A stretch of 64,000 bases of DNA, from assembly GCF_004795255.1 (NCBI RefSeq), contig NZ_SSBQ01000002.1, positions 663,001 to 727,000 of the forward strand, written 5' to 3'. The notes under the pieces were generated by a model. That model was not told the DNA's origin and made no database searches. It was given only the letters and a program-made list of their open reading frames with translations. Position 1 is the first letter of the stretch. Every line of letters starts with the position of its first letter. This DNA is from Streptomyces sp. RKND-216 (GTDB lineage: Bacteria > Actinomycetota > Actinomycetes > Streptomycetales > Streptomycetaceae). Below, piece by piece: positions 1 to 64,000 of this stretch. Made by a program: the position numbers and the translations under genes.

Positions 1-377
1 CGGTAGTCGGTGGCGCCGTCGTCCGGGGACGCGTCCACGACCGGGCCCCGCTCGTCGTTGCCCGCCGGAGGCGGGAAGCGGTAGACGGACCCGCTGGAGA
101 TGTAGGCGTATTGGCCGGCGCGGCCGGCGAGCAGCCGCGCCGCGTCGCGCACGGCCGTCGGTGCGGAGGACCAGGTGTCGACGACCAGGTCCCACTCCCC
201 CGCCCGCAGCGCCTCCGGGCCGCCCTCCTCCGTACGGTCGCCGTGCAGTTCCCGGACGCCCTCGACCGGTGGCCGCAGGCCGCGGTTGAGGACCGTCACC
301 TCCCAGCCTCTGGCCAGCGCGTCCTCCACGACGGCGCGCCCGACGAAACCCGTCCCACCCAGCATCAGCAGCTTCAT
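1..377 (-). CDS. NAD-dependent epimerase/dehydratase family protein (3' part cut by window edge)
   Basis: The protein starts at the ATG at 375-377 and runs off the left edge, so only the N-terminal 125 residues or so are visible. It opens with MKLLMLGGTGFVGRAVV, the Rossmann GGTGFVG dinucleotide-binding loop of extended short-chain dehydrogenase/reductases, followed by VTVLNRG, where the acidic residue typical of NAD binding is replaced by Asn-Arg (more NADP-like). A later AYISSGSVY segment corresponds to the catalytic Ser region of the family. The substrate (nucleotide sugar or other) cannot be told from this fragment. It is transcribed in the same direction as the downstream DUF1697 and acyltransferase genes but is separated from them by about 100 bases. 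Confidence 0.8.
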   Translation of the reverse strand, partial: MKLLMLGGTGFVGRAVVEDALARGWEVTVLNRGLRPPVEGVRELHGDRTEEGGPEALRAGEWDLVVDTWSSAPTAVRDAARLLAGRAGQYAYISSGSVYRFPPPAGNDERGPVVDASPDDGATDY

Positions 378-481
378 GGCCCGAGCCTGCCCCGGCCGGG
401 GCGGCGGTGAAAGGCGCGCTCGCCGTCAGCGGAATCGCCCTGGGCGAACCCGCGGCCCATCCGGGGCGACGCGTTCACGCC

Positions 482-1039
482 TCAGGCGGGCTGTTCCGTC
501 ATTGCGACCAGCTTGGTGACGGTGCGCCAGTTCCGCCCGGTGACGGTGAGCTTCGGCCGTACGGCCTCCAGCGCGGCGGGAAGCCTGCTGCGGCCCATGC
601 CGTCCGGGAACCAGCAGTAGACCGCCCTGCCGATGTGCCGGAACTCGTCCGGGGCGTAGGCCGCCGCGTCGACGCCGGCGAAGTGGCCGGCCGCCGGTGT
701 CTCCTCGGCGAACAGCACCAGCAGCTTCGACGGGTCCAGGTCGGCGGCGGGAAACGGGCAGGCGGCGACGACGTCCCGCAGCTCCCGGCCGGTCCGCAGC
801 AGGCACGGCACGTCGAAGCCGAAGCGGTCTGCGATCGCCCGCTCCAGCCGCTCCCGGGGCGGCGGGCCGCCCCCCTCCGGCGGCACAGTGAACACCGCGT
901 TGCCGCTCTGCAGGTGGGTGCGCACGCCCGTCCAGCCCAGCCCGTCGATCAGCTCCCGCAGTTCGGCCATGGGCACCTTGCGGCGCCCGCCCACGTTGAT
1001 GCCGCGCAGCAGCGCGACGTACATCGTCCCCGTCGTCAT
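482..1039 (-). CDS. DUF1697 domain-containing protein
   Basis: This is a 185-residue soluble protein starting MTTGTMYVALLRGINVGG. The ALLRGINVGG start, the LxSGNAVF segment near residue 45 and the WFPDGMGRS segment near the end are hallmarks of the DUF1697 family, which matches it over its full length. The biochemical role of the family is not established. The ATG overlaps the stop of the acyltransferase gene by four bases (ATGA, 1036-1039), so the two are probably translationally coupled. The start is supported by that overlap. Confidence 0.85.
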   Translation of the reverse strand: MTTGTMYVALLRGINVGGRRKVPMAELRELIDGLGWTGVRTHLQSGNAVFTVPPEGGGPPPRERLERAIADRFGFDVPCLLRTGRELRDVVAACPFPAADLDPSKLLVLFAEETPAAGHFAGVDAAAYAPDEFRHIGRAVYCWFPDGMGRSRLPAALEAVRPKLTVTGRNWRTVTKLVAMTEQPA

Positions 1040-2136
1040 GACCGCACCTTATGCTCTGGCACCGACAACGGCTCCGCCTCCGGTCGGTCGGCGGGCTCCC
1101 GCCCGGCGGGGGCGGTGCGCTCGCCCCGGCCCCTGGGGTCGTCGCGGAACAGCCAGTCCAGCCGCGGCTCCACAGCGAACCGGAAGACCCGCCGCACCGG
1201 ATGGGTGCACAGCAGCGTCACCAGCACGGCGGCCGCCAGGGTCACGGCGACCATGCCGGCCGGGCTGCCCACCCACGGAGGCCCGTACCAGCCCCAGTAG
1301 ACCGACCCCTTCACCAGGAAGCCGTGCAGCAGGTAGCCGTACAGCGTGCCGGTGCCGAGCGCGGTGTACCAGGTGTGCCGGCTCGGCACCCAGGCCAGGA
1401 AGCAGGCGGTGAGGAGCAGCGAGCAGCCGAACAGGGCCAGCGCCATGGCGGCCCCGGCCGGGGCGGGGACGCCGAGGTCCTGCGCGCTCTGGCGGTGGTA
1501 GAGCCAGACGTGGCTCATCCGCGGAGCCGCCCAGTAGGCGAAGACCAGCGCGCCGGCCGCGACCGGCAGTGCCGCCCAGCGGACCCGCCGGTCGCGCAGC
1601 AGTGCGAAGTGGCGCGGCTCCAGGAGCATGCCGAGCACGAAGAACGGCAGGAACTGCAGCACCCGCTGCAGGTCCAGGTCCGGCCCGACGCCCGGGGTGA
1701 CCGTGCTCAGCACGGACAGCGCCACCGCGAGGGGCAGCGGCCACCGCACCGCCCGCCAGAGCGGCGCGGTGAGGCGCCACAGGAACAGCGCGAGCAGGAA
1801 CCAGTTGAGGAACAGCGGGTCGACCGGGTTGACCGGATAGCCGGGGTCCGGCTCCGCCCACCGCCGGAACAGGGTGTAGGCGATCTCGAAGAGCAGGTAC
1901 GGCACCAGCAGGCCGGCGATCAGCCGCCGCACCCGGCGCGGGCCGAGCGTGAAGCTCCGGCTGAAGTACCCCGAGACGACGATGAATGCCGGCATGTGAA
2001 AGGCGTAGACGAACAGGTACAGCGCCAGCGCGGTACGGCTGTCCGCCCGGTACGGCTCCCAGAAGTGGGCGCAGGCCACCAGCACGATCGCCAGGTACTT
2101 CGCGTTGTCGAAGAACGGCGTGCGTGTTCCCTCCAT
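1036..2136 (-). CDS. Integral membrane acyltransferase (acyltransferase 3 family)
   Basis: This 366-residue polytopic protein begins MEGTRTPFFDNAKYLAIVLVACAHF. The family motif of an early conserved His after the first membrane helix is present (CAHFWEP), followed by a second helix with FAFHMPAFIVVSGYF-like sequence (here YAFHMPAFIVVSGYF, around residue 50), typical of acyltransferase-3/OafA-like enzymes that O-acylate exported sugars or antibiotics. About ten hydrophobic segments can be seen and the C-terminus is a basic, cytoplasmic-looking tail. The enzyme is expected in the cytoplasmic membrane; its acceptor is unknown. Its position next to two Stealth transferases suggests decoration of a cell-surface polysaccharide, which is inference. 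No strong ribosome binding site is visible before the ATG. Confidence 0.85.
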   Translation of the reverse strand: MEGTRTPFFDNAKYLAIVLVACAHFWEPYRADSRTALALYLFVYAFHMPAFIVVSGYFSRSFTLGPRRVRRLIAGLLVPYLLFEIAYTLFRRWAEPDPGYPVNPVDPLFLNWFLLALFLWRLTAPLWRAVRWPLPLAVALSVLSTVTPGVGPDLDLQRVLQFLPFFVLGMLLEPRHFALLRDRRVRWAALPVAAGALVFAYWAAPRMSHVWLYHRQSAQDLGVPAPAGAAMALALFGCSLLLTACFLAWVPSRHTWYTALGTGTLYGYLLHGFLVKGSVYWGWYGPPWVGSPAGMVAVTLAAAVLVTLLCTHPVRRVFRFAVEPRLDWLFRDDPRGRGERTAPAGREPADRPEAEPLSVPEHKVRS

Positions 2137-2286
2137 GAGGCGCGATTGTTCCCGCGCAGGACGGCGCGCCTCATCCCGACAGGCCGGTCACTCACAGCAA
2201 CACCACAACGGCTCAGCGGGATCTCCGCAGGATCAGCTCTGCGGGCCCGGTGGGTCGGGGTGGCGTGGGCTCCGCGCCCGCGGCCG

Positions 2287-4110
2287 TCAGGCGGATGCCT
2301 GGAGCCGCACCGGGCGTCCGCCGTCCATGTGAGGGGTGACCAGCCGCTTCGCCGCCGCCGGCCCGTCCAGCCGCACGGCGGGCCCGGATCGCTCGGCACG
2401 ACCGGGAAAGGGGAACCGGCGTTCGAGGAAGGCGTGGACGGCCGGTCCGGCCGCCGCCCTGGTCCCGGGGGTGGTGTCCACGTCGTTGACGCAGAAGAAG
2501 TCGACGTCCTCACCCCGCTCCAGACGGGCGAGCCGCTCGCGGAGGTCGGGGCTGCCCAGGTCCGCGTACCGCAGGGTGTACTCGGCGGGGACCGCGCGGC
2601 CGGTGAGCAGCGCCCAGTGGTGGTGGAGGGTGGCGGCGGAGGCCACGTCACGGGTCGAGCGGAACCGCGAGTAGGCGGTCCGCCGGAACTCCTCGAAGCC
2701 GGCTGCCTCGATCTCCCTGAGCACGGCCAGCAGTTGGGGGTGCGGCACGTGCTGGAACTTGGCGGTGATGTGGCGTCCGAAGGTGCGTCGCACGAGTTCG
2801 CGCGCGTTCTTCCCCGCCGAGTTGGGAGCGGGCTCGAGCGGATAGGGGTGGCCGAGCCCGAGTTTGTAGGGCGAGAAGGGCAGCTTGGCCAGGCCGTTGC
2901 CGTGGAAGAAGCTCTCGGCCCGGACCGGGCGGTTCACGAAGACGTCGTCGTTGAAGTAGAGGTAGCGGTCGGAGAGACCCGGGATGTGGTGCAGCCGGCT
3001 TTCGATGGCGTGCGAGTTGAACACGGGCAGCGCGTCGGCCGGGAGGATCTCGCGGTGGTCCACCACGGTGACCCAGTCGGACGCCGGGTCGAGCCACTCC
3101 GGTATCTGCCCGTCCGTGACCAGGTAGACGTGCCGCACGAAGGGGGCGTACATGTCGAGAGAGCGCAGGGAGAACCGCAGTTCGTCGTGGCTGGTGTAGC
3201 GGGACGGCCCGGTCTCGCGGTCGGCGATGCCGCCGCGGTCCTCGCCGCCGTAGGCGCCGCGTTTCGCCGCCATCGCGGGATCGTCGCCGTCCACCCAGGT
3301 GTAGACGACGTCCACGGGGAACCTCACCTCGTCCACCCCGGGGTCCGCGAACGGCTGGAACGTCGCGATCCGGTGGCCGCCCACCACGGTGGCGACGGGC
3401 TGCTGCGCCGTTGCAGGGACGACCTCGGAGACGCGGTTGCGGCGCGGGGAGAGAAGCGCCGCGGCGAAGTCGTCGCCGAGTTGGCGTGCGGGCACGGACA
3501 GCCAGGGCCGGTTCTCCGGGTAGACCGGGGCGAGGGAGGCGCCGCGGCGCCAGAACTCGACCTCGCAGCCGCCCTCCACACCGTGCAGGACCTGTCCGCC
3601 CGGACCCAGCCGGACGGTGCCGGTGCGCAGCACCTGTGCCCGGAGCACCGCGCGGGGCACACCGCCGTCGGCCCAGAGCGCGAGCGACAGCAGCCGCCCG
3701 CCGTCGCCGACGGCCGCGACGTAGCCGGGGGTGTCCCGGAAGCACCGCGCGGCCAGTTCGAGCACAGCGCGGCGGTGGACCTCCTCCACGCCCAGCACGT
3801 GCCGCCGCGCACCGGGCTCGGACACCAGGAAGTAGGGCAGGGCCGCGTCCTCCAGCATGCCGGTGACCGCCGCGAGGTCCTCCGCCGCCGCCCCTGCCGC
3901 CGTGTAGTGGTCCACGACGCGGCCGTGCGCGCGGAAGGGGCCCACGGCGACCCGGCGGACGTCCCCGAGTTCCCCGCGCACCCGGCGGCGGGGCAGAGCG
4001 CAGCGCAGCGCCCAGCAGCAGGCGAGCAGACGGATGCGCAGGACCAGCAGGGCCCGCTTGGCGGGACGGAACAGGTGGTCCTTCAGCCTGGTGTACGCGC
4101 GGTGCTTCAT
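2287..4110 (-). CDS. Stealth-family sugar-phosphate transferase (copy 1)
   Basis: This 607-residue protein starts MKHRAYTRLKDHLFRPAK. The Stealth conserved regions appear in order: CR1 as VDVVYTWVDGDDPAM near residue 270; CR2 as TSHDELRFSLRSLDMYAPF and VYLVTDGQIPEWL, followed by YLYFNDDVFVNRP; CR3 around FQHVPHP; and CR4 near the C-terminus (FFCVNDVD). Stealth proteins transfer hexose-1-phosphate onto growing capsular or wall polysaccharides. The N-terminal 260 residues form an extra region shared with the neighbouring copy. The ATG lies five bases from the end of copy 2, with AGGGG just upstream, so the two genes form an operon. The reading frame stays open far upstream, but the homology starts here, which fixes the start. 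Confidence 0.88.
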   Translation of the reverse strand: MKHRAYTRLKDHLFRPAKRALLVLRIRLLACCWALRCALPRRRVRGELGDVRRVAVGPFRAHGRVVDHYTAAGAAAEDLAAVTGMLEDAALPYFLVSEPGARRHVLGVEEVHRRAVLELAARCFRDTPGYVAAVGDGGRLLSLALWADGGVPRAVLRAQVLRTGTVRLGPGGQVLHGVEGGCEVEFWRRGASLAPVYPENRPWLSVPARQLGDDFAAALLSPRRNRVSEVVPATAQQPVATVVGGHRIATFQPFADPGVDEVRFPVDVVYTWVDGDDPAMAAKRGAYGGEDRGGIADRETGPSRYTSHDELRFSLRSLDMYAPFVRHVYLVTDGQIPEWLDPASDWVTVVDHREILPADALPVFNSHAIESRLHHIPGLSDRYLYFNDDVFVNRPVRAESFFHGNGLAKLPFSPYKLGLGHPYPLEPAPNSAGKNARELVRRTFGRHITAKFQHVPHPQLLAVLREIEAAGFEEFRRTAYSRFRSTRDVASAATLHHHWALLTGRAVPAEYTLRYADLGSPDLRERLARLERGEDVDFFCVNDVDTTPGTRAAAGPAVHAFLERRFPFPGRAERSGPAVRLDGPAAAKRLVTPHMDGGRPVRLQASA

Positions 4111-4115
4111 CGCCC

Positions 4116-5819
4116 CTACCGTTCGGGCTTCTTCTCGAACGTGCTCGGGAAGGGGAAGTAGTCCTCCAGGAAGGCGTGCATGCGCCCCAGTACGGCGTCC
4201 CGCTCCTCGGCCGGCACGTCGACGTCGTTGAGGCAGAAGAAGTCGAAGCGTCTGCGGCGCCGCAGGTCGTCGAGTCTCCGGTCGGCGTCCTCGCGGCTGA
4301 TGTTGACGTAGCGGAAGTTGAAGCTCGCGGCGCAGCCCTTCCCGGTGAGGAGGGCGTACTGGTAGAGCAGCGGCGCGGTCATGGCGATGTCCTGCGGCGA
4401 CCGGAAGCGGGTGGCCGTGGTCCTGGCGACGTCCTCCGCGAACATCTGCTCCAGTTCCCGGAGCGTCTCCCGCTGCTGCGGGAGCGGGGTGTGCATGAAG
4501 TTGTTCGTCGTGATGCGGCCGAAGCGCTGCCGGATCAGGCGCCGTACGTTCTTGCTCGCGGAGTTGGTCGCGGTCTCCTCCGCATGGGGCTTGCCGACCC
4601 CGATCTTGAGCGGGGAGACCGGCACGCGCATGGCGCCGCTGCCGTGGAAGAAGTGCTCCGGGGTCACCCGGCGGCCGACGAACACGTCGTCGTTGAAGTA
4701 CAGGTAGTGGTCCGACAGCCCGGGGATGTGGTGCAGCCGGGTCTCGATGGCGTGCGAGTTGAACACGGGGAGCACGTCGGCGGGGAAGATGTCGCGGTGG
4801 TCGACGACGGTGATGCCGTCGGCCTCGTCGTCCAGCCAGTCCGGCTTCTGCCCGTCGGTCACGACGTACACGTGGCGGACGAAGTCGGCATGCATCTGGA
4901 GGGAGCGCAGCGAGTACTTCAGTTCGTCGTGGCTGGTGTACCGGGACGCGTTGACCTCCTTGTCGAGGATGTCCGCGGTGCCCAGGCCCTTGTAGTGGGC
5001 GCGTTTGCGCCGCATGGCGGGCTCTTCGCCGTCGACCCAGGTGTAGACGACGTCGACCGGGAAGGTCACGTCGGAGACCGTGGGCGTGGCGAATGCGGCG
5101 AAGGTGGGGATCTCCCGCCCCCGGACCTCCAGGACCGCGGGCGTCTGCTCGTCGGACGGCACGACGTCGGCGACCCGGTTCCGGCGCGGGGCGACGAGGG
5201 ACCGTCCGAAGACGTCCTCGGACGCCTGCGGGGAGACCCGGGCCAGCTCGGCCTCGGCGCGGGGGCCCGCCAGGATCTCGGCGCCGTCCTGCCAGAACTC
5301 GACGTCGCAGCCGAGCGCGGTCCCGGCGAGGACCTGCCCGGCGGGACCGAGCTGGATCTCGCCCACGCGCAGCACGCGGGAGGACTCCAGTCCCTCCCGA
5401 AGCGCCCCGTCCATGCACAGCGAGGTGTTCTTCAGGCGACCGCCCAGCAGCGGCTGGGCGACGAAGACGGCGGTCGCCGCGTTCTGCTCCCGCAGCGCGG
5501 CGAGGAAGGCGGGACGGTGGCACTCGTGCACGCCGACGGTGTGGCGTATGCGGGCCGAGGGGATCAGGAAGTAGGCCGCTCCGGCCGTCTCCAGGGCGCC
5601 GACCGCGATGCCGAGGTTGCGGTCGGCCGCACCGGCGGCGGTGAAGCCGTCCACGACCCGGCCGTAGGTCTCGCGCCCGCCGACCACGACGGACCGCAAC
5701 CGGTCGTCGGCTGCCGCGGTCCGGCGCCGGTCCCGTCCGTGGCGCAGCTGCCAGACCTGGTCGGCGGCCTTCCGCTTCGCCCGTGGAGTCATGCGTCGAA
5801 CGAACGATCGCACTGTCAT
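4116..5819 (-). CDS. Stealth-family sugar-phosphate transferase (copy 2)
   Basis: This 567-residue protein starting MTVRSFVRRMTPRAKRK is a clear paralogue of the gene downstream. It has the same order of Stealth regions: VDVVYTWVDGEEPAM, TSHDELKYSLRSLQMHADF, VYVVTDGQKPDWL, YLYFNDDVFVGR, and a terminal FFCLNDVDVP. The start at 5819 is preferred because GGGGAG lies eight bases upstream; a longer in-frame extension lacks Stealth-like or repeated sequence. Two tandem copies suggest either sequential transfer steps or different acceptors, which is inference. The reaction, hexose-1-phosphate transfer to polysaccharide, is known for the family (named for capsule-based immune evasion), but the polymer made here is unknown. 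Confidence 0.88.
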   Translation of the reverse strand: MTVRSFVRRMTPRAKRKAADQVWQLRHGRDRRRTAAADDRLRSVVVGGRETYGRVVDGFTAAGAADRNLGIAVGALETAGAAYFLIPSARIRHTVGVHECHRPAFLAALREQNAATAVFVAQPLLGGRLKNTSLCMDGALREGLESSRVLRVGEIQLGPAGQVLAGTALGCDVEFWQDGAEILAGPRAEAELARVSPQASEDVFGRSLVAPRRNRVADVVPSDEQTPAVLEVRGREIPTFAAFATPTVSDVTFPVDVVYTWVDGEEPAMRRKRAHYKGLGTADILDKEVNASRYTSHDELKYSLRSLQMHADFVRHVYVVTDGQKPDWLDDEADGITVVDHRDIFPADVLPVFNSHAIETRLHHIPGLSDHYLYFNDDVFVGRRVTPEHFFHGSGAMRVPVSPLKIGVGKPHAEETATNSASKNVRRLIRQRFGRITTNNFMHTPLPQQRETLRELEQMFAEDVARTTATRFRSPQDIAMTAPLLYQYALLTGKGCAASFNFRYVNISREDADRRLDDLRRRRRFDFFCLNDVDVPAEERDAVLGRMHAFLEDYFPFPSTFEKKPER

Positions 5820-5993
5820 TGCCCGTACTCCCCACCGTTTGCCGCATTCCGGATTCGTCCGGAAGCACCTGTCTAGACATGCGGGGGCGGGAAAGGGTTG
5901 CATACGGGTGGACATGGTCATCCAGCTGTGACCTGGGCAGAGAGCCTTCCGGGGCGGTCCGCGGCGGCTGCCCGGCACCACGGACGGCCCCGG

Positions 5994-7238
5994 TCAGGAG
6001 ACGGGGCGCGAGTCGGTCCAGACCGACTCGAACTCCTCGCGGTAGGTGCCGAAGAGGCCGTGCTCGCCGGCGTCGGCCCCGGTGGACCCGCCCTGCACGA
6101 GGTCGCGGCGGCCGCCGCGCAGCACCAGGACCGGAGCCTCCATGCCGCGCACCCGGCGCAGGTAGGACTGGACGACGGCGAGGCCGTCCGGCCCGTCGCC
6201 GTCCACCAGGTAGGCGGTGAAGCGGGGCGTCTCGTCGAACACGTGGATCTCGAACGCGCCCGGGTCGCGCAGCCGGGAGCGGACCCGCCGCATGTGCAGG
6301 ATGTTCATCTCCACGGTGCGGCTCAGTTCGCCCTTCTTCAGGCCCAGCTCGCGCTCGCGGCGCCGGACGGCACTGCTGGCCGGGTTGAGGAAGAGCAGCC
6401 GCACCCGGCAGCCGGACTCGGCGAGACGGACCAGGCGGCGTCCGCTGTAGTTCTGGACGAGCAGGTTGAGCCCTATCCCTATCGCGTCCAGCCGCCGCGC
6501 CCCGCCGAACAGGTCCTCGGCGGGGAGCTGCCGCTGGAGCCGCACCCGGTCCGGGTGGACGCCGACGACGTCGGCGAAACGGTCGCCGACCAGGTCCTCG
6601 ACGGCGTCCACCGGCAGCCGGTCCGCGGACGGCGGCGCGCCGCGGGAGGTGCCGAGCAGCTCCAGCAGGCGCGCCGACATGCGTTCCGCCTGGGCCAGCA
6701 CGGTCTCGGAGAGGGCCCGGTTGCGGGCGACGGCGCTGCGCGCCACCTCGAGCTCGTCGAGTGCCAGCTCGACCTCGCGGCGGTCGTCGAAGTACGGCTC
6801 GAAGCACGGCCAGTGCTGAACCATCAGCTCGCGCAGCTGCGGCAGGGTGAGGAAGGACAGGATGGTGTCGTCGGCCGGGTCGAGCAGGTATCCCTTGCGA
6901 CGGCTGACCTCGCGCACGGCCACCGCGCGCTGGACCCATTCCTGGCCGGCCGGCCCCGCGGCGGCGATCACCCACTCGTCGCCGTGCACCGGCTCGTACA
7001 CCGGGCGGAGCACGGCGGCGACGACGGCCCGCAGCCGCTGTTCGACCAGGTTGAGCCAGATGTAGGCGCGTCCCGCCCGCTGGGCGCGGCGCCTCACCTC
7101 GGCCCAGGCCTCGTCGCCCCAGTCGAGGTCGGCACCGATCTCCATGGGCCTGGCCAGCGACACCGCGCCGGAGGGTACGGCGGTCTCGCCGCCCTGCCCG
7201 CTCTCACCCGGGGGGAGCTCAAGCCCTCCCGACCCCAC
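5994..7238 (-). CDS. SAV2148-family HEPN domain protein with PLD-like C-terminal domain
   Basis: This 414-residue cytoplasmic protein begins at a GTG at 7236-7238 with a GGAAGG-type site upstream. The N-terminal helical half carries an R-x6-H motif (Arg78 to His85, RPVYEPVH), the pattern used by HEPN ribonucleases, within a region strongly conserved in streptomycetes (AGRAYIWLNLVEQRLRAVV). The C-terminal half (from about residue 230, including GIGLNLLVQNYSG and RVRLLFLNPASSAV) looks like the DUF5919/phospholipase D-like fold seen in NTP- or stress-sensing proteins, but I see no HKD motif, so catalysis there is unlikely. The function is not established; an RNA-cleaving or signalling role is inference. 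It is transcribed divergently from glgX. Confidence 0.82.
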   Translation of the reverse strand: MGSGGLELPPGESGQGGETAVPSGAVSLARPMEIGADLDWGDEAWAEVRRRAQRAGRAYIWLNLVEQRLRAVVAAVLRPVYEPVHGDEWVIAAAGPAGQEWVQRAVAVREVSRRKGYLLDPADDTILSFLTLPQLRELMVQHWPCFEPYFDDRREVELALDELEVARSAVARNRALSETVLAQAERMSARLLELLGTSRGAPPSADRLPVDAVEDLVGDRFADVVGVHPDRVRLQRQLPAEDLFGGARRLDAIGIGLNLLVQNYSGRRLVRLAESGCRVRLLFLNPASSAVRRRERELGLKKGELSRTVEMNILHMRRVRSRLRDPGAFEIHVFDETPRFTAYLVDGDGPDGLAVVQSYLRRVRGMEAPVLVLRGGRRDLVQGGSTGADAGEHGLFGTYREEFESVWTDSRPVS

Positions 7239-7472
7239 CTGTGCACCGCCTTCCCCGACCCCGTTGTTCGATCAAGGAAGACTACTGCGGAGCGGGTGCG
7301 AGGTGCACCCGGTTCACCTATCAACTTCCCTGCCGCGTACGACCGTACGGGCGAAGATAGCGCCTGGGTCCGCCGGGCGGGCCCATCCTGCGCGAGGATG
7401 CTTCGGGCGGCAGCATCCGCACGCGGCGCCCGCCGCGCGGCGACACGGCCGGGAAGGGAAGAGACGAGGCGC

Positions 7473-9593
<2,121 letters not shown>

Positions 9594-9734
9594 CCGCCCG
9601 GCAGCCGCACGCGGGGCGGGGCGAGGCGGGACGGGACGGGACGAGCCGGGACGCCAGGCGACACGCCGCCGCGGGCCGTGACACCGCCCGACCGGGGGAC
9701 ATGCGGTGCACCCCGGACCGGGTACGACGCAGGT

Positions 9735-12128
9735 ATGACGCCGACCGCCACCTACCGGCTCCAGCTCCAGCCGGCCTTCCCGTTCGCCGCCGCCGAGGAG
9801 GCCGTCCCACGCCTGGCGCGGCTCGGCGTGTCGCACCTGCACCTGTCCCCCGTGCTGACCACCGTCCCGGGGTCGGCCCACGGGTACGACGTGACCGACC
9901 ACCGCACCGTGCGCGAGGAGCTGGGCGGCGAGGCGGGGCTGCGCGGCCTGTCGGCGACCGCCCGTGCGCACGGCCTCGGCCTCGTGCTGGACATCGTGCC
10001 GAACCACATGGCCGTGCCCGCCGACCTGCGGCTGAACCGCCCCCTGTGGGAGACGCTGCGGGACGGCCCGGGCTCGTCGTACGCCCGCTGGTTCGACGTC
10101 GACTGGGAGGCAGGCGGCGGCCGGATACTGCTGCCGGTACTCGGCGAGCCGCTGCACCGCGCAGCGGAGGCGCTCACCACGCCCGGCGACGGGACCCTGC
10201 GCTGCGGACCGCACGTGCTGCCGCTCCGGCCGGGCACCGCCGGACTCCCGCTGCCCCGGCTGCTGGACGCCCAGCACTACCGGCTCTCCTGGTGGCGCCT
10301 GGCGCGCACCGAACTCAACTACCGACGGTTCTTCACCGTCTCCGGACTGATCGGCGTGCGCGTGGAGGACCCGGAGGTGTTCGACGCGACGCACGCCACC
10401 GTGCTGCGGCTGCTGCGCGAAGGTGTGGTCGACGGGCTCCGGGTGGACCACCCGGACGGTCTCGCCGACCCGGAGACCTACCTGCGGCGGCTCCAGGACG
10501 CCACCGGCGGCCGCTGGACCGTGGTGGAGAAGATCCTCGCCCGCGAGGAGACGCTGCCCGAGAGCTGGCCGGTGGCCGGCACCACCGGGTACGACGCGCT
10601 GCACCACGTCGACGGCCTGTTCACCGACCCCCAGGGGTACGCCGAGCTGGTCGCCACCTGCCAGGAGGTCGTCGGGGCCCCGGACGACCTCGGCGGCACC
10701 TGGGCGGACACCCTGCGGCGGGCCTCGCGGGAGGTGATCGGCGACGACCTGGCCACCGAGGTCGACCGGCTCACCCGGGTCGCCTCCCGGGTCTGCGCGA
10801 CCGCACCCGGCCTGCGACTCCGGGACCACGCCCCCTGGGCGCTGCGCCGCGCGCTGTGCGAGGTGCTGATACGGCTGCCGGTGTACCGACCGTACGCCGT
10901 CCCGGGCCGCCCGGCGCGCGCCGTGGACGCCGAACAGCTGGAGACAGCGGCGGAAGGCGCCCGCACCGCGTTCACCGTCCCGGAAGAGGGCGACGCGGTG
11001 GAGGTGGTGCGCGACCTCGCCCTGGGGCTGCTGGGCGGCGAGGAAGGGGACGCGGACGGGCGGGACTTCGCGGCACGCTTCGCGCAGGTCGCCTCGGCGC
11101 TGCGGGCCAAGGCGGTGGAGGACACCGCCTTCTACCGGTTCACACCGCTGCTCAGCGCCGCCGAGGTCGGTGGCGACCCGGCCCGCCCGGCCGTACCCCC
11201 GGAGGAGTTCCACGCCTACTGCGCCCGCATGCAGCGCGCGTGGCCCGAGGGCGGGACGGTGCTGTCCACGCACGACACCAAGCGCAGCGCGGACGTGCGG
11301 GCCGCGCTGCTCGTCCTGGCCGAGTGTCCGCAGCGGTGGCGGGCGGCACTGGAGGCGGCACGGGAGAAGGCGGCGGCCCTGCCCGACGACGGGCACCGTC
11401 CGCCGGACGCGCACAGCGAGTGGGCGGCCTGGCAGACGGCGTACGGGCTGGGCGCGCCGGATGCGGAACGGCTCACGGCGGCGCTGCGGAAGTCGGCCCG
11501 GGAGGCGGGCGTGCGCACGAGCTGGACCGAGCCCGACGAGGACTACGAGGCGGCGCTCGTCCGGTTCGTCGAGGGCGCGGTCTGCGGGGCTCCGTGGGCC
11601 GTGATGGGCGAGCTGACGGCGGAGCTGGCACCGCACGTGCGGGCCACGTCCCTGGGCATGGCGCTGGTGCAGCTGATGATGCCGGGGATCCCGGAGGTCT
11701 ACTGGGGCGGAGAGCGGTGGTCCCCCACCCTGGTCGACCCGGACAACAGGCGCATCCCGGCCGTCCTCGGGGACGGCGAGGACGGCGGGGCGGACGACGA
11801 CCCCAAGGTGCGGGTCACACGCGCGGCCCTGCGGGTGCGGCGCGAGCACCCGGAGTGGTTTCTCGCGGGTTCGACGTACGAGCCGCTGCGTGCGCGCGGC
11901 GAGGCGGCGGCGCACTGCCTGGCGTTCGCCCGGTCCGGCGCCGTGGTCGCCGTCGCGACCCGGCTGTCGCTGCGCCTCGCCCTCAGCGGCGGCTGGAGCG
12001 ACACCACGCTCGCCCTGCCGCCCGGCGTGTGGCGGGACACCCTACGGGGCGACGACACCTTCGAAGGCACGGTGGCCCTCGCGGACCTGCTGGCGACCGG
12101 CCCCGTCGCCCTCCTGCGCCGCGCCTGA
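9735..12128 (+). CDS. treY: (1->4)-alpha-D-glucan 1-alpha-D-glucosylmutase, maltooligosyltrehalose synthase TreY
   Basis: This 797-residue GH13 enzyme converts the reducing end of maltooligosaccharides to an alpha,alpha-1,1 trehalosyl unit. It begins MTPTATYRLQL, then HLHLSPVLTTVPGSAHGYDV, which is diagnostic of TreY. Catalytic residues are Asp238 (GLRVDHPDGL), Glu265 (VVEKILAREE) and Asp514 (STHDTKRSADVR). The start at 9735 is chosen because conservation begins there; an in-frame ATG 57 bases upstream would add a sequence unlike the family. TreZ, which releases trehalose from the product, is encoded about 24 kb downstream rather than next door. A hairpin follows the stop at 12181-12197. Confidence 0.93.
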   Translation: MTPTATYRLQLQPAFPFAAAEEAVPRLARLGVSHLHLSPVLTTVPGSAHGYDVTDHRTVREELGGEAGLRGLSATARAHGLGLVLDIVPNHMAVPADLRLNRPLWETLRDGPGSSYARWFDVDWEAGGGRILLPVLGEPLHRAAEALTTPGDGTLRCGPHVLPLRPGTAGLPLPRLLDAQHYRLSWWRLARTELNYRRFFTVSGLIGVRVEDPEVFDATHATVLRLLREGVVDGLRVDHPDGLADPETYLRRLQDATGGRWTVVEKILAREETLPESWPVAGTTGYDALHHVDGLFTDPQGYAELVATCQEVVGAPDDLGGTWADTLRRASREVIGDDLATEVDRLTRVASRVCATAPGLRLRDHAPWALRRALCEVLIRLPVYRPYAVPGRPARAVDAEQLETAAEGARTAFTVPEEGDAVEVVRDLALGLLGGEEGDADGRDFAARFAQVASALRAKAVEDTAFYRFTPLLSAAEVGGDPARPAVPPEEFHAYCARMQRAWPEGGTVLSTHDTKRSADVRAALLVLAECPQRWRAALEAAREKAAALPDDGHRPPDAHSEWAAWQTAYGLGAPDAERLTAALRKSAREAGVRTSWTEPDEDYEAALVRFVEGAVCGAPWAVMGELTAELAPHVRATSLGMALVQLMMPGIPEVYWGGERWSPTLVDPDNRRIPAVLGDGEDGGADDDPKVRVTRAALRVRREHPEWFLAGSTYEPLRARGEAAAHCLAFARSGAVVAVATRLSLRLALSGGWSDTTLALPPGVWRDTLRGDDTFEGTVALADLLATGPVALLRRA

Positions 12129-12180
12129 GGCGCGTCGAGCACGAGCCGCGCCCTCTCCGACACCCACGTGACCCCCGTTT

Positions 12181-12197
12181 CCACCCGAGACGGGTGG
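12181..12197 (+). terminator. Putative terminator after treY
   Basis: Perfect seven-base stem with a three-base loop (CCACCCG-AGA-CGGGTGG) lying 53 bases after the treY stop. It is followed by a G-rich stretch, not a U-tract, as is common in streptomycetes. Confidence 0.5.
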
Positions 12198-12365
12198 GGC
12201 GGGGCGACCCATGGCCTCGACCACGCACAGGGCTCAACGGCACCGCAAGAAGGCGTCCCGTGTCGCTCATCTCCCGTGCCCTGCCTGCGGCAGGGCGAAG
12301 CCGCTCGTGCTGGTGTAGTTGTCCGCATTCCCGCAGGTGAGAGCCCGTCAGGTTCCCGGCGTCTG

Positions 12366-12395
12366 TTGACATGGGCACCGTGTGGTTGATCAGAT
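12366..12395 (+). promoter_or_regulatory. Candidate promoter for the LamG-RHS operon
   Basis: A perfect -35-like TTGACA at 12366-12371 is followed after 18 bases by TCAGAT at 12390-12395, a plausible -10 for the main vegetative sigma factor. It sits about 50 bases before the GTG of the LamG gene. This is sequence resemblance only; the spacing is at the upper end of the usual range. Confidence 0.4.
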
Positions 12396-12445
12396 ACACG
12401 GCGTCCCCCCACTTGTGAAGTCATCTCCACACCCTTGGGGGAAGT

Positions 12446-15400
12446 GTGTCCAGAGCGCTCGGCGGAGTACGGGCTGGGCGGGCTGGTGTTCTCGCCACAG
12501 CCACGGCGTTGTTCGCTGGTCTACTACCACTGCTGCCCGGCACGGCTCCTGCGGCGGCAGCTGCCGAGCTGAGTCCCGCACAGAAGGCACTGGCACGGGC
12601 GGAAGAGACCGGTGAGCGGGTCGAGCTGACCGGTGAGCGCAGCGAGTACTCCAGCGTCTTCGCGAACCCCGATGGCGAGACTTTCACGCTCAGCACCTCG
12701 ATTGCCCCCATGAGGGTCAAGCAGGCGGACGGGGCCTGGGCTGAGCCCGATGCCACGCTGGTCCGCGCCGCGGACGGGGCCATCAGGCCGAAGGCCGCGG
12801 CGACCGGGCTGGAGTTCTCGCCCGGCGGACAGGCGCCGCTGGCGACGATCAGCGACCAGGGCAGGGAGCTGTCGGTGGGCTGGTCGGGCGAGCTGCCCGA
12901 GCCCTCCTTGGAGGGGGCGACGGCCACGTATCCGGATGTGCTTCCTGATGTGGATTTGAAGGTGACCGCTTCGGTGACCGGTTTCCAGCACGTGCTGGTC
13001 GTCGAGACTCCCGAGGCTGCGGCCGGCCCCGCCCTGAAGGAGCTCCAGTTCTCCCTTCAGGCACGGGGCCTGAAGGTTCGTGAGGCCGCCGCGGGCGGCC
13101 TGGACGCGGTGGACGGGAACGGCAAGGCGTTGTTCAAGGCGCCGGCGGCGTTCATGTGGGACTCCTCCGGTAACCAGAGCAGCGCCGCCCCCAGTAAGGC
13201 CAAGGCCATGCCGCGCAGCGGCAGCGTCGCCGCCCTGGACGCGGGCCCGGCCGGCCCGGGGGAGCACGACCGCAGCCAGGGCCCGGCGCCCGGCGATGAG
13301 ATCGCCGAAGTGCATGTGCAGGTGGGGGACGACACCCTGTCCGTCGCCCCGGACGCGGACATGCTCACCAGCACTCCCGCCTCTGCCTTCCCCCTCTACA
13401 TCGACCCCGATGTGTCCTGGGGGGAGTACGAGCGCACGCTCATCCGCTCCGACGGCTACACGGACTACAACTGGACCGGTGATGAAGGTGTCGGCGAGTG
13501 CCACGTCTGGGGCGGCTACTACTGCGACGAGGACGGCTACCGGCAGCGCCTGATCTTCGAGATGTCCGGGAGCAAGCTCAAGGGCAAGCACGTCCTGGAC
13601 GCCACTTTCCGTCTCACCGAGACCTGGTCCTTCTCCTGTGACCCGACCTGGGTTCAGCTGTGGCGCACCGGCAGCATGTCCAGCCGCACCAGCTGGCCGG
13701 GCCCGGACCGCATCGACATGATGGGCGACCGCCATGTCTCCGCCGGCCGCGGCGACGCGTGCACTCCCTCACAGCCGGCCAAGCCGATCGAGTTCAACGA
13801 CAACCCCGGCGAGAGCAACGAGAACCTCACCACCACCGTCAAGCGCCTGGCCAGTGGAGACCTCTCCCGCCTGACGCTGATGCTCAAGTCGCAGGACGAG
13901 ACGACGACCAAGGGCTGGAAGCGGTTCAAAAACGACGCCGTCCTGGACGTCACCTACGTCGGCATCCCGGCCCGCCCCACCAACGTCGGACTCGTTCAGA
14001 GCGGCAAGAAGACCTCGTGTGAGACCGACGCCGACAACGCACCTGTCACCGCCGACCCCACACCCGCAGTCGGCGGATACGTCCAGACCCAGTCCGGTGG
14101 CCAGGACGAGGCCAAGATGCGCATGTACTTCGACATCGACGTCGAGAACAGCGACGGCACCTGGTCCGATGTCTCACCCGGCGGCTCCGACCTCGACCCC
14201 ACCAGCGGCTATGTCGGCGACGGCACCTGGACCACGAAGACGTGGGACAACCCGCTGGAGGAAGGGCCGCTGTACCGGCTGCGGGCCTGGGCCCTGTCGT
14301 ACTGGGACAACGGCAACAAGTACCTCGACGGCCCCTCGAACGCCACCGGGGCAGGCTGGTGCTACTTCACCGTCGACCCCACCGCCCCGGCCGCCCCCGC
14401 ACTGACCGTCGGCGCCCCCTACCAGGAGTGCCAGCCCAACGACTGCCCCGCAGCCGGCGCACCGGGCACACCCACGATGATCACCGCCACCCCGGCTGCT
14501 GGTGATACCATCACCGGCGCCGAGTACTGGACCTCCGCCACTGATGAGTGGTCGCCGATGACGGCGGACGGCTCCACCTACACCGCCCAGGTCACCCCCG
14601 ACCGCTCCGGCACCTTCCGCGTCCTGGTCGAGCTGAGAGATCAGTCCGGACGAGAAAGCGAACGGGGGGAACTGGACTTCCTCGTCCAAGCCGGCGAGGG
14701 ACCCGTCGCACGCTGGCACTTCGACGAAACCTCCGGCGTCGCCGTCGACTCGGCCACGACGGCGGACTCCGCACAGCAGGACGCCACCCTGCACACGGGC
14801 GCCACCCGCGACGATCGCGGCCGCCGCGGCCTGATCACCACCGACGCCCAGGGCGACCCAATGCCCGAACCGGTCACCGACCGCGGCATGGCCCTGGACG
14901 GCGACACCGGCTACGCCGCCACCAACGGTCCGGTGCTGGAGACCCGCTCGGCCTACACCATCTCCGCCTGGGCACGCCTGAACAGCACTGATGGCGACAG
15001 CATCATCCTGTCCCAGGACGGCGGCAATTACAGTCCCTTCATCCTGTGGTACGAGCCGGACTACGGCACCTGGGCCTTCGGGGTGAAGGAAGCCGATGAG
15101 GCCACAGGCACCGCCTACTACGGTGTCGTAGCCGAACAGCCCGCCGCCGCGAACGTGTGGACGCACGTGGCCGGCACCTACGACTCGGCCACCAAGAAGC
15201 TGCAGCTCTACGTCAACGGCGTCCTCCAGGGAACCACGCAGAGCGCCGGCTCCTGGGACGCCGGCGGCGCCTTCCAGATCGGCCGCTACCAGTGGGCCGG
15301 CCAGCGCATGCACTACTTCGACGGCTCCATCGACGAGGTCGCAGCATGGCAGCGCGTGCTCACCGCTGCGGAGATCGCCGACGAAGCGCGACTGCTGATG

Positions 15401-16084
15401 CCCGGCGGTCATGCCGGTGCGGAGCTGGTCGCGGCCTGGGACCCCTCCACCGGCACCGGCACGACGGTCACCGACACGGTCTCCGGCTACGGGCGCGACC
15501 TCACCCTCGCCGGCGGATCCGCGCTGGACGGCGAGGCCCTGGTCCTGGACGGCAACGACGGCCACGCCTCCACACCGGGACCGCTCGTCGACGGCACAGG
15601 GTCCTTCACCACAACCACCTACGTGGAACCCGACAAGGACACCCTCGCCGCAGCCCCTGTCGGATCCACGGTCCAGGTGCTGCAGCAACCGGCCGCAGAC
15701 GGCGCCGCGTGGGGCATCTGGTTCGAAGTCACAGGCAAGCAGAAAGTCCTCAACGACGACTTCGAGGAAGAGACGCTCGCAGTCGGCAGGTGGCACTTCG
15801 GGCGCCCCGGCGCAGCCGTCGTCACTGACGCTGACATCACGATCGACGGCACGGGCTACCGGCTCAGCGGCGTCCACGATGCCCAGGACGGAACGGCCAC
15901 CTTGTACGTCTCCGACGTGCAGCACGACGTGCCGACCGCGTACACGGCCAAGGTCGGCCAAGGAGCATTCACCGTCGGGCGCTCCGTCTCCGGCGACTTC
16001 ATGCCAGGACGTGTCTGGGACGTAAGGGTCTGGGCCGGCGCGGCCGCTGACCATGAACAGCTCATCAACATGGTCGGCGAGTAA
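12446..16084 (+). CDS. Secreted LamG / DNRLRE domain protein, partner of the RHS protein
   Basis: This 1212-residue protein is predicted to be exported. A Sec-type signal (basic residues, then VLATATALFAGLLPLLPGTAPAAAAA) occupies residues 1-40. A DNRLRE-like beta domain, recognisable from FPLYIDPDVSW and the following RLIFEMSG region, lies around residues 310-510, and a Concanavalin/LamG-like jellyroll around 755-980 (VARWHFDETSG, AYTISAWARL, VWTHVAGTYD, LYVNGVLQG, GSIDEVAAWQRVL). A second, more diverged LamG-like module (ELVAAWDPSTGTG) completes the protein. The GTG start has GGGGGA a few bases upstream. The RHS gene starts 14 bases after its stop, so the two are co-transcribed. In streptomycetes such proteins are commonly paired with RHS-repeat proteins; the molecular role is not established, and surface or carbohydrate binding is inference. 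Confidence 0.85.
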   Translation: MSRALGGVRAGRAGVLATATALFAGLLPLLPGTAPAAAAAELSPAQKALARAEETGERVELTGERSEYSSVFANPDGETFTLSTSIAPMRVKQADGAWAEPDATLVRAADGAIRPKAAATGLEFSPGGQAPLATISDQGRELSVGWSGELPEPSLEGATATYPDVLPDVDLKVTASVTGFQHVLVVETPEAAAGPALKELQFSLQARGLKVREAAAGGLDAVDGNGKALFKAPAAFMWDSSGNQSSAAPSKAKAMPRSGSVAALDAGPAGPGEHDRSQGPAPGDEIAEVHVQVGDDTLSVAPDADMLTSTPASAFPLYIDPDVSWGEYERTLIRSDGYTDYNWTGDEGVGECHVWGGYYCDEDGYRQRLIFEMSGSKLKGKHVLDATFRLTETWSFSCDPTWVQLWRTGSMSSRTSWPGPDRIDMMGDRHVSAGRGDACTPSQPAKPIEFNDNPGESNENLTTTVKRLASGDLSRLTLMLKSQDETTTKGWKRFKNDAVLDVTYVGIPARPTNVGLVQSGKKTSCETDADNAPVTADPTPAVGGYVQTQSGGQDEAKMRMYFDIDVENSDGTWSDVSPGGSDLDPTSGYVGDGTWTTKTWDNPLEEGPLYRLRAWALSYWDNGNKYLDGPSNATGAGWCYFTVDPTAPAAPALTVGAPYQECQPNDCPAAGAPGTPTMITATPAAGDTITGAEYWTSATDEWSPMTADGSTYTAQVTPDRSGTFRVLVELRDQSGRESERGELDFLVQAGEGPVARWHFDETSGVAVDSATTADSAQQDATLHTGATRDDRGRRGLITTDAQGDPMPEPVTDRGMALDGDTGYAATNGPVLETRSAYTISAWARLNSTDGDSIILSQDGGNYSPFILWYEPDYGTWAFGVKEADEATGTAYYGVVAEQPAAANVWTHVAGTYDSATKKLQLYVNGVLQGTTQSAGSWDAGGAFQIGRYQWAGQRMHYFDGSIDEVAAWQRVLTAAEIADEARLLMPGGHAGAELVAAWDPSTGTGTTVTDTVSGYGRDLTLAGGSALDGEALVLDGNDGHASTPGPLVDGTGSFTTTTYVEPDKDTLAAAPVGSTVQVLQQPAADGAAWGIWFEVTGKQKVLNDDFEEETLAVGRWHFGRPGAAVVTDADITIDGTGYRLSGVHDAQDGTATLYVSDVQHDVPTAYTAKVGQGAFTVGRSVSGDFMPGRVWDVRVWAGAAADHEQLINMVGE

Positions 16085-16098
16085 AGGGGATCTGGGAC

Positions 16099-19000
16099 AT
16101 GCGCATCGGTAGACGTATCTCTACGCGCGGCCTCATAGCCGCCCTGTCCACCGCTCTCCTGATCGAGGTCGGCGTGGCACAGATCGCCTTCGCGGCCGAC
16201 GGACTCGGCAAGCCCGACGCCCCGAGCCCACACGCCGCCACGGTGAAGGAAGTCGCCGGCCTGGGCGCGGACAAGGCCAGGGAGCGCCGGGCCAAGGAGC
16301 GCAAGCGCAACACGGCGCAGGCTGAGCGGGCCGAGCGGGAACAGAACGCCGCTCCGGAGCCTGCGAAGCTCAGACGCCCTCGCAGCAGCAGCGTCGCCGA
16401 ACTCGCCGTGAGCACGAGTGAGGCCGATGGGGGAGGGGACTACAGCGCCACGCCGCTGTCTCCGTCCGCCTCCTGGGGGGCCGGCGGGAACGCCGGTTCC
16501 TTCACTTGGGGCTATGACCTCGTGATTCCACAGCCGCCGGCGGGCGTCGCGCCGAAGCTGTCCCTGGATTACGACTCCGGCTCGATCGATGGCCGCACCT
16601 CGGCGACGAACAATCAGGGCAGCGCGCTGGGTGAAGGCTTCTCGATCACGGAGTCCTACATCGAGCGGACCTACGGGTCGTGCGATGAGGACGGGCACGG
16701 GGATGATCAGAAGGACCTGTGCTGGAAATACGACAACGCCCGCCTGGTCCTCAACGGCAAAGCCTCCCGCCTGGTCAAGGACGGGGACGGATGGCGGCTG
16801 TCGAACGACGACGCATCCAAGGTCGAGCGGCACACCGGCGCCTCCAACGGTGACGACAACGGCGAGTACTGGACCGTGACCACCACCGGCGGCACCGTCT
16901 ACACCTTCGGCAAGGACGACGTCGCAGGCTCGGAGACCGGCTCGGTGTGGACCGTGCCGGTCTACGGGGACGACTCCGGCGAGCCCGGCTACAGCCAGGG
17001 CTCCTCTTTCAGCGGCCGGTCGCTGCGGCAGGCATGGCGGTGGAACCTGGACGTCGTCCAGGACACCCACGACAACGCGGCCACCTACTGGTACGCCAAG
17101 GAGACCAACCACTACCGCAAGAACGGCGCCTCCACCGCGAACACCGCCTACACCCGCGGCGGCTACCTGACCGAGATCCGCTACGGCCAGCGCGCCGACG
17201 CCCTGGAGACGTACTTCTACCGGGTCAAGCTCGCGCACAAGGAGCGCTGCACCGCCGAGGACTGCAGCGAGCTGACCGAGGACACCAAGGACAACTGGCC
17301 CGACGTGCCCTTCGAGGCCTTGTGCACCGACGGCGAGTCCGAGGCGGACTGCACCGGCCTGGGCCCCTCTTACTTTTCCCGGAAGCGGCTGACCGGCGTC
17401 ACCACGCAGGTCAAGGACGGCGACACCTTCAAGGACGTGGACTCCTGGACCTTCACCCAGGACTACCTAGACCCCGGCGACATCGGCGGCACCGACGACC
17501 AGGTCCTGGTCTTGAAGAAGATCCAGCGCACCGGAAAGGCCGGCGCCAAGGACGACATCGCCATGGACCCGGTGACCTTCGCCTACCGGATGCTGGAGAA
17601 CCGCGTCGACGCCACCGACGACATCCTCCCCATCACCCGCCCCCGCCTGTCCACGGTCACCACCGAGACCGGCGGACTCATCACCGTCACCTACTCCCCC
17701 CAGGAGTGCGTGCGCGGCGAGGTCATCGACGCACCGGAGGACACCAACACCCGCTCCTGCTACCCACAGTACTGGCACATCAACGGCGCCTCCGAGGCAT
17801 CGGTGGACTGGTTCCACAAGTACCGCGTCCTCGCGGTGGTCACCACCGACCCCACCGGCTACGGCCAGACCATGGAAACCTCCTACACCTACGAGGACGC
17901 GGCCTGGCACTACAGCGAAAGCCCGTTCACCCCCGAGGAGGAGCGGACCTGGAACGACTGGCGCGGCTACCGCAAGGTCACCACCCACACCGGCGCCGTG
18001 GGCACCACCCGGTCCAAGACCGTCGCGCTCTACCTACAGGGCATGGACGGCGACAAGACCGAAACCGGCACCCGCGACGTCACCCTCACCGGCGTCGACC
18101 TGACCGGTCTCGACGTCCCGGACATCGCCGACAGCGACCAGTACTCCGGCCGAATCCGCCAGCAGATCACCTACAACGGCGACACCCCCACCACGGTCAA
18201 GGTCACCCAACCCTGGTCCAAGGAGACCGCCCGCCAGGACGTCCCCGGAGCCGGCGACCACATCGCCCGCTACGTCCGCACCGCCAAGACCACCAGCCAC
18301 ACCTACCTGACCGCCGACCAGACCTGGCGCAGCCGGGCCACCACCACCAGCTACGACGACTACGGCATGGCCACCCAAGTCGGCGACTCGGGCGAGATCG
18401 GCAAGAGCGGTGACGAGACCTGCACACGCTCCTGGTACGCCCGCAACCCCGACGCCGGCCTGACCGGCCTGGTCTCCCGCGAGTTGACCGTTGCCCGCGG
18501 CTGTGGCACCGCCCTGGCCGACGTCGACCTGCCCTCCGACACCACGCGCCGCGGTGAAGTGCTCTCCGACACCGCCACCGTCTACGACGACTCCGACGCC
18601 ACCACCTGGACCGTCGACCAGTCACCCACAACGGGTGAGGCGGCCTGGGCGGGTCGCGCCACCGGCTACACCACCACAGGCACCCCTGCCGGGTGGCAGA
18701 CCGTCACCACCACCGGCTACGACACCCTCGGCCGCGCCATCTCCACCACCGACGCCCAGGGCAACACCTCCACCACCGCCTACCGCCCAGCGGAGGGCGG
18801 ACCCCTCGAGCGGACCATCGCCACCAACCCGCGCGACCACGCCGTTGTCGACTTCTACGAACCGCTGCGTGGACTCGTCCTGAGGCATTACGACGAGAAC
18901 CGCAAGCAGACCGAGACGGCCTACGACGCCCTCGGGCGTGTCACCGACGTATGGCTCCCCGGGTTCAGCAGCAGCCGCCCAGCGGACTACACCTTCGACT

Positions 19001-22000
19001 ACCACCTGCACAACGACAAACCGTCCTACGTCGCCAGCGGCCGCATAGCCGCCGACCTCGACACCCACATAACCACCTACACCCTCTACGACTCACTCCT
19101 GCGGGAACTGCAGACACAGACGCCCTCACCCGCGGGTGGGCGGATCCTGACCGACACCCGCTACGACTCCCGCGGCCTCGCCTACGAGACCTACGCCGAC
19201 ATCTGGGACAAGAACACCGACCCCAACGGCACCTACACCCGCGCCCTGCACGGCGAAGCCCCCAAGCAGACCCTCACCACCTACGACGGCACAGAACGCC
19301 CCACCACCAGCACGTTGCTGGTCAAGGGCACCCAGAAGTGGACGACCACCACCACCTACACCGGCGACTCCACCGCCACCACCGCCCTCAACGGCGGTGA
19401 GGCCCAGCGCACCATCACCGACATCCGCGGCAACACCATCGAACGCCGCACCTACGCCGGCACACAGCCCACCGACCCCGACTTCGGCGGCACCGCACCC
19501 GGCATCCCCTACAACTCCACCAAGTTCACCTACACCCCCGACGGCAAGGACAAGACCGTCACCGGCCCCGACGGCACCCAGTGGAGCTACGGCCACGACC
19601 TCTTCGGCCGCCAGGTGACGAACACCGACCCGGACAAGGGCACCTCCACCACCGCCTACAACAGCCTCGACCAGGTCATCGAAGCCACCGACTCCCGTGG
19701 CGAGTCGGTCCTGACCGAGTACGACGAGCTGGGCCGGGTGAAGGGCACCTGGGCGAACGAGAAGAGCGAAGCCAACCGTCTGACCGGCTTCACCTACGAC
19801 ACCGTCCTCAAGGGCAAGCCCACCACCTCCACCCGCTACGACGACGGCGCCGCCTACACCACCGAGGTCACCGCCTACGGCACCCTCGGCCAGCGCGAAG
19901 AGTGGCAGCTTCACCTCCCCTCCAGCGACCCGCTCGTCGAAGCCGGCGCACAAACCACCTATGCCTTCGACGCCCACTACACCCGCAACGGACTCCTCCG
20001 CAGCCAGCTGGTGCCAGCCATGGGAGGGCTGCAACAGGAGGCGGTGAGTTACAGCCACACCCTGCAAGGTGCGCTCACCGAAGTCCGAGGGAGCAACCTC
20101 TACCTCACCGAAGCCATCTACACCCCCACCGGCCTGCCCGACCAGCTCACCCTCGGCCCCTCGGGCAGCACCACCAAAGCCACCTACATCGACCACGACT
20201 ACGAGGTCGGCACTGACCGACTCCTCAGCAGCTCAGTCACCACCGAAACCCACGGCTGGCAGCTACAGGACCTGAACTACACCCACGACCAGGCAGGCAA
20301 CGTCACCGCCATCACCGACACCGCCACCATCGGCGGCGCCCAAGCAGCCGACACCCAGTGCTTCGACTACGACGGCCACCGCCGACTCACCGACGCCTGG
20401 ACACCCACCAACGGCGACTGCACCAACCCACGCGACGCAGACACACTCGGCGGCCGCGCCCCCTACTGGACCAGCTACACCTACAACGAAGCCGGCCAGC
20501 GCACCAGCGAAACCGACCACACCACAGGCGACACAGACACCTACTGCTACACCGGCGACCAGCCCCACACCCTCACCGGCACCAGCACCGCAGCCGACTG
20601 CACCAACCCCGACCGCGACTACGGCTACGACCCCGCCGGCAACACCACCAGCCGACCCGGACAGACCCTCACCTGGAACACCGAAGGCAAACTCGACCAG
20701 GCCGCCGAAGACGCCGTCGACACCAACTACCTCTACGACGCCTCCGGCAACCTCCTCATCCGCCACACCGAAGGCGGCGAACGCATCCTCTACGCCGGCA
20801 GCACCGAACTCCACCTCCGCGCCGACGGAACCATGTGGGCCCAGCGCTACTACGGCACGGACGACATGACCATCGCCGTCCGCACCAACCGCAACACCGG
20901 CGGAAGCCAAACAGAACTTTCCTACCTCGCCGCCGACAAACACCGCACCACCACCCTCGCCATCGACTCCGGCGAAGAACAGACCTTCGTCAAACGCGCC
21001 CTCACCCCCTTCGGCGAACAACGCACCGAAGCACGCACCGGAAACTGGATCGACGACAAAGCCTTCATCGGCAAGACCCACGACACCAACACCGCCCTCA
21101 CCCACATAGGCGCACGCGAATACGACCCCACCACCGGCACATTCCTCAGCGTCGACCCACTCCTCGAGACCGACAGACCCCAAACCCTCAACGGCTACAG
21201 CTACGCAGCTCAGAACCCCTACACCTACACTGATCCCACTGGCGAAGGCCTCGACTGCGGCAACGGTGCTGGACAGCTGCCATGTCCGGAGAACGGAGCG
21301 ATTGACTCCTCCGGGCGCACGGGGAGCGGCGGTATGCTCTCGGTCGAGAGCTACCCCAGCGGAGACGGCACCGTAAACGTAGGCACCGTCCGAGACAGGT
21401 TCGGCGACATCGTCAGCGTTTCCACGCACTACCGCGAGTACACGAAACCAGTCGGAGACGGCGGAAAAGGGCAGAAAAAGGATACCGAAGACGATTCCTT
21501 CTGGAACAAGGTCGGAGATGCCTTGGGTGCGGCAGGCGATAAAATCGTCGACGCAGCAGTTTCCTTTTCCGCTGCCAATGTTGGAGCGATGAAGCGTTCC
21601 GCCCAGTTCCTCCAAGATCACTGGCGAGGGATTGCGGAAGGGGCTCTCTTCGTTGTGTGTGTCGCCACATTCGCCGGGTGCTTCTTTGGCAGTCTCGTAC
21701 TCGTAGGTGCAAAATACGGAGCCGATTACTACACCGGAGGATCTTCACGTGCAAATGAGCGAGTTGGGGCGAACCTGCGAGGTGCAGCAATCGGCCTGGC
21801 TGTCGGGCGCGTGGGCGGGGCCACTGTTGCTGGCCTTCAAAAGGCCGTGAAGCCGCTGGGTCGTCACAGTGCGAGATTCCTGAGTCGGCCCAAACATAAG
21901 GCAGGTCCGCGCCATGCGGCGACCCCGGACAGACTGCTTCGCGGTGTGTACTATGGCGGCGGCGCTGCCTATGGGCAGCTGGGCTGCGGAACTACCTTCC

Positions 22001-22020
22001 AATCGCCGGGTTGGTGCTGA
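16099..22020 (+). CDS. Secreted RHS/YD-repeat polymorphic-toxin-type protein with unrecognised C-terminal domain
   Basis: This is a 1973-residue protein. Residues 1-33 form a Sec signal ending VAQIAFAA. An SpvB/TcdB-like N-terminal region follows (GGNAGSFTWGYDLVIPQPPAG, KLSLDYDSGSIDG). Many YD repeats then extend through the middle, recognisable by G-x3-x-x-Y-D/N motifs (YDALGRVTDVW, YDPAGNTTSR). The RHS core ends around residues 1667-1716 with IGAREYDPTTGTFLSVDP and YTYTDPTGE, the usual junction with a toxin domain. The last 257 residues are variable, contain one strongly hydrophobic stretch (about 1844-1872) and end CGTTFQSPGWC; I recognise no toxin family. Codon use in the tail is visibly less GC-biased than in the core. 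A second frame stays open past this stop (see findings), so the natural C-terminus may be different. The start has GGGGAT-CTGGGAC upstream. Confidence 0.85.
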   Translation: MRIGRRISTRGLIAALSTALLIEVGVAQIAFAADGLGKPDAPSPHAATVKEVAGLGADKARERRAKERKRNTAQAERAEREQNAAPEPAKLRRPRSSSVAELAVSTSEADGGGDYSATPLSPSASWGAGGNAGSFTWGYDLVIPQPPAGVAPKLSLDYDSGSIDGRTSATNNQGSALGEGFSITESYIERTYGSCDEDGHGDDQKDLCWKYDNARLVLNGKASRLVKDGDGWRLSNDDASKVERHTGASNGDDNGEYWTVTTTGGTVYTFGKDDVAGSETGSVWTVPVYGDDSGEPGYSQGSSFSGRSLRQAWRWNLDVVQDTHDNAATYWYAKETNHYRKNGASTANTAYTRGGYLTEIRYGQRADALETYFYRVKLAHKERCTAEDCSELTEDTKDNWPDVPFEALCTDGESEADCTGLGPSYFSRKRLTGVTTQVKDGDTFKDVDSWTFTQDYLDPGDIGGTDDQVLVLKKIQRTGKAGAKDDIAMDPVTFAYRMLENRVDATDDILPITRPRLSTVTTETGGLITVTYSPQECVRGEVIDAPEDTNTRSCYPQYWHINGASEASVDWFHKYRVLAVVTTDPTGYGQTMETSYTYEDAAWHYSESPFTPEEERTWNDWRGYRKVTTHTGAVGTTRSKTVALYLQGMDGDKTETGTRDVTLTGVDLTGLDVPDIADSDQYSGRIRQQITYNGDTPTTVKVTQPWSKETARQDVPGAGDHIARYVRTAKTTSHTYLTADQTWRSRATTTSYDDYGMATQVGDSGEIGKSGDETCTRSWYARNPDAGLTGLVSRELTVARGCGTALADVDLPSDTTRRGEVLSDTATVYDDSDATTWTVDQSPTTGEAAWAGRATGYTTTGTPAGWQTVTTTGYDTLGRAISTTDAQGNTSTTAYRPAEGGPLERTIATNPRDHAVVDFYEPLRGLVLRHYDENRKQTETAYDALGRVTDVWLPGFSSSRPADYTFDYHLHNDKPSYVASGRIAADLDTHITTYTLYDSLLRELQTQTPSPAGGRILTDTRYDSRGLAYETYADIWDKNTDPNGTYTRALHGEAPKQTLTTYDGTERPTTSTLLVKGTQKWTTTTTYTGDSTATTALNGGEAQRTITDIRGNTIERRTYAGTQPTDPDFGGTAPGIPYNSTKFTYTPDGKDKTVTGPDGTQWSYGHDLFGRQVTNTDPDKGTSTTAYNSLDQVIEATDSRGESVLTEYDELGRVKGTWANEKSEANRLTGFTYDTVLKGKPTTSTRYDDGAAYTTEVTAYGTLGQREEWQLHLPSSDPLVEAGAQTTYAFDAHYTRNGLLRSQLVPAMGGLQQEAVSYSHTLQGALTEVRGSNLYLTEAIYTPTGLPDQLTLGPSGSTTKATYIDHDYEVGTDRLLSSSVTTETHGWQLQDLNYTHDQAGNVTAITDTATIGGAQAADTQCFDYDGHRRLTDAWTPTNGDCTNPRDADTLGGRAPYWTSYTYNEAGQRTSETDHTTGDTDTYCYTGDQPHTLTGTSTAADCTNPDRDYGYDPAGNTTSRPGQTLTWNTEGKLDQAAEDAVDTNYLYDASGNLLIRHTEGGERILYAGSTELHLRADGTMWAQRYYGTDDMTIAVRTNRNTGGSQTELSYLAADKHRTTTLAIDSGEEQTFVKRALTPFGEQRTEARTGNWIDDKAFIGKTHDTNTALTHIGAREYDPTTGTFLSVDPLLETDRPQTLNGYSYAAQNPYTYTDPTGEGLDCGNGAGQLPCPENGAIDSSGRTGSGGMLSVESYPSGDGTVNVGTVRDRFGDIVSVSTHYREYTKPVGDGGKGQKKDTEDDSFWNKVGDALGAAGDKIVDAAVSFSAANVGAMKRSAQFLQDHWRGIAEGALFVVCVATFAGCFFGSLVLVGAKYGADYYTGGSSRANERVGANLRGAAIGLAVGRVGGATVAGLQKAVKPLGRHSARFLSRPKHKAGPRHAATPDRLLRGVYYGGGAAYGQLGCGTTFQSPGWC

Positions 22021-22053
22021 ATTCACAGAAGCTGATGGAGGTGTGGGATCCTT

Positions 22054-22548
22054 ATGGGGCGCAGTACTCGGTCGCGTGAGCGAGGCAGAATTAAAGCTCA
22101 ACCTGGAAAGGTGATCCAGACTTGGAAGCATCCTCGTTGGGAGCGAGCCTTGTTCTTTTTGACCGCCGTAATCGCGCTTGCTTTGACGTTGCTTAGTGCG
22201 GTCGGTCTCTTTGCGCAGTCCGATGTGACCTTTGAGGATGTATTCGCCCCAGTCTTCTTCTTCTCTGCTGGGGTCCTTGCCTTTGCGCTTGCAGAGTCTT
22301 CGATCAGTATAACGTCAGAGACTGTCCGTGTGCGAAACTTCTACAAGTGGCGAGTAATTCCACTGGAAGATATTAGTTCAGTTTCTCCCGGATATTACGG
22401 CATTGTGATCCGGTATCCATCGGGTGGATGTCTTCTCAGTCTGGCTTCGCAGAAATCAAATTATGCGACGTGGTTTAAGCGCAGGACGCAAGCGGACGAG
22501 ATTTCTTGTGAGATCTTGGCGGCTGTGCGCGCGCGTAAAGGTTTCTGA
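22054..22548 (+). CDS. Small membrane protein with PH-like domain, candidate immunity protein
   Basis: This is a 164-residue protein if started at the ATG. Two hydrophobic helices (ALFFLTAVIALALTLLSAVG and VFAPVFFFSAGVLAFAL) precede a soluble C-terminal part of beta-strand character (SISITSETVRVRNFYKWRV, then IPLEDISSVSP), the arrangement of bacterial PH-domain membrane proteins. Codon use is clearly lower in GC than the surrounding chromosome. Its position immediately after the RHS tail is where immunity genes of polymorphic toxins lie, so immunity is the leading inference, not a demonstrated role. An alternative GTG start at 22111 overlaps a TGA in the other frame by four bases and would give 145 residues; I cannot decide between them. 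Confidence 0.65.
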   Translation: MGRSTRSRERGRIKAQPGKVIQTWKHPRWERALFFLTAVIALALTLLSAVGLFAQSDVTFEDVFAPVFFFSAGVLAFALAESSISITSETVRVRNFYKWRVIPLEDISSVSPGYYGIVIRYPSGGCLLSLASQKSNYATWFKRRTQADEISCEILAAVRARKGF

Positions 22549-22649
22549 TTTGTCTTGTGCGCGATGCGTGGAGGCGGCTGTGTCCTGGTAGGGCCGCGGC
22601 GGGCTTCATAGTGGCCTCGAATTCATCCACGGCAGCCAGTTAAGAGAGG

Positions 22650-22685
22650 CGGTGGCGGGAGACCTTAAGAGGGCTCCCGCCACCG
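22650..22685. terminator. Bidirectional terminator hairpin
   Basis: A 12-base-pair perfect stem (GGTGGCGGGAG paired with CTCCCGCCACC plus one outer C-G pair) with a 12-base loop lies between the convergent PH-like gene and the SH3 gene. It can serve both strands. Confidence 0.7.
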
Positions 22686-22699
22686 TGCGTTCGGGTGGG

Positions 22700-23040
22700 T
22701 CAGTTCATGCACATCTTGACGGAGAAGAGTCGCTTGGACGCCCAGCCCTTCACTCCGGTCTTCTTGTCCGTGACCAGCAGCCAGTTCTTGGTGTCCTTGT
22801 GGTATTTGAAGCCGTGGTTCTTGTACAGCACGCCCAGCGTGGGCGCGGAAGACGGCGGCCTGCTGTGTAGCCGCGCCGACTTCGCGGTCATGGCGTACGG
22901 GTTCGGCTGGTCGTGGCACGCATCAGGGGCGCAGTTGCCGGAACCGGACCCTGCGGCACCGTAGCGGCCGCGGTTGTCGCCGGAGCCAACACAACAACCG
23001 CCGCGACGACGGCCGCCGCAGTCCCATTTGCCCAGCGCAT
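22700..23040 (-). pseudogene. Secreted bacterial SH3-domain protein, apparently frameshifted
   Basis: A strong ribosome binding site (AAGGAGG five bases before the ATG at 23038-23040) opens a reading frame with a good Sec signal, MRWANGTAAAVVAAVVVLAP then ATTAAA. That frame ends uselessly near 22888. The other frame carries the rest of a plausible protein: Cys-containing GNCAPDACHDQPNPYAM, then an SH3-type-3-like module (LHSRPPSSAPTLGVL, NWLLVTDKKTGVKGWASKRL) and the final Cys of SVKMCMN. That second frame has no usable start codon. The simplest reading is one gene of about 113 codons broken by a single-base indel between roughly 22888 and 23000, either a real mutation or a sequencing error. 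The product would be a small secreted SH3 protein of unknown target. Confidence 0.65.
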
Positions 23041-23117
23041 CAAAGCCTCCTTGAAGAAGATCGCTAACACCTCGGATCCTTCTGGCGTCGCGGTCAACAC
23101 GCCGGAATCAACTCAAC

Positions 23118-23134
23118 GAGCTCGTAACAGGATC
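23118..23134. repeat. Left terminal inverted repeat of the IS5 element
   Basis: GAGCTCGTAACAGGATC; pairs with 24000-24016 with one mismatch. Confidence 0.75.
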
Positions 23135-23983
23135 ATGAGCGTGACTTCTTGTGGCGCCTCCAGCAGATGAGGCCGCAGGCGAGGGAGACGAGGGCGTCGT
23201 GGAGTTCGGGGCGTCGTTCCCATCGGACGGCCAGGCGCTTGAACTGGTGAAGCAGGGCGAAGGTCTGCTCCACCACGTAGCGGAGCTTGCCGAGGCCGTA
23301 GATGTTGGGCGAGCCTTTGCGGGAGATCACGGGCTGGGTCCGTCGTTTGCGCAGTTCACGGCGGTTTGGGTTGGAGTCGTAGTCCTTGTCGCCGAGGAGG
23401 GCTGCGGGGCGTTTGCGTGGGCGGCCGGGCTTGCCGGCCACAGGCGGGACGCCGTCGGCCAGAGGGAGCGTCTGGGTGACGTCGTTGACGTTCGAGGCCG
23501 TGGTGATCACCCGCAGGGGTGTTCCGTTGCCGTCGCAGATCAGGTGGTGCTTGCTGCCCGTCTTCCGTCGGTCGACCGGCGACGGACCGGTCGCGGCTCC
23601 CCCTTTTTGGCGCGGATGTGGGAGGCGTCCACACATGCGCGCGTCCAGTCCAGTTCGTCGGCCGCGTTGAGCTCACTCAGGAGTATGCGGTGCAACTCCT
23701 CGAAGACACCGGCCTCCTGCCAGCGGTCCAGGCGCCGCCAGCACGTCTGTCCCGAGCCGAAGCCCAGCTCCAGCGGCAGGTGCTGCCAGCTGATGTTGTT
23801 GAACAGCACGTACAAGATGCCCTGCAGACACAGCCGGTCGTCCACCGGCCTCGGTCCCGGCGACCGCTCTGGCCACGGCGGCAGCAACGGCTCGATCAGC
23901 GACCACAGTTCATCGTCCACGATCCACGGCTTGACTCCCACGACATCACGAACGGCCGAATCGTCACACCAGACACGGCCCAC
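23133..23983 (-). CDS. IS5-family transposase, made by -1 ribosomal frameshift of two overlapping ORFs
   Basis: ORF A (23983 down to 23540) holds the N-terminal DUF4096-like part (PWIVDDELWSLIEPLLPP, SWQHLPLELGFGSGQTCWRR) and the first catalytic Asp in RACVDASHIRAKKG. ORF B (23636 down to 23133) continues with GPSPVDRRKTGSKHHL, the second Asp region LLGDKDYDS and a C-terminal YVVEQTFALLHQFKRLAVRW containing the Glu. The frames meet at a run of five A then five G on the minus strand (23608 to 23599), the slippery type at which IS5-family elements shift by -1; the join gives ASHIRAKKG-GAATGPSPVDR. So the two ORFs look like a functional programmed frameshift, not a broken gene. The ends of both ORFs lie within the terminal repeats. 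Confidence 0.85.
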
Positions 23984-23999
23984 CAGCCAACCTCAACGA

Positions 24000-24016
24000 G
24001 ATTCTGTTACGAGCTC
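24000..24016. repeat. Right terminal inverted repeat of the IS5 element
   Basis: GATTCTGTTACGAGCTC, the complement of the left repeat except for one base. Confidence 0.75.
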
Positions 24017-24413
24017 TTATCAACGGGCTGCCCGGGGACGATGCAGGAACGTTGGCGTATGGGATCGCGCCTGCTTGTCATGCTGGGTGTGGCAAGACAA
24101 TGGCGCAGTGAACTACACGCCGGCCTGCGTGACCGCCTCCGCACGGTGGTGGTCAGAAACGGATCCGACCGCAAGCCTCACCAACGCGCATTCCTTCGAG
24201 GACATCCCCACGGTGACAGGTAGGTCGGAGTTCGATGATGTGCGTGAAGGCAAGATTGTAACCGGCACATCGTGGCGGAACCACCCTCGGCATTGGCTCG
24301 CGTCAGGCGACTGTGCGCCGATGGCGGCTGATGTTCTCGCGGAGCCCAGCGCGAGATTCGCCGAGCTTTGCCTGTTCAGCGAGAGATGGAGCTATTGCCA
24401 CATGTCCTGAGTC
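24017..24413. other. Stretch without a confident gene, possible coding remnant
   Basis: No complete gene is visible. On the plus strand one frame is open from inside the IS through to 24410 and reads partly protein-like (ASARWWSETDPTASL, SFEDIPTVTGRSEFDD), but it has no start of its own and I recognise nothing in it. It may be the tail of a gene cut by the IS insertion, or chance. Composition is less GC-rich than the core chromosome. Confidence 0.3.
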
Positions 24414-24950
24414 TCACACTCCGGCCATCAGGATGATCCCGGCCATAACGCCGAATACGCCAAGGCCCCCGAGTATCTTCAGAGGCATAGTCGTACGCAA
24501 TCGTGGTGGTAGAGCGCTGCCCTGCGGCGGGTTGGAACGCGGCCCCGCCATGGTGATTCCCAAGCCGAGCAAGACCAGGCCCACGGAGGCCATTATCACA
24601 GAGAACCCCTTGGTCCACTTGTTCTCGCGAATCCAGCCGGCCGGTGAGTCCCAGACGACGAGGGTGTCGCCCACGCGCAGGTTCTCCTCGCGCCTGTTCG
24701 AGTAAGAGCCGAGTACACGGCCATCCTCCTCGGTCACGGTACCCCTGCAGACGTATGGATCATTCCTAGTGCCTGCGCCTCCGCAATATTCGATACTGGC
24801 CTCGCCCTGGGTACCCACATGCCAAATCACCGCAGCTGCCGTGTTGGCAGTGAGCCAGATGAAGAAGAGCGCAAAGATCACTATGGCCGTACCAAGGAAA
24901 CGGCTGACCCAACGGTGCGTGCTTCCGATGATCGGTAGAAGATCCCCCAT
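24414..24950 (-). CDS. Hypothetical membrane protein, orphan of the accessory island
   Basis: This is a 178-residue protein if started at MGDLLPIIGSTHRW; an ATG 30 bases further upstream is also possible and neither has a convincing ribosome binding site. One hydrophobic helix near the N-terminus (FLGTAIVIFALFFIWLTAN) is followed by an extracytoplasmic-looking segment with two Cys (EYCGGAGTRNDPYVC) and an RVGDTLVVWDSPAGW stretch, then two more helices (VIMASVGLVLLGLGITMAG and LGGLGVFGVMAGIILMAGV). It resembles the DUF3592-like type of small membrane protein in layout, but I cannot assign a family. Composition is lower in GC than the flanking operons. It could be an orphan immunity gene or simply island cargo. 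Confidence 0.55.
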   Translation of the reverse strand: MGDLLPIIGSTHRWVSRFLGTAIVIFALFFIWLTANTAAAVIWHVGTQGEASIEYCGGAGTRNDPYVCRGTVTEEDGRVLGSYSNRREENLRVGDTLVVWDSPAGWIRENKWTKGFSVIMASVGLVLLGLGITMAGPRSNPPQGSALPPRLRTTMPLKILGGLGVFGVMAGIILMAGV

Positions 24951-25465
24951 GCACACGAGCCTAATGGTCGCGCTCCTCACTCCGTGGTGCGGTACCTACT
25001 CGCTCAGCCTCGCACTGCTCTGCACCCCAACCGGTCACGGCCCGACCCCCCATCAAGCCCGGGGCGCCGCCTGATGGCGTGAACATTGGTTGCGTCTCCT
25101 GGGCTCTGAGGGATCGCGTAGTTCGTGCAAGTGACCAAACCGGAGCCATGGACGGCTACACCGTGAAGGTCTCCTAACCCCGTCAGCTGTGTGGCCAGCA
25201 CGCTCATCCAGGGCCGGGCACGCCCAACCTCACTCAGCGGGCCAGAACCGGACCAGGTACGACTCGACTCCGTGCGGCACAGCCCCAGCGGTCAGCCGCG
25301 CCAGCTCCAGTTCCGAACCCGGGCAAGACGGAGGATCGCCGGTCGTACTTGTCCTACTCGCGGGCTGCGACTCCCGTGGAGGCGCCCTGTCCCCGAAGGG
25401 CCCAGGGGAGAGGGGCCGTAGCCGTCGCCGCGGGCCCAAGACGACCGGCCGGGAGGGCGGCGCGG
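24951..25465. other. Gene-free stretch at the right side of the island (515 bases)
   Basis: No gene could be supported. Short open frames on both strands around 25080-25200 read partly protein-like but have no start, no ribosome binding site and no recognisable domain. The right end (25380-25465) returns to the high-GC pattern of the alpha-glucosidase operon and should contain its terminator; several short GC-rich inverted repeats are present, none clearly dominant. Confidence 0.4.
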
Positions 25466-27241
25466 TCAGGTGGACACGGTGCGGCGGTGGACGCGGGCCT
25501 CCCAGGGGGCGAGGGTGACGGTCGTGCCGGCCGGGGCGGGGTCGGGGACGTTGCCGAGCAGCAGCTCGGCGCCGGCCCAGCCGGCGGGGACGGGGACCTC
25601 CGCGGCGGAGCCCGTGAAATTGCCGAGCACCAGCAGCTCCACCCCTGCGGCCTCGTCGTGCCGCAGGAACGCGTACACGCGCTCGTCGTCCGGCAGCAAC
25701 ATCTCGAAGCGGCCGCGCGCCACCGCCGGTTCGTCGTGGCGCAGGGCGATGAGGCGCCGGTAGTGGTGGTAGACGGACGTCTGGTCGGCCACCGCCGCCT
25801 CGGCGTTGACCCGCACGTGGTCGGGGTTGACGGCGATCCAGGGTTCGCCGGTGGTGAAGCCCGCATTGGGCCCGGCGGTCCACTGCATCGGGGTGCGCGC
25901 GTGGTCGCGGCTCATCGCGGCGAGCCCGGCGAGGACGTCCGCCGGGTCGGCGCCCGCGGCGACGGCGTGCGCGTAGTGGTTGCGGGCCTCCACGTCCCGG
26001 TAGTCCTCGATCCGGGTGAACGGCGCGTTCGTCATGCCCAGTTCCTCGCCCTGGTAAACGTACGGCGTGCCGTGGTGCAGGTGCAGGACGGTGGCGAGCA
26101 TGGTCGCGGACCGGACCCGCGACCGCTCGTCGGTGGCGTCCCCGAAGCGGGACACGATGCGGGGCTGGTCGTGGTTGCACCAGTAGAGGCTGTTCCAGCC
26201 GACCTCGTCGAGGCCGGACTGCCAGCGGCCAAGCGAGGCCTTGAGGTCGGTGAGGCGCAGGGGCTTCGGGGTGTACTTGTCGCCGTCCTGGTCGAGGCCC
26301 ATGTGCTCGAACTGGAAGACCATGTCGAGCTGCCGCCGCGCGGGATCGGTGTGGCGGCGGGCCTGGTCGACGGTGACCCCGGGCATCTCGCCGACGGTGA
26401 GGGTGCGCTGCGGACGGTCGGCGAAGACCTCGCGGTGCATCTCCTGCAGGTACTCCTCCAGTCGGGGGCCGCCCATGCAGGCGGCAAGCCCGCCGGCGTA
26501 GGGGGCGCCGCCGGTGACCGGGCCGTCGGGCAGGCCGGGTTCCTTGGAGATGAGGTTGATGACGTCCATCCGGAAGCCGTCCACCCCGCGGTCGAGCCAC
26601 CAGCGCATCATGGCGTACACCGCCTGCCGGACCTCGGGGTTCTCCCAGTTCAGGTCGGGCTGCTTGGGTGAGAAGAGGTGCAGGTAGTACGCGCCGCTCG
26701 CCTCGTCCCAGGTCCAGGCGGGGCCGGAGAACGCCGAGCCCCAGTTGTTGGGCTCGGCGCCCGGGGTGCCGGGCTCCATGCCGTCGCGGGCGGGGCGCCA
26801 GACGTACCAGTCGCGCTTCGGGCCGCCCGGACCGTCGCCGCGCGAGGCGGCGAACCAGGGGTGTTCGTCGGAGGTGTGGTTGACGACGAGGTCCATGACG
26901 AGCTTCATGCCGCGCGTGTGCACGGCGGCCAGCAGTTCGTCGAAGTCGGCCAGGGTGCCGAAGACGGGCTCGATGTCCTGGTAGTCGGCGACGTCGTAGC
27001 CGTTGTCGTCCTGCGGGGAGGGGTAGACGGGCGACAGCCACAGCACGTCGACGCCGAGGTCGTGCAGGTGGTCCAGGCGGCCGAGGATGCCGCGCAGGTC
27101 GCCGACGCCGTCGCCGTCGCTGTCGGCGAAGCTGCGGGGGTAGATCTGGTAGACGACGGCCGACTTCCACCAGGCCTCGTCACCGGGCGGGGGCGGTCCG
27201 GACGGCTGCGCGGAGGGGGACACGGCGGTGGGCAGGGTCAC
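25466..27241 (-). CDS. GH13 alpha-glucosidase (oligo-1,6-glucosidase/sucrose-hydrolase type), last gene of the alpha-galactoside operon
   Basis: This 591-residue cytoplasmic enzyme starts at a GTG at 27239-27241 that overlaps the upstream permease stop by four bases (GTGA). It opens with WWKSAVVYQIYPRSFADSDGDGVGDL, typical of the GH13 alpha-glucosidase subfamilies. Catalytic residues are Asp226 (GFRMDVINLIS), Glu285 (LTVGEMPGV) and Asp358 (WCNHDQPRI). The Val next to Asp226 in the MDVIN motif is the feature of enzymes preferring alpha-1,6 linkages (isomaltosides), rather than the Thr of alpha-1,4 enzymes; sucrose is another possible substrate, being what remains after galactose is removed from raffinose. 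A cytoplasmic location follows from the lack of a signal and from being encoded with an importer. Confidence 0.9.
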   Translation of the reverse strand: MTLPTAVSPSAQPSGPPPPGDEAWWKSAVVYQIYPRSFADSDGDGVGDLRGILGRLDHLHDLGVDVLWLSPVYPSPQDDNGYDVADYQDIEPVFGTLADFDELLAAVHTRGMKLVMDLVVNHTSDEHPWFAASRGDGPGGPKRDWYVWRPARDGMEPGTPGAEPNNWGSAFSGPAWTWDEASGAYYLHLFSPKQPDLNWENPEVRQAVYAMMRWWLDRGVDGFRMDVINLISKEPGLPDGPVTGGAPYAGGLAACMGGPRLEEYLQEMHREVFADRPQRTLTVGEMPGVTVDQARRHTDPARRQLDMVFQFEHMGLDQDGDKYTPKPLRLTDLKASLGRWQSGLDEVGWNSLYWCNHDQPRIVSRFGDATDERSRVRSATMLATVLHLHHGTPYVYQGEELGMTNAPFTRIEDYRDVEARNHYAHAVAAGADPADVLAGLAAMSRDHARTPMQWTAGPNAGFTTGEPWIAVNPDHVRVNAEAAVADQTSVYHHYRRLIALRHDEPAVARGRFEMLLPDDERVYAFLRHDEAAGVELLVLGNFTGSAAEVPVPAGWAGAELLLGNVPDPAPAGTTVTLAPWEARVHRRTVST

Positions 27242-28119
27242 TTGGCGGAACCTCGCATGACTCCGGAGATCACCCAGCGCTGGGCGAAGACGTACACGAG
27301 CAGGACGGGGGCCATCGCCATCAGGTAGGACGCGAAGGCCACCGGGTAGTCGGTGTTGAACTGGTTCTGGAAGACGTACTGGGCGAGCGGGAGGGTCTGC
27401 TCGGCGGGGTCGGAGAGGACGACGAGCGGCAGCATGAAGTCGTTCCACGCCCACAGGCAGGTGAGGATGCCGACCGTCGCGTTCATGGGCTTCAGCAGGG
27501 GGAAGATGATGCGCCAGAAGATGGTCCAGGTGCCGGCGCCGTCCGTGCGGGCGGCCTCCTCCAGTTCGCGGGGCACGGACCGCAGGTAGCCGACGTAGAG
27601 GAAGATGTTGAGCGCGAGGCCGTAGACGACGTAGAGCAGGGCGAGTCCGGCCTGGTTGTCGAGGCCCAGCAGCGAGGTCTGCTTCACGACCGGCAGCATG
27701 ATGATCGGGAACGGTACGAAGAGCGCCGAGACGAAGTAGTAGTACAGCCCGCGGAACAGCCTGCGGTGCATGTTGCGGGCGATGGCGTACGCCACCAGCG
27801 AGTTGGTGAGCAGTGTGACGGCGACGGCGCCGACCGTGATGAGCGCGCTGTTGAGCAGGGCGCTGGGGAAGTTCGTCAGGGTCCAGGCGTCGGCGAAGTT
27901 GGCCCAGCGCACGGTGTCGGGCAGGCCGAAGCCGGGGCCGCCGAGCTGGCCGGTGGTCTTCAGCGCGGTGACGACGGTGAAGTACAGCGGGACGAGCACC
28001 GTCAGGGACAGGGCCGCCATCACGCCGGTGAGCCACCAGTTGACGCGCGGCCGGGCCCGCTTCGCCCGGGCGGGGTGCTCGTCCCCGCGTATCGGCGCGG
28101 GGGTGGAGGTCGACGGCAT
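27238..28119 (-). CDS. Carbohydrate ABC transporter permease (MalG/CUT1 type)
   Basis: This 293-residue membrane protein starts MPSTSTPAPIRGDEHPARAK. Six helices are visible. The EAA cytoplasmic loop that contacts the ATPase is ELEEAARTDGAGTWTIFWRI, with the conserved Gly, and lies in the C-terminal half as usual. The protein ends with the short LLVYVFAQRWVISGVMRGSAK tail, typical of the MalG-like subunit. Its start overlaps the preceding permease stop by one base (TGATG). It forms the importer with the next upstream permease and the binding protein. Confidence 0.92.
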   Translation of the reverse strand: MPSTSTPAPIRGDEHPARAKRARPRVNWWLTGVMAALSLTVLVPLYFTVVTALKTTGQLGGPGFGLPDTVRWANFADAWTLTNFPSALLNSALITVGAVAVTLLTNSLVAYAIARNMHRRLFRGLYYYFVSALFVPFPIIMLPVVKQTSLLGLDNQAGLALLYVVYGLALNIFLYVGYLRSVPRELEEAARTDGAGTWTIFWRIIFPLLKPMNATVGILTCLWAWNDFMLPLVVLSDPAEQTLPLAQYVFQNQFNTDYPVAFASYLMAMAPVLLVYVFAQRWVISGVMRGSAK

Positions 28120-29060
28120 CACAGGTTCACCTCGCGGCGCTGGAGCAGGCGCATCTGGAAGACGGAGATCAGGACGATGACGGCGAAGAACAGCACCGCG
28201 TTGGCGGTTTGGTAGGCGTATTCGCCGCCCTTGAAGCCGCCCTTGTAGATCAGGTACGAGACCGAGGTGGTGGCGCTGCCCGGTCCGCCCGCGGTGAGTG
28301 CTTCGACGTGGTCGAAGACCTGGAGGAAGTTGCGCAGCGAGAGCACGGTGTTGATGGTGACGAACGGTGCGATCAGCGGCAGCGTGACGGAGCGGAAGCG
28401 CTGCCAGGGCCCGGCGCCGTCGAGGGTGGCGGCCTCGTGCAGGTCCTCGGGGACGGTCTGGAGGCCGGCCAGGTAGATGATGATGTTGAACGCCGCCGCC
28501 TGCCACACGGCGAGGATCACCACGCCCACCCAGGCCAGGTCGGGGTCGGCGAGGATGCTGGTGCTGAGCGCGTCGATGCCGAGGTGCTCTCCGATGGCGG
28601 GCAGCGAGTAGGTGAACAGGTAGTTGAAGACGTAGCCGACGATGAGGATCGACAGCACGTTGGGGGTGAAGAAGACGCCGCGCAGTGTGGCGCGGAACCG
28701 GATCCTGGCGTGGAGTCCGAGGGCGACGGCCAGGGCCACGACGTTGGTGAGTACGGTCGCGACGGCGGCGAACTGGAACGTGAAGAGGTAGCTCTCCGCG
28801 ATCCGTGCGTCCTCGAACAGGTTGAGGTAGTTCGTGAGGCCGACGAACTCGTAGGAGCCGTAGCCCGCGAAGTCGGTGAAGCTGTAGTAGATGCCGCGCA
28901 GCACGGGGGTGGTGTGCAGCAGCAGGAACAGTGCCAGCGCGGGCAGCACCATCCAGTAGTACGCGGCTTCGGTGCGCGGGCGGCGGCGGCGCGGGGCGGG
29001 GGCGGCCTCCCGCGCGGGGGTGGTCTCGGGTGCGGCCTTCGGGTCGGTGAGTACGGTCAT
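28119..29060 (-). CDS. Carbohydrate ABC transporter permease (MalF/CUT1 type)
   Basis: This 313-residue membrane protein has an excellent ribosome binding site (GGAAAGGAGGAGAC directly before the ATG). The N-terminal cytoplasmic arm (PRRRRPRTEAAYYWMVLP) leads into six helices, with the EAA loop DLHEAATLDGAGPWQRFRSV. Together with the MalG-type subunit it forms the channel of a CUT1 sugar importer. No ATPase is encoded in the operon; streptomycetes usually share MsiK among such importers, so an unlinked ATPase is expected. Confidence 0.92.
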   Translation of the reverse strand: MTVLTDPKAAPETTPAREAAPAPRRRRPRTEAAYYWMVLPALALFLLLHTTPVLRGIYYSFTDFAGYGSYEFVGLTNYLNLFEDARIAESYLFTFQFAAVATVLTNVVALAVALGLHARIRFRATLRGVFFTPNVLSILIVGYVFNYLFTYSLPAIGEHLGIDALSTSILADPDLAWVGVVILAVWQAAAFNIIIYLAGLQTVPEDLHEAATLDGAGPWQRFRSVTLPLIAPFVTINTVLSLRNFLQVFDHVEALTAGGPGSATTSVSYLIYKGGFKGGEYAYQTANAVLFFAVIVLISVFQMRLLQRREVNL

Positions 29061-29089
29061 GTCTCCTCCTTTCCGGATGAGGGGCGCGG

Positions 29090-30325
29090 TCAGGACGTGC
29101 GGGCGAGGACGCGGTCGTAGCTGTCGTCGAGAGCGCGCAGGAAGGCGTCGGTGCGGCCGTCCAGGAGGAACTGCTGGAGCAGCGGTTCCAGCCCGGCCGC
29201 GAGCGGGATCTGGTGGTCGGGGAAGCCGGTGACGCGGCCCCGCGCGAAGTACGGCTCCAGCTGCGCGAGGGCGGGGTCGGCGGGTTCGGTCCCGTCGAGG
29301 GTGGGGACGGCGCTCTGTTCCTCGGCGTAGGACGTCACCACGTCCTCGGTCATCAGGAATTCGATGAACTCCAGCACCTCGTCGGGGTGTTCGGTGTCGC
29401 GGCCCATGGTGAGCGCGACGTCGACGCCGGAGACCAGGCGGGTGGCGCCGGGGTCGTCGCCGGTGGGCATCGGGAAGGTGCCCATCTCGAACGCGGGCTC
29501 GTGGGCCCGGATGGCGGGGAGCGCGTAGCTGCCCTGGACGAGCATGGCGGCCTCGCCGTCGGCGAACGCCTTGTTGCCGGCGTCGTAGTTGCGGGCGAAG
29601 CGGGTCTTCTGGGTGTGCCGGTAGACCTCGGTGAGCTTGGCGGCGACGTCGGGGTAGGCCTCGGCGAAGCTGGTGCGGCCGGCGCGGCGCTCGTCCCAGA
29701 AGTCGTCAGGGGGGATGTTCGCGGCGAACTGGTTGAAGACCGGGAGCGCCGTCCAGGCATCGGCGAGGGTGCCGTAGAAGGGGGTGACGCCGGCCTTCTC
29801 GAAGGTTTCGGCTGCGGAGAGGAGCTGGTCCCAGGTGCGCGGCACCTCCACGTCGTGCCGTGCGAACAGGTCCTCGTTGTAGATCACCCCGCCGGCGTTG
29901 GAGGCGAAGGGGAGCCCGTTGACCTCGCCGGGGGCGGCGGTGCCGAGGTCGTTCAGCACCTGCTGGACACCGGGGGTGACGCGGTCGGCCGCGGGATGGC
30001 CGGAGAAGTCGTGGAAGACGCCGGCGGAGGCCAGTTCGCCGAAGGTGCCGTTGCCGTTGAGGGTCATGACGTCGGGGACCCGGTCCTTGACCAGCCGGGT
30101 GCGGAGGGCGGTCTCGGCGTCCGGCACGTGGTGCTGGACCACGTCGATGCGGGGGTGCTGCTTCTCGAAGTCGGCTATGAGGCGGTCGAAGGTGCCGACG
30201 GCCTCCGGTTTGAACTGGAAGAAGTCCAGGCTGACGGTGCCTGCTTCGCTGCCCTCGGCTCCGGCGCACCCGCCGACCAGCAGGGTGGTGGCCGCGAGGG
30301 CGGCGACGGCTTTGCTGCGTATCAT
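29090..30325 (-). CDS. Sugar ABC transporter substrate-binding lipoprotein
   Basis: This 411-residue protein is predicted to be a lipoprotein: basic start MIRSKAVAALAATTLLVGGC with a lipobox LVGGC and the lipidated Cys at residue 20. The mature part is a family-1 extracellular sugar-binding protein (GVIYNEDLFARHDVEVPRTW is the usual YNEDLF motif). GAAAGGAAG lies a few bases before the ATG. It would capture the sugar outside the membrane for the two permeases encoded just downstream. The operon also encodes alpha-galactosidase, so raffinose, melibiose or stachyose are the likely ligands (inference from context). Confidence 0.92.
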   Translation of the reverse strand: MIRSKAVAALAATTLLVGGCAGAEGSEAGTVSLDFFQFKPEAVGTFDRLIADFEKQHPRIDVVQHHVPDAETALRTRLVKDRVPDVMTLNGNGTFGELASAGVFHDFSGHPAADRVTPGVQQVLNDLGTAAPGEVNGLPFASNAGGVIYNEDLFARHDVEVPRTWDQLLSAAETFEKAGVTPFYGTLADAWTALPVFNQFAANIPPDDFWDERRAGRTSFAEAYPDVAAKLTEVYRHTQKTRFARNYDAGNKAFADGEAAMLVQGSYALPAIRAHEPAFEMGTFPMPTGDDPGATRLVSGVDVALTMGRDTEHPDEVLEFIEFLMTEDVVTSYAEEQSAVPTLDGTEPADPALAQLEPYFARGRVTGFPDHQIPLAAGLEPLLQQFLLDGRTDAFLRALDDSYDRVLARTS

Positions 30326-30426
30326 CTGCTTCCTTTCGCGGAGGCGAGGCGCGGGCGTTCTCGGTGGCGCTCGCCTCCGGTGTGGACCGGCTCCGGAACA
30401 CCCGGGGTGTCGTGTCCGGTGCGCGG

Positions 30427-32601
30427 TCAGCCGACCCGGCGGGCTTCGAGGAGGACGAGGCGTTCGGGGTAGAGGGTGGGCGCGTGGACGCCGGCCGAGG
30501 CCAGCACGCGGCCGGGCAGTTCGACGCCGTCCCGCCACCAGGGCAGCGGGTCGCGGGTCGGACCCTCGGGGCGGTCGCCGGGCGGCAGCGGCGCGAGCCG
30601 GTACACCGCGTCCGGGTCGAGTCCGGGCAGGGTGACGCGTTCGCCGGCGGACTGGACGGACGTCTCGGTCTGCACCAGCGCGTACACGGCCCGGGAGCGG
30701 TCGGCGGCGACGACGCCGTGCACCCACAGGGCCGGGTCGGGGTGGTCGCCGCGCACCACGTCGCCGCTGTGCAGCAGGTCGCGCAGCTCCTTGTGCAGCG
30801 CGACCCAGCGGGCGAGTGCGGTGCGCTCCTCGTCGGAGGCCTTCGTCAGGTCCCATTCGATGCCGAAGTGGCCGAAGAGGGCGGTGCCGGCGCGGAAGGC
30901 GAGCGTGTGGCGGCGGCCGGTGGTGTGCGCGCGGGGGCCGCCGACGTGGGCGCCGAGGAGTTCGGGGGGCAGCAGGAGGCCGGTCCACCGCTGGATGCCC
31001 TGGCGTTCCAGTGCGTCGATGCAGTCGCTGGTCCACACCCGGTCGGTGCGCTCCAGCACGCCGAGGTCGACACGGCCGCCGCCGGAGGAGCAGGACTCGA
31101 TCTCCAGTCCGGGGTGGCGGGTCCGCAGTGCGTCGAGCAGCCGGTACACGGCGAGGGTCTGCGCGTGCACGCCGGCCCGGGCGTCGGGGCCGTGTCCGGC
31201 GTCGACCAGGTCACGGTTGTGGTCCCACTTCAGGTACGTGAGCCGGTACTCGGCGATCAGGGCGTCGAGCCGCTGGAGGATGTACGCGTACGCGTCCGGG
31301 TGGCCGAGGTCCAGAACCTGCTGGTGCCGGGCCTCGGGAGGCGTCCGGCCGCCCGCCGCCAGGACCCAGTCGGGGTGGGCGCGGGCGAGGTCGGAGTCCG
31401 GGTTGACCATCTCCGGTTCGACCCACAGGCCGAACTCCAGGCCCAGGCCCCGGACATGGTCGACGAGCGGGTGCAGGCCCTTGGGCCACACCTCCGGGTC
31501 GACGTACCAGTCACCGAGGCCGGCCCGGTCGTCGCGACGGCCGAGGAACCAGCCGTCGTCCAGCACGAACCGCTCGGCGCCCACCTCGGCGGCGGCGTCG
31601 GCGAGCGCGCACAGCTTGTCGACGTCGTGGCGGAAGTAGACGGCCTCCCAGGTGTTGAGGGTGACCGGACGGGCGGTGCGCGGGTGGTGCGGCCGGGCCC
31701 GCAGGTGCCGGTGGAAGCGGCCGGCCATCTCGTCCAGGCCGCGGCCGTAGGAGCCGTACACCCAGGGCGTGGTGTACGACGCGCCGGGTCCGAGGCGCAC
31801 CTCTCCGGGCAGCAGGGTCTCGCCTCCGCCGAGCATGCGCACCCCGGCGGCCGTCCGCTCCGCGAGGGAGCGGTGGTTGCCGCTGAAGGCGGTGTGCACG
31901 CCCCACACCTCGCCGTGCCGGAAGCCGAAACCGGCCTCCCCGGCGACGTGCACGAGGGTGGCGTCCAGGCCGGTGCGGCCGCGCCGGTTCTCCCGCAGGT
32001 GGGTGCCGAGGGTGAAGTCGTGGCGCTGCGGGCTGCGTTCGCGCAGGTGGCGCCCGGCGAGGTCGAGCAGTTCGGTGGCGCGGGCGGGCAGCGGCAGCGC
32101 GAGGAGCAGGCCGTCGACGGTGTACGGCGCCGCGCCCTCGCCGAAGGTGTCGGTGACGGTGGCGCGCTGCCGGACCAGGCCGGACGCGCTCATCTCGACC
32201 TCCAGACGCAGGGCGAGGCCGGCCTGCGGGTCCACCGCGTCGACGGTCAGCCCGTCGGCGCGGGTGGCGACGTCCGCCACGGCGAAGGCGGTGGAGAAGT
32301 GTGCGCCGTCCCGGTGGCCGGTGAGGCCGGGAGTGCCGAGCCATCCGGCGGACTGCTCGGGCACCGACGACAGCGGGACCCGTACGTCCAGGGAGCTGGA
32401 GACCACCTGCGGCCGGGCGGCGACGGCCAGCGCGGTCAGCGCGTCGTCGGAGAGCGGGCCGAGGTCGGCGCCCCAGTGCAGCACCCGCGGCAGGCCGTCC
32501 CCGGTGCGGTCGAGGACGAGGGAGACGCCGCCGGCGCGCAGGTGGACGTACGAGGGGGCGTTCGAGGGGGTGCCGTCGCCGGCGGTGCCGCTGTCGCGCA
32601 T
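30427..32601 (-). CDS. GH36 alpha-galactosidase
   Basis: This 724-residue enzyme hydrolyses terminal alpha-1,6-galactosyl groups of melibiose and raffinose. It shows the GH36 order: an N-terminal beta-supersandwich, then a catalytic barrel with EAVYF...DDGWF (the residue 340-375 region), nucleophile Asp460 in LKWDHNRDL, the SCSSGGGRVDLG motif and acid/base Asp526 in RVWTSDCIDALERQ. There is no signal peptide, so it acts in the cytoplasm after import. GAGGA lies seven bases before the ATG at 32599-32601. It is the first gene of the operon; the binding-protein gene follows after 101 bases. The divergent ROK gene is the likely regulator. Confidence 0.93.
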   Translation of the reverse strand: MRDSGTAGDGTPSNAPSYVHLRAGGVSLVLDRTGDGLPRVLHWGADLGPLSDDALTALAVAARPQVVSSSLDVRVPLSSVPEQSAGWLGTPGLTGHRDGAHFSTAFAVADVATRADGLTVDAVDPQAGLALRLEVEMSASGLVRQRATVTDTFGEGAAPYTVDGLLLALPLPARATELLDLAGRHLRERSPQRHDFTLGTHLRENRRGRTGLDATLVHVAGEAGFGFRHGEVWGVHTAFSGNHRSLAERTAAGVRMLGGGETLLPGEVRLGPGASYTTPWVYGSYGRGLDEMAGRFHRHLRARPHHPRTARPVTLNTWEAVYFRHDVDKLCALADAAAEVGAERFVLDDGWFLGRRDDRAGLGDWYVDPEVWPKGLHPLVDHVRGLGLEFGLWVEPEMVNPDSDLARAHPDWVLAAGGRTPPEARHQQVLDLGHPDAYAYILQRLDALIAEYRLTYLKWDHNRDLVDAGHGPDARAGVHAQTLAVYRLLDALRTRHPGLEIESCSSGGGRVDLGVLERTDRVWTSDCIDALERQGIQRWTGLLLPPELLGAHVGGPRAHTTGRRHTLAFRAGTALFGHFGIEWDLTKASDEERTALARWVALHKELRDLLHSGDVVRGDHPDPALWVHGVVAADRSRAVYALVQTETSVQSAGERVTLPGLDPDAVYRLAPLPPGDRPEGPTRDPLPWWRDGVELPGRVLASAGVHAPTLYPERLVLLEARRVG

Positions 32602-32870
32602 CGATCGGTCCTCGGGATGGGTGTGGTGCGTGATGTCGCGGTTAGTTTTGGCGCAGAAGCTTCGGCGAGTCAACACCTTGCACCGGACGGGTCGGGTGGC
32701 GATTCCGCACACGGAGAACCTGAGGTAACTTCTGATATGGAAATAAGCACGGTGGGTCGCGGTACGGAACCGGGCGGTGCGGCCGGGTGCACGGAGCCCG
32801 TCCCGGAGGCCCGCTGCAAGGATGAGCTCCGTCCGGACACGCCCCCTACGTCCCCCGGAGGCACGCGAAG
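32602..32870. promoter_or_regulatory. Divergent control region between alpha-galactosidase and the ROK regulator
   Basis: This 269-base spacer must carry the promoters of both genes. It includes an AT-rich patch (32641-32760) unlike the surrounding DNA. A loose dyad at 32648-32673 (TTGGCGCAGAAG then CTTCGGCGAGTCAA, centred on AAGCTT) is a candidate operator. The dyad is imperfect, so the operator assignment is weak. Confidence 0.4.
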
Positions 32871-34025
32871 GTGACCGCGCTCCCGCAGCCCCCCTGGGCG
32901 CCACTGTCCGACGCGGCGCGGGCCATCATGCTCGCGGTGCTCATGCGCGGCCCGACCCCGCGCAGCGAACTCGCCCGGCGGATCGGGCTGTCCGCCGGCA
33001 GCCTCACCCGGCTGACCGCCCCGCTCCTGGAGAGCGGCCTGCTGGTCGAGGCCGGCCCCAGCCGCAGCGGCGCCGGCCGTCCCACCCGCCCGCTGGACAT
33101 CGCGGCCGACGCCCACCACTTCCTGGGCGTCAAGGTCACCGACGAGGACGCCCACCTGGTGGTGACCGACCTGCGGGCGCAGATCGTGGCCGGCGCCCGC
33201 GCCGCACTGCCCGGGCACTCCCCCGGCGACGTGGTGGCGACCGTGCGGCGCGAGGCGGGAGCCCTGGCCCGGCGGGTACCCGAGCTGACCGCGGCCGGGC
33301 TCAGCCTCGGCGGACAGGTCGCGGACCATGCCACGGTCACCGCCGCGCCGTTCCTGCACTGGACGCGCGAGGTGCCGCTGGGCGCCCTGCTCACCGAGGC
33401 GCTGGGCGTGCCGAGCGTGGTCGACAACGACCTGCTCGCCCTCACCCGCGCGGAGCACTGGTTCGGCGCCGGCCGCGGCCACGACCGGTTCGCCGTGCTC
33501 ACCACCGGCATCAGCGTCGGCTACGGACTGGTCGTGCACGACCGCATCGTCGACAGCCCCGACGCCGGACTCGGCCTGATCGCGCACCTGCCGCTGGACC
33601 CGTACGGCCCCTACTGCCCCGACGGACACCGCGGCTGCGCCACCGCGATGCTCGCCGCGCCCAGCATCGCCGCCGCCGTCTCCACAGGGGTGCGCCGGCC
33701 GGTCTCCTACGAGGAGTGCCTGCGGATGGCCGCGGACGGCGACCGGGTCGCCTCGCCGGTGGTGACCGCTGCCGCCCACGCGCTGGGGCGGCTGATCACC
33801 GTCGTCTCCTCACTCACCATGGCGCGCCGCGTCGTCCTCACCGGCGAGGGCATCGGCCTCGCGGAGGTGGGCCGCGAGGCCCTGGAGGACGGCATGCGCG
33901 CCGACCGCCACGCCGCAGCGACCCCCACCTCGTACGAGATCCAGCCGATCGACTTCTCCCTCTGGGCGCGCGGGGCGGCCGCCACGGCGATCCAGCGCTT
34001 CATCCTCGGCCCCGAGGACGGCTGA
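32871..34025 (+). CDS. ROK-family transcriptional regulator
   Basis: This 384-residue protein begins at a GTG with GGAG ten bases upstream. Residues 15-65 form a winged helix-turn-helix of the MarR-like type used by NagC/XylR ROK regulators (TPRSELARRIGLSAGSLTRL). The rest is a ROK sugar-kinase-like domain. The zinc-binding Cys cluster is visible as CPDGHRGCATAM near residue 250. The upstream His of the GHxxxxxxGxxC motif is replaced, so I infer a sugar-sensing, not catalytic, role. It is divergent from the alpha-galactosidase operon, as expected for its local repressor whose inducer would be an alpha-galactoside or its product. Confidence 0.88.
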   Translation: MTALPQPPWAPLSDAARAIMLAVLMRGPTPRSELARRIGLSAGSLTRLTAPLLESGLLVEAGPSRSGAGRPTRPLDIAADAHHFLGVKVTDEDAHLVVTDLRAQIVAGARAALPGHSPGDVVATVRREAGALARRVPELTAAGLSLGGQVADHATVTAAPFLHWTREVPLGALLTEALGVPSVVDNDLLALTRAEHWFGAGRGHDRFAVLTTGISVGYGLVVHDRIVDSPDAGLGLIAHLPLDPYGPYCPDGHRGCATAMLAAPSIAAAVSTGVRRPVSYEECLRMAADGDRVASPVVTAAAHALGRLITVVSSLTMARRVVLTGEGIGLAEVGREALEDGMRADRHAAATPTSYEIQPIDFSLWARGAAATAIQRFILGPEDG

Positions 34026-34158
34026 CCCCCGCGGACACGCGGAGTCTCAGAGCAGGCCCAGTGCCTGCCCGGCGCATGCGGGAGCGGACAGCCGAGCGAG
34101 GCGAGGACGCCTCACAGCAGGTCGGCCAGAACGGGCGTCCCCGACGGCCGCTGCCCGG

Positions 34159-34193
34159 CCGTGACGGCGTGCGGCTCGCGCGCTCCGTCACGG
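34159..34193. terminator. Possible terminator between ROK and FHA genes
   Basis: CCGTGACGG at 34159-34167 can pair perfectly with CCGTCACGG at 34185-34193 across a 17-base loop, in the gap between two convergent genes. Confidence 0.4.
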
Positions 34194-34210
34194 CGTCACG
34201 GCGTCACGGA
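34187..34210. repeat. Tandem 8-base repeat, three copies
   Basis: GTCACGGC, GTCACGGC, GTCACGGA in direct array; the last copy runs across the stop codon of the FHA gene. Confidence 0.6.
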
Positions 34211-34752
34211 GCGGTCAGGCGGAAGCCGGCCTGGCCGAACTGGACGTGGTCGCCGGGGCGTACGGCGACGCTGCCGGTGACACGGCGCCCGTTGACCCAG
34301 GTCCCGTTGCTGGAACCCAGGTCGCGCAGGCTCCAGCCGGCGCCGGTGTGCCGGAGCTGGGCGTGCGCCCGGGAGACGGTGTGGTGCGTCAGCCGCAGCA
34401 TCGACCCCGGCGCGCGTCCGATCGACAACGGGTACGGTCCCGGCCCGGGCAGCATGAGCTCCGGCAGCCGTTCCCGCTGCCAGGCGCGGCGCAGCAGCAC
34501 GGGGAAGGCCGACGCCCTGCCCACCATCCGGTACAGCCAGTGCGTACCGCCGGACCGGCGGTTGTGCAGGTCGCCCAGGACCAGGTCGAGTTCGTCGTGC
34601 CGCTGGGCGTGCAGGATGACTTCCATGCGCCGCAGGAAGGTGTCCTGCGAGACCCTGCCGTCCGCCGCGCTCTCCCGGAGCACCTCGAGCGCGCGTTCCC
34701 GGTCGCCGTCGGACAAGCGCGGCGGATACGCGCTGAACTCGAGAGACGTCAT
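34204..34752 (-). CDS. DUF1707 and FHA domain protein
   Basis: This 182-residue protein starts MTSLEFSAYPPRLSDGDRER. The first 60 residues match DUF1707 (LSDGDRERALEVLRESAADGRVS, with EVILHAQ and L-V-L-GDL), a short module common in actinobacteria. The C-terminal 90 residues form an FHA phosphothreonine-binding domain: the IGR strand (SIGRAPGSML), the conserved SRAHAQLRH, then LGSSNGTWVNG. It probably reads Ser/Thr kinase signals in the cytoplasm; the partner kinase is not in the window. The start is chosen where conservation begins, with GGAGG very close to the ATG. It is divergent from the NUDIX gene. Confidence 0.85.
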   Translation of the reverse strand: MTSLEFSAYPPRLSDGDRERALEVLRESAADGRVSQDTFLRRMEVILHAQRHDELDLVLGDLHNRRSGGTHWLYRMVGRASAFPVLLRRAWQRERLPELMLPGPGPYPLSIGRAPGSMLRLTHHTVSRAHAQLRHTGAGWSLRDLGSSNGTWVNGRRVTGSVAVRPGDHVQFGQAGFRLTAP

Positions 34753-34831
34753 GCCTCCATTCTCCGGAAGCGGTGAACTCCTGTCCAGAATCCGGGCGTT
34801 CCGCAGCACCCCTCCCGATAGGGTCGTGCGC

Positions 34832-35374
34832 ATGCGAATCCCCAGGCAGGCGGCCCGTATCGCGGTTCTCGACCCGCGGGGAGCAGTGTTCCTGTTCCGT
34901 TACGACAACGAGGAGGTCGGGGTGCACTGGGCGATGCCCGGCGGCGGCCTCGACCCCGGCGAGACCCCGCGCGAGGGGGCGGTGCGGGAGCTGCGTGAGG
35001 AGACCGGCTGGGCCGACGTCGAGCCCGGCGGGCTGCTGTGCACCTGGGAGCACGACTACACCCGGGAGGGTGTGCCGGTGCGGCAGCACGAGCACGTCTA
35101 CCTCGGCCGGGGACCGCGGAGGCAGCCCGTCGGCGACCTCGCCCCCGCGCACCGCGCGGACGGCATCCTCACCTGGCGGTGGTGGTCTCCCGCCGAACTG
35201 GCCGCGGCCGAGGAGGCCCTGTGGCCGCCGCAGCTCGCCGCGCTGCTCGCCCGCCGCGCCGGACACCCGGGCGCCGGGCCGGAGCACCTCGGCTTCGTGC
35301 CGAACGACCTCCCGCACGCCGCCCCGCCGGGTCGTGCGGAAAACCCGTGGACGCCCGGCGGCCGCGCGGGCTAA
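34832..35374 (+). CDS. NUDIX hydrolase
   Basis: This 180-residue cytoplasmic protein shows a complete Nudix box, GGGLDPGETPREGAVREL followed by REETGW, at residues 36-58, with all the Glu residues for metal binding. The remainder (TWEHDY, HEHVYLGRG, ILTWRWWSPAEL) is typical of the MutT-like branch annotated as phosphohydrolases of nucleoside or other diphosphates; the substrate cannot be predicted. It starts at an ATG 80 bases from the divergent FHA gene and has no strong ribosome binding site, so it may be leaderless or weakly translated. Confidence 0.88.
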   Translation: MRIPRQAARIAVLDPRGAVFLFRYDNEEVGVHWAMPGGGLDPGETPREGAVRELREETGWADVEPGGLLCTWEHDYTREGVPVRQHEHVYLGRGPRRQPVGDLAPAHRADGILTWRWWSPAELAAAEEALWPPQLAALLARRAGHPGAGPEHLGFVPNDLPHAAPPGRAENPWTPGGRAG

Positions 35375-35418
35375 CGTGCCGCTCACGCCCGCGAGACCGC
35401 AGGAAGGAGGCGAGCGCG

Positions 35419-35478
35419 ATGCACCGCACCACGACCATGCGCTCCCGCCCCTGCCACCGGGCGATCCCTCTCCGCTGA
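35419..35478 (+). CDS. Possible 19-residue leader peptide upstream of the GNAT gene
   Basis: A very strong ribosome binding site (AGGAAGGAGG at 35401-35410) stands eight bases before an ATG that opens a 19-codon frame, MHRTTTMRSRPCHRAIPLR, ending TGA at 35476-35478. The acetyltransferase starts 34 bases later with its own site. A site this good before so short a frame suggests the peptide is translated. It is Arg- and Thr-rich with one Cys. An attenuation or uORF role is inference. Confidence 0.4.
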   Translation: MHRTTTMRSRPCHRAIPLR

Positions 35479-35512
35479 CCGGGAGCGCGACACGCCTTCC
35501 GGAAGGATCCCC

Positions 35513-36421
35513 ATGACCGCACTGGTCATCCGCGCGCTCGTCGAGGACGAGGCCCGCGCACTGTTCACCTCCCTGTCCGACCCCGGACTGGTCGGCCGTC
35601 CGCTGCTCGGCCGCCCGTACGCGACCCACGCCGAGGGGGGCGAGTACCGCCCCGACTGGACGTGGGTCGCCCTGCGGGACGGCGTCGTCGTCGCCCGCGC
35701 CGCCCTGTGGGGCGCGCCCGGCGACGACGAGCCGAAGGTCCTCGACTGGTTCGACTTCGCGCCCGGCGAGCGCGAGGCCGGCGTGCGGCTGCTGCGGGCC
35801 ATGCCGCACCGCGAGTACGAGATCATGCTGCCGCCCGGCTGGCGCGACGACCCGGCGGTGCGCGCCGCCGCAGAGGAGCGCATCGACGCCGCCCGGGAGG
35901 CCGGCTACCGGCCCCTGGTGGAGCGCTTCCGCTACCTGTGGACGCCCGCCTGCGGGCTTCCGGAACGTCCGGGACGGCTCGTCTTCCGGCCGGAACCGGA
36001 CGACGAGGTGATCCTCGACGTGCTGCGCGGCGTCGAACAGGGGTCGCTGGACGCCCACGCCCGTGCCCTGCTCGACACCGACGGCGTCGAAGCCGCCGCC
36101 CGGGACGAGCTGGAGTTCCTCCACTGGATGCCCTCGCCCCGATCCTGGTGGCGGTTGGCCTGCACGCCGGACGGCGAGACCGTCGGCCTGCAGATCCCCG
36201 GCCGCAATCCGAACGGGCCGGTCGTCGGATTCGTCGGCGTCGTGGCCGGGCAACGCGGTCACGGGTACGCGTACGACCTGCTCGTCGAGTGCACGCACCA
36301 GCTCGTCGGTGAGGGGGCGGGCGAGATCGCGGCGGCCACCGACCTGGGCAACACCCCGATGGCCGCCCACTTCGCCCGTGCGGGCTACCCGGTGGTCCAG
36401 CACCGGTACTGCATGAGCTAG
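35513..36421 (+). CDS. GNAT-family N-acetyltransferase
   Basis: This is a 302-residue cytoplasmic protein, longer than single-domain GNATs. The C-terminal part has the acetyl-CoA loop in VVAGQRGHGYAYDLL (R/Q-x-x-G-x-G/A type) and the following NTPMAAHFARAGYPVV, where an Asn and a late aromatic are typical of the fold. The N-terminal half (residues 1-140) looks like a diverged first GNAT-like unit, so the protein may be a double-GNAT. GGAAGGAT lies a few bases before the ATG. The acceptor is unknown. A short possible leader peptide precedes it. Confidence 0.85.
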   Translation: MTALVIRALVEDEARALFTSLSDPGLVGRPLLGRPYATHAEGGEYRPDWTWVALRDGVVVARAALWGAPGDDEPKVLDWFDFAPGEREAGVRLLRAMPHREYEIMLPPGWRDDPAVRAAAEERIDAAREAGYRPLVERFRYLWTPACGLPERPGRLVFRPEPDDEVILDVLRGVEQGSLDAHARALLDTDGVEAAARDELEFLHWMPSPRSWWRLACTPDGETVGLQIPGRNPNGPVVGFVGVVAGQRGHGYAYDLLVECTHQLVGEGAGEIAAATDLGNTPMAAHFARAGYPVVQHRYCMS

Positions 36422-36454
36422 CCGCGCGGGGTGCCCTGCCGCAGCATGGGAACC

Positions 36455-38188
36455 ATGCTGTTCGAAGTGTGGGCCCCCACCGCGGCGGAGGGTGTGGTGC
36501 TCCGGCTGGAGGCCCGCGAGCTTCCGATGGAGCGCGACCCGGCCCGGCCCGGCTGGTGGACGCTGCGCGTCGAGGCCGGGCCGGGCACGCGGTACGGGTT
36601 CGCGCTGGACGGCGGCCCCGTACTGCCCGACCCGCGGTCCCGGCGGCAGCCGGACGGGCCGGACGGACTCAGCGCCGTCGTCGATCCGGGGGCGTACGAG
36701 TGGCGGCATCCGTGGCAGGGCAGGCCGCTGGCCGGCGCGGTCCTGTACGAGCTGCACATCGGCACGTTCACTTCGGAGGGCACCTTCGACGCCGCGGCGG
36801 CGCGGCTGCCGCACGTCGCGCGTCTCGGCGTCACCCACGTGGAGCTGATGCCGGTGTCACCCTTTCCGGGGACACACGGCTGGGGCTACGACGGCGTCGC
36901 CCCGTGGGCGGTGCACGAGCCGTACGGCGGGCCGGACGGGCTGGCGCGTTTCGCGGACGCCGCGCACGGCGCGGGCCTGGGCGTCGTCCTGGACGTGGTG
37001 CACAACCACCTCGGCCCGTCCGGCAACCACCTCCCCGCCTACGGCCCGTACTTCACCGGCCGGCACCGCACGCCGTGGGGCGACGCCGTCAACCTCGACG
37101 ACGCCGGTTCGGACGAGGTGCGGGCCTCGCTCTGCGGCAGTGCTCTCGCGCTGCTGCGCGACTTCCGCCTGGACGGTCTGCGGCTGGACGCCGTGCACAC
37201 GCTGGCCGACGACCGGGCGCGGCACTTCCTGGACGAGTTGTCGGCAGCCGTTGACGCCCTCGCCGCCGAGACCGGCCGTCCCCTGTTCCTGATCGCCGAG
37301 TCCGACCGGAACGACCCGCGGACCACCACGCCGCGCACGGTGCACGGCCACGGCCTGCACGCGCAGTGGAACGACGACTTCCACCACGCGCTGCACGTCG
37401 CACTCACGGGTGAGGCGAGGGCCCTCTACGCGGACTTCGCCCGCGCGCCGATGGCGGCCCTGGCCAAGACTCTCACCGGCGGCTTCTTCCACGACGGCTC
37501 GTACTCGTCGTTCCGCGGGCGGCGGCACGGCGCTCCGCTGGACCCGATGACGCCGACGCACCGCCTCGTCGGCTTCGCGCAGAACCACGACCAGGTCGGC
37601 AATCGGGCAGCCGGGGACCGCCTCGCCGCATCCCTGTCCCCCGGCCTGCTGGCCTGCGCGGCGGCGCTGGTCCTGCTCTCGCCGTTCACGCCGATGCTGT
37701 TCATGGGCGAGGAGTGGGGCGCCCGTACGCCGTGGCTGTACTTCACCGACCACACCGACCCGGACCTGGCCCGGGCCGTGCGCGAGGGGCGGCGCGCGGA
37801 GTTCGCCGCGCACGGCTGGGACGGCGACGTCGCGGACCCGCAGGCGCCGCAGACCCGGGAGCGTTCCTGCCTGGACTGGTCGGAACCGGAACGCGACCCG
37901 CACGCGGCCCTGCTGGCCTGGCACCAGGACCTGATCGCCCTGCGCCGCGCCCACCCCGGCCTCGCCCACACCTCGCTGGGCGCAGCCCGTGTGACCTACG
38001 ACGAGGACACCCGTTGGCTGGCGCTGAGCAGCGGGCCGCTGAGCATCGCGGTCAACCTGCATCCGGGGGAGACGGCGGCCGTACCGCTGCCCGCGCACCT
38101 GGAGGTGCTGGCCACCTGGAGCACCGCCTCCCAGCATGAGGACGGCATGCTGCTCCTCCCACCGGAGTCCGCGGCCGTCCTCCGCTGA
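36455..38188 (+). CDS. treZ: Malto-oligosyltrehalose trehalohydrolase TreZ
   Basis: This 577-residue GH13 enzyme releases trehalose from the trehalosyl end made by TreY. It begins MLFEVWAP; ATGs or GTGs at 36446 and 36431 would add up to eight residues and cannot be excluded. An N-terminal CBM48-like domain is followed by YELHIGTFTSEGTFDAA and the barrel. Catalytic residues are Asp245 (GLRLDAVHTL), Glu282 (LIAESDRND) and Asp379 (QNHDQVGNR), with the TreZ-specific HAQWNDDFHHALHV region around 310. It stands apart from glgX-treY, separated by the RHS island and the alpha-galactoside locus. The protein is complete, so a working TreXYZ route is expected. Confidence 0.92.
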   Translation: MLFEVWAPTAAEGVVLRLEARELPMERDPARPGWWTLRVEAGPGTRYGFALDGGPVLPDPRSRRQPDGPDGLSAVVDPGAYEWRHPWQGRPLAGAVLYELHIGTFTSEGTFDAAAARLPHVARLGVTHVELMPVSPFPGTHGWGYDGVAPWAVHEPYGGPDGLARFADAAHGAGLGVVLDVVHNHLGPSGNHLPAYGPYFTGRHRTPWGDAVNLDDAGSDEVRASLCGSALALLRDFRLDGLRLDAVHTLADDRARHFLDELSAAVDALAAETGRPLFLIAESDRNDPRTTTPRTVHGHGLHAQWNDDFHHALHVALTGEARALYADFARAPMAALAKTLTGGFFHDGSYSSFRGRRHGAPLDPMTPTHRLVGFAQNHDQVGNRAAGDRLAASLSPGLLACAAALVLLSPFTPMLFMGEEWGARTPWLYFTDHTDPDLARAVREGRRAEFAAHGWDGDVADPQAPQTRERSCLDWSEPERDPHAALLAWHQDLIALRRAHPGLAHTSLGAARVTYDEDTRWLALSSGPLSIAVNLHPGETAAVPLPAHLEVLATWSTASQHEDGMLLLPPESAAVLR

Positions 38189-38201
38189 GCGGCCACTCGT
38201 C

Positions 38202-38239
38202 GTGCGCGGCGGCAGCAAGCAGGTTGCCGCTCAGCGCAC
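38202..38239. terminator. Putative terminator between treZ and the APH-like gene
   Basis: Two nested inverted pairs, GTGCGC with GCGCAC and GCGGCA with TGCCGC, form an imperfect hairpin in the gap between two convergent genes. Confidence 0.4.
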
Positions 38240-38260
38240 GTTCACCTGACGCCTCGGAGT

Positions 38261-39193
38261 TCAGCGGCCCGCGAGCGCCAGGAGGAAGCGGGTCTGCTCG
38301 TCGTCCCGCCCGGCGCAGACCCGGGGGACGGCGGCGAGCGGCGCCTGGACCCTGCACCAGCCCAGCACGCGGTCGGGACACAGGCCGGGCACCATGGCGG
38401 CCAGTTCCGCGGTCCGCCGCTTCAGCGCGGCGAGGTCCGAGACTCCGTCGAGCACCCAGTCCACCGCGTCGAAGTCGGGGTCGCCCCACGCGGGCCTCGG
38501 GTCGATCGCCACAAGGCGCCCGCCCGGACCGGACAGCACGTTGGCCGGGTGGAGGTCTCCGTGGACGAGGCCCACCGGAGCGCTGTCGGACAGCTCCCGG
38601 CACCTGGTCCTGGCCCGTTCGAGGAACGCGGAACCGAAGCGCCCGGGCACCCCGGCGGCGTCCGCTCTGCGCTCGGTGAGACGGCAGAGGAAGTCGACCC
38701 GCTCCGAGAGGGGACGCAGCGCCGAGGGTCCCTCCCGACCGGGCGACGGCTCCCGCAAGGCGCGGAGCAGGGCGGCCACTTCGGGCAGACGCCCGGCGAG
38801 TCGCTGCACGGGAGGACCCGGTGCCACGTCCTCCAGCAGCAGGGCCCCGGCCTGGAGATCCTGTGCGAGCAGGCCGACCACCGACGGCGACCCCGCCCAG
38901 CGGTGCAGGGCTTCCGCCTCCTCGCGCGCGATCGCGGGCGCGGGCGTGACCTTCAGCCATACGGTCGTTCCGGCGCCTCGTCGTCGGCAGCGGAGGACGC
39001 GTGAAGTGCCTCCGCCGCGGGATGCGAGGAGTTGCAGGTCCCAGCGGGCCGCCAGTTCTCCCGCGAGCGCGGGCAGCGCGTCGCACCAGGCGAGCACTTC
39101 GGGACCGAACCGCACGACCAGCCGGTCCCGGACGGCCCCCGGTGTGTGGGCCGGACCGTTCGCCGTGTCACTCCCGGAATCGCGGCTCCGCAT
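38261..39193 (-). CDS. Aminoglycoside/hydroxyurea kinase-like phosphotransferase (APH(6)/Hur type)
   Basis: This is a 310-residue cytoplasmic protein if started at the ATG at 39191-39193 (MRSRDSGSD). The kinase signature is intact: Brenner motif LVHGDLHPANVLSG with the catalytic Asp, then VAIDPRPAWGDPDFDAVDW with the metal-binding Asp. The ALLLEDVAPGPPVQ hinge and overall layout fit the APH(6)/hydroxyurea phosphotransferase family (PF04655-type), which inactivates streptomycin or hydroxyurea; many chromosomal members have unknown natural substrates, so resistance is only possible, not shown. The long open frame upstream of the start is antisense to the NPP1 gene. The ribosome binding site is weak. 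Confidence 0.82.
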   Translation of the reverse strand: MRSRDSGSDTANGPAHTPGAVRDRLVVRFGPEVLAWCDALPALAGELAARWDLQLLASRGGGTSRVLRCRRRGAGTTVWLKVTPAPAIAREEAEALHRWAGSPSVVGLLAQDLQAGALLLEDVAPGPPVQRLAGRLPEVAALLRALREPSPGREGPSALRPLSERVDFLCRLTERRADAAGVPGRFGSAFLERARTRCRELSDSAPVGLVHGDLHPANVLSGPGGRLVAIDPRPAWGDPDFDAVDWVLDGVSDLAALKRRTAELAAMVPGLCPDRVLGWCRVQAPLAAVPRVCAGRDDEQTRFLLALAGR

Positions 39194-39343
39194 GCGGGCG
39201 AGCCTACGGACCCGGGACTGGGGCCCGCTCCCGGTTTTCCGCGCCATTGACCGCGTGCAGTCAAAGTGGTGTTTCATGGGGCAGCCGCCGCCCGACGGGC
39301 CGGTTGCGCACCACATTCCGACGAGGTCACTGGAGGGGCACCC

Positions 39344-40129
39344 ATGCGACAGCAACGGCCGGGACGGCGAAGGTGGTTGGGGAGACTGTCGGTCACGGCG
39401 GGTTCCGTCGCGGCACTGCTGCTGGCCACCTCGGGCGTGGCCTTCGCCGCGCCGCCCCCCGCACTCGCCGGCAACGCGCCGTCGGCGGACCGGTCCTACC
39501 AGCCGGCCCTCGACTACGACGGCGACGGCTGCTACCCGACGCCCGCCATCGGCAGCAACGGCGTGATCGCTCCCGGCCTGGACCTCGGCGGAGCGGTCAA
39601 CGGCAACTGCCGCGACGCCTGGGACCTGGACAACACCAACGCCTACTCGCGCACCGCGTGCAACAACGGCTGGTGCGCCTACCTGTACGCGCTCTACTTC
39701 GAGAAGGACCAGGCGCTCCCCGGCACCGGGATCGGCGGCCACCGGCACGACTGGGAACACGTCGTGGTGTGGGTCCCGGACGGCGGTGCGCCGCAGTACG
39801 TGTCGGCTTCGGCGCACGGCGACTACCAGATCCGCTCGCGCGGCGACGTCGCGTGGGAGGGCGCGACCCACCCGAAGATCGTCTACCACAAGGACGGGAT
39901 CTCCACCCACGCGTTCCGCTTCGCGGGCTTCGACGAGCAGCCGGAGAACCACAAGGGCGCCTGGCAGTACCCGCCGCTGGTCGGCTGGGACGGCTACCCC
40001 TCCGACTTCCGCGACCGTCTCACCCAGGCGGACTTCGGCAGCGCGCAGCTCGGCATCAGGGATTCCTCCTTCGCCCACGAGCTGTCGAAGGCCAAGCCCG
40101 ACGGCATCCCGTTCGATCCGCAGAGCTGA
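39344..40129 (+). CDS. Secreted NPP1 family (necrosis-inducing NLP-like) protein
   Basis: This is a 261-residue protein with a signal peptide: RR-rich start MRQQRPGRRRWLGRL, a hydrophobic core (SVAALLLATSGVAF) and an AFAAPPP cleavage region. The mature part carries the NLP signature GHRHDWEH (around residues 132-139), the metal-binding heart of the NPP1 fold, plus two Cys (DGCYP and NGNCRDAW) and another pair in RTACNNGWCAYLYAL. NLPs bind plant sphingolipids and permeabilise membranes; bacterial members also occur in soil saprophytes with unknown roles. GGAGGGG lies before the ATG, which agrees with the signal peptide start. Confidence 0.9.
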   Translation: MRQQRPGRRRWLGRLSVTAGSVAALLLATSGVAFAAPPPALAGNAPSADRSYQPALDYDGDGCYPTPAIGSNGVIAPGLDLGGAVNGNCRDAWDLDNTNAYSRTACNNGWCAYLYALYFEKDQALPGTGIGGHRHDWEHVVVWVPDGGAPQYVSASAHGDYQIRSRGDVAWEGATHPKIVYHKDGISTHAFRFAGFDEQPENHKGAWQYPPLVGWDGYPSDFRDRLTQADFGSAQLGIRDSSFAHELSKAKPDGIPFDPQS

Positions 40130-40194
40130 CCGGCGCTCGTCCACAATACGGAACGACGTCTACCACTATGCGGACACGGGTCTAGGGTTCCGGC

Positions 40195-41016
40195 ATGGCA
40201 CGGGACGACGCCGTCTACACGCACGGCCACCACGACTCCGTACTGCGCTCCCACCGCTGGCGCACGGCCGAGAACTCGGCGGGGTACCTGCTGCCGCGGC
40301 TGCGGCCGGGCATGCGGGTGCTGGACGTGGGGTGCGGGCCGGGGACGATCACGGCCGACCTCGCCACGGCCGTGGGGCCGGAAGGACACGTGACCGGCAT
40401 CGACGCCGCCCCCGGCGTGCTTACGCAGGCACGGGAGACCGCGGCCGAACGTGCGGTGCCGAACGTGGAGTTCGCCGTCGGGGACGTGTACGCGCCGGCG
40501 TACCCGGACGCCTCGTTCGACGTGGTGCACGCCCACCAGGTCCTCCAGCACCTGGGCGACCCGGTGGGCGCGATGCGCGCGATGCGGCGGGTGTGCCGGC
40601 CCGGCGGCGTCGTCGCGGCTCGGGACTCCGACTACGCGGCCATGACCTGGTACCCACGGGTGCCCGGCCTGGACGCGTGGCTGGACCTGTACCGCCGGGT
40701 CGCCCGGGCCAACGGCGGCGAGCCGGACGCCGGGCGGCACCTGTACGCCTGGGCACGGGAGGCGGGCTTCGCGGAGGTGTCCGCCACCGCGTCGGCCTGG
40801 TGCTTCACCGGAGCGGAGGAACGCTCCTGGTGGAGCGGGCTGTGGGCGGAACGCACGGTGTCGTCCGGATACGCCCGCCGGGCCGTCGACGGCGGCCACG
40901 CGACCAGCGCCGCGCTGCCGCGCATCGCGGACGCGTGGCGGGAGTGGGGCGCGTGCGAGGACGGCTGGTTCGCCGTGCTGCACGGCGAGGTGCTGTGCCG
41001 CGACCCCGCCGCCTGA
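40195..41016 (+). CDS. Class I SAM-dependent methyltransferase
   Basis: This 273-residue cytoplasmic protein starts MARDDAVYTHGHHDSVLRSH. SAM motif I is VLDVGCGPGTITADLA (residues 42-57), motif II is VTGIDAAPGVL, and motif III/post I is FDVVHAHQVLQHLGDP, as in UbiE/COQ5-like enzymes. A typical C-terminal substrate-binding half follows (CFTGAEERSWWSGLWAERT). The acceptor cannot be predicted. It stands alone, 65 bases after the NPP1 gene and convergent with msrB. Confidence 0.88.
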   Translation: MARDDAVYTHGHHDSVLRSHRWRTAENSAGYLLPRLRPGMRVLDVGCGPGTITADLATAVGPEGHVTGIDAAPGVLTQARETAAERAVPNVEFAVGDVYAPAYPDASFDVVHAHQVLQHLGDPVGAMRAMRRVCRPGGVVAARDSDYAAMTWYPRVPGLDAWLDLYRRVARANGGEPDAGRHLYAWAREAGFAEVSATASAWCFTGAEERSWWSGLWAERTVSSGYARRAVDGGHATSAALPRIADAWREWGACEDGWFAVLHGEVLCRDPAA

Positions 41017-41139
41017 ACAGCCCACCACGAGGCCCGCGCGGTCAGCCTTGCGGACCGGGAGTCCCCTCGTTCCCGCTGGGGCGGGTTTGGGCGCGGAGGC
41101 TCATCGTGAAACGCGGATCGCCCCCTCGGCGCCGTGCGG

Positions 41140-41547
41140 TCAGGTGTCGATGGGCTCGAGGCGGAGGGAGACGGAGTTGATGCAGTAGCGCTGGTCGGTG
41201 GGGGTGGGGTAGCCCTCGCCCTCGAAGACGTGGCCCAGGTGGGAGCCGCAGCGGGCACAGCGCACCTCGGTGCGGGTCATGCCCATCGAGTGGTCGGAGA
41301 TCAGCTCCACCGCGTCGCTGTCCGACGGGTCGTAGAACGACGGCCACCCGCAGTGCGACGCGAACTTCGTGCCGGACCGGAACAGTTCCGCCCCGCAGGC
41401 ACGGCAGTGGTACACGCCGGTGGTCTCGGTGTCCGTGTAGGCGCCGGTGAACGGGCGCTCCGTCCCGGCCTGGCGCAGCACCCGGTACTCCTCCGGGGAG
41501 AGCTCGGCGCGCCACTGCTCGTCCGGCTTGTCGATCTCGTAGGCCAT
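41140..41547 (-). CDS. msrB: Peptide-methionine (R)-S-oxide reductase MsrB
   Basis: This 135-residue cytoplasmic enzyme reduces methionine-R-sulfoxide in proteins. It starts MAYEIDKPDEQWRAEL and shows all family features: two zinc CxxC pairs (CRACG and CARCG), the SHCGWPSF motif, GSHLGHVFEGEG and the catalytic RYCINSVSL with the active Cys. The length is normal for the family. GGGAGG stands close before the ATG. It is followed upstream by murC with a short gap, both on the minus strand. Confidence 0.94.
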   Translation of the reverse strand: MAYEIDKPDEQWRAELSPEEYRVLRQAGTERPFTGAYTDTETTGVYHCRACGAELFRSGTKFASHCGWPSFYDPSDSDAVELISDHSMGMTRTEVRCARCGSHLGHVFEGEGYPTPTDQRYCINSVSLRLEPIDT

Positions 41548-41577
41548 GGTGGCATCCTCCCAGGTCGCGGGCGGGCG

Positions 41578-42990
41578 TCAGTCGGCGAGGCGGGCGAGGA
41601 TCAGCGGGCCGAGGTCCGTCACGTCGCCCGCTCCCATGGTGAGAACGACATCACCGGGCTTCGCCATTCCGGCGAGCAGGTCCGGAGCGGTGTCGCGGAA
41701 GGGAGCGTGCTGGACGTCGGCCCCGGCGGCGAGGGCCGCGTCGATGATCAGTGCACTGGTCACGCCGGGGATCGGGTCCTCCCGGGCCGGGTAGATGTCG
41801 AGGACGGCGGAGGCGTCGGCGAGGGTGAGGGCCTCCCCCATCTCGGTGGCCAGCTCCTGGGTGCGGCTGAAGAGGTGCGGCTGGAAGAGGACCAGGACCC
41901 GTGCGTCCTCCGGCAGCCCGCTGCGGATGGCCTCCAGGTCGGCGGTCATCTCCGTGGGGTGGTGCGCGTAGGTGTCGATGACCTGCACGCCCCTGGCCTC
42001 CCCCTTGAGCTGGAGGCGCCGGTTCACGCCGGTGTACGTGCGCAGGGCGTCCGCGAGGCCGTCGGCGGGAACGCCCGTCGCCACGCCGGCGGCGAGCGCG
42101 GCGACGGCGTTGTGCGCGTAGTGGCGCCCGGGCACGGAGACGATGAAGTCGAGCTCCTTGCCGTCCAGTTCGACGGCGACCCGGCTGGTGAGACCGTGCG
42201 GGACGACGCGGAGGACACGGACGTCGGCGTCGTCGCACTCGCCGTACGTGACCACGTTCAGACCCTCGCGTCCGCGGACCCGGCCGGTCAGCTCGCGGGC
42301 GCCCTCGTGGTCGGCGGAGATCACCAGCGTGCCGCCGGTGCGGATACGGCCGACGAACGTCTCGAACGACTCGTAGATCTCGTCCATCGAAGCGTAGTTG
42401 GCGTGGTGATCCAGCTCCACGTTGAGGATGATCGCCGCTTCGGGGGCGTACTTGTGGAAGCTGCGGTCGCTCTCGTCGGCCTCGGCCACGAAGAGGTCCC
42501 CGTCGCCGTGGGCGGCGTTGGTTCCCGGGCCGTCGAGGTCGCCGCCGATGGCGTACGACGGCTCCAGGCCGAGGGAACCGAGGCTGACGGCCAGCATGGA
42601 GGTGGTGGTGGTCTTGCCGTGGGTGCCGGCCACGGCGAGGGCGCGGCGGCCCTCCATCAGCGCGGCGAGCGCATCGGAACGGTGCACGACGGGGAGGCCG
42701 CGCTCGGCCGCCGCGCGCAGCTCCGGGTTGTCGGGGCGGATGGCGCTGGAGACGACGACGCAGGTCGCGTCGGTGGCGAGGTGGGCGCTGTCGTGGCCGA
42801 CGTGCACGGTGGCGCCGGCCTGGCGCAGCGCGGTGACGGTGGGCGACTCGCGGGCGTCGCTGCCGGCGACGTCCGCTCCGCGGGCGGTGAGGATGCGCGC
42901 GATGCCGGACATGCCGGCGCCGCCGATGCCGATGAAGTGCGGACGTTCCATGGCGGGCGGCACGGCGGCGGTTGTCGGCGTCGGCGGCAT
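41578..42990 (-). CDS. murC: UDP-N-acetylmuramate--L-alanine ligase MurC
   Basis: This 470-residue cytoplasmic enzyme adds the first L-Ala to UDP-MurNAc in peptidoglycan synthesis. It shows HFIGIGGAGMSGIA (the N-terminal UDP-binding loop), the ATP P-loop AVAGTHGKTTTTSML, the YAHHPTEM region with the Mur-ligase His and a C-terminal LFQPHLFSRT. GGGAG stands eight bases before the ATG at 42988-42990. It is encoded here outside the dcw cluster, as is seen in streptomycetes. It runs divergently from the 2-methylisoborneol genes. Confidence 0.94.
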   Translation of the reverse strand: MPPTPTTAAVPPAMERPHFIGIGGAGMSGIARILTARGADVAGSDARESPTVTALRQAGATVHVGHDSAHLATDATCVVVSSAIRPDNPELRAAAERGLPVVHRSDALAALMEGRRALAVAGTHGKTTTTSMLAVSLGSLGLEPSYAIGGDLDGPGTNAAHGDGDLFVAEADESDRSFHKYAPEAAIILNVELDHHANYASMDEIYESFETFVGRIRTGGTLVISADHEGARELTGRVRGREGLNVVTYGECDDADVRVLRVVPHGLTSRVAVELDGKELDFIVSVPGRHYAHNAVAALAAGVATGVPADGLADALRTYTGVNRRLQLKGEARGVQVIDTYAHHPTEMTADLEAIRSGLPEDARVLVLFQPHLFSRTQELATEMGEALTLADASAVLDIYPAREDPIPGVTSALIIDAALAAGADVQHAPFRDTAPDLLAGMAKPGDVVLTMGAGDVTDLGPLILARLAD

Positions 42991-43471
42991 CGGCGGTTCT
43001 CCCAGGTCGTACGCTCGGGCGCTGTGCGCCGCTGAGCCGGTCGGTGTCTGCGGCTCAGCCTAGTAGCCCCCGCGGGCACCGGACCCCACACGCCCGCCGG
43101 GGGCGCGTGGCGGCGGGCACACGCCGGGGGCCGCGGCGGCTGCGGCGGCGGAGCACCGGAGGGCCGGACCGAGGGGACGACGGAGACGCGGGCGCCCCAC
43201 ACTCGCCCCGGCGGCGTTCTCACCGCGGCGTGCGCCCGGCGCGCGCGGTCGACCGGTGGCGGGAACCCCAGGGTGCGCGGTCGCAAACACGACGCGCGGC
43301 AAGAACACCGCATCGAGGTAACTCCGCCGTCCACCCGGGCTGTTCGGGACTAACCGGCCGTACGGTGGCGGCGAACTGCACCGATTCCCGCGGGTTGTCC
43401 CCGTGATCCGGGGGCCGAGCGCCCTCCCGGAAGCCGGGGCGGCCGCACCCGATCTCACCGAGGAGCCACGG
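42991..43471. other. Gene-free divergent spacer between murC and the MIB genes (481 bases)
   Basis: No gene seen. It must hold the murC promoter and that of the terpene pair. A perfect ten-base palindrome, CGGTCGACCG, lies at 43246-43255. The last 70 bases before the synthase start could be read in frame from a GTG at 43403, but the start with the AGGAG site at 43461 is better. Confidence 0.5.
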
Positions 43472-44740
43472 ATGTCCGACCCCGACACCGGTCCCCCGCT
43501 GCCCGGCCCTCCGCCGGGGCCCGGCGGGGCCGCGAGAACGCTCGTCCGGCCCGTGCCCGTGCCCGACGCCCGCGGGAGCTGCGGCACTGGCGACGGCGCG
43601 GCCGGCCTGCCGGGCAGGGTCACGAGCGGCGCGGGCGGCGGCGTGCTCGAGGGACTGCTGGACGGCCCGCGCGGCCTGGGCACAGCCGGGTTGTACCCGG
43701 CCCGCGCCGGGGCGTCCGCCGAGCCGGGGGCCCCGACAGAGGGCGCGGGGGCTCCGGCGGAGGGCGCGGCGATCCCCGGCCTGTACCACCACCCCGTGCC
43801 GGAACCGGACCCCGTACGAGTGGCGGAGGTGGACCGCAGGATCAAGGCGTGGGCCGTGGACGAGGCCCGGGCGTATCCGCCGGAGTGGGAGGACCAGTTC
43901 GACGGCTTCGCCGTCGGGCGCTACATGGTCGCCTGCCACCCGGACGCCCCCACCGTCGACCATCTGATGATCGCCACGCGGCTGATGGTCGCCGAGAACG
44001 CCGTGGACGACTGCTACTGCGAGGACCACGGCGGCTCCCCCATCGGCCTGGGCAGCCGGCTGCTTCTGGCGCACACGGCGCTCGATCCCCTGCACACCGT
44101 GCGGGAGTACGAGCCGGCGTGGGACGAGTCCCTCGCGTCGGACGGGCCCCGCCGCGCCTACCGCTCCGCCATGGAGTACTTCCGGCGGCAGGCCACCCCC
44201 GCCCAGACGGACCGGTACCGGCACGACATGAGCCGGCTCCACCTGGGATACCTCGCGGAGGCGGCCTGGGCCCAGGCCGAGCAGGTGCCCGAGGTGTGGG
44301 AGTACCTGGCGATGCGCCAGTTCAACAACTTCCGTCCCTGTCCGACGATCACCGACACCGTCGGCGGCTACGAACTCCCGGCGGACCTGCACGCGCGGCC
44401 CGACACGCAGCGGGTCATCGCGCTCGGCAGCAACGCCACCACTGTCGTCAACGACCTGTACTCCTACACCAAGGAGCTGAAGAGCCCGGGCACGCACCTC
44501 AACCTGCCCGTGGTGATCGCCGAGCGGGAGGGCCTCTGTGAACGGGAGGCGTACCTGAAGGCGATCGGGATCCACAACGAGCTCATGCACGCCTTCGAGG
44601 CCGAGGCCGCCGCCCTGGCCGCCGCCTGCCCCATCCCCTCCCTGCTGCGCTTTCTGCGCGGCGTGGCCGCGTGGGTGGACGGCAACCACTACTGGCACCA
44701 GACCAACACCTACCGCTACAGCCTGCCTGATTTCTGGTGA
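43472..44740 (+). CDS. 2-methylisoborneol synthase (class I terpene cyclase)
   Basis: This 422-residue cytoplasmic enzyme cyclises 2-methyl-geranyl diphosphate to 2-methylisoborneol, the musty odorant. A proline- and glycine-rich N-terminal extension of about 100 residues is normal for this family. The metal-binding Asp motif is at Asp179-Asp180 within AENAVDDCYCED, and the NSE triad is Asn327, Ser331, Glu335 (NDLYSYTKE); the terminal TNTYRY holds the RY pair. The start with AGGAG seven bases upstream is preferred over an upstream GTG. It is followed by its methyltransferase 14 bases later. It corresponds to SCO7700 of Streptomyces coelicolor by family knowledge. Confidence 0.93.
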   Translation: MSDPDTGPPLPGPPPGPGGAARTLVRPVPVPDARGSCGTGDGAAGLPGRVTSGAGGGVLEGLLDGPRGLGTAGLYPARAGASAEPGAPTEGAGAPAEGAAIPGLYHHPVPEPDPVRVAEVDRRIKAWAVDEARAYPPEWEDQFDGFAVGRYMVACHPDAPTVDHLMIATRLMVAENAVDDCYCEDHGGSPIGLGSRLLLAHTALDPLHTVREYEPAWDESLASDGPRRAYRSAMEYFRRQATPAQTDRYRHDMSRLHLGYLAEAAWAQAEQVPEVWEYLAMRQFNNFRPCPTITDTVGGYELPADLHARPDTQRVIALGSNATTVVNDLYSYTKELKSPGTHLNLPVVIAEREGLCEREAYLKAIGIHNELMHAFEAEAAALAAACPIPSLLRFLRGVAAWVDGNHYWHQTNTYRYSLPDFW

Positions 44741-44754
44741 GAAAGGACCGCTCT

Positions 44755-45639
44755 GTGACGAGCAACCAGTCGACCGACCTCAAGGTTCCCGCCCCGTTCG
44801 TCCCCGCGCCCGCGTCGCCCTACCAGGGGGAGATCGCCCGGTACTGGGACCAGGAGGCCCGGCCGGTGAACCTCCGTCTCGGTGACGTCGACGGGCTCTA
44901 TCACCACCACTACGGGGTCGGCGAGGTCGACCGCGACGCCCTGGGAGACACCGGCGACGGCGACTACGAGAAGCGGCTGATCGCCGAACTGCACCGTCTG
45001 GAGTCGGCCCAGACGCAGGTCCTGCTGGACCACCTCGGCCCCGTGGGACGTGACGACACGCTCGTGGACGCCGGCTGCGGCCGGGGCGGGTCGATGGTCA
45101 TGGCCCACCGGCGCTTCGCCTGCAAGGTCGAGGGCCTCACCCTGTCGACCAAGCAGGCCGACTTCGCCAACCGGCGCGCACGCGAACTCGGCGTCGCGGA
45201 CCGGGTACGGGCCCGGGTGTGCAACATGCTCGACATGCCGTTCGAGTCGGGTCGGGCCGCAGCCTCCTGGAACAACGAGTCGAGCATGTACGTCGACCTG
45301 CAGGACCTGTTCGCGGAGCACTCCCGGGTCCTCGGCACCGGCGGCCGCTACGTGGCGATCACCGGCTGCTGGAACCCGCGCCACGGCCAGCCCTCGAAGT
45401 GGGTCTCCCAGATCAACGCGCACTTCGAGTGCAACATCCACTCCCGCCGGGAGTACCTGCGCGCGATGGCCGACAACCGTCTCGTGCCGGCGGCGGTCGT
45501 CGACCTGACGGAGGCGACCCTGCCCTACTGGGAGCTGCGGGCCACCTCCTCCCTGGTCACGGGGATCGAGGAGGCGTTCATCAACTCCTACCGGGACGGC
45601 TCCTTCCAGTACCTCCTGATCGCCGCCGACCGGGTCTGA
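44755..45639 (+). CDS. Geranyl diphosphate 2-C-methyltransferase
   Basis: This is a 294-residue SAM-dependent enzyme that methylates geranyl diphosphate at C2, making the substrate for the cyclase encoded just before. It shows motif I VDAGCGRGGSMVMAH, SASWNNESSMYVDL-like acceptor-site residues (here AASWNNESSMYVDL) and the C-terminal EEAFINSYRDGSFQYLLIAADRV, which fits the GPPMT family. Start GTG at 44755 with AAAGGA upstream, 14 bases after the synthase stop, so both are in one transcript. It is the counterpart of SCO7701. A perfect hairpin follows its stop. Confidence 0.93.
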   Translation: MTSNQSTDLKVPAPFVPAPASPYQGEIARYWDQEARPVNLRLGDVDGLYHHHYGVGEVDRDALGDTGDGDYEKRLIAELHRLESAQTQVLLDHLGPVGRDDTLVDAGCGRGGSMVMAHRRFACKVEGLTLSTKQADFANRRARELGVADRVRARVCNMLDMPFESGRAAASWNNESSMYVDLQDLFAEHSRVLGTGGRYVAITGCWNPRHGQPSKWVSQINAHFECNIHSRREYLRAMADNRLVPAAVVDLTEATLPYWELRATSSLVTGIEEAFINSYRDGSFQYLLIAADRV

Positions 45640-45654
45640 CGGCACGGCTGGAAG

Positions 45655-45687
45655 GGGGCCGGGCCGTCCGCACGACGGCCCGGCCCC
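45655..45687. terminator. Strong terminator after the MIB operon
   Basis: A perfect 14-base-pair stem (GGGGCCGGGCCGTC with GACGGCCCGGCCCC) with a five-base loop lies 16 bases after the methyltransferase stop and just before the end of the convergent stress-protein-like gene. Confidence 0.8.
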
Positions 45688-45697
45688 TCGCCACGCA

Positions 45698-46165
45698 CTA
45701 CGTGGTGTGCGCGAAGAGCTTGAGGACGGGGACCCCGACCTTGTGGCGGGCACGGGAGGCCCAGTCCCGGTGGAAGAACTCCTCCACCAGGTGGGGTGCG
45801 GTCAGCACGATCACCTCGTCGGCGCGGGTCTCGTCGACGACGGAGGTCAGCACGTCGAGCGGGTGCCGCTCGATGATCCGGCCCACCGCCTCCGCACCCG
45901 TCTCCCGCAGTGCTCTGAGCGAGTGCTCCAGCGCGCGCCGCGCGGGCTGCGACGCCGCGCCGCCCTCCGGTTCCTCCCCCTCGTGGACAACCTGGTCCAG
46001 TGCGCCGAGTGCGACGTCGTCGAGGGCGCGCAGCAGCCGGTCCTGATCGCCGCGGGGCTGCATCAGGACGACGAAGGAGACGGTCTCGTCCCCGTGCAGC
46101 GTGGTGACCATCTCGACGTCGTCGGACACCAGCGGCTTCTCGATCATCAGCACGGTCGTGAACAC
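45698..46165 (-). CDS. Universal-stress-protein-like small protein
   Basis: This is a 155-residue soluble protein. The C-terminal half (DVLTSVVDETRADEVIVLTAPHL, then SRARHKVGVPVLKLF) has the beta-strand, helix and VPVL ending of UspA-like folds, but I see no clear ATP-binding G-2x-G-9x-G motif. Homologues in streptomycetes are often listed as hypothetical or mis-called as indole-glycerol-phosphate synthase; nothing in the sequence supports that enzyme. Its role is unknown. Confidence 0.65.
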   Translation of the reverse strand: MFTTVLMIEKPLVSDDVEMVTTLHGDETVSFVVLMQPRGDQDRLLRALDDVALGALDQVVHEGEEPEGGAASQPARRALEHSLRALRETGAEAVGRIIERHPLDVLTSVVDETRADEVIVLTAPHLVEEFFHRDWASRARHKVGVPVLKLFAHTT

Positions 46166-46309
46166 GGCGAGCGCCTCCTCGTACGCGGGCCGGCGGGCCC
46201 GCTGCCGTACACGGGCGCACGGCCCGCAACCGGACAGAAACCATTCTCCCCGGCCACGCGCGGGGCCCTTCGCTGTTCAGTCTGCCCCCAGCGGGCTAAG
46301 CGGAACGCT

Positions 46310-47131
46310 TCATTCCGCCGATTTGCCGATCTTGCGGTAGCGGGAGAACAGGAAGCCGTCCTCCTCCAGGAGGGAGTGGAGGCGGAAGTCGGCGGGCGTG
46401 TCGAGCACCGGGCCGTTCATCACCCGCGCGGCGGAACCCAGCGCCACCCGGGGCGAGACCGCCAGGCACAGCTCGTCCAGCACGCCGGCGGCGGTCAGCC
46501 GGCCCAGCAGCGTCGGACCGCCCTCGGTGAGCTGGCGGGTGAGCCCACGCTCGGCCAGGGCGCCGGGCACGAGCGCGGGGTCGACCAGGGCGCTGTCACC
46601 CGCCACCACGACCTCCACCCCGGCCTCTCGGGCCGCCCGCATCCGCTCCTCCGGGGCCCCGGCACCAGTGAGCACCAGCGTGGGAACCAGCGGCTCGGCG
46701 AAGAGGGGCAGCGAGAAGTCCAGTGCCAGGCTCGCGCTGACCACGGCGACGGCGGGCGCGGGGCCCTGCCCGGCCGCGTCGCGCCGGGCTGCGAAGGCCT
46801 CGCGGCGGCGTGCCGGGCGGTACCCCTCCTGCCGCACCGTCTCCGCTCCCACGACCACCACGTCCGCCAGTGCGCGCAGCACGCCGAAGATCCGCATGTC
46901 GGCAGCGGAGGACAGCGGCTGCGAACGCCCGCCGTGGTGGGCCGCGCCGTCCAGTGAGGACACCATGTTGGCGCGCAGGTACGAACGGCCACCGCCGGAC
47001 GGTCCGGCCCAGTCCGGGTAGGCGTAGGCATCCGCGAGCGCGTCCAGGCTCCACTCGGTGTTCGACCGCTCCTCGTCGCGGGCTGCGGACTCGGCGGTCC
47101 CGGGCGTGTCGGCGGGGAACAGGCGTCGCAT
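46310..47131 (-). CDS. RibD C-terminal domain (pyrimidine reductase-type) protein
   Basis: This is a 273-residue cytoplasmic protein of the RibD-C/dihydrofolate-reductase-like fold. The family motifs are present: YLRANMVSSLDGAA near residue 55 (substrate loop), DMRIFGVLRALADVVVVGAET and a C-terminal LTEGGPTLLGRL, where the glycines bind NADPH. There is no deaminase domain and no riboflavin cluster beside it, so a role in riboflavin synthesis or in reduction of another pyrimidine-like substrate is uncertain. The start MRRLFPADTPG is chosen over a longer upstream frame that lacks conservation. Confidence 0.85.
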   Translation of the reverse strand: MRRLFPADTPGTAESAARDEERSNTEWSLDALADAYAYPDWAGPSGGGRSYLRANMVSSLDGAAHHGGRSQPLSSAADMRIFGVLRALADVVVVGAETVRQEGYRPARRREAFAARRDAAGQGPAPAVAVVSASLALDFSLPLFAEPLVPTLVLTGAGAPEERMRAAREAGVEVVVAGDSALVDPALVPGALAERGLTRQLTEGGPTLLGRLTAAGVLDELCLAVSPRVALGSAARVMNGPVLDTPADFRLHSLLEEDGFLFSRYRKIGKSAE

Positions 47132-47199
47132 GATCCGCAGTGTGGCATGCCGCACGCGAGGGCCGCCGGGCACCGGGCCGGGCACCCGCACCTCGTAGC

Positions 47200-48327
47200 A
47201 TGAAGGGCGTGTCCACCTCCCCCTCCCCCACCGATCCCGCCCACGTCCCCGACGGTGCCGCCGACGGGTCCGCGCCCGGCTCCCTGAGTTCCCGCGAGCC
47301 GCGGGTGCCGCCGGAGCGGCTGGTGGCCGAGATGGTGCCGCCTCCCCGCTTCGACTCGGTGCGGTTCGAGAACTACCTCCCCGATCCGGCGCAGCCGAGC
47401 CAGCGGGAGGCGGTCGAGGTGCTGAGCGGCTTCGCCGCGGGCATCGGCGGGACGGACCGGGCGGGCGGCAGGAAGCGGCGCTGGTTCCGCCGCGAGCGCC
47501 ACGGCGGCGCGACGGCCGCGCGGGGCCCGCGCGGCGTCTATCTCGACGGCGGGTACGGCGTCGGCAAGACGCACCTGCTGGCCTCGCTGTGGCACGCGGC
47601 GCCCGCGCCCGCGGAGCAGAAGGCCTTCGGCACGTTCGTCGAGCTGACGAACCTGGTCGGCGCGCTCGGCTTCCAGCAGACGGTGCGCACGCTGGGCGGC
47701 CACCGGCTGCTGTGCATCGACGAGTTCGAACTCGACGACCCGGGCGACACGGTACTGGTGTCCTCCCTGCTCAGCCGGCTCGTCGAGCAGGGCGTGGCGC
47801 TGGCGGCCACCTCCAACACGCTGCCCGGCAGGCTGGGCGAGGGGCGGTTCGCCGCCGCGGACTTCCTGCGCGAGATCCAGGGCCTCTCCGCGCACTTCCG
47901 CCCGCTGCGCATCGACGGCGAGGACTACCGCCACCGCGGGCTGCCCGAGGCCCCGGCACCGGCGCGGGACGAGGAGGTCCAGCGTGCCGCGCAGGCCACG
48001 CCGGGCGCCACGCTGGACGACTTCTCCGCTCTGCTGGACCACCTCTCCTCCGTCCACCCCAGCCGCTACGGCGCGCTGTGCGCGGACGTCGCGGCGGTGT
48101 GCCTGACGGGCGTCCAGCCGGTGCCCGACCAGTCGACGGCGCTGCGCCTGGTAGTGCTCGCCGACCGCCTCTACGACCGCGAGGTGCCGGTGCTGGCCTC
48201 CGGGGTGCCGTTCGACCGGCTGTTCAGCGAGGAGATGCTGGCAGGCGGCTACCGGAAGAAGTACTTCCGCGCCATCTCCCGGCTCACCGCCCTGGCCCGG
48301 GACGCCGCGGAGCTGCGCCCGGCGTGA
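47200..48327 (+). CDS. zapE: ZapE/AFG1-family P-loop ATPase
   Basis: This 375-residue protein has a Walker A GGYGVGKTHLL (around residue 112) and a Walker B RLLCIDEFELDD, with ATSNTLPG as sensor 1. These define the AFG1/ZapE family; the E. coli member acts with FtsZ during division. In actinobacteria its role is not well tested, so the division name is by family. The ATG at 47200 and an in-frame GTG at 47209 are both possible starts and differ by three residues. It is divergent from the RibD-C gene. Confidence 0.87.
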   Translation: MKGVSTSPSPTDPAHVPDGAADGSAPGSLSSREPRVPPERLVAEMVPPPRFDSVRFENYLPDPAQPSQREAVEVLSGFAAGIGGTDRAGGRKRRWFRRERHGGATAARGPRGVYLDGGYGVGKTHLLASLWHAAPAPAEQKAFGTFVELTNLVGALGFQQTVRTLGGHRLLCIDEFELDDPGDTVLVSSLLSRLVEQGVALAATSNTLPGRLGEGRFAAADFLREIQGLSAHFRPLRIDGEDYRHRGLPEAPAPARDEEVQRAAQATPGATLDDFSALLDHLSSVHPSRYGALCADVAAVCLTGVQPVPDQSTALRLVVLADRLYDREVPVLASGVPFDRLFSEEMLAGGYRKKYFRAISRLTALARDAAELRPA

Positions 48328-48417
48328 CGCGCATGTCCGGAGACGTCCCCACCCGCCCTTCCGTGCGGCGGTGACGGGCGGGAACGGATCGGCCGTGCCT
48401 GGTGTGCCGGGAGGGGT

Positions 48418-48439
48418 ACACGTGGTAGACACACGTGGT
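48418..48439. promoter_or_regulatory. Direct repeat of ACACGTGGT upstream of phoX
   Basis: Two exact nine-base copies, at 48418-48426 and 48431-48439, spaced 13 bases start to start, each with a CACGTG palindrome. They lie 34 bases before the phoX ATG. Regular spacing suggests a tandem operator; they do not match the streptomycete PHO-box consensus I know. Confidence 0.4.
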
Positions 48440-48472
48440 CTGTGTCCTGTCCGCCAACAGGGAGCGTGACCG

Positions 48473-49876
48473 ATGTCCACCTCACGACGTCAAGTACTGG
48501 CCGGCTCGGGTGCCTTGGGAGTGGGCATCGCCTTCTCCGGAACGATCTCCGAGGTCTTCGCAGGGACCGCCTCAGCGGCGGGCCACGGCCGGGACGGCTA
48601 CGGCCCGCTCGTGCCGGACCCGGACGGCCTCCTGGACCTGCCGCGCGGCTTCCGTTACAAGGTGCTCTCCCGCGAGGGCGAGGAGATGCGTTCCGGCGAG
48701 GGCAAGGTGCCGAGCAACGCGGACGGCATGGCGGCCTTTGCCGCCGGGCGCCGCGACCACGACCGCCGGGGCGGTGGGCGGCGCGACCGCACCTGGCTGG
48801 TCCGCAACCACGAGAACCGCATGGAGTCGCGGCAGGCCGTGCCCACGGTGCGGGGGCTCACCTACGACCCCGCCGCGGAGGGCGGCTGCACGCTGCTGGA
48901 GCTGGACAGCGACCTCGACGTGCGCGACGAGCGGGTCGGCATCGCGGGCACCTCGACCAACTGCGCGGGCGGTCCGTCCCTCTGGGGCACGTGGCTGACC
49001 TGTGAGGAAACCGAGTTCAAGGCCGGCGAGGAGGGCTACACCAAGGACCACGGCTACATCTTCGAGGTCGGCTTCCGCCGGGAGCACCGCACGGTCCCGG
49101 AGCCGCTCACCGCGATGGGCCGCTTCCAGCACGAGGCCATCGCGATGGACCCGCGCAACGGCGTCGTGTACGAGACCGAGGACGCGTTCGACTTCCCCTT
49201 CGGCCTCTTCTACCGCTTCCTGCCGAACCGGCCGAAGGGCGGCTTCGACTCGCTGCGCGCGGGCGGCACGCTGCAGGCCATGCGGGTGCCGGACGTGCCG
49301 GACCTCTCGGCGATCGACGAGCCGGGGGCGAGCTTCGACGGCATCGAGTGGATCGACGTCCCCGACCCGCTGGCGCGGGAGACCCCGATCCGCAACCAGG
49401 ACTTCGGGCGCGGCGGCATCACGCACGCGCAGAAGCTGGAGGGCTGCTACTGGGGCGGCCGCAGCGTCTACTTCGTCTCCTCCTACGCCAAGAGCGCGGA
49501 GGGCTCGGCCGGCGACCACTACGGCCAGGTGTGGCGCTACGACCCGCACCGGAACAGGCTCACGCTGGTCGTGGTGTTCGGACCGGACAGCGACCTGGAC
49601 ATGCCCGGCGAGGAGCCGGACAACATCTGCCTGGCGCCCAGCGGCGGCCTGATGGTCTGCGAGGACGGGCAGGGCGCCCAGCACGTCTACGGCCTCACCC
49701 ACCGCGGCGACGTCTACCCGATGGCGCGCAACCGGCAGAACGTCGGCACCCCGGAGGAGCCCGCGTGGGGCGAGTTCGCCGGTGTCACCTTCACGCCGGA
49801 CAACCGCACGATGTTCGTGAACTGCTACGACCCCGGCACCACGTTCGCCGTGACCGGGCCTTTCCGGCGGCACTGA
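48473..49876 (+). CDS. Tat-exported PhoX-family phosphatase (DUF839)
   Basis: This is a 467-residue protein with a twin-arginine signal: SRRQVLAGSGALGVGIAF at the N-terminus, ending near GTASAAG. The mature part carries PhoX-family motifs: WLVRNHENRM (with the Arg-Asn-His-Glu-Asn cluster), FQHEAIAMDPRNGVVYETED and DNICLAPSGGLMVCEDG near the C-terminus, as in calcium- and iron-dependent alkaline phosphatases. It would act on organic phosphate esters outside the cell or at the wall. GGGAG lies just before the ATG. A direct repeat upstream may be its operator, and a strong hairpin follows the stop. Confidence 0.9.
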   Translation: MSTSRRQVLAGSGALGVGIAFSGTISEVFAGTASAAGHGRDGYGPLVPDPDGLLDLPRGFRYKVLSREGEEMRSGEGKVPSNADGMAAFAAGRRDHDRRGGGRRDRTWLVRNHENRMESRQAVPTVRGLTYDPAAEGGCTLLELDSDLDVRDERVGIAGTSTNCAGGPSLWGTWLTCEETEFKAGEEGYTKDHGYIFEVGFRREHRTVPEPLTAMGRFQHEAIAMDPRNGVVYETEDAFDFPFGLFYRFLPNRPKGGFDSLRAGGTLQAMRVPDVPDLSAIDEPGASFDGIEWIDVPDPLARETPIRNQDFGRGGITHAQKLEGCYWGGRSVYFVSSYAKSAEGSAGDHYGQVWRYDPHRNRLTLVVVFGPDSDLDMPGEEPDNICLAPSGGLMVCEDGQGAQHVYGLTHRGDVYPMARNRQNVGTPEEPAWGEFAGVTFTPDNRTMFVNCYDPGTTFAVTGPFRRH

Positions 49877-49888
49877 CCGGTCGGCGGC

Positions 49889-49915
49889 GGGGGCCCGGAC
49901 GGCGTCCGGGCCCCC
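49889..49915. terminator. Strong terminator after phoX
   Basis: A perfect 12-base-pair stem (GGGGGCCCGGAC with GTCCGGGCCCCC) with the loop GGC lies 12 bases after the phoX stop. Confidence 0.8.
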
Positions 49916-50019
49916 GCGCCCCTTCGGGGGCCCCGTCGCCACCGGGGCGGAAGTCGACTTCTGCCCGCATCGTGCGCGATGTCTGGCCCGGTACCCGTCA
50001 CCCCGGGTAGAACTCACCC

Positions 50020-50238
50020 ATGTGGGTGTTCTTCCTCGTCACCATCTGGGTGGCGGCCTTCGCGGCGTGCGCGCGGCTGTGCCGGGTGGCCGCGACGTCC
50101 GCCCGTGCCGACCTGGGGCGCCGCGCTGGGCGGTGCGCGCCAGCCGTTCCACCACCCCCGCGGCTGAGGCCCGGGGCCCCTGCCGGCTACGCGAGACCGG
50201 TGACGAGTTCCGAGACCGGCTTGCGGCGGCCGGTGTAG
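50020..50238 (+). CDS. Possible small membrane protein overlapping the 3' end of hemQ
   Basis: A 72-codon frame starts [20 protein letters not shown], a credible single membrane helix, but its last third is antisense to the end of hemQ and loses coding character. There is no clear ribosome binding site. It may be a real short gene whose end has been altered, or chance. Confidence 0.3.
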
Positions 50239-50903
50239 AAGGGGACCTCCTCGCGCACGTGGCGGCGGGCCTCCGAGGCGCGCAGGTGGCGCATGAGGTC
50301 CACGATGCGGTGCAGTTCGTCCGCCTCGAAGGCGAGCAGCCACTCGTAGTCGCCCAGCGCGAACGACGCCACGGTGTTGGCGCGCACGTCGGGGTAGCCG
50401 CGGGCCATCCTGCCGTGGTCGGCGAGCATCCGGCGCCGGTCCTCGTCGGGCAGCAGGTACCAGTCGTAGCTGCGCACGAAGGGGTACACGCACAGGTAGT
50501 CGCGCGGCCGCTCGTCGGCGAGGAACGCGGGGATGTGCGACTTGTTGAACTCGGCGGGGCGGTGCAGCGCCATGTTGGACCACACCGGCTCCAGCGCGCG
50601 TCCCAGCTCCGTGCGGCGGAAGCGGTTGTAGGCGTCCTGGAGGGCGTCGGCGGTCTCGGCGTGCCACCAGATCATGACGTCCGCGTCGGCGCGCAGCCCG
50701 GAGACGTCGTAGGTGCCGCGGACGACGACGTCCTTCGCTGCGAGCTGCGCGTACAGCTCCTCGACCTCGTCGGCGTAGCCGGCGCGGTCGTCCGGGAGCA
50801 CCTCGCGCAGCCGGAAGACCGACCAGAGCGTGTAGCGGATGACCTCGTTGAGGTCCTTGGCCTTCTTGCCCGCGTTCGCGGCCCTCTCCGGTTCAGCAGT
50901 CAT
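50187..50903 (-). CDS. hemQ: Coproheme decarboxylase HemQ (chlorite-dismutase family)
   Basis: This 238-residue cytoplasmic enzyme decarboxylates coproheme to heme b with hydrogen peroxide, the last step of the coproporphyrin-dependent route used by actinobacteria. The family region [21 protein letters not shown] holds the tyrosine that becomes the working radical, and [14 protein letters not shown] holds the proximal His. The length is normal. It starts 4 bases after the cgoX stop (GGGGGAG site at 50914-50920), so both are in one operon. No ferrochelatase is in the window. Confidence 0.94.
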
Positions 50904-50907
50904 GCGC

Positions 50908-52353
50908 TCATTCTCCCCCCCGCGCGGCCGGGCCCGTACCCAGGGTCCGGTCGGCGGCGCGACGACCGTCGGCGACGCAGGCAGGAATGCCCACGCCGCC
51001 GTAGGCGGCGCCGCACACCGCGAGTCCGGGGAGCGCGGCGAGGTCGCGGTGGACGCGGGCAACGCGTTCCAGGTGGCCGACGGGGTACTGCGGGAGGCCG
51101 TTCTCCCAGCGGGTGACGACGGTGTCGACGGGGGCCGCGGTGAGGCCGACGGCGTCGGCGAGGTCGCGGCGGGAGAGGGCGGCCAGGTCGGCGTCGTCGC
51201 GGCGCAGCCAGTCGTCCTCGCCGTGGCGTCCGACGGAGGTGCGGAGCACGAACAGGCCGGGGTCCTGGGCGGCGGTCCAGCCCCACTTGTTGGCCGAGAA
51301 GGTGGCGGCCTTGATGCCGCGGCCGTCCACGGGCGGGACGAGGAAGCCGCTGCCCGGCGGCACGGCGGGCAGGTCGGAGCGGCGGAAGGCCATGGTGATC
51401 AACGCCATCGAGGCGTATTCGACGGCGTCCAGCTCGGCGGCCGCCGCGGGCGCGGCGTCCCCCAGCAGCCGGGCGGCCGCGGGTGCGGGGGTGGCCACGA
51501 TCACGGCGTCGGCGCTCAGCGTCCCGCCGGCGTCGAGTTCCACCCGCCAGCGCCCCTCACCCGAGGCGGGGGCGGAGGCCGCGCCGGAGTCGGCGGCAAC
51601 CCGCACACGGCGTACGGCGGCGCGGGTGCGGAGGTCGGCGCCGGCGCGGCGGCAGGCGTCGGCCACGGCGATGGCCAGCCGCCCGACGCCGCCGTCGATG
51701 CCCATGAACACCGGCTCCGGGGCGCGGGCGGCGGCACGCCCGGCCATGGCGCGTTCCTGGTAGGCGCGGACGCCGGCGAGCAGCGAGCGCTCGGTGCGGG
51801 CGATCTCGTAGAGCGCGGGGACCGCCGCCCGCATCGAGAGGCGGTACGGGTCGCCCGCGTAGACGCCGCCGAGCAGCGGCTCGACCATCCGGTCGACCAC
51901 CTCGCGGCCGACGCGGGCGGCGACGTACGCGCCGACGGCGATGTCCTCGCCGACCTCGGTGCGCGGCAGCACCGCGTCCTCCGCGACCCGGGCGAGGCCG
52001 TCCGGGGAGAGCACGTCGCCGAGCACGGCCGGGTCCGGGGGGACGCCCATCAGGTGGCCGGTGGGCATCGGCCGCAGCGCTCCGCGGGTCCAGACGGCTG
52101 CGCGCGCGGTGGTGGGCGGCTCCAGCGCGTCGTCCAGTCCGGCGGACCGGGCGAGGTCGACGCCCTCGGGGCGCCGGGCGAGCATCGACTCGGCGCCGAG
52201 GTCGACGCGGAGGGCGCCCGCGAGGTCGCCGGTGCGGAGCTTGCCGCCGAACCGGCCGGAGCCCTCCAGCAGGGTCACGGTGGCGCCGCCCGCCAGCAGT
52301 CGGTGGGCCGCGCTCAGTCCGGAGATGCCGCCGCCGATGACGATCACGTGCAT
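50908..52353 (-). CDS. hemG: Coproporphyrinogen III oxidase (HemY/CgoX flavoprotein)
   Basis: This 481-residue FAD enzyme oxidises coproporphyrinogen III to coproporphyrin III, upstream of HemQ. It opens with the dinucleotide-binding motif [19 protein letters not shown] and ends with the second FAD-binding segment [20 protein letters not shown]. Between these the HemG/HemY-specific LDGV-free [20 protein letters not shown] and [13 protein letters not shown] regions are present. The gene is often labelled protoporphyrinogen oxidase (hemG or hemY); with hemQ next to it, coproporphyrinogen oxidation (cgoX) is the better functional reading. The start MHVIVIGGG is fixed by the FAD fold. Confidence 0.92.
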
Positions 52354-52490
52354 GCGTCCACTCTCGCAGACGGCGCGGGCGCGCCCGGAACGAGTCCCGA
52401 CCGTGACCGGACCGCGACCGCGGGCGGCAACCGGTTCTCCCGCCGTTCCGTCCAACGAGCATACGGATCAAGTGCCTTGGGGGGTACGTA

Positions 52491-53606
52491 ATGCAGGGGA
52501 AGTACGGGAGTGCGGATGCGGGCGGACGGCCCGCGCGCGTCCGGGCGGCGCTGGGCGCGGCGCTGCTGGCCGGTGCGCTGGCGGTGGCGGGCTGCGGGGC
52601 GTCCGGTGCGAGCAGCGACGGGGCCTCGGGGGTCAGCGCGGACAGCAAATCCGACGCCGGCGGCCTGACCCGGTCGGAGGAGAACGCGCAGAGCGAGCCG
52701 GGAGGGTCCAGGGCCGAGGCGGGGAGCAGCCCCGGGAGCAGCCCCGGGAGCGGCACGGCGGCGGACGGCTCCACCGACGGCTCCACCGACGGCGATACGG
52801 CCGCCGACACCGCCCGGGCCGCCGAACGGCACGTCATCAAGACGGCGTCGCTGACGGTGGAGACCGAGGACGTGCAGGACGGGCTGGACGAGGCGCGCCG
52901 GGCCGTGGGCACGGCCGGCGGCTACGTCTCGGAGGAGACCACCGACCGGGACGCGGACGGCGACGAGCGCTCCCGCATCACCTTCAAGGTGCCGCCGGAG
53001 GAGTACGACGGCCTGCTGGACGCCCTCGCCGGGATCGGCGAGCTCGAGGACCGCAAGCAGTCGGCGCAGGACGTCACCGGCGAGGTCGTCGACGTGGAGA
53101 GCCGCATCAAGACGCAGAAGGCGAGCGTCGACCGGGTGCGGAAGCTGATGGAGGACGCGACGGAACTGTCCGACGTGGTCTCGCTGGAGTCGGAGCTGAG
53201 CACCCGTCAGGCGGACCTGGAGGCGCTGCAGGCGCGGCTGGAGTCGCTGGAGGCCCGCAGCGGGATGGCCACCGTGACGATGGAGCTGCGGACCCCGGAC
53301 GCGGCCCCGGTCGAGGAGGAGGACGAGGACCCGTCGGTGGGCGGCGCGTTCAGCGGCGGCTGGGACGCCTTCGTCACCATGCTGCGCTGGATCGCCGTGG
53401 CGATCGGCGCGTCGCTCCCGTTCCTGGTCGCGCTGGGCCTGCTGTACGTGCTGTGGCGCACGCTGCACGGGCGGCTGCCGCGGCGCACGCCGGTCGCGGC
53501 GACCACGGCCGCGGCGGTGCCGGCCAGGCCGGCGACCCCGCCGGGCGTGCCGTCTCAGACCGCGGAGCCGAAGGAGACCGCGGAGCCGAAGAAGACCGAG
53601 GGCTGA
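52491..53606 (+). CDS. DUF4349 lipoprotein with coiled coil and C-terminal membrane helix
   Basis: This 371-residue protein is predicted to be exported: basic start, hydrophobic AALLAGALAVAGC with the lipobox Cys at residue 35, then a low-complexity Ser/Gly linker built from short tandem DNA repeats (52731-52800). The DUF4349 domain begins at VIKTASLTVETEDVQDGLDE (about residue 120) and includes a heptad-like coiled coil (about 195-260). A membrane helix (WIAVAIGASLPFLVALGLLY, about 300) is followed by a basic, Pro/Ala-rich tail. Lipid anchor plus second helix suggests a cell-envelope loop; the function is unknown. It sits between the heme genes but on the opposite strand. Confidence 0.85.
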   Translation: MQGKYGSADAGGRPARVRAALGAALLAGALAVAGCGASGASSDGASGVSADSKSDAGGLTRSEENAQSEPGGSRAEAGSSPGSSPGSGTAADGSTDGSTDGDTAADTARAAERHVIKTASLTVETEDVQDGLDEARRAVGTAGGYVSEETTDRDADGDERSRITFKVPPEEYDGLLDALAGIGELEDRKQSAQDVTGEVVDVESRIKTQKASVDRVRKLMEDATELSDVVSLESELSTRQADLEALQARLESLEARSGMATVTMELRTPDAAPVEEEDEDPSVGGAFSGGWDAFVTMLRWIAVAIGASLPFLVALGLLYVLWRTLHGRLPRRTPVAATTAAAVPARPATPPGVPSQTAEPKETAEPKKTEG

Positions 53607-53658
53607 CCGGGCCCGGCAGCGCGCCGGGACAGTCGCCGTCGCGCGCGCCGCGCCCTGC

Positions 53659-54202
53659 TCACGGCAGGGCGCGGCGCAGCCGTTCCAGGCGCGCCGCGAC
53701 GTCCGGGTCGTGCTCCGGGCGGGCCGGGTCGGCGGGGTGGTCGCCGGTGACGACGTCCAGCGCCCGCACGTGGTCCGCGGCCCAGCCCTGATCGCGGGCC
53801 AGGATGCCCAGCCCGCCGCCCAGCAGGTAGCCGGTGACGCCGACGCCCGGCGCCGAGCCGTTCGGCGGCGCGAGCCCGTGGGGTGCGGCGGCCTCGATCA
53901 CCCGCGCCCAGGTGGCGCAGGCCTGCACCCGCACCGTTCGGGTGCCGGCGTCGACGCGGACGCCGTTCATCCGCGCCGTGGAGATCAGCACGCCGCCGCC
54001 GAGCGGGGCGCGGCGCCCGTGGGCCGGTCGCCTGCACCGCGTACGGGACGCCGCGGGCGGCCGCGTGTGCGACGGCCTGCCGCACCTGATCGGCCGTCGT
54101 CGCCGGGACGATGCGGGCGGGGCGGGCGGGGAGCTGGTAGCCGGAGCACCGGCCGTTGTCCGGTGCGGGCGCTTCGGCGGCGTCGTGGTCCTGGTGAGAC
54201 AT
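53659..54202 (-). pseudogene. Remnant of an FAD-linked oxidase (PCMH-type/berberine-bridge-like)
   Basis: The ATG at 54200-54202 opens MSHQDHDAAEAPAPDNGRC and then ARPARIVPATTADQVRQAVA, the start of an FAD-binding PCMH domain. That frame loses sense near PYAVQATG. A second frame then continues with ISTARMNGVRVDAGTRTVRV, PNGSAPGVGVTGYLLGGGLG and RDQGWAADHVRALDVVTGD, all canonical PCMH sequence. It jumps straight to an ERLRRALP-like terminus. So the gene has at least one frameshift near 54020 and an internal deletion of the catalytic C-terminal two-thirds (normally about 450 residues in all). It cannot make a working enzyme. Confidence 0.8.
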
Positions 54203-54237
54203 GGCGTCAGGCTCCCGCCGAAGCCTGACAGGGCCGG

Positions 54238-55305
54238 TCAGCTTTTCGCGGTCCGTTCGTGGACATGCGCGACGAGCCGGGTCAGGGCGTCGGGGTCGGT
54301 GGCGGGCAGGACGCCGTGGCCGAGGTTGAAGATGTGGCCGTCCAGGTCCGCGGCGGCCTCCAGCACCTGGTCGGCCTGGTCCGCGACGGCCTCCCGGGGG
54401 GCGAACAGCACCGCCGGGTCGAGGTTGCCCTGCACCGCCTTGCCGGGGCCGATGCGCAGGGCCGCCTCGTCCAGCCGCACCCGCCAGTCGGCGCCGACGA
54501 CGTCGGCGCCCGCCTCGGACATCGCACCGAGCAGCTCGCCGGTCCCCACGCCGAAGTGGATGCGCGGCACGCCGAGGCCCTCGACCGCGTCGAACACCTT
54601 CTTCGACGCGGGCAGCACGGAGCGGCGGTAGTCCTCGGGACGCAGCGCGCCCGCCCAGGAGTCGAAGAGCTGCACCGCCGAGGCGCCGGCCTCGATCTGC
54701 ACCCGCAGGAACGTGGAGGTGATGCCGGCCAGGCGGTCGAGCAGGTCGGCCCACAGCTGCGGGTCGCCGTACATCATCGCCTTGGTGTGCTCGTGGTTCT
54801 TGGACGGGCCGCCCTCGACCAGGTAGCTGGCCAGCGTGAACGGCGCGCCGGCGAAGCCGATCAGCGGAGTGGCGCCGAGTTCGGCGACCAGCAGGCGTAC
54901 GGCCTCGGTGACGTAGGAGACGTCACCCGCCTCCAGTGGCCGCAGCCGCTCCAGGTCGGCGCGGGTGCGCACCGGGCGCTCGACGACGGGCCCGACGCCC
55001 GGGCGGATGTCCAGGTCGAGGCCGATGGCCTTGAGCGGTACGACGATGTCGCTGAAGTAGATCGCGGCGTCCACCCCGTGCCGACGGACCGGCTGCAGCG
55101 TGATCTCGGTGACCAGGTCGGGGCGCATGCAGGAGTCGAGCATCGAGATGCCCTCGCGCACCTTGCGGTACTCGGGCAGCGAACGCCCCGCCTGCCGCAT
55201 GAACCACACCGGGGTGTGCGGCACGGGCTCACGGCGGCAGGCCCGGAGGAAGGCCGAGTCCTGAGTGGCGGTCGGGGGGCCGGAGGGGCGGTCGTAGGCA
55301 CTCAC
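54238..55305 (-). CDS. hemE: Uroporphyrinogen decarboxylase HemE
   Basis: This 355-residue cytoplasmic enzyme makes coproporphyrinogen III, feeding CgoX and HemQ encoded nearby. It shows the N-terminal [16 protein letters not shown] with the two conserved Arg, [13 protein letters not shown] with the catalytic Asp, [17 protein letters not shown], and the final [12 protein letters not shown]. The start chosen is the GTG at 55303-55305 (VSAYDRPSG), with GGGAG 11 bases before it; a GTG/ATG 21 bases upstream is an alternative. It is divergent from the DUF3000 gene. Confidence 0.92.
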
Positions 55306-55384
55306 AGGAGGAAGTCTCCCACGCACTCCCCCGCGCCTCGTGTCCCTACCGGCGCCCGCCGGGCCGGGCGCCTACCCTCGCCCC

Positions 55385-56074
55385 ATGGCAGCGGCTCGAA
55401 CACATGAGGCGGGAGGCCCCGGCAACGGCGGCGCGGGCGCAGCGGGCTCGGGCGGCGGTGGTACGCGCGGCGGGGGCGGTGAGGCTCCGGCGGCTTTCCG
55501 AAGGGCGCTGACCGCCCTTGAGGTCGCGCCGCACCGGCCGGAGGTGCACTTCGGCGGTCTGCCCGCGCCGAAACGGCTCGCGCCGCACGCGCACGCCATG
55601 GAGGCGGTGGTGGAGGCGGACGGCGAGGAACTGGCCGACGGCCGCTTCGTCCTGCTGTACGACCCGGAGGGACAGGAGCCCTGGCAGGGCGACTTCCGGA
55701 TCGTCACCCTCGGCCGTACCGAACTGGACGCCGAGATGGCCGCCGATCCGCTGCTGCCCGAGGTGACGTGGACCTGGCTGACCGGCGCGCTGGAGGCCCA
55801 CGGCGTCGCGTACACCGCGCCGAGCGGGACGGTGACGCGCTCCGACTCCTCCTTCTTCGGCGGTCTCGAGGACCGTAGGCCGCACGCGGAGCTGGAGGTC
55901 CGGGCGAGCTGGACTCCGGTGGTCCCGGCGGGCGGTGGAGAGGTACCGGACGTCGGCGCGCACCTCGTGGCCTGGTGCGAGCTGCTGTGCCAGAGCGCGG
56001 GGCTGCCGCCCCGGGAGGACGAGGGCGGCGCGGTGGTGACGCTCCCTCAGCGACGCGGCCCCCGTCCGGTCTGA
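55385..56074 (+). CDS. DUF3000 domain-containing protein
   Basis: This is a 229-residue soluble protein. After a Gly-rich N-terminal 40 residues the DUF3000 core begins (FRRALTALEVAPHRPEV, LPAPKRLAPHAHAMEA, GRFVLLYDPEGQEPW, VTWTWLTGALEAHG, YTAPSGTVTRSDSSFFGGL). The family is actinobacterial and uncharacterised. In streptomycetes it lies between hemE and whiI, as it does here. The ATG at 55385 is preferred over an upstream GTG because conservation begins later. Confidence 0.88.
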   Translation: MAAARTHEAGGPGNGGAGAAGSGGGGTRGGGGEAPAAFRRALTALEVAPHRPEVHFGGLPAPKRLAPHAHAMEAVVEADGEELADGRFVLLYDPEGQEPWQGDFRIVTLGRTELDAEMAADPLLPEVTWTWLTGALEAHGVAYTAPSGTVTRSDSSFFGGLEDRRPHAELEVRASWTPVVPAGGGEVPDVGAHLVAWCELLCQSAGLPPREDEGGAVVTLPQRRGPRPV

Positions 56075-56184
56075 GCCACCGACTGAACAGCCCGCCGGCG
56101 CGGCCGGTTCCGCAACAGATCGGCGACCAGTCGATTGACTGTCCGAATTGCACCAATTGTTATCACCGATTCGTGATCATTCCC

Positions 56185-56212
56185 TAAAGCCGGGCGCCTG
56201 ACCTGCCGAAGC
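56185..56212 (+). promoter_or_regulatory. WhiG-type promoter candidate for whiI
   Basis: TAAA at 56185-56188 is followed, after exactly 16 bases, by GCCGAAGC at 56205-56212. The consensus of the sporulation sigma factor WhiG is TAAA-N15/16-GCCGATAA, so the -35 is perfect and five of eight -10 bases match. It lies about 107 bases before the whiI GTG. Dependence of whiI on WhiG is established in Streptomyces coelicolor; this assignment is by position and sequence. Confidence 0.65.
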
Positions 56213-56318
56213 ATCAAGTGACCCCCTTCCACCAGGGCACGCCCCGGCTCGCACCCCGCTCCCCACGGGGGCCGCACCCGAGCCGGCACCGTCCCAGCCA
56301 CTCCCCACAGGAGGCCCG

Positions 56319-56993
56319 GTGTCTGTTCTCCTCGAGCACCCCACAAGCCTGGTCGCCTACCGCCCGAACAAGCCGACGGCCATGGTCGTCGTCGCCGACC
56401 CCCGAGTCCGTTCCACCGTGACGCGTCACCTGTGGGCACTCGGAGTGCGGGACGTCATCGAGGCGTCGTCGATCGCGGAGGCACGTCCCCGAGTCGCCAA
56501 CCCCCGCGACATCTGCGTCGCCGACGTCCACCTGCCCGACGGCTCCGGACTGAGCCTGCTGTCCGAGACCCGCGCGGCGGGCTGGCCGAACGGCCTGGCC
56601 CTGTCCGCCGCCGACGACATCGGCGCGGTCCGCAACGCCCTGGCCGGCGGCGTGAAGGGCTACGTCGTCACGGGCACCCGCAACAACCTCGGCGGCATGC
56701 ATCCCCGTCCCGGCGCCGCCCACATGGGAGCGGCCGCGGCCCGGATGCACCGCCGTCCCGGCGGCGGGCCCGGCGGCCCCGGCCACCCGGGCGGGCAGCG
56801 CGAGCTGTCCGGCCGCGAGGTGGAGGTGCTGCGGCTGGTGGCGGAGGGCCAGTCGAACAAGGCGATCGGCGTGTCCATGGGCCTGTCGGCCCTCACCGTG
56901 AAGAGCCACCTGGCACGGATCGCGCGCAAGCTGGGCACCGGTGACCGGGCCGGCATGGTCGCGGTGGCGCTGCGCACCGGCATCATCCACTGA
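56319..56993 (+). CDS. whiI: Atypical orphan response regulator WhiI, needed for sporulation septation
   Basis: This 224-residue protein starts at a GTG with AGGAGG four bases upstream. The receiver half keeps the acidic Asp27 (VVADPRVR) and the phosphorylation-site Asp69 (CVADVHLPDGSG), and Ser96. The Lys normally found at the end of the fold (G-Y-x-x-K) is Thr118 in GYVVTGT, so the pocket is atypical. After a Pro/Gly-rich linker, a LuxR-type helix-turn-helix occupies residues 158-224 (SGREVEVLRLVAEGQSNKAI, TVKSHLARIARKLG). No sensor kinase is beside it. The order hemE-DUF3000-whiI-rnd-fadA-fadB is the conserved streptomycete arrangement (whiI is SCO6029), which supports the name. Confidence 0.9.
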   Translation: MSVLLEHPTSLVAYRPNKPTAMVVVADPRVRSTVTRHLWALGVRDVIEASSIAEARPRVANPRDICVADVHLPDGSGLSLLSETRAAGWPNGLALSAADDIGAVRNALAGGVKGYVVTGTRNNLGGMHPRPGAAHMGAAAARMHRRPGGGPGGPGHPGGQRELSGREVEVLRLVAEGQSNKAIGVSMGLSALTVKSHLARIARKLGTGDRAGMVAVALRTGIIH

Positions 56994-57032
56994 CCCGGAC
57001 GGTCCCCGGGCCCGGATACCGGGCCCCCGAGC

Positions 57033-57085
57033 CCCGGGGAAACGCCCGCCGACGCCGCTCCGGCGTCGGCGGGCGTTTCCCCGGG
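57033..57085. terminator. Very strong terminator after whiI
   Basis: A perfect 25-base-pair stem with only three unpaired loop bases, spanning 57033-57057 and 57061-57085. It lies between the whiI stop and the start of the ribonuclease D gene. Confidence 0.88.
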
Positions 57086-57109
57086 CGGACACACAGCTAC
57101 CCTTGACCG

Positions 57110-58384
57110 GTGACCGACGCACAGGAGACCGAAACCCGCACGGCCAGAGTTCAGCCCTCCTCCCAGGACTCCGGTCCGGCGCCGGTCCCGCTCCTCGAAC
57201 CGCGTGAGGGCATCCCGCCCGTCACCGCCACCGCACAGGAGCTGGCCCGGGTCGTCGAGCGGTTCGCGGGCGGCAGCGGCCCGGTGGCCGTCGACGCCGA
57301 GCGGGCCTCCGGCTACCGGTACGGCCAGCGGGCGTACCTGATCCAGCTTCGCCGACGCGGGGCGGGCAGCGCCCTCGTCGACCCCGTCGCCTGCCCCGAC
57401 CTCACCGTTCTCGGCGACGCGCTGCGCGACACCGAGTGGGTGCTGCACGCGGCGACGCAGGACCTGCCGTGCCTGCGCGAGATAGGCATGATCCCCGAGC
57501 GGCTCTTCGACACCGAGCTGGCCGGACGGCTCGCCGGTTTCGCCCGGGTCGGCCTGGGCCCGATGACGGAGAACGTCCTCGGCTACGCGCTGGAGAAGGG
57601 CCACTCGGCCGTCGACTGGTCCACCCGCCCGCTGCCCGAGCCCTGGCTGCGGTACGCCGCGCTGGACGTCGAGCTGCTCGTCGACCTGCGGGACGCGCTG
57701 GAGGAGGAGCTGACCGCGCAGGGCAAGCTGGACTGGGCGCTCCAGGAATTCGCGGCGATCGCCGCCGCTCCCCCGCCGCCGCCGCGCAAGGACCCCTGGC
57801 GGCGCACGTCCGGCATGCACAAGGTGCGGCGGCGCCGGCAGATGGCCGTCGTCCGCGAGCTGTGGACCACTCGGGACCGGATCGCGCAGCGGCGCGACCT
57901 CTCGCCCGGCAAGATCCTCGGGGACGCCGCGATCGTCGAGGCCGCCCTCGCCATGCCGGCGGACGTGCCGGCGATGGCCGCGTTGCCCGGTTTCGCCCAG
58001 CGGATGGGCAAGCGCGGCATCGACCAGTGGTTCGCGGCCGTGGAACGGGCGCGGGCGCTGCCGGACCGCGAGCTGCCGCAGCAGGGCCAGCACGTGACAG
58101 GGCCGCCTCCGCCCCGCGCCTGGGCGGACCGGGATCCGGTCGCCGCCGCCCGCCTCACGGCGGCCCGCGCGGCGGTGACTGCAAGGGCGGAGGAGCTGTC
58201 GCTGCCCCAGGAGAACCTGATCACGCCCGACACGGTGCGGCGGGTCTGCTGGGAGCCGCCGGCGGACATCTCCGAGGCGGCCGTCCGCGAGGTGCTGCGC
58301 GCGCACGGCGCCCGCGAGTGGCAGATCGAGCAGACCGTCCCGCTGCTCACGGTCGCCCTCGCGGCGACTCCGGTCGAGGAGTAG
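57110..58384 (+). CDS. rnd: Ribonuclease D (DEDDy exonuclease with HRDC domain)
   Basis: This is a 424-residue cytoplasmic 3'-5' exoribonuclease. Metal-binding residues are Asp62 and Glu64 (PVAVDAERASGYRY), the second Asp is in WVLHAATQDLPCL, and the third with Tyr is in WLRYAALDVELL. An HRDC-type helical domain follows (about 240-320: RRRRQMAVVRELW, RDRIAQRRDLSPGKILGD). The GTG start at 57110 begins MTDAQETE and has little ribosome binding site, and the strong whiI terminator ends just 24 bases before, so it may be a leaderless transcript of its own (inference). Confidence 0.92.
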   Translation: MTDAQETETRTARVQPSSQDSGPAPVPLLEPREGIPPVTATAQELARVVERFAGGSGPVAVDAERASGYRYGQRAYLIQLRRRGAGSALVDPVACPDLTVLGDALRDTEWVLHAATQDLPCLREIGMIPERLFDTELAGRLAGFARVGLGPMTENVLGYALEKGHSAVDWSTRPLPEPWLRYAALDVELLVDLRDALEEELTAQGKLDWALQEFAAIAAAPPPPPRKDPWRRTSGMHKVRRRRQMAVVRELWTTRDRIAQRRDLSPGKILGDAAIVEAALAMPADVPAMAALPGFAQRMGKRGIDQWFAAVERARALPDRELPQQGQHVTGPPPPRAWADRDPVAAARLTAARAAVTARAEELSLPQENLITPDTVRRVCWEPPADISEAAVREVLRAHGAREWQIEQTVPLLTVALAATPVEE

Positions 58385-58410
58385 GAGGAGCAGGGAGTGC
58401 CCCGGGCCGA

Positions 58411-58590
58411 CGGTTCGGCCCGTTCCTCTTCTGCCCGCCGCTCTTCGGCATCGGGGGCATCGTCTGCGGCGTGATCGCCAACTCCAAGGGCGAGCGGCTG
58501 GCCAAGGTCGCCATCGGGGTCTCCGCCGCCGGTCTGGTCATCGGCATGATCATCGGATTCGTGGTCTTCCAGGGCACGTACGGGATGTAG
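58411..58590 (+). pseudogene. C-terminal remnant of a DUF4190-type membrane protein
   Basis: The frame reads FGPFLFCPPLFGIGGIVCGV, then IANSKGERLAKVAIGVSAAG and LVIGMIIGFVVFQGTYGM before TAG. This is the two-helix end of a DUF4190 protein (PPLFGI and NSKGER are its typical parts). The usual Pro/Gln/Tyr-rich N-terminus and first helix are gone; only 26 bases separate this from the rnd stop and no start codon precedes it in frame. A GTG with an AGGAGG site at 58398 opens another frame that soon stops. It is most likely a truncated or frameshifted gene. Confidence 0.6.
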
Positions 58591-58704
58591 CGCGGGCGCG
58601 TTCCCGCGCCTCGCACGCGTTGCGGGCCCGTCCGGCGTCGCCGGCCGGGCCCGTTCGCGTCGCGGCCCGAGTGTGACGTGTGCCTCGCGGGGTGCGGCGA
58701 CTGC

Positions 58705-58732
58705 TTGCCAGGCGGTTACCGACAAGTAGCAT
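58705..58732 (+). promoter_or_regulatory. Candidate promoter of the fadAB operon
   Basis: TTGCCA at 58705-58710 and TAGCAT at 58727-58732 are separated by 16 bases, near the vegetative -35/-10 pattern. It lies 57 bases before the fadA GTG. Confidence 0.5.
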
Positions 58733-58788
58733 AGGGCGTGGGAAGCGCGCCGCACGGCGTACCACCGCACCCCTGGAGGAGAGCCAAC

Positions 58789-60003
58789 GTGCCTCGTACC
58801 GCTAGGGACGTCGTCTTCGTCGACGGCGTCCGGACCCCGTTCGGCAAGGCGGGCCCGAAGGGCATCTACCACGAGACCCGCGCCGACGACCTCGTCGTGA
58901 AGTGCATCCGCGAGTTGCTGCGCCGCAACCCCGATCTGCCGCCGGAGCGGGTCGACGAGGTCGCGGTCGCCGCGACCACCCAGATCGGTGACCAGGGCCT
59001 GACGCTGGGCCGCACGGCAGGCATCCTCGCCGGGCTGCCCTCGTCCGTACCGGGCTATTCCATCGACCGGATGTGCGCCGGCGCGATGACCGCCGTGACC
59101 ACGACCGCCGGCTCGCTCTCCTTCGGCGCCTACGACGCAGTCATCGCCGGCGGCGTCGAGCACATGGGGCGGCACCCGATGGGCGAGGGCGTCGACCCCA
59201 ATCCGCGCTTCGTGTCGGAGAAGCTGGTCGACGAATCCGCGCTGTTCATGGGCATGACGGCGGAGAACCTGCACGACCGCTTCCCGCACCTGACCAAGCA
59301 GCGCGCCGACGAGTACGCCGTGCGCAGCCAGGAGAAGGCCGCGAAGGCCTACGCGGACGGAAAGATCCAGCAGGACCTGGTGCCGATCTCGATCCGGCGC
59401 ACCAACGAGGAGGCCGGGGAGACCGGCTGGGGCCTGGCCACCGAGGACGAGCCGATGCGGCCGGGCACCACGCTGGAGATGCTGGCCGGCCTCAAGACCC
59501 CGTTCCGCGCACACGGCCGCGTCACCCCGGGCAACGCGGCCGGCCTCAACGACGGCGCCACCGCGTCGATCATTGCCGCCGAGGACTTCGCCCGCGAGCT
59601 GGGCCTGCCGGCGCGAATGCGCCTGGTCGCCTACGCCTTCGCCGGCGTCGAGCCCGAGGTGATGGGCGTCGGCCCCGTCCCGGCGACCGAAAAGGCACTG
59701 AAGAAGGCCGGACTGTCCATCGACGACATCGGCCTGTTCGAGATCAACGAAGCGTTCGCCGTGCAGGTCCTGGCTCTGCTGGACCACTACGGCATCGCCG
59801 ACGACGACCCGCGCGTCAACCAGTACGGCGGCGCGATCGCGTTCGGCCACCCCCTCGCCTCCTCCGGCGTGCGCCTGATGACGCAGCTCGCCCGGCAGTT
59901 CGAGGAACAGCCCCATGTCCGCTACGGCATCACGACCATGTGCGTGGGCTTCGGCATGGGCGGCACGGTCATCTGGGAGAACCCGCACTGGGAGGGCAAG
60001 TGA
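58789..60003 (+). CDS. fadA: Acetyl-CoA C-acyltransferase (thiolase) FadA
   Basis: This is a 404-residue cytoplasmic enzyme catalysing the last step of fatty-acid beta-oxidation. It shows the nucleophile Cys96 (DRMCAGAMTA), His354 in AFGHPLASSG and the second Cys, Cys385, in TTMCVGFGMGG. The GTG start has GGAGGAG six bases upstream. The next gene, fadB, overlaps its stop by four bases (GTGA), so the two are translationally coupled, giving the stoichiometry of the trifunctional complex. Confidence 0.94.
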   Translation: MPRTARDVVFVDGVRTPFGKAGPKGIYHETRADDLVVKCIRELLRRNPDLPPERVDEVAVAATTQIGDQGLTLGRTAGILAGLPSSVPGYSIDRMCAGAMTAVTTTAGSLSFGAYDAVIAGGVEHMGRHPMGEGVDPNPRFVSEKLVDESALFMGMTAENLHDRFPHLTKQRADEYAVRSQEKAAKAYADGKIQQDLVPISIRRTNEEAGETGWGLATEDEPMRPGTTLEMLAGLKTPFRAHGRVTPGNAAGLNDGATASIIAAEDFARELGLPARMRLVAYAFAGVEPEVMGVGPVPATEKALKKAGLSIDDIGLFEINEAFAVQVLALLDHYGIADDDPRVNQYGGAIAFGHPLASSGVRLMTQLARQFEEQPHVRYGITTMCVGFGMGGTVIWENPHWEGK

Positions 60004-62129
60004 CGAACATCGCCGAGCTGCTGAAGGGCGCGGCCCAGTCCTTCCCGGACGAGGTCGTCACCCAGGCGCACGTACGCCACCTGGACCTGCCGTCGCACGG
60101 CGGCAGGTTCGCACTCATCACGCTGGACAACGGCTTCGACCACAGCAAGCCGACCACCTTCGGCCCGCAGTCGCTGGCCAACCTGGACGTCGCGATCGAC
60201 CAGGTCGAGGCGGAGGCGAAGGCCGGCGAGATCGTCGCGGTCGGCCTGACCGGCAAGCCGTTCATCTTCGCCGTCGGCGCCGACCTCAAGGGCGTCGAGG
60301 TACTGAAGGACCGTGCGGACGCCCTCGCCATCGGCCAGGCCGGGCACGCGGTGTTCCGCCGGCTGGGCGACCTGGGCGTGCCCAGCTTCGCCTACTACAA
60401 CGGCGCGGCCATGGGCGGCGGCGTCGAGGTGGGCCTGCACTGCACCTACCGCACCGTCTCCCGGGCGACGCCCGCGTTCTCGCTGCCCGAGGTGTTCCTC
60501 GGCCTGGTCCCCGGCTGGGGCGGCTGCGTGCTGCTGCCGAACCTGATCGGCCCCGAGCGGGCGATCAGCGTCGTCATCGAGAACTCCCTGAACCAGAACA
60601 AGCAGCTCAAGGGCCCCCAGGTGCACGAACTGGGCATCGCCGACGCGCTGTTCGAGGGCGCCGACTTCCTGGAGCAGTCCCTGCACTGGACCTCCGCCGT
60701 GCTGCGCGGCGAACTCCAGGTGCAGCGGCCCGAACTGGACCGCGGCGAGGCGTGGGACGAAGCGGTGCGGCGCGGCCGCGAGAGCGCCGACGCGAAGGTG
60801 CACGGCGCCGCGCCGGCCGCCTACCGGGCGCTGGACATCATCGCCGCCGCCAAGGACGGCGACCTGCCGGCCAGCTTCGCCGCCGAGGACGAGGCACTCG
60901 CCGACCTCATCATGGGCGGCGAACTGCGCAGCGGCATCTACGCGTTCAACCTGGTGCAGAAGCGGGCCAAGCGACCCGCGGGCGCCCCGGACAAGTCCCT
61001 GGCCCGGCCCGTGACCAAGGTCGGCGTCGTGGGCGCCGGCCTGATGGCGAGCCAGCTCGCGCTGCTGTTCGCGCGCCGTCTGGAGGTGCCGGTCGTGCTG
61101 ACCGACATCGACCAGGAGCGGGTGGACAAGGGTGTCGGCTACGTCCACGAGGAGATCGACAAGCTGCTCCTCAAGGGCCGGGTCAACCAGGACAAGGCCA
61201 ACCGTCTCAAGGCGCTGGTCACCGGCTCGCTGGACAAGGCCGCCTCGTTCGGCGACGCGGACTTCGTCATCGAGGCCGTGTTCGAGGAGATGGGCGTCAA
61301 GCAGAAGGTGTTCGCCGAGGTTGAGGCGGTCGTGCCGGAGCACGCGATCCTCGCCACCAACACCTCCTCGCTGTCCGTCACCGAGATGGCGTCGCAACTG
61401 CGGCACCCCGAGCGGGTCGTCGGCTTCCACTTCTTCAATCCGGTCGCCGTGCTGCCGCTGCTGGAGATCGTGCGCGGCCAGCAGACCGACGACGCGTCGC
61501 TGGCCACCGCCTTCGGCGTGGCGAAGAAGCTGAAGAAGACCGCGGTGCTGGTCAAGGACGCCCCGGCGTTCGTGGTCAACCGCGTGCTGACCCGCTTCCT
61601 CGGCGAGGTGCTGCGCTCCATCGACGAGGGCACCCCCGTCGACGTCGCCGACCGCGCGCTCGCTCCCCTGGGCCTGCCGATGTCGCCGATCGTGCTGCTC
61701 GAACTCGTCGGCCCGGCCGTCGCGCACCACGTGGCCGGCACGTTGAACGGGGCCTACCCGGACCGCTTCGGCATCTCGGAGAATCTGGGCCGCATCGTCG
61801 CTGCGGGCAAGCGGAACCTGTACGTCTACGACTCCGGCACGCCGGAGCTGGACCCGGAGGTCGCCGAACTCTTCGAGACCGGTGACACCGTGCTGACGGA
61901 GGAGCAGGTCCGCGACCGCGCGCTGGACGCCATCGCGCAGGAGATCCGCCTGATGCTCGACGAGGGCGTGGTCGCCGAGGCGCAGGACGTCGACCTGTGC
62001 CTGATCACGGGCGCCGGCTGGCCCTTCCACCTGGGCGGTATCACGCCGTACCTGGACCGCGAGGGCGTCAGCGAGCGGGCCACCGGCAAGCGCTTCCTGG
62101 AGCCGGGGGTCGCATCCGTCCCCGCCTGA
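60000..62129 (+). CDS. fadB: Bifunctional enoyl-CoA hydratase / 3-hydroxyacyl-CoA dehydrogenase FadB
   Basis: This is a 709-residue cytoplasmic multifunctional enzyme for beta-oxidation. Residues 1-310 form the crotonase domain (FAVGADLKGVEVL is the oxyanion-loop region, NGAAMGGGVEVGLH, SLPEVFLGLVPGWGG with the catalytic Glu). From about residue 340 the NAD-binding domain begins (KVGVVGAGLMASQLALLFA), with FVIEAVFEEMGVK and VGFHFFNPVAVLPLLEIV (His of the dehydrogenase). A duplicated C-terminal HCDH domain completes it. It is coupled to fadA by a GTGA overlap and a hairpin follows its stop. Confidence 0.94.
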   Translation: MTNIAELLKGAAQSFPDEVVTQAHVRHLDLPSHGGRFALITLDNGFDHSKPTTFGPQSLANLDVAIDQVEAEAKAGEIVAVGLTGKPFIFAVGADLKGVEVLKDRADALAIGQAGHAVFRRLGDLGVPSFAYYNGAAMGGGVEVGLHCTYRTVSRATPAFSLPEVFLGLVPGWGGCVLLPNLIGPERAISVVIENSLNQNKQLKGPQVHELGIADALFEGADFLEQSLHWTSAVLRGELQVQRPELDRGEAWDEAVRRGRESADAKVHGAAPAAYRALDIIAAAKDGDLPASFAAEDEALADLIMGGELRSGIYAFNLVQKRAKRPAGAPDKSLARPVTKVGVVGAGLMASQLALLFARRLEVPVVLTDIDQERVDKGVGYVHEEIDKLLLKGRVNQDKANRLKALVTGSLDKAASFGDADFVIEAVFEEMGVKQKVFAEVEAVVPEHAILATNTSSLSVTEMASQLRHPERVVGFHFFNPVAVLPLLEIVRGQQTDDASLATAFGVAKKLKKTAVLVKDAPAFVVNRVLTRFLGEVLRSIDEGTPVDVADRALAPLGLPMSPIVLLELVGPAVAHHVAGTLNGAYPDRFGISENLGRIVAAGKRNLYVYDSGTPELDPEVAELFETGDTVLTEEQVRDRALDAIAQEIRLMLDEGVVAEAQDVDLCLITGAGWPFHLGGITPYLDREGVSERATGKRFLEPGVASVPA

Positions 62130-62168
62130 CGGCTGACGGCTGACGGCCGAACGGCTCCGCAGCTCGCG

Positions 62169-62200
62169 AAGGGGTGCGCCGCACACGCGGCGCACCCCTT
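62169..62200. terminator. Strong terminator after fadB
   Basis: A perfect 14-base-pair stem (AAGGGGTGCGCCGC with its complement) and a four-base loop ACAC, 40 bases after the fadB stop. Confidence 0.85.
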
Positions 62201-62254
62201 CCGCGCGTCCCCGGCCGGGCTCCCGGACGTACGGCCCCGTGGGAGGCTTGCGGC

Positions 62255-62632
62255 ATGAAGACCCTCCTCGTCGTGGACGCGGCGAACGTCGTCGGCTCGG
62301 TGCCCGACGGGTGGTGGCGAGACCGCCGCGGCGCTGCCGAACGGCTCCGGGACCGCCTCGTGCCCTACGCGGACTCGGGGGTGCCGGGGCATCCGGGGCC
62401 GCTGGAAGTCGTCCTCGTCGTCGAGGGGGCCGCGCGATCGGTGGTGTCCGTGCCCGGCGTCCGTACGGTCGCCGCGGAGGGCTCCGGAGACGATCGCATC
62501 GTCGAACTCGTCGCCGAGGAGGGCCGCGACCGCACCTGCCTGGTCGTCACCGCCGACCGCGCCCTCCGGGACCGGGTCCGGTCACTGGGCGCCGAGGTCG
62601 CCGGCCCGCGCACCGTCCGCCCCCGGCCGTGA
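62255..62632 (+). CDS. Small NYN/PIN-like putative ribonuclease
   Basis: This 125-residue cytoplasmic protein begins MKTLLVVDAANVVGSVPDGW. The early LVVDAANVV, with an Asp then Asn, and the later SGDDRIVELV and CLVVTADRALRDRV segments, with Asp residues in the expected places, fit a small NYN/PIN-type metal-dependent nuclease fold (YacP-like). Such proteins are often mis-listed as NTP pyrophosphohydrolase; nothing here supports that. GGGAGG stands a few bases before the ATG. It ends 15 bases from the convergent glycosyltransferase gene. Confidence 0.8.
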   Translation: MKTLLVVDAANVVGSVPDGWWRDRRGAAERLRDRLVPYADSGVPGHPGPLEVVLVVEGAARSVVSVPGVRTVAAEGSGDDRIVELVAEEGRDRTCLVVTADRALRDRVRSLGAEVAGPRTVRPRP

Positions 62633-62647
62633 GTCACCGCCCGTGAG

Positions 62648-64000
62648 TCACCGGCCGTCGCGGCGGACGTGGAACACCGCGCCGTCGACCGTGGCGACCG
62701 GGCGGTAGTGGGCGGTGAGGTAGGCGTCGAGGCGGGGGATGCGGGCGGGGCGGTAGGGGGCGCCGCGCGAGTCGTCGACGACGACGGCGGGCGGGTGCTC
62801 CCGCAGGTCGCGCAGGAAGCGCGGCCAGGAACCGGGCATGGCGTACTGCTCGCCGGTGCGGACGCCGCCCCGGCCGCCGCTGAAGTTGGTGAGGAATCCG
62901 GCGGTGAGGTAGCGCGTCGCGGGCCGGCGGTCGGCGAGCCAGTAGTCCTCGGGATGCATGCCCCACACCAGGACGGGCTCGTCGGGGGCGGTGCGCTGCC
63001 GGAGTTCGGCGGCGACCCGGCGCGCGTGCTCCAACTCGGCGCGTTCGGCCGTGAACCCCCAAGTGACGAACCCGGCGGTCAGGACGCCGGTCAGAGCGAC
63101 GGCGACGGCCGCTCGGCGCGGCGCCGCCGCCCGCAGTGCGGCGGTGGCCAGCAGTGTGAGCGGGGGCAGCAGTTGCAGGAAGTAGTGGCCGAAGAACTGG
63201 AATCCGACGGTGACGGCGACGGCGGAGGCACCCAGCCACACCCACAGGTCGGCGATGCCGGCGAGGCGGCGGTGGTACACGGCGCGCCCGAGCACGGCGA
63301 CCAGCGGCGCGGCGGCCAGCAGCAGCAGCGTGGTGCCGACGACGGCACGGCCGGCGGCGAGGAGTTCGGCGCCCTCCGCCGAGGCGTACTCCCCCGACCC
63401 GGCGAACGTCCAGTAGGCGAAGCATCCGGGTCCGAAGTGCGCCGCCGCCACGCCGACCGGGAGCGCGGTCGCGGCGAGCAGTCGCAGCCACGCCCCCGCA
63501 CGCGACCGGTCCTCGTCGCGGAGCAGCAGGAAGAGCACAGGCAGCAGGACAACGCCACCGGTCTGCTTGGTGAGGAGCGCCGCCGCGACGGCGAGGCCCG
63601 CACGGCCCCAGAGGCGCCGGTCGGCGTACCGGACGGCGGCCGCCGTCCAGGGCAGCATGAACACCTCGAAGGTCGCCGCCTGCGTGTCCTCCGGGCTCAG
63701 GCCGACGGAGAGCAGCACCGAGACGACGCCGGCCGTCCAGCCCGCGCGGTCGCCCCAGCGCCTGCGCGCGGTCGAGGCGAGCAGGGCGGCCGTGGCGACG
63801 GTGGCGACCACGGCGAGGGCCTTCAGCGGCCACAGCGACGCGTCTCCGAAGAGGGCGAACGCCGCCTGGTACAGCCAGGGCAGCAGCGGTGGTTTGCGGT
63901 CGACGACGGTCTCGTACAGTCCGCCGCCCGCGGCGAGCTGGCGGGCCTGTGTGGCGAGGAAGCCCTCGTCGGGGTTCCAGAGGGCGGTGGTGAAAGAGGG
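62648..64000 (-). CDS. GT39-family (ArnT/PMT-like) membrane glycosyltransferase, N-terminus beyond window
   Basis: At least 451 residues are visible, reading in from the right edge with no start. Near the edge, NPDEGFLATQARQLAAGG then RKPPLLPWLYQAAF matches the first extracytoplasmic loop of GT39-like enzymes, with the catalytic Asp-Glu. About ten membrane helices follow. The C-terminal soluble part (LVWGMHPEDYWLADRRPATR, YRPVATVDGAVFHVRRDGR) resembles polyprenyl-phosphate-sugar-using transferases of the cell envelope. The acceptor is unknown. Confidence 0.85.
   Translation of the reverse strand, partial: PSFTTALWNPDEGFLATQARQLAAGGGLYETVVDRKPPLLPWLYQAAFALFGDASLWPLKALAVVATVATAALLASTARRRWGDRAGWTAGVVSVLLSVGLSPEDTQAATFEVFMLPWTAAAVRYADRRLWGRAGLAVAAALLTKQTGGVVLLPVLFLLLRDEDRSRAGAWLRLLAATALPVGVAAAHFGPGCFAYWTFAGSGEYASAEGAELLAAGRAVVGTTLLLLAAAPLVAVLGRAVYHRRLAGIADLWVWLGASAVAVTVGFQFFGHYFLQLLPPLTLLATAALRAAAPRRAAVAVALTGVLTAGFVTWGFTAERAELEHARRVAAELRQRTAPDEPVLVWGMHPEDYWLADRRPATRYLTAGFLTNFSGGRGGVRTGEQYAMPGSWPRFLRDLREHPPAVVVDDSRGAPYRPARIPRLDAYLTAHYRPVATVDGAVFHVRRDGR

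Follow-up and report, generated by a model that had tools for sequence, protein, structure and literature searches.

Tse5 of Pseudomonas aeruginosa is described as a pore-forming Rhs effector with Tsi5 as its immunity protein (PMC9637101; PMC10684867). In Streptomyces, the tested example among the protein weapons that we found in the literature is the umbrella particles, and the S. coelicolor 4TM-tox umbrella toxin UmbC2, a secreted polymorphic toxin with a predicted pore-forming C-terminus, is reported to act on another Streptomyces (PMC11062931). Membrane-acting C-terminal toxin domains are also described for EsxX of Staphylococcus aureus (immunity proteins ExiCD; PMC12744356) and TelE of Streptococcus gallolyticus (immunity protein TipE; PMC10434224). 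Here we analyze a 64,000 nucleotide stretch of the Streptomyces sp. RKND-216 genome (the window), in which an RHS protein has a C-terminal tail for which we propose a similar membrane action, and a small membrane protein is encoded immediately downstream.

Organization of the LamG-RHS locus

Three open reading frames in the forward strand code for a LamG protein of 1212 residues (12446..16084), an RHS protein of 1973 residues (16099..22020) and a small membrane protein of 164 residues (22054..22548), the order that the earlier note had read. They are separated by 14 and 33 nt, a spacing that suggests co-transcription. The LamG protein is predicted to be secreted, with an N-terminal hydrophobic signal-like segment judged by eye, and has a LamG/jellyroll domain (PF13385, E=3e-36) in two stretches, the best at residues 818–978, together with a DNRLRE-like region at residues 363–495 that is below the cut-off (NF033679). 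A LamG relative is directly upstream of the RHS gene in nine of ten related loci examined, and this conserved protein may be a partner of the RHS unit. A GGAGG sequence at 22037..22041, 12 nt 5′ of the ATG, is a possible ribosome-binding site for the small gene, although the start site is uncertain and a database copy (P0005) starts at the GTG at 22111 (145 aa).

The RHS protein has a signal-like hydrophobic segment at residues 9–37, RHS repeats (PF05593) and an RHS-associated core (TIGR03696, E=1.2e-16) at residues 1636–1715 (21004..21243), and the DPTGE junction with which the core was said to end begins at residue 1712. It thus has the RHS/YD repeats, the core, and the DPxG junction ahead of a C-terminal region that mark secreted RHS polymorphic toxins. 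The junction is followed by a linker (residues 1717–1791; 21247..21471) that sequence comparison shows to be common to the metagenomic protein P0004, and then by the C-terminal tail module (residues 1792–1973; 21472..22020), the proposed toxin. The tail is AT-richer, as the earlier note had observed, with third-position GC between 0.78 and 0.98 in each block of 100 codons as far as residue 1700, then 0.72, 0.54, and 0.64 in the three final blocks of the gene; the small gene has a value of 0.53.

An uncatalogued tail family and its membrane protein neighbours

The tail has no match at cut-off in Pfam or NCBIfam, and the earlier statement that it matches no toxin family holds for these libraries but not beyond them, as there is an unlisted tail family to which a profile links it. 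This profile (A7), built from 12 family tails without the window, G145 or L074, matches the window tail with E 1.1e-6 (24.5 bits) and the G145 tail with E 5e-14, against E 0.13 (8.1 bits) for the best control RHS open reading frame. The window tail would be a remote member, and six of 13 family tails have no pairwise BLAST match to it. Tail profiles find relatives in 11 genomes of the same genus (of 246) and nine genomes of the order (of 95), counts that include the window's own genome, and the A3 profile gave putative matches in G382 and G287. A scan of genome contigs gave one locus, in Streptomycetaceae bacterium MP113-05. Among the candidates inspected by eye, an A3 match in G093 and weak single-sequence matches in G122, G180, and G212 looked spurious. 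There were no matches in the plasmid and phage collections, and a search of PDB sequences with the tail profile gave only viral fusion proteins and an enzyme (E≥0.03), which we took as chance hydrophobic likeness. Among the RHS proteins searched, the tail does not form a widespread structural end: one of 28 control RHS loci with other tails (L037) has a match to the tail profile, and that is borderline.

A profile search for co-occurrence, as the earlier note had suggested, shows that the gene directly downstream of the tail is specific to the cassette. A gene of the A6 or A4 neighbour family is next in ten of 12 tail loci in the 246 genomes, the profile tests being partly circular in that a tail profile based on the window supplied the loci, and with them the neighbours, for the tail and neighbour alignments (A5 and A6). 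Among 15 loci outside profile building, a family gene is next in nine, and two more have the family domain starting 0.9 and 1.5 kb away; in G431a, the family domain of the neighbour gene is 1.5 kb from the tail. It is next in none of the 28 control loci, three of which have no downstream open reading frame in hand and several of which have short flanks. A rough hydropathy count gives neighbours with two or more TM-like segments in all 14 loci of one set and, within 1.2 kb, in all 12 of another, but within 700 bp in none of the 28 controls. The small-protein family also occurs mostly with RHS partners: of 17 strong neighbour-profile matches (E≤1e-20), eight are directly behind a family tail, a further four have an RHS or tail context close by, and five are orphan-like in the stretch read. 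There are also family-like tails with other membrane neighbours (L074, G075, G073, G442a, G420b, and G377), and the neighbours of L083 and L074, which are of other families, were excluded from A6.

The tails and their neighbours also co-vary. For 14 pairs with 230 core residues in the same open reading frame (ten of L074–L087, with G423, G431c, G250, and the window), tail and neighbour distances correlate with r=0.96, and none of 5000 permutations is as high. This compares with r=0.47 for core and neighbour, and the partial tail-neighbour correlation given the core is 0.95. Loci without the core (L077, L086, and several held-out loci) or with other neighbours (L074 and L083) were left out of the test. 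The tail-neighbour correlation stays at 0.96 with a 15th pair (G431b) or without the window; Spearman values for tail and neighbour and for core and neighbour are 0.78 and 0.16 without three outliers, and 0.81 and 0.04 when a near-duplicate is also removed. Furthermore, cores that are 48–56% identical to the window core (L019–L028) have tails with no similarity to the window tail, so that the C-terminal region has been exchanged between related cores, as expected of RHS polymorphic toxins. Together, the pairing, the distance correlation and the unrelated tails on similar cores fit an exchangeable toxin/immunity cassette.

These same data bear on a non-toxin explanation, in which the tail anchors the RHS shell on the producer surface with the small protein as an assembly factor or chaperone. 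In a Foldseek search, the small protein first matches chain D of 8kei (164 residues; E 6.9e-4, TM-score 0.41), an entry entitled NADPH oxidase 2 with p22phox and EROS; the chain is presumably EROS, which has been termed a chaperone (PMC9767466). However, similar cores would be expected to share an anchor, yet the 48–56% identical cores carry unrelated tails and lack a neighbour with at least two TM-like segments in the flanks at hand. An assembly factor need not co-vary with the tail independently of the core, and there are copies of the small gene with no RHS gene nearby. We therefore regard an anchor as very improbable. We think it reasonably probable that the locus encodes a secreted RHS polymorphic toxin unit, with the tail as an effector acting at membranes and the small protein as its cognate immunity protein. 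This was also the reading of the earlier note, and the pairing, the rarity of the tail among control loci and the association of the small-protein family with RHS partners support it, neither of the two refuting results that the note had named being seen in our searches; toxicity and immunity are presumed. The exchangeable cassette would correspond to the 182-residue tail and the adjoining two-TM PH-like protein.

Features of the tail and the small protein

The tail contains an amphipathic helix and a hydrophobic hairpin (residues 1829–1885; 21583..21753), predicted from the alignment and a low-confidence structure model (mean pLDDT 52.5; helices 40–65 and 67–89), followed by a variable tip (residues 1905–1973; 21811..22017). 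The long hydrophobic stretch described earlier is confirmed, with the strongest windows at residues 1843–1873. Trp1842, Cys1854, and Cys1861 are invariant in the family in the hairpin region, as are Cys1963 and the C-terminal Cys1973 in the tip. All 15 tails of A5, of which the window tail is row 1, have exactly four cysteines including a C-terminal one, the rows having been picked by tail profiles and L083, which lacks the terminal cysteine, having been excluded. Mean column identity is 52% in the hairpin and 39% in the whole tail. The window tail carries a GxxxGxxxG-type motif, GAAIGLAVGRVGG, the motif positions differ among family tails, and the strict motif is present in nine of the 17 tails, where shuffled sequences predict 8.5; because this frequency is at chance, the motif gives no support for a glycine-zipper pore.

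Hydrophobic segments are also present, by eye, in other RHS tails that have a Hint or enzyme-like end, and the hydrophobic stretch alone is thus weak evidence of membrane action. In those tails the segments precede the end domain, and CDI ionophores are likewise described as having separate entry and toxin domains (PMC11630599), such that the hairpin could serve in entry or translocation, with the toxin confined to the last 70–110 residues and its target possibly cytoplasmic. We consider this quite improbable, as all 24 hairpin-profile matches (iE<0.05), in a sample mostly chosen by the tail profile, leave 76–112 residues to the end and never a longer domain, and the neighbours are membrane proteins. 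Alternatively, a compact tail held by disulfides could bind and block a target in the membrane (an enzyme, a transporter or lipid II) rather than form a pore, with the small protein masking the target or the tail. The four invariant cysteines with the fixed C-terminal one suggest a folded, oxidized tip, and two tails with GRHA-rich tips (L074 and G442a) adjoin another type of membrane protein, from which the tip may decide the partner. The hairpin is nonetheless more conserved than the tail as a whole, the tail has no similarity to a known inhibitor in searches of PDB sequences, Pfam, and NCBIfam, and we regard such a blocking toxin as unlikely.

The small protein was described as a two-helix PH-like membrane protein, and the AlphaFold2 model (mean pLDDT 85.9; under 50 for residues 1–15) is consistent with this, with a short strand, a TM hairpin (residues 28–54 and 60–80) and a putative PH-like domain (residues 83–162). 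A viral structure library gave no match at E≤0.001. There are nine K/R residues ahead of the first TM segment and none in the loop (positive-inside rule), and the PH-like domain is probably cytoplasmic. No Pfam family matches at cut-off; the bPH_6 (PF10756) score is 14.1 bits against a cut-off of 22, which one of ten neighbour proteins scanned passes (that of L078, 23.4 bits). The small protein is remotely similar to the three-TM neighbours (hhalign probability 90.9, E 1.2e-6), and the A6 profile did not find it in the window's own genome.

In the effector and immunity pair that we favour, which would serve in competition between bacteria, the RHS shell would be exported and deliver the tail to neighbouring actinobacteria, where the cysteine-bearing helical hairpin and tip may either insert into the cytoplasmic membrane or act at it, disturbing it in a pore or ionophore-like manner. 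The small protein, in the producer membrane, would bind the tail and so protect the producer. A more specific proposal, which we make tentatively and hold to be rather doubtful, is that of a new RHS effector class in Streptomyces-like bacteria, with a four-cysteine hairpin with a fixed last cysteine that inserts into actinobacterial membranes, and with a split-PH antidote whose membrane hairpin follows the first strand and which captures the toxin in the producer's membrane.

Comparison with known membrane-acting toxins

The tail and the small protein are a directly testable pair, and the family, absent from both Pfam and NCBIfam, adds to the described systems RHS tails with membrane protein partners. 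As far as our searches of the open-licence literature go, a set of four fixed cysteines including a C-terminal one would be new among RHS toxins, and so would a putative antidote in the form of a PH-like membrane protein. The bPH_6 proteins similarly have a PH-like domain behind TM helices, and we found no immunity role for them in the literature. Tox-WTIP resembles the tail in being a short, hydrophobic C-terminal domain of two helices that is found in polymorphic toxins, RHS proteins among them, but is reported to be restricted to proteobacteria and to have RxxR and W-[ST]IP motifs (PMC3482391), the latter, in its second TM helix, being absent from the window tail sequence. The EsxX immunity proteins are described as polytopic membrane proteins that are also found as orphans (PMC12744356), like the neighbour family here. 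However, EsxX and TelE are marked by a glycine zipper (PMC12744356; PMC10434224) that is not enriched in the tail family, TipE belongs to the DUF5085 family, and delivery is by the LXG/T7SS route. UmbC2 is likened to the tail by description, and is part of an ALF-repeat lollipop particle with UmbA and UmbB partners and without an RHS shell (PMC11062931). Comparison with Tse5 is likewise by description: Tse5 is delivered by the T6SS and has a PAAR-like N-terminus, whereas that of the window RHS protein is signal-like. Pfam finds no PAAR match in the latter, which does not settle whether it is of the Tse5 type because the Tse5 N-terminus is itself merely PAAR-like (PMC9637101). Both have an Rhs shell and a C-terminal part with no predicted enzymatic activity, which in Tse5 acts on membranes, and both Tsi5 and the small protein have two predicted TM regions (PMC9637101).

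The LamG-RHS locus and its surroundings

The LamG gene (12446-16084), the RHS gene (16099-22020) and the small two-TM gene (22054-22548), all on the plus strand, are present as open reading frames where the earlier note had placed them. The LamG protein matches PF13385 (E=3e-36), and a domain search finds RHS repeats in the RHS protein; its RHS-associated core ends at residue 1715, with the DPTGE motif described as closing the core at residue 1712. The tail had also been described as AT-richer, and third-position GC is indeed 0.78–0.98 in blocks before residue 1700 and 0.54–0.72 beyond it; that of the small gene is 0.53. The genome (5.61 Mb, two contigs) contains a second RHS gene (L003; G000:C2:2363750-2368576), which is 40% identical over residues 102–1718 and whose C-terminal end appears by eye to be Hint-like and nuclease-like.

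Downstream of the small gene is an IS4/5-family element (23118-24016, minus strand) with a transposase in two overlapping frames, domain matches to DUF4096 (23540-23983, minus) and DDE_Tnp_1 (23133-23636, minus), and 17 bp ends agreeing at 16 of 17 positions by eye. An ORF with an SH3_3 domain (22700-23100, minus; PF08239, E 3.5e-8 over 22700-22891) looks to be a broken gene, because a nearby signal-like stretch (22888-23100) is in a different frame. To the right of the element, the segment 24007-24410 reads as a decayed short plus-strand protein, and a 188-residue protein (24414-24980, minus), in which hydrophobic segments can be seen by eye, has no match in Pfam.

A family of RHS tails

In the first searches the pair formed by the RHS tail (residues 1792–1973) and the 164-residue small protein looked almost unique. 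Among 5.77 billion proteins the tail has one relative, the metagenomic P0004, which shares the linker and hairpin and has a different tip. The small protein finds its own shorter database copy and two relatives, with two more added by a profile search, and one scan of a collection of 84,980 species (one genome each, possibly not including the window's own) found a single locus. Single-sequence searches of 246 genus genomes gave two matches for the small protein and five for the tail, of which the window and genome G145 are convincing. The G145 tail is 42% identical to that of the window through the final residue and is followed directly by a small protein 32% identical to the window's, and the pair therefore recurs.

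The tails of the window, G145 and P0004 were combined into a profile (A3) that was positive at E≤0.01 in 18 of 392 genus genomes; a match in G093 (L088) proved spurious on reading the locus. The A3 loci have a common layout, in which the RHS core is followed by a linker, an amphipathic helix with a tryptophan, a hydrophobic hairpin, a Gly/Ala-rich helix and a tip. The hairpin of family tails has two cysteines spaced 6 or 7 residues apart and the tip has a second pair, one member being the final residue, although the L083 tail is without the terminal cysteine. Alignment A5 (15 tails) has six invariant columns (Trp1842, Cys1854, Cys1861, Gly1899, Cys1963 and Cys1973 in window numbering) and exactly four cysteines in every row, one C-terminal, an invariance that is no blind test because the rows were picked by tail profiles. 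In 11 tails found later with A5, inspection by eye places a cysteine at the C-terminus in seven, at the penultimate position in two, and at neither in two.

On sequence similarity, the window tail is taken to be a remote member of this family. Pairwise BLAST gives it no match to 6 of 13 family tails, and A7, a profile of 12 tails that leaves out the window, G145 and L074, scores it at E 1.1e-6 (0.00029 if the full protein is scored), with 5e-14 for the G145 tail, 1.8e-23 for P0004 and 0.13 for the best control RHS ORF (E values for 1000 sequences). No tail reaches a Pfam or NCBIfam cut-off, in agreement with the earlier note, which recognised no toxin family. The window small protein likewise reaches no cut-off in either collection, and PADLOC, applied to the small-protein set alone, found nothing; the L078 neighbour passes the bPH_6 cut-off, and one of 19 neighbours matches TIGR04222 weakly (E 0.0065).

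Pairing of tails and neighbour genes

At loci L075-L082 and L084-L087 the product of the gene following the tail combines a PH-like region with two or three TM-like segments; the L074 neighbour is of a different two-TM family, and that of L083 has four TM-like segments. An A5 search of the 246 genomes found 12 tail loci in 11 positive genomes, and a neighbour profile (A6) was positive in 68 of the same genomes, with many weak and partial-profile matches. The co-occurrence that the earlier note had proposed to look for is found, with a gene of the A6 or A4 (small-protein) family adjoining 10 of the 12 tails; those of the window and G145:C15 were detected by A4 but missed by A6. At G075 a four-TM protein takes the place of the family gene, and in G073 the tail is followed first by a 116-residue protein with two TM-like segments and then by an A6-family gene that lies in two frames.

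Of these 12 loci, eight (G192, G235, G178, G217, G145:C15, G145:C22 and the window, with G075 via A3 selection) had contributed to the profiles of tails or of neighbours. Fifteen loci are independent of profile building, namely G227, G185, G064, G073 and eleven from a later A5 search of the order. The family gene is next in nine of these (G227, G185, G064, G423, G431b, G431c, G442b, G420a, and G250, from a different family of the same order), the family domain is at a distance in two (0.9 kb in G442c, a fragment, and 1.5 kb in G431a), and four (G073, G442a, G420b and G377) have no family gene next and other multi-TM proteins within 1.2 kb. The control set comprised 29 RHS loci with other tails (L019-L047), with a core match in 28. 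Neither the neighbour family nor a neighbour with at least two TM-like segments within 700 bp occurs in any of the 28, three of which have no downstream ORF to examine and several of which have flanks shorter than 300 bp.

At G431a (L128:2176-4184) the tail and the neighbour gene are separated by a stretch whose ORF resembles by eye the reverse frame of the window IS element, and which is perhaps an insertion that parted the pair. Two tails with GRHA-rich tips (L074:2115-2795 and L130:2382-3239) have another two-TM neighbour type in common (motif VRRVAWWRVRGLQRAAH, by eye), a pattern suggesting that the tip may determine the accompanying antidote family.

Tail and neighbour distances are correlated with r=0.96 over 14 pairs, a value reached in none of 5000 permutations, compared with r=0.47 for core and neighbour; controlling for the core leaves a partial correlation of 0.95. 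The tail-neighbour value is still 0.96 with a 15th pair added or the window removed. Without the window, G250 and L076, Spearman coefficients are 0.78 (tail-neighbour) and 0.16 (core-neighbour), and 0.81 and 0.04 when a near-duplicate is also omitted. Control loci L019-L028 have cores 48–56% identical to that of the window, yet their tails have no similarity to its tail, and cores bearing family tails are 36–39% (seven), 55–56% (three) or 79% (P0004) identical to it, with short alignments for L086 (74% over 132 residues) and L076 (30% over 84) and no core within the L077 ORF. These distances and identities argue that the cassette moves independently of the RHS shell. The LamG gene keeps company with the shell: a LamG relative is upstream of the RHS gene at nine of ten loci (family tails at four of them, other tails at five), and the tenth (L146) has a partial match only (26%).

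The earlier note had named a small protein found without RHS partners in most genomes as a refuting outcome, and the 17 A6 matches at E≤1e-20 do not show it, as 12 have a tail or nearby RHS/tail context. Eight are directly behind a family tail, and four are in nearby context (the second copy of G235, and the genes of G073, G227 and G161); the end of an RHS core is 3.3 kb upstream of the G227 gene near 984 kb, and the gene of G161 is behind a 20-residue tail end. The other five (G194 twice, G178:C146, G137 and G145:C1) have no core or tail within the 9–18 kb read. Orphan antidote genes are known in such toxin systems, e.g. ExiCD (PMC12744356). Small-protein genes are in tandem or clustered at L108:2279-3400 (G194) and L013:6619-9779 (G145:C1), where the sequence read contains neither an RHS core nor a tail; a transposase-like gene separates those of the G145 cluster. 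At L112, L113 and L136 (G227, G185 and G064) the tail is decayed (in-frame stops or no tail ORF) and the neighbour gene is still open, as expected if an antidote stays useful once the toxin decays.

Putative action and relation to known systems

It is very probable that tail and neighbour form a cognate effector/immunity cassette; that the putative cassette also works through membrane disturbance by the tail we hold with moderate confidence. The conserved hydrophobic hairpin, the membrane-protein partners and the lack of any recognised enzyme domain in the tail fit the proposal that it would act on membranes in a Tse5-like manner. Two points speak against a simple pore: a glycine zipper is not enriched across family tails, and the structure model of the tail is poor. 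The hairpin could possibly be an entry segment instead, because other RHS tails also have hydrophobic segments in front of enzyme-like ends, but only 76–112 residues follow the hairpin in the 24 matches with iE under 0.05 among the sequences examined. The putative pair belongs to a known class, that of RHS toxins with membrane antidotes, of which it is a new version. No literature on the pair itself was recognised among openly licensed papers. A predicted pore-forming 4TM tox is described for Streptomyces coelicolor UmbC2 (PMC11062931), and Tsi5, the immunity protein of Tse5, has two predicted TM regions (PMC9637101); the likeness to Tse5/Tsi5 is in membrane action and a two-TM immunity protein, both putative here.
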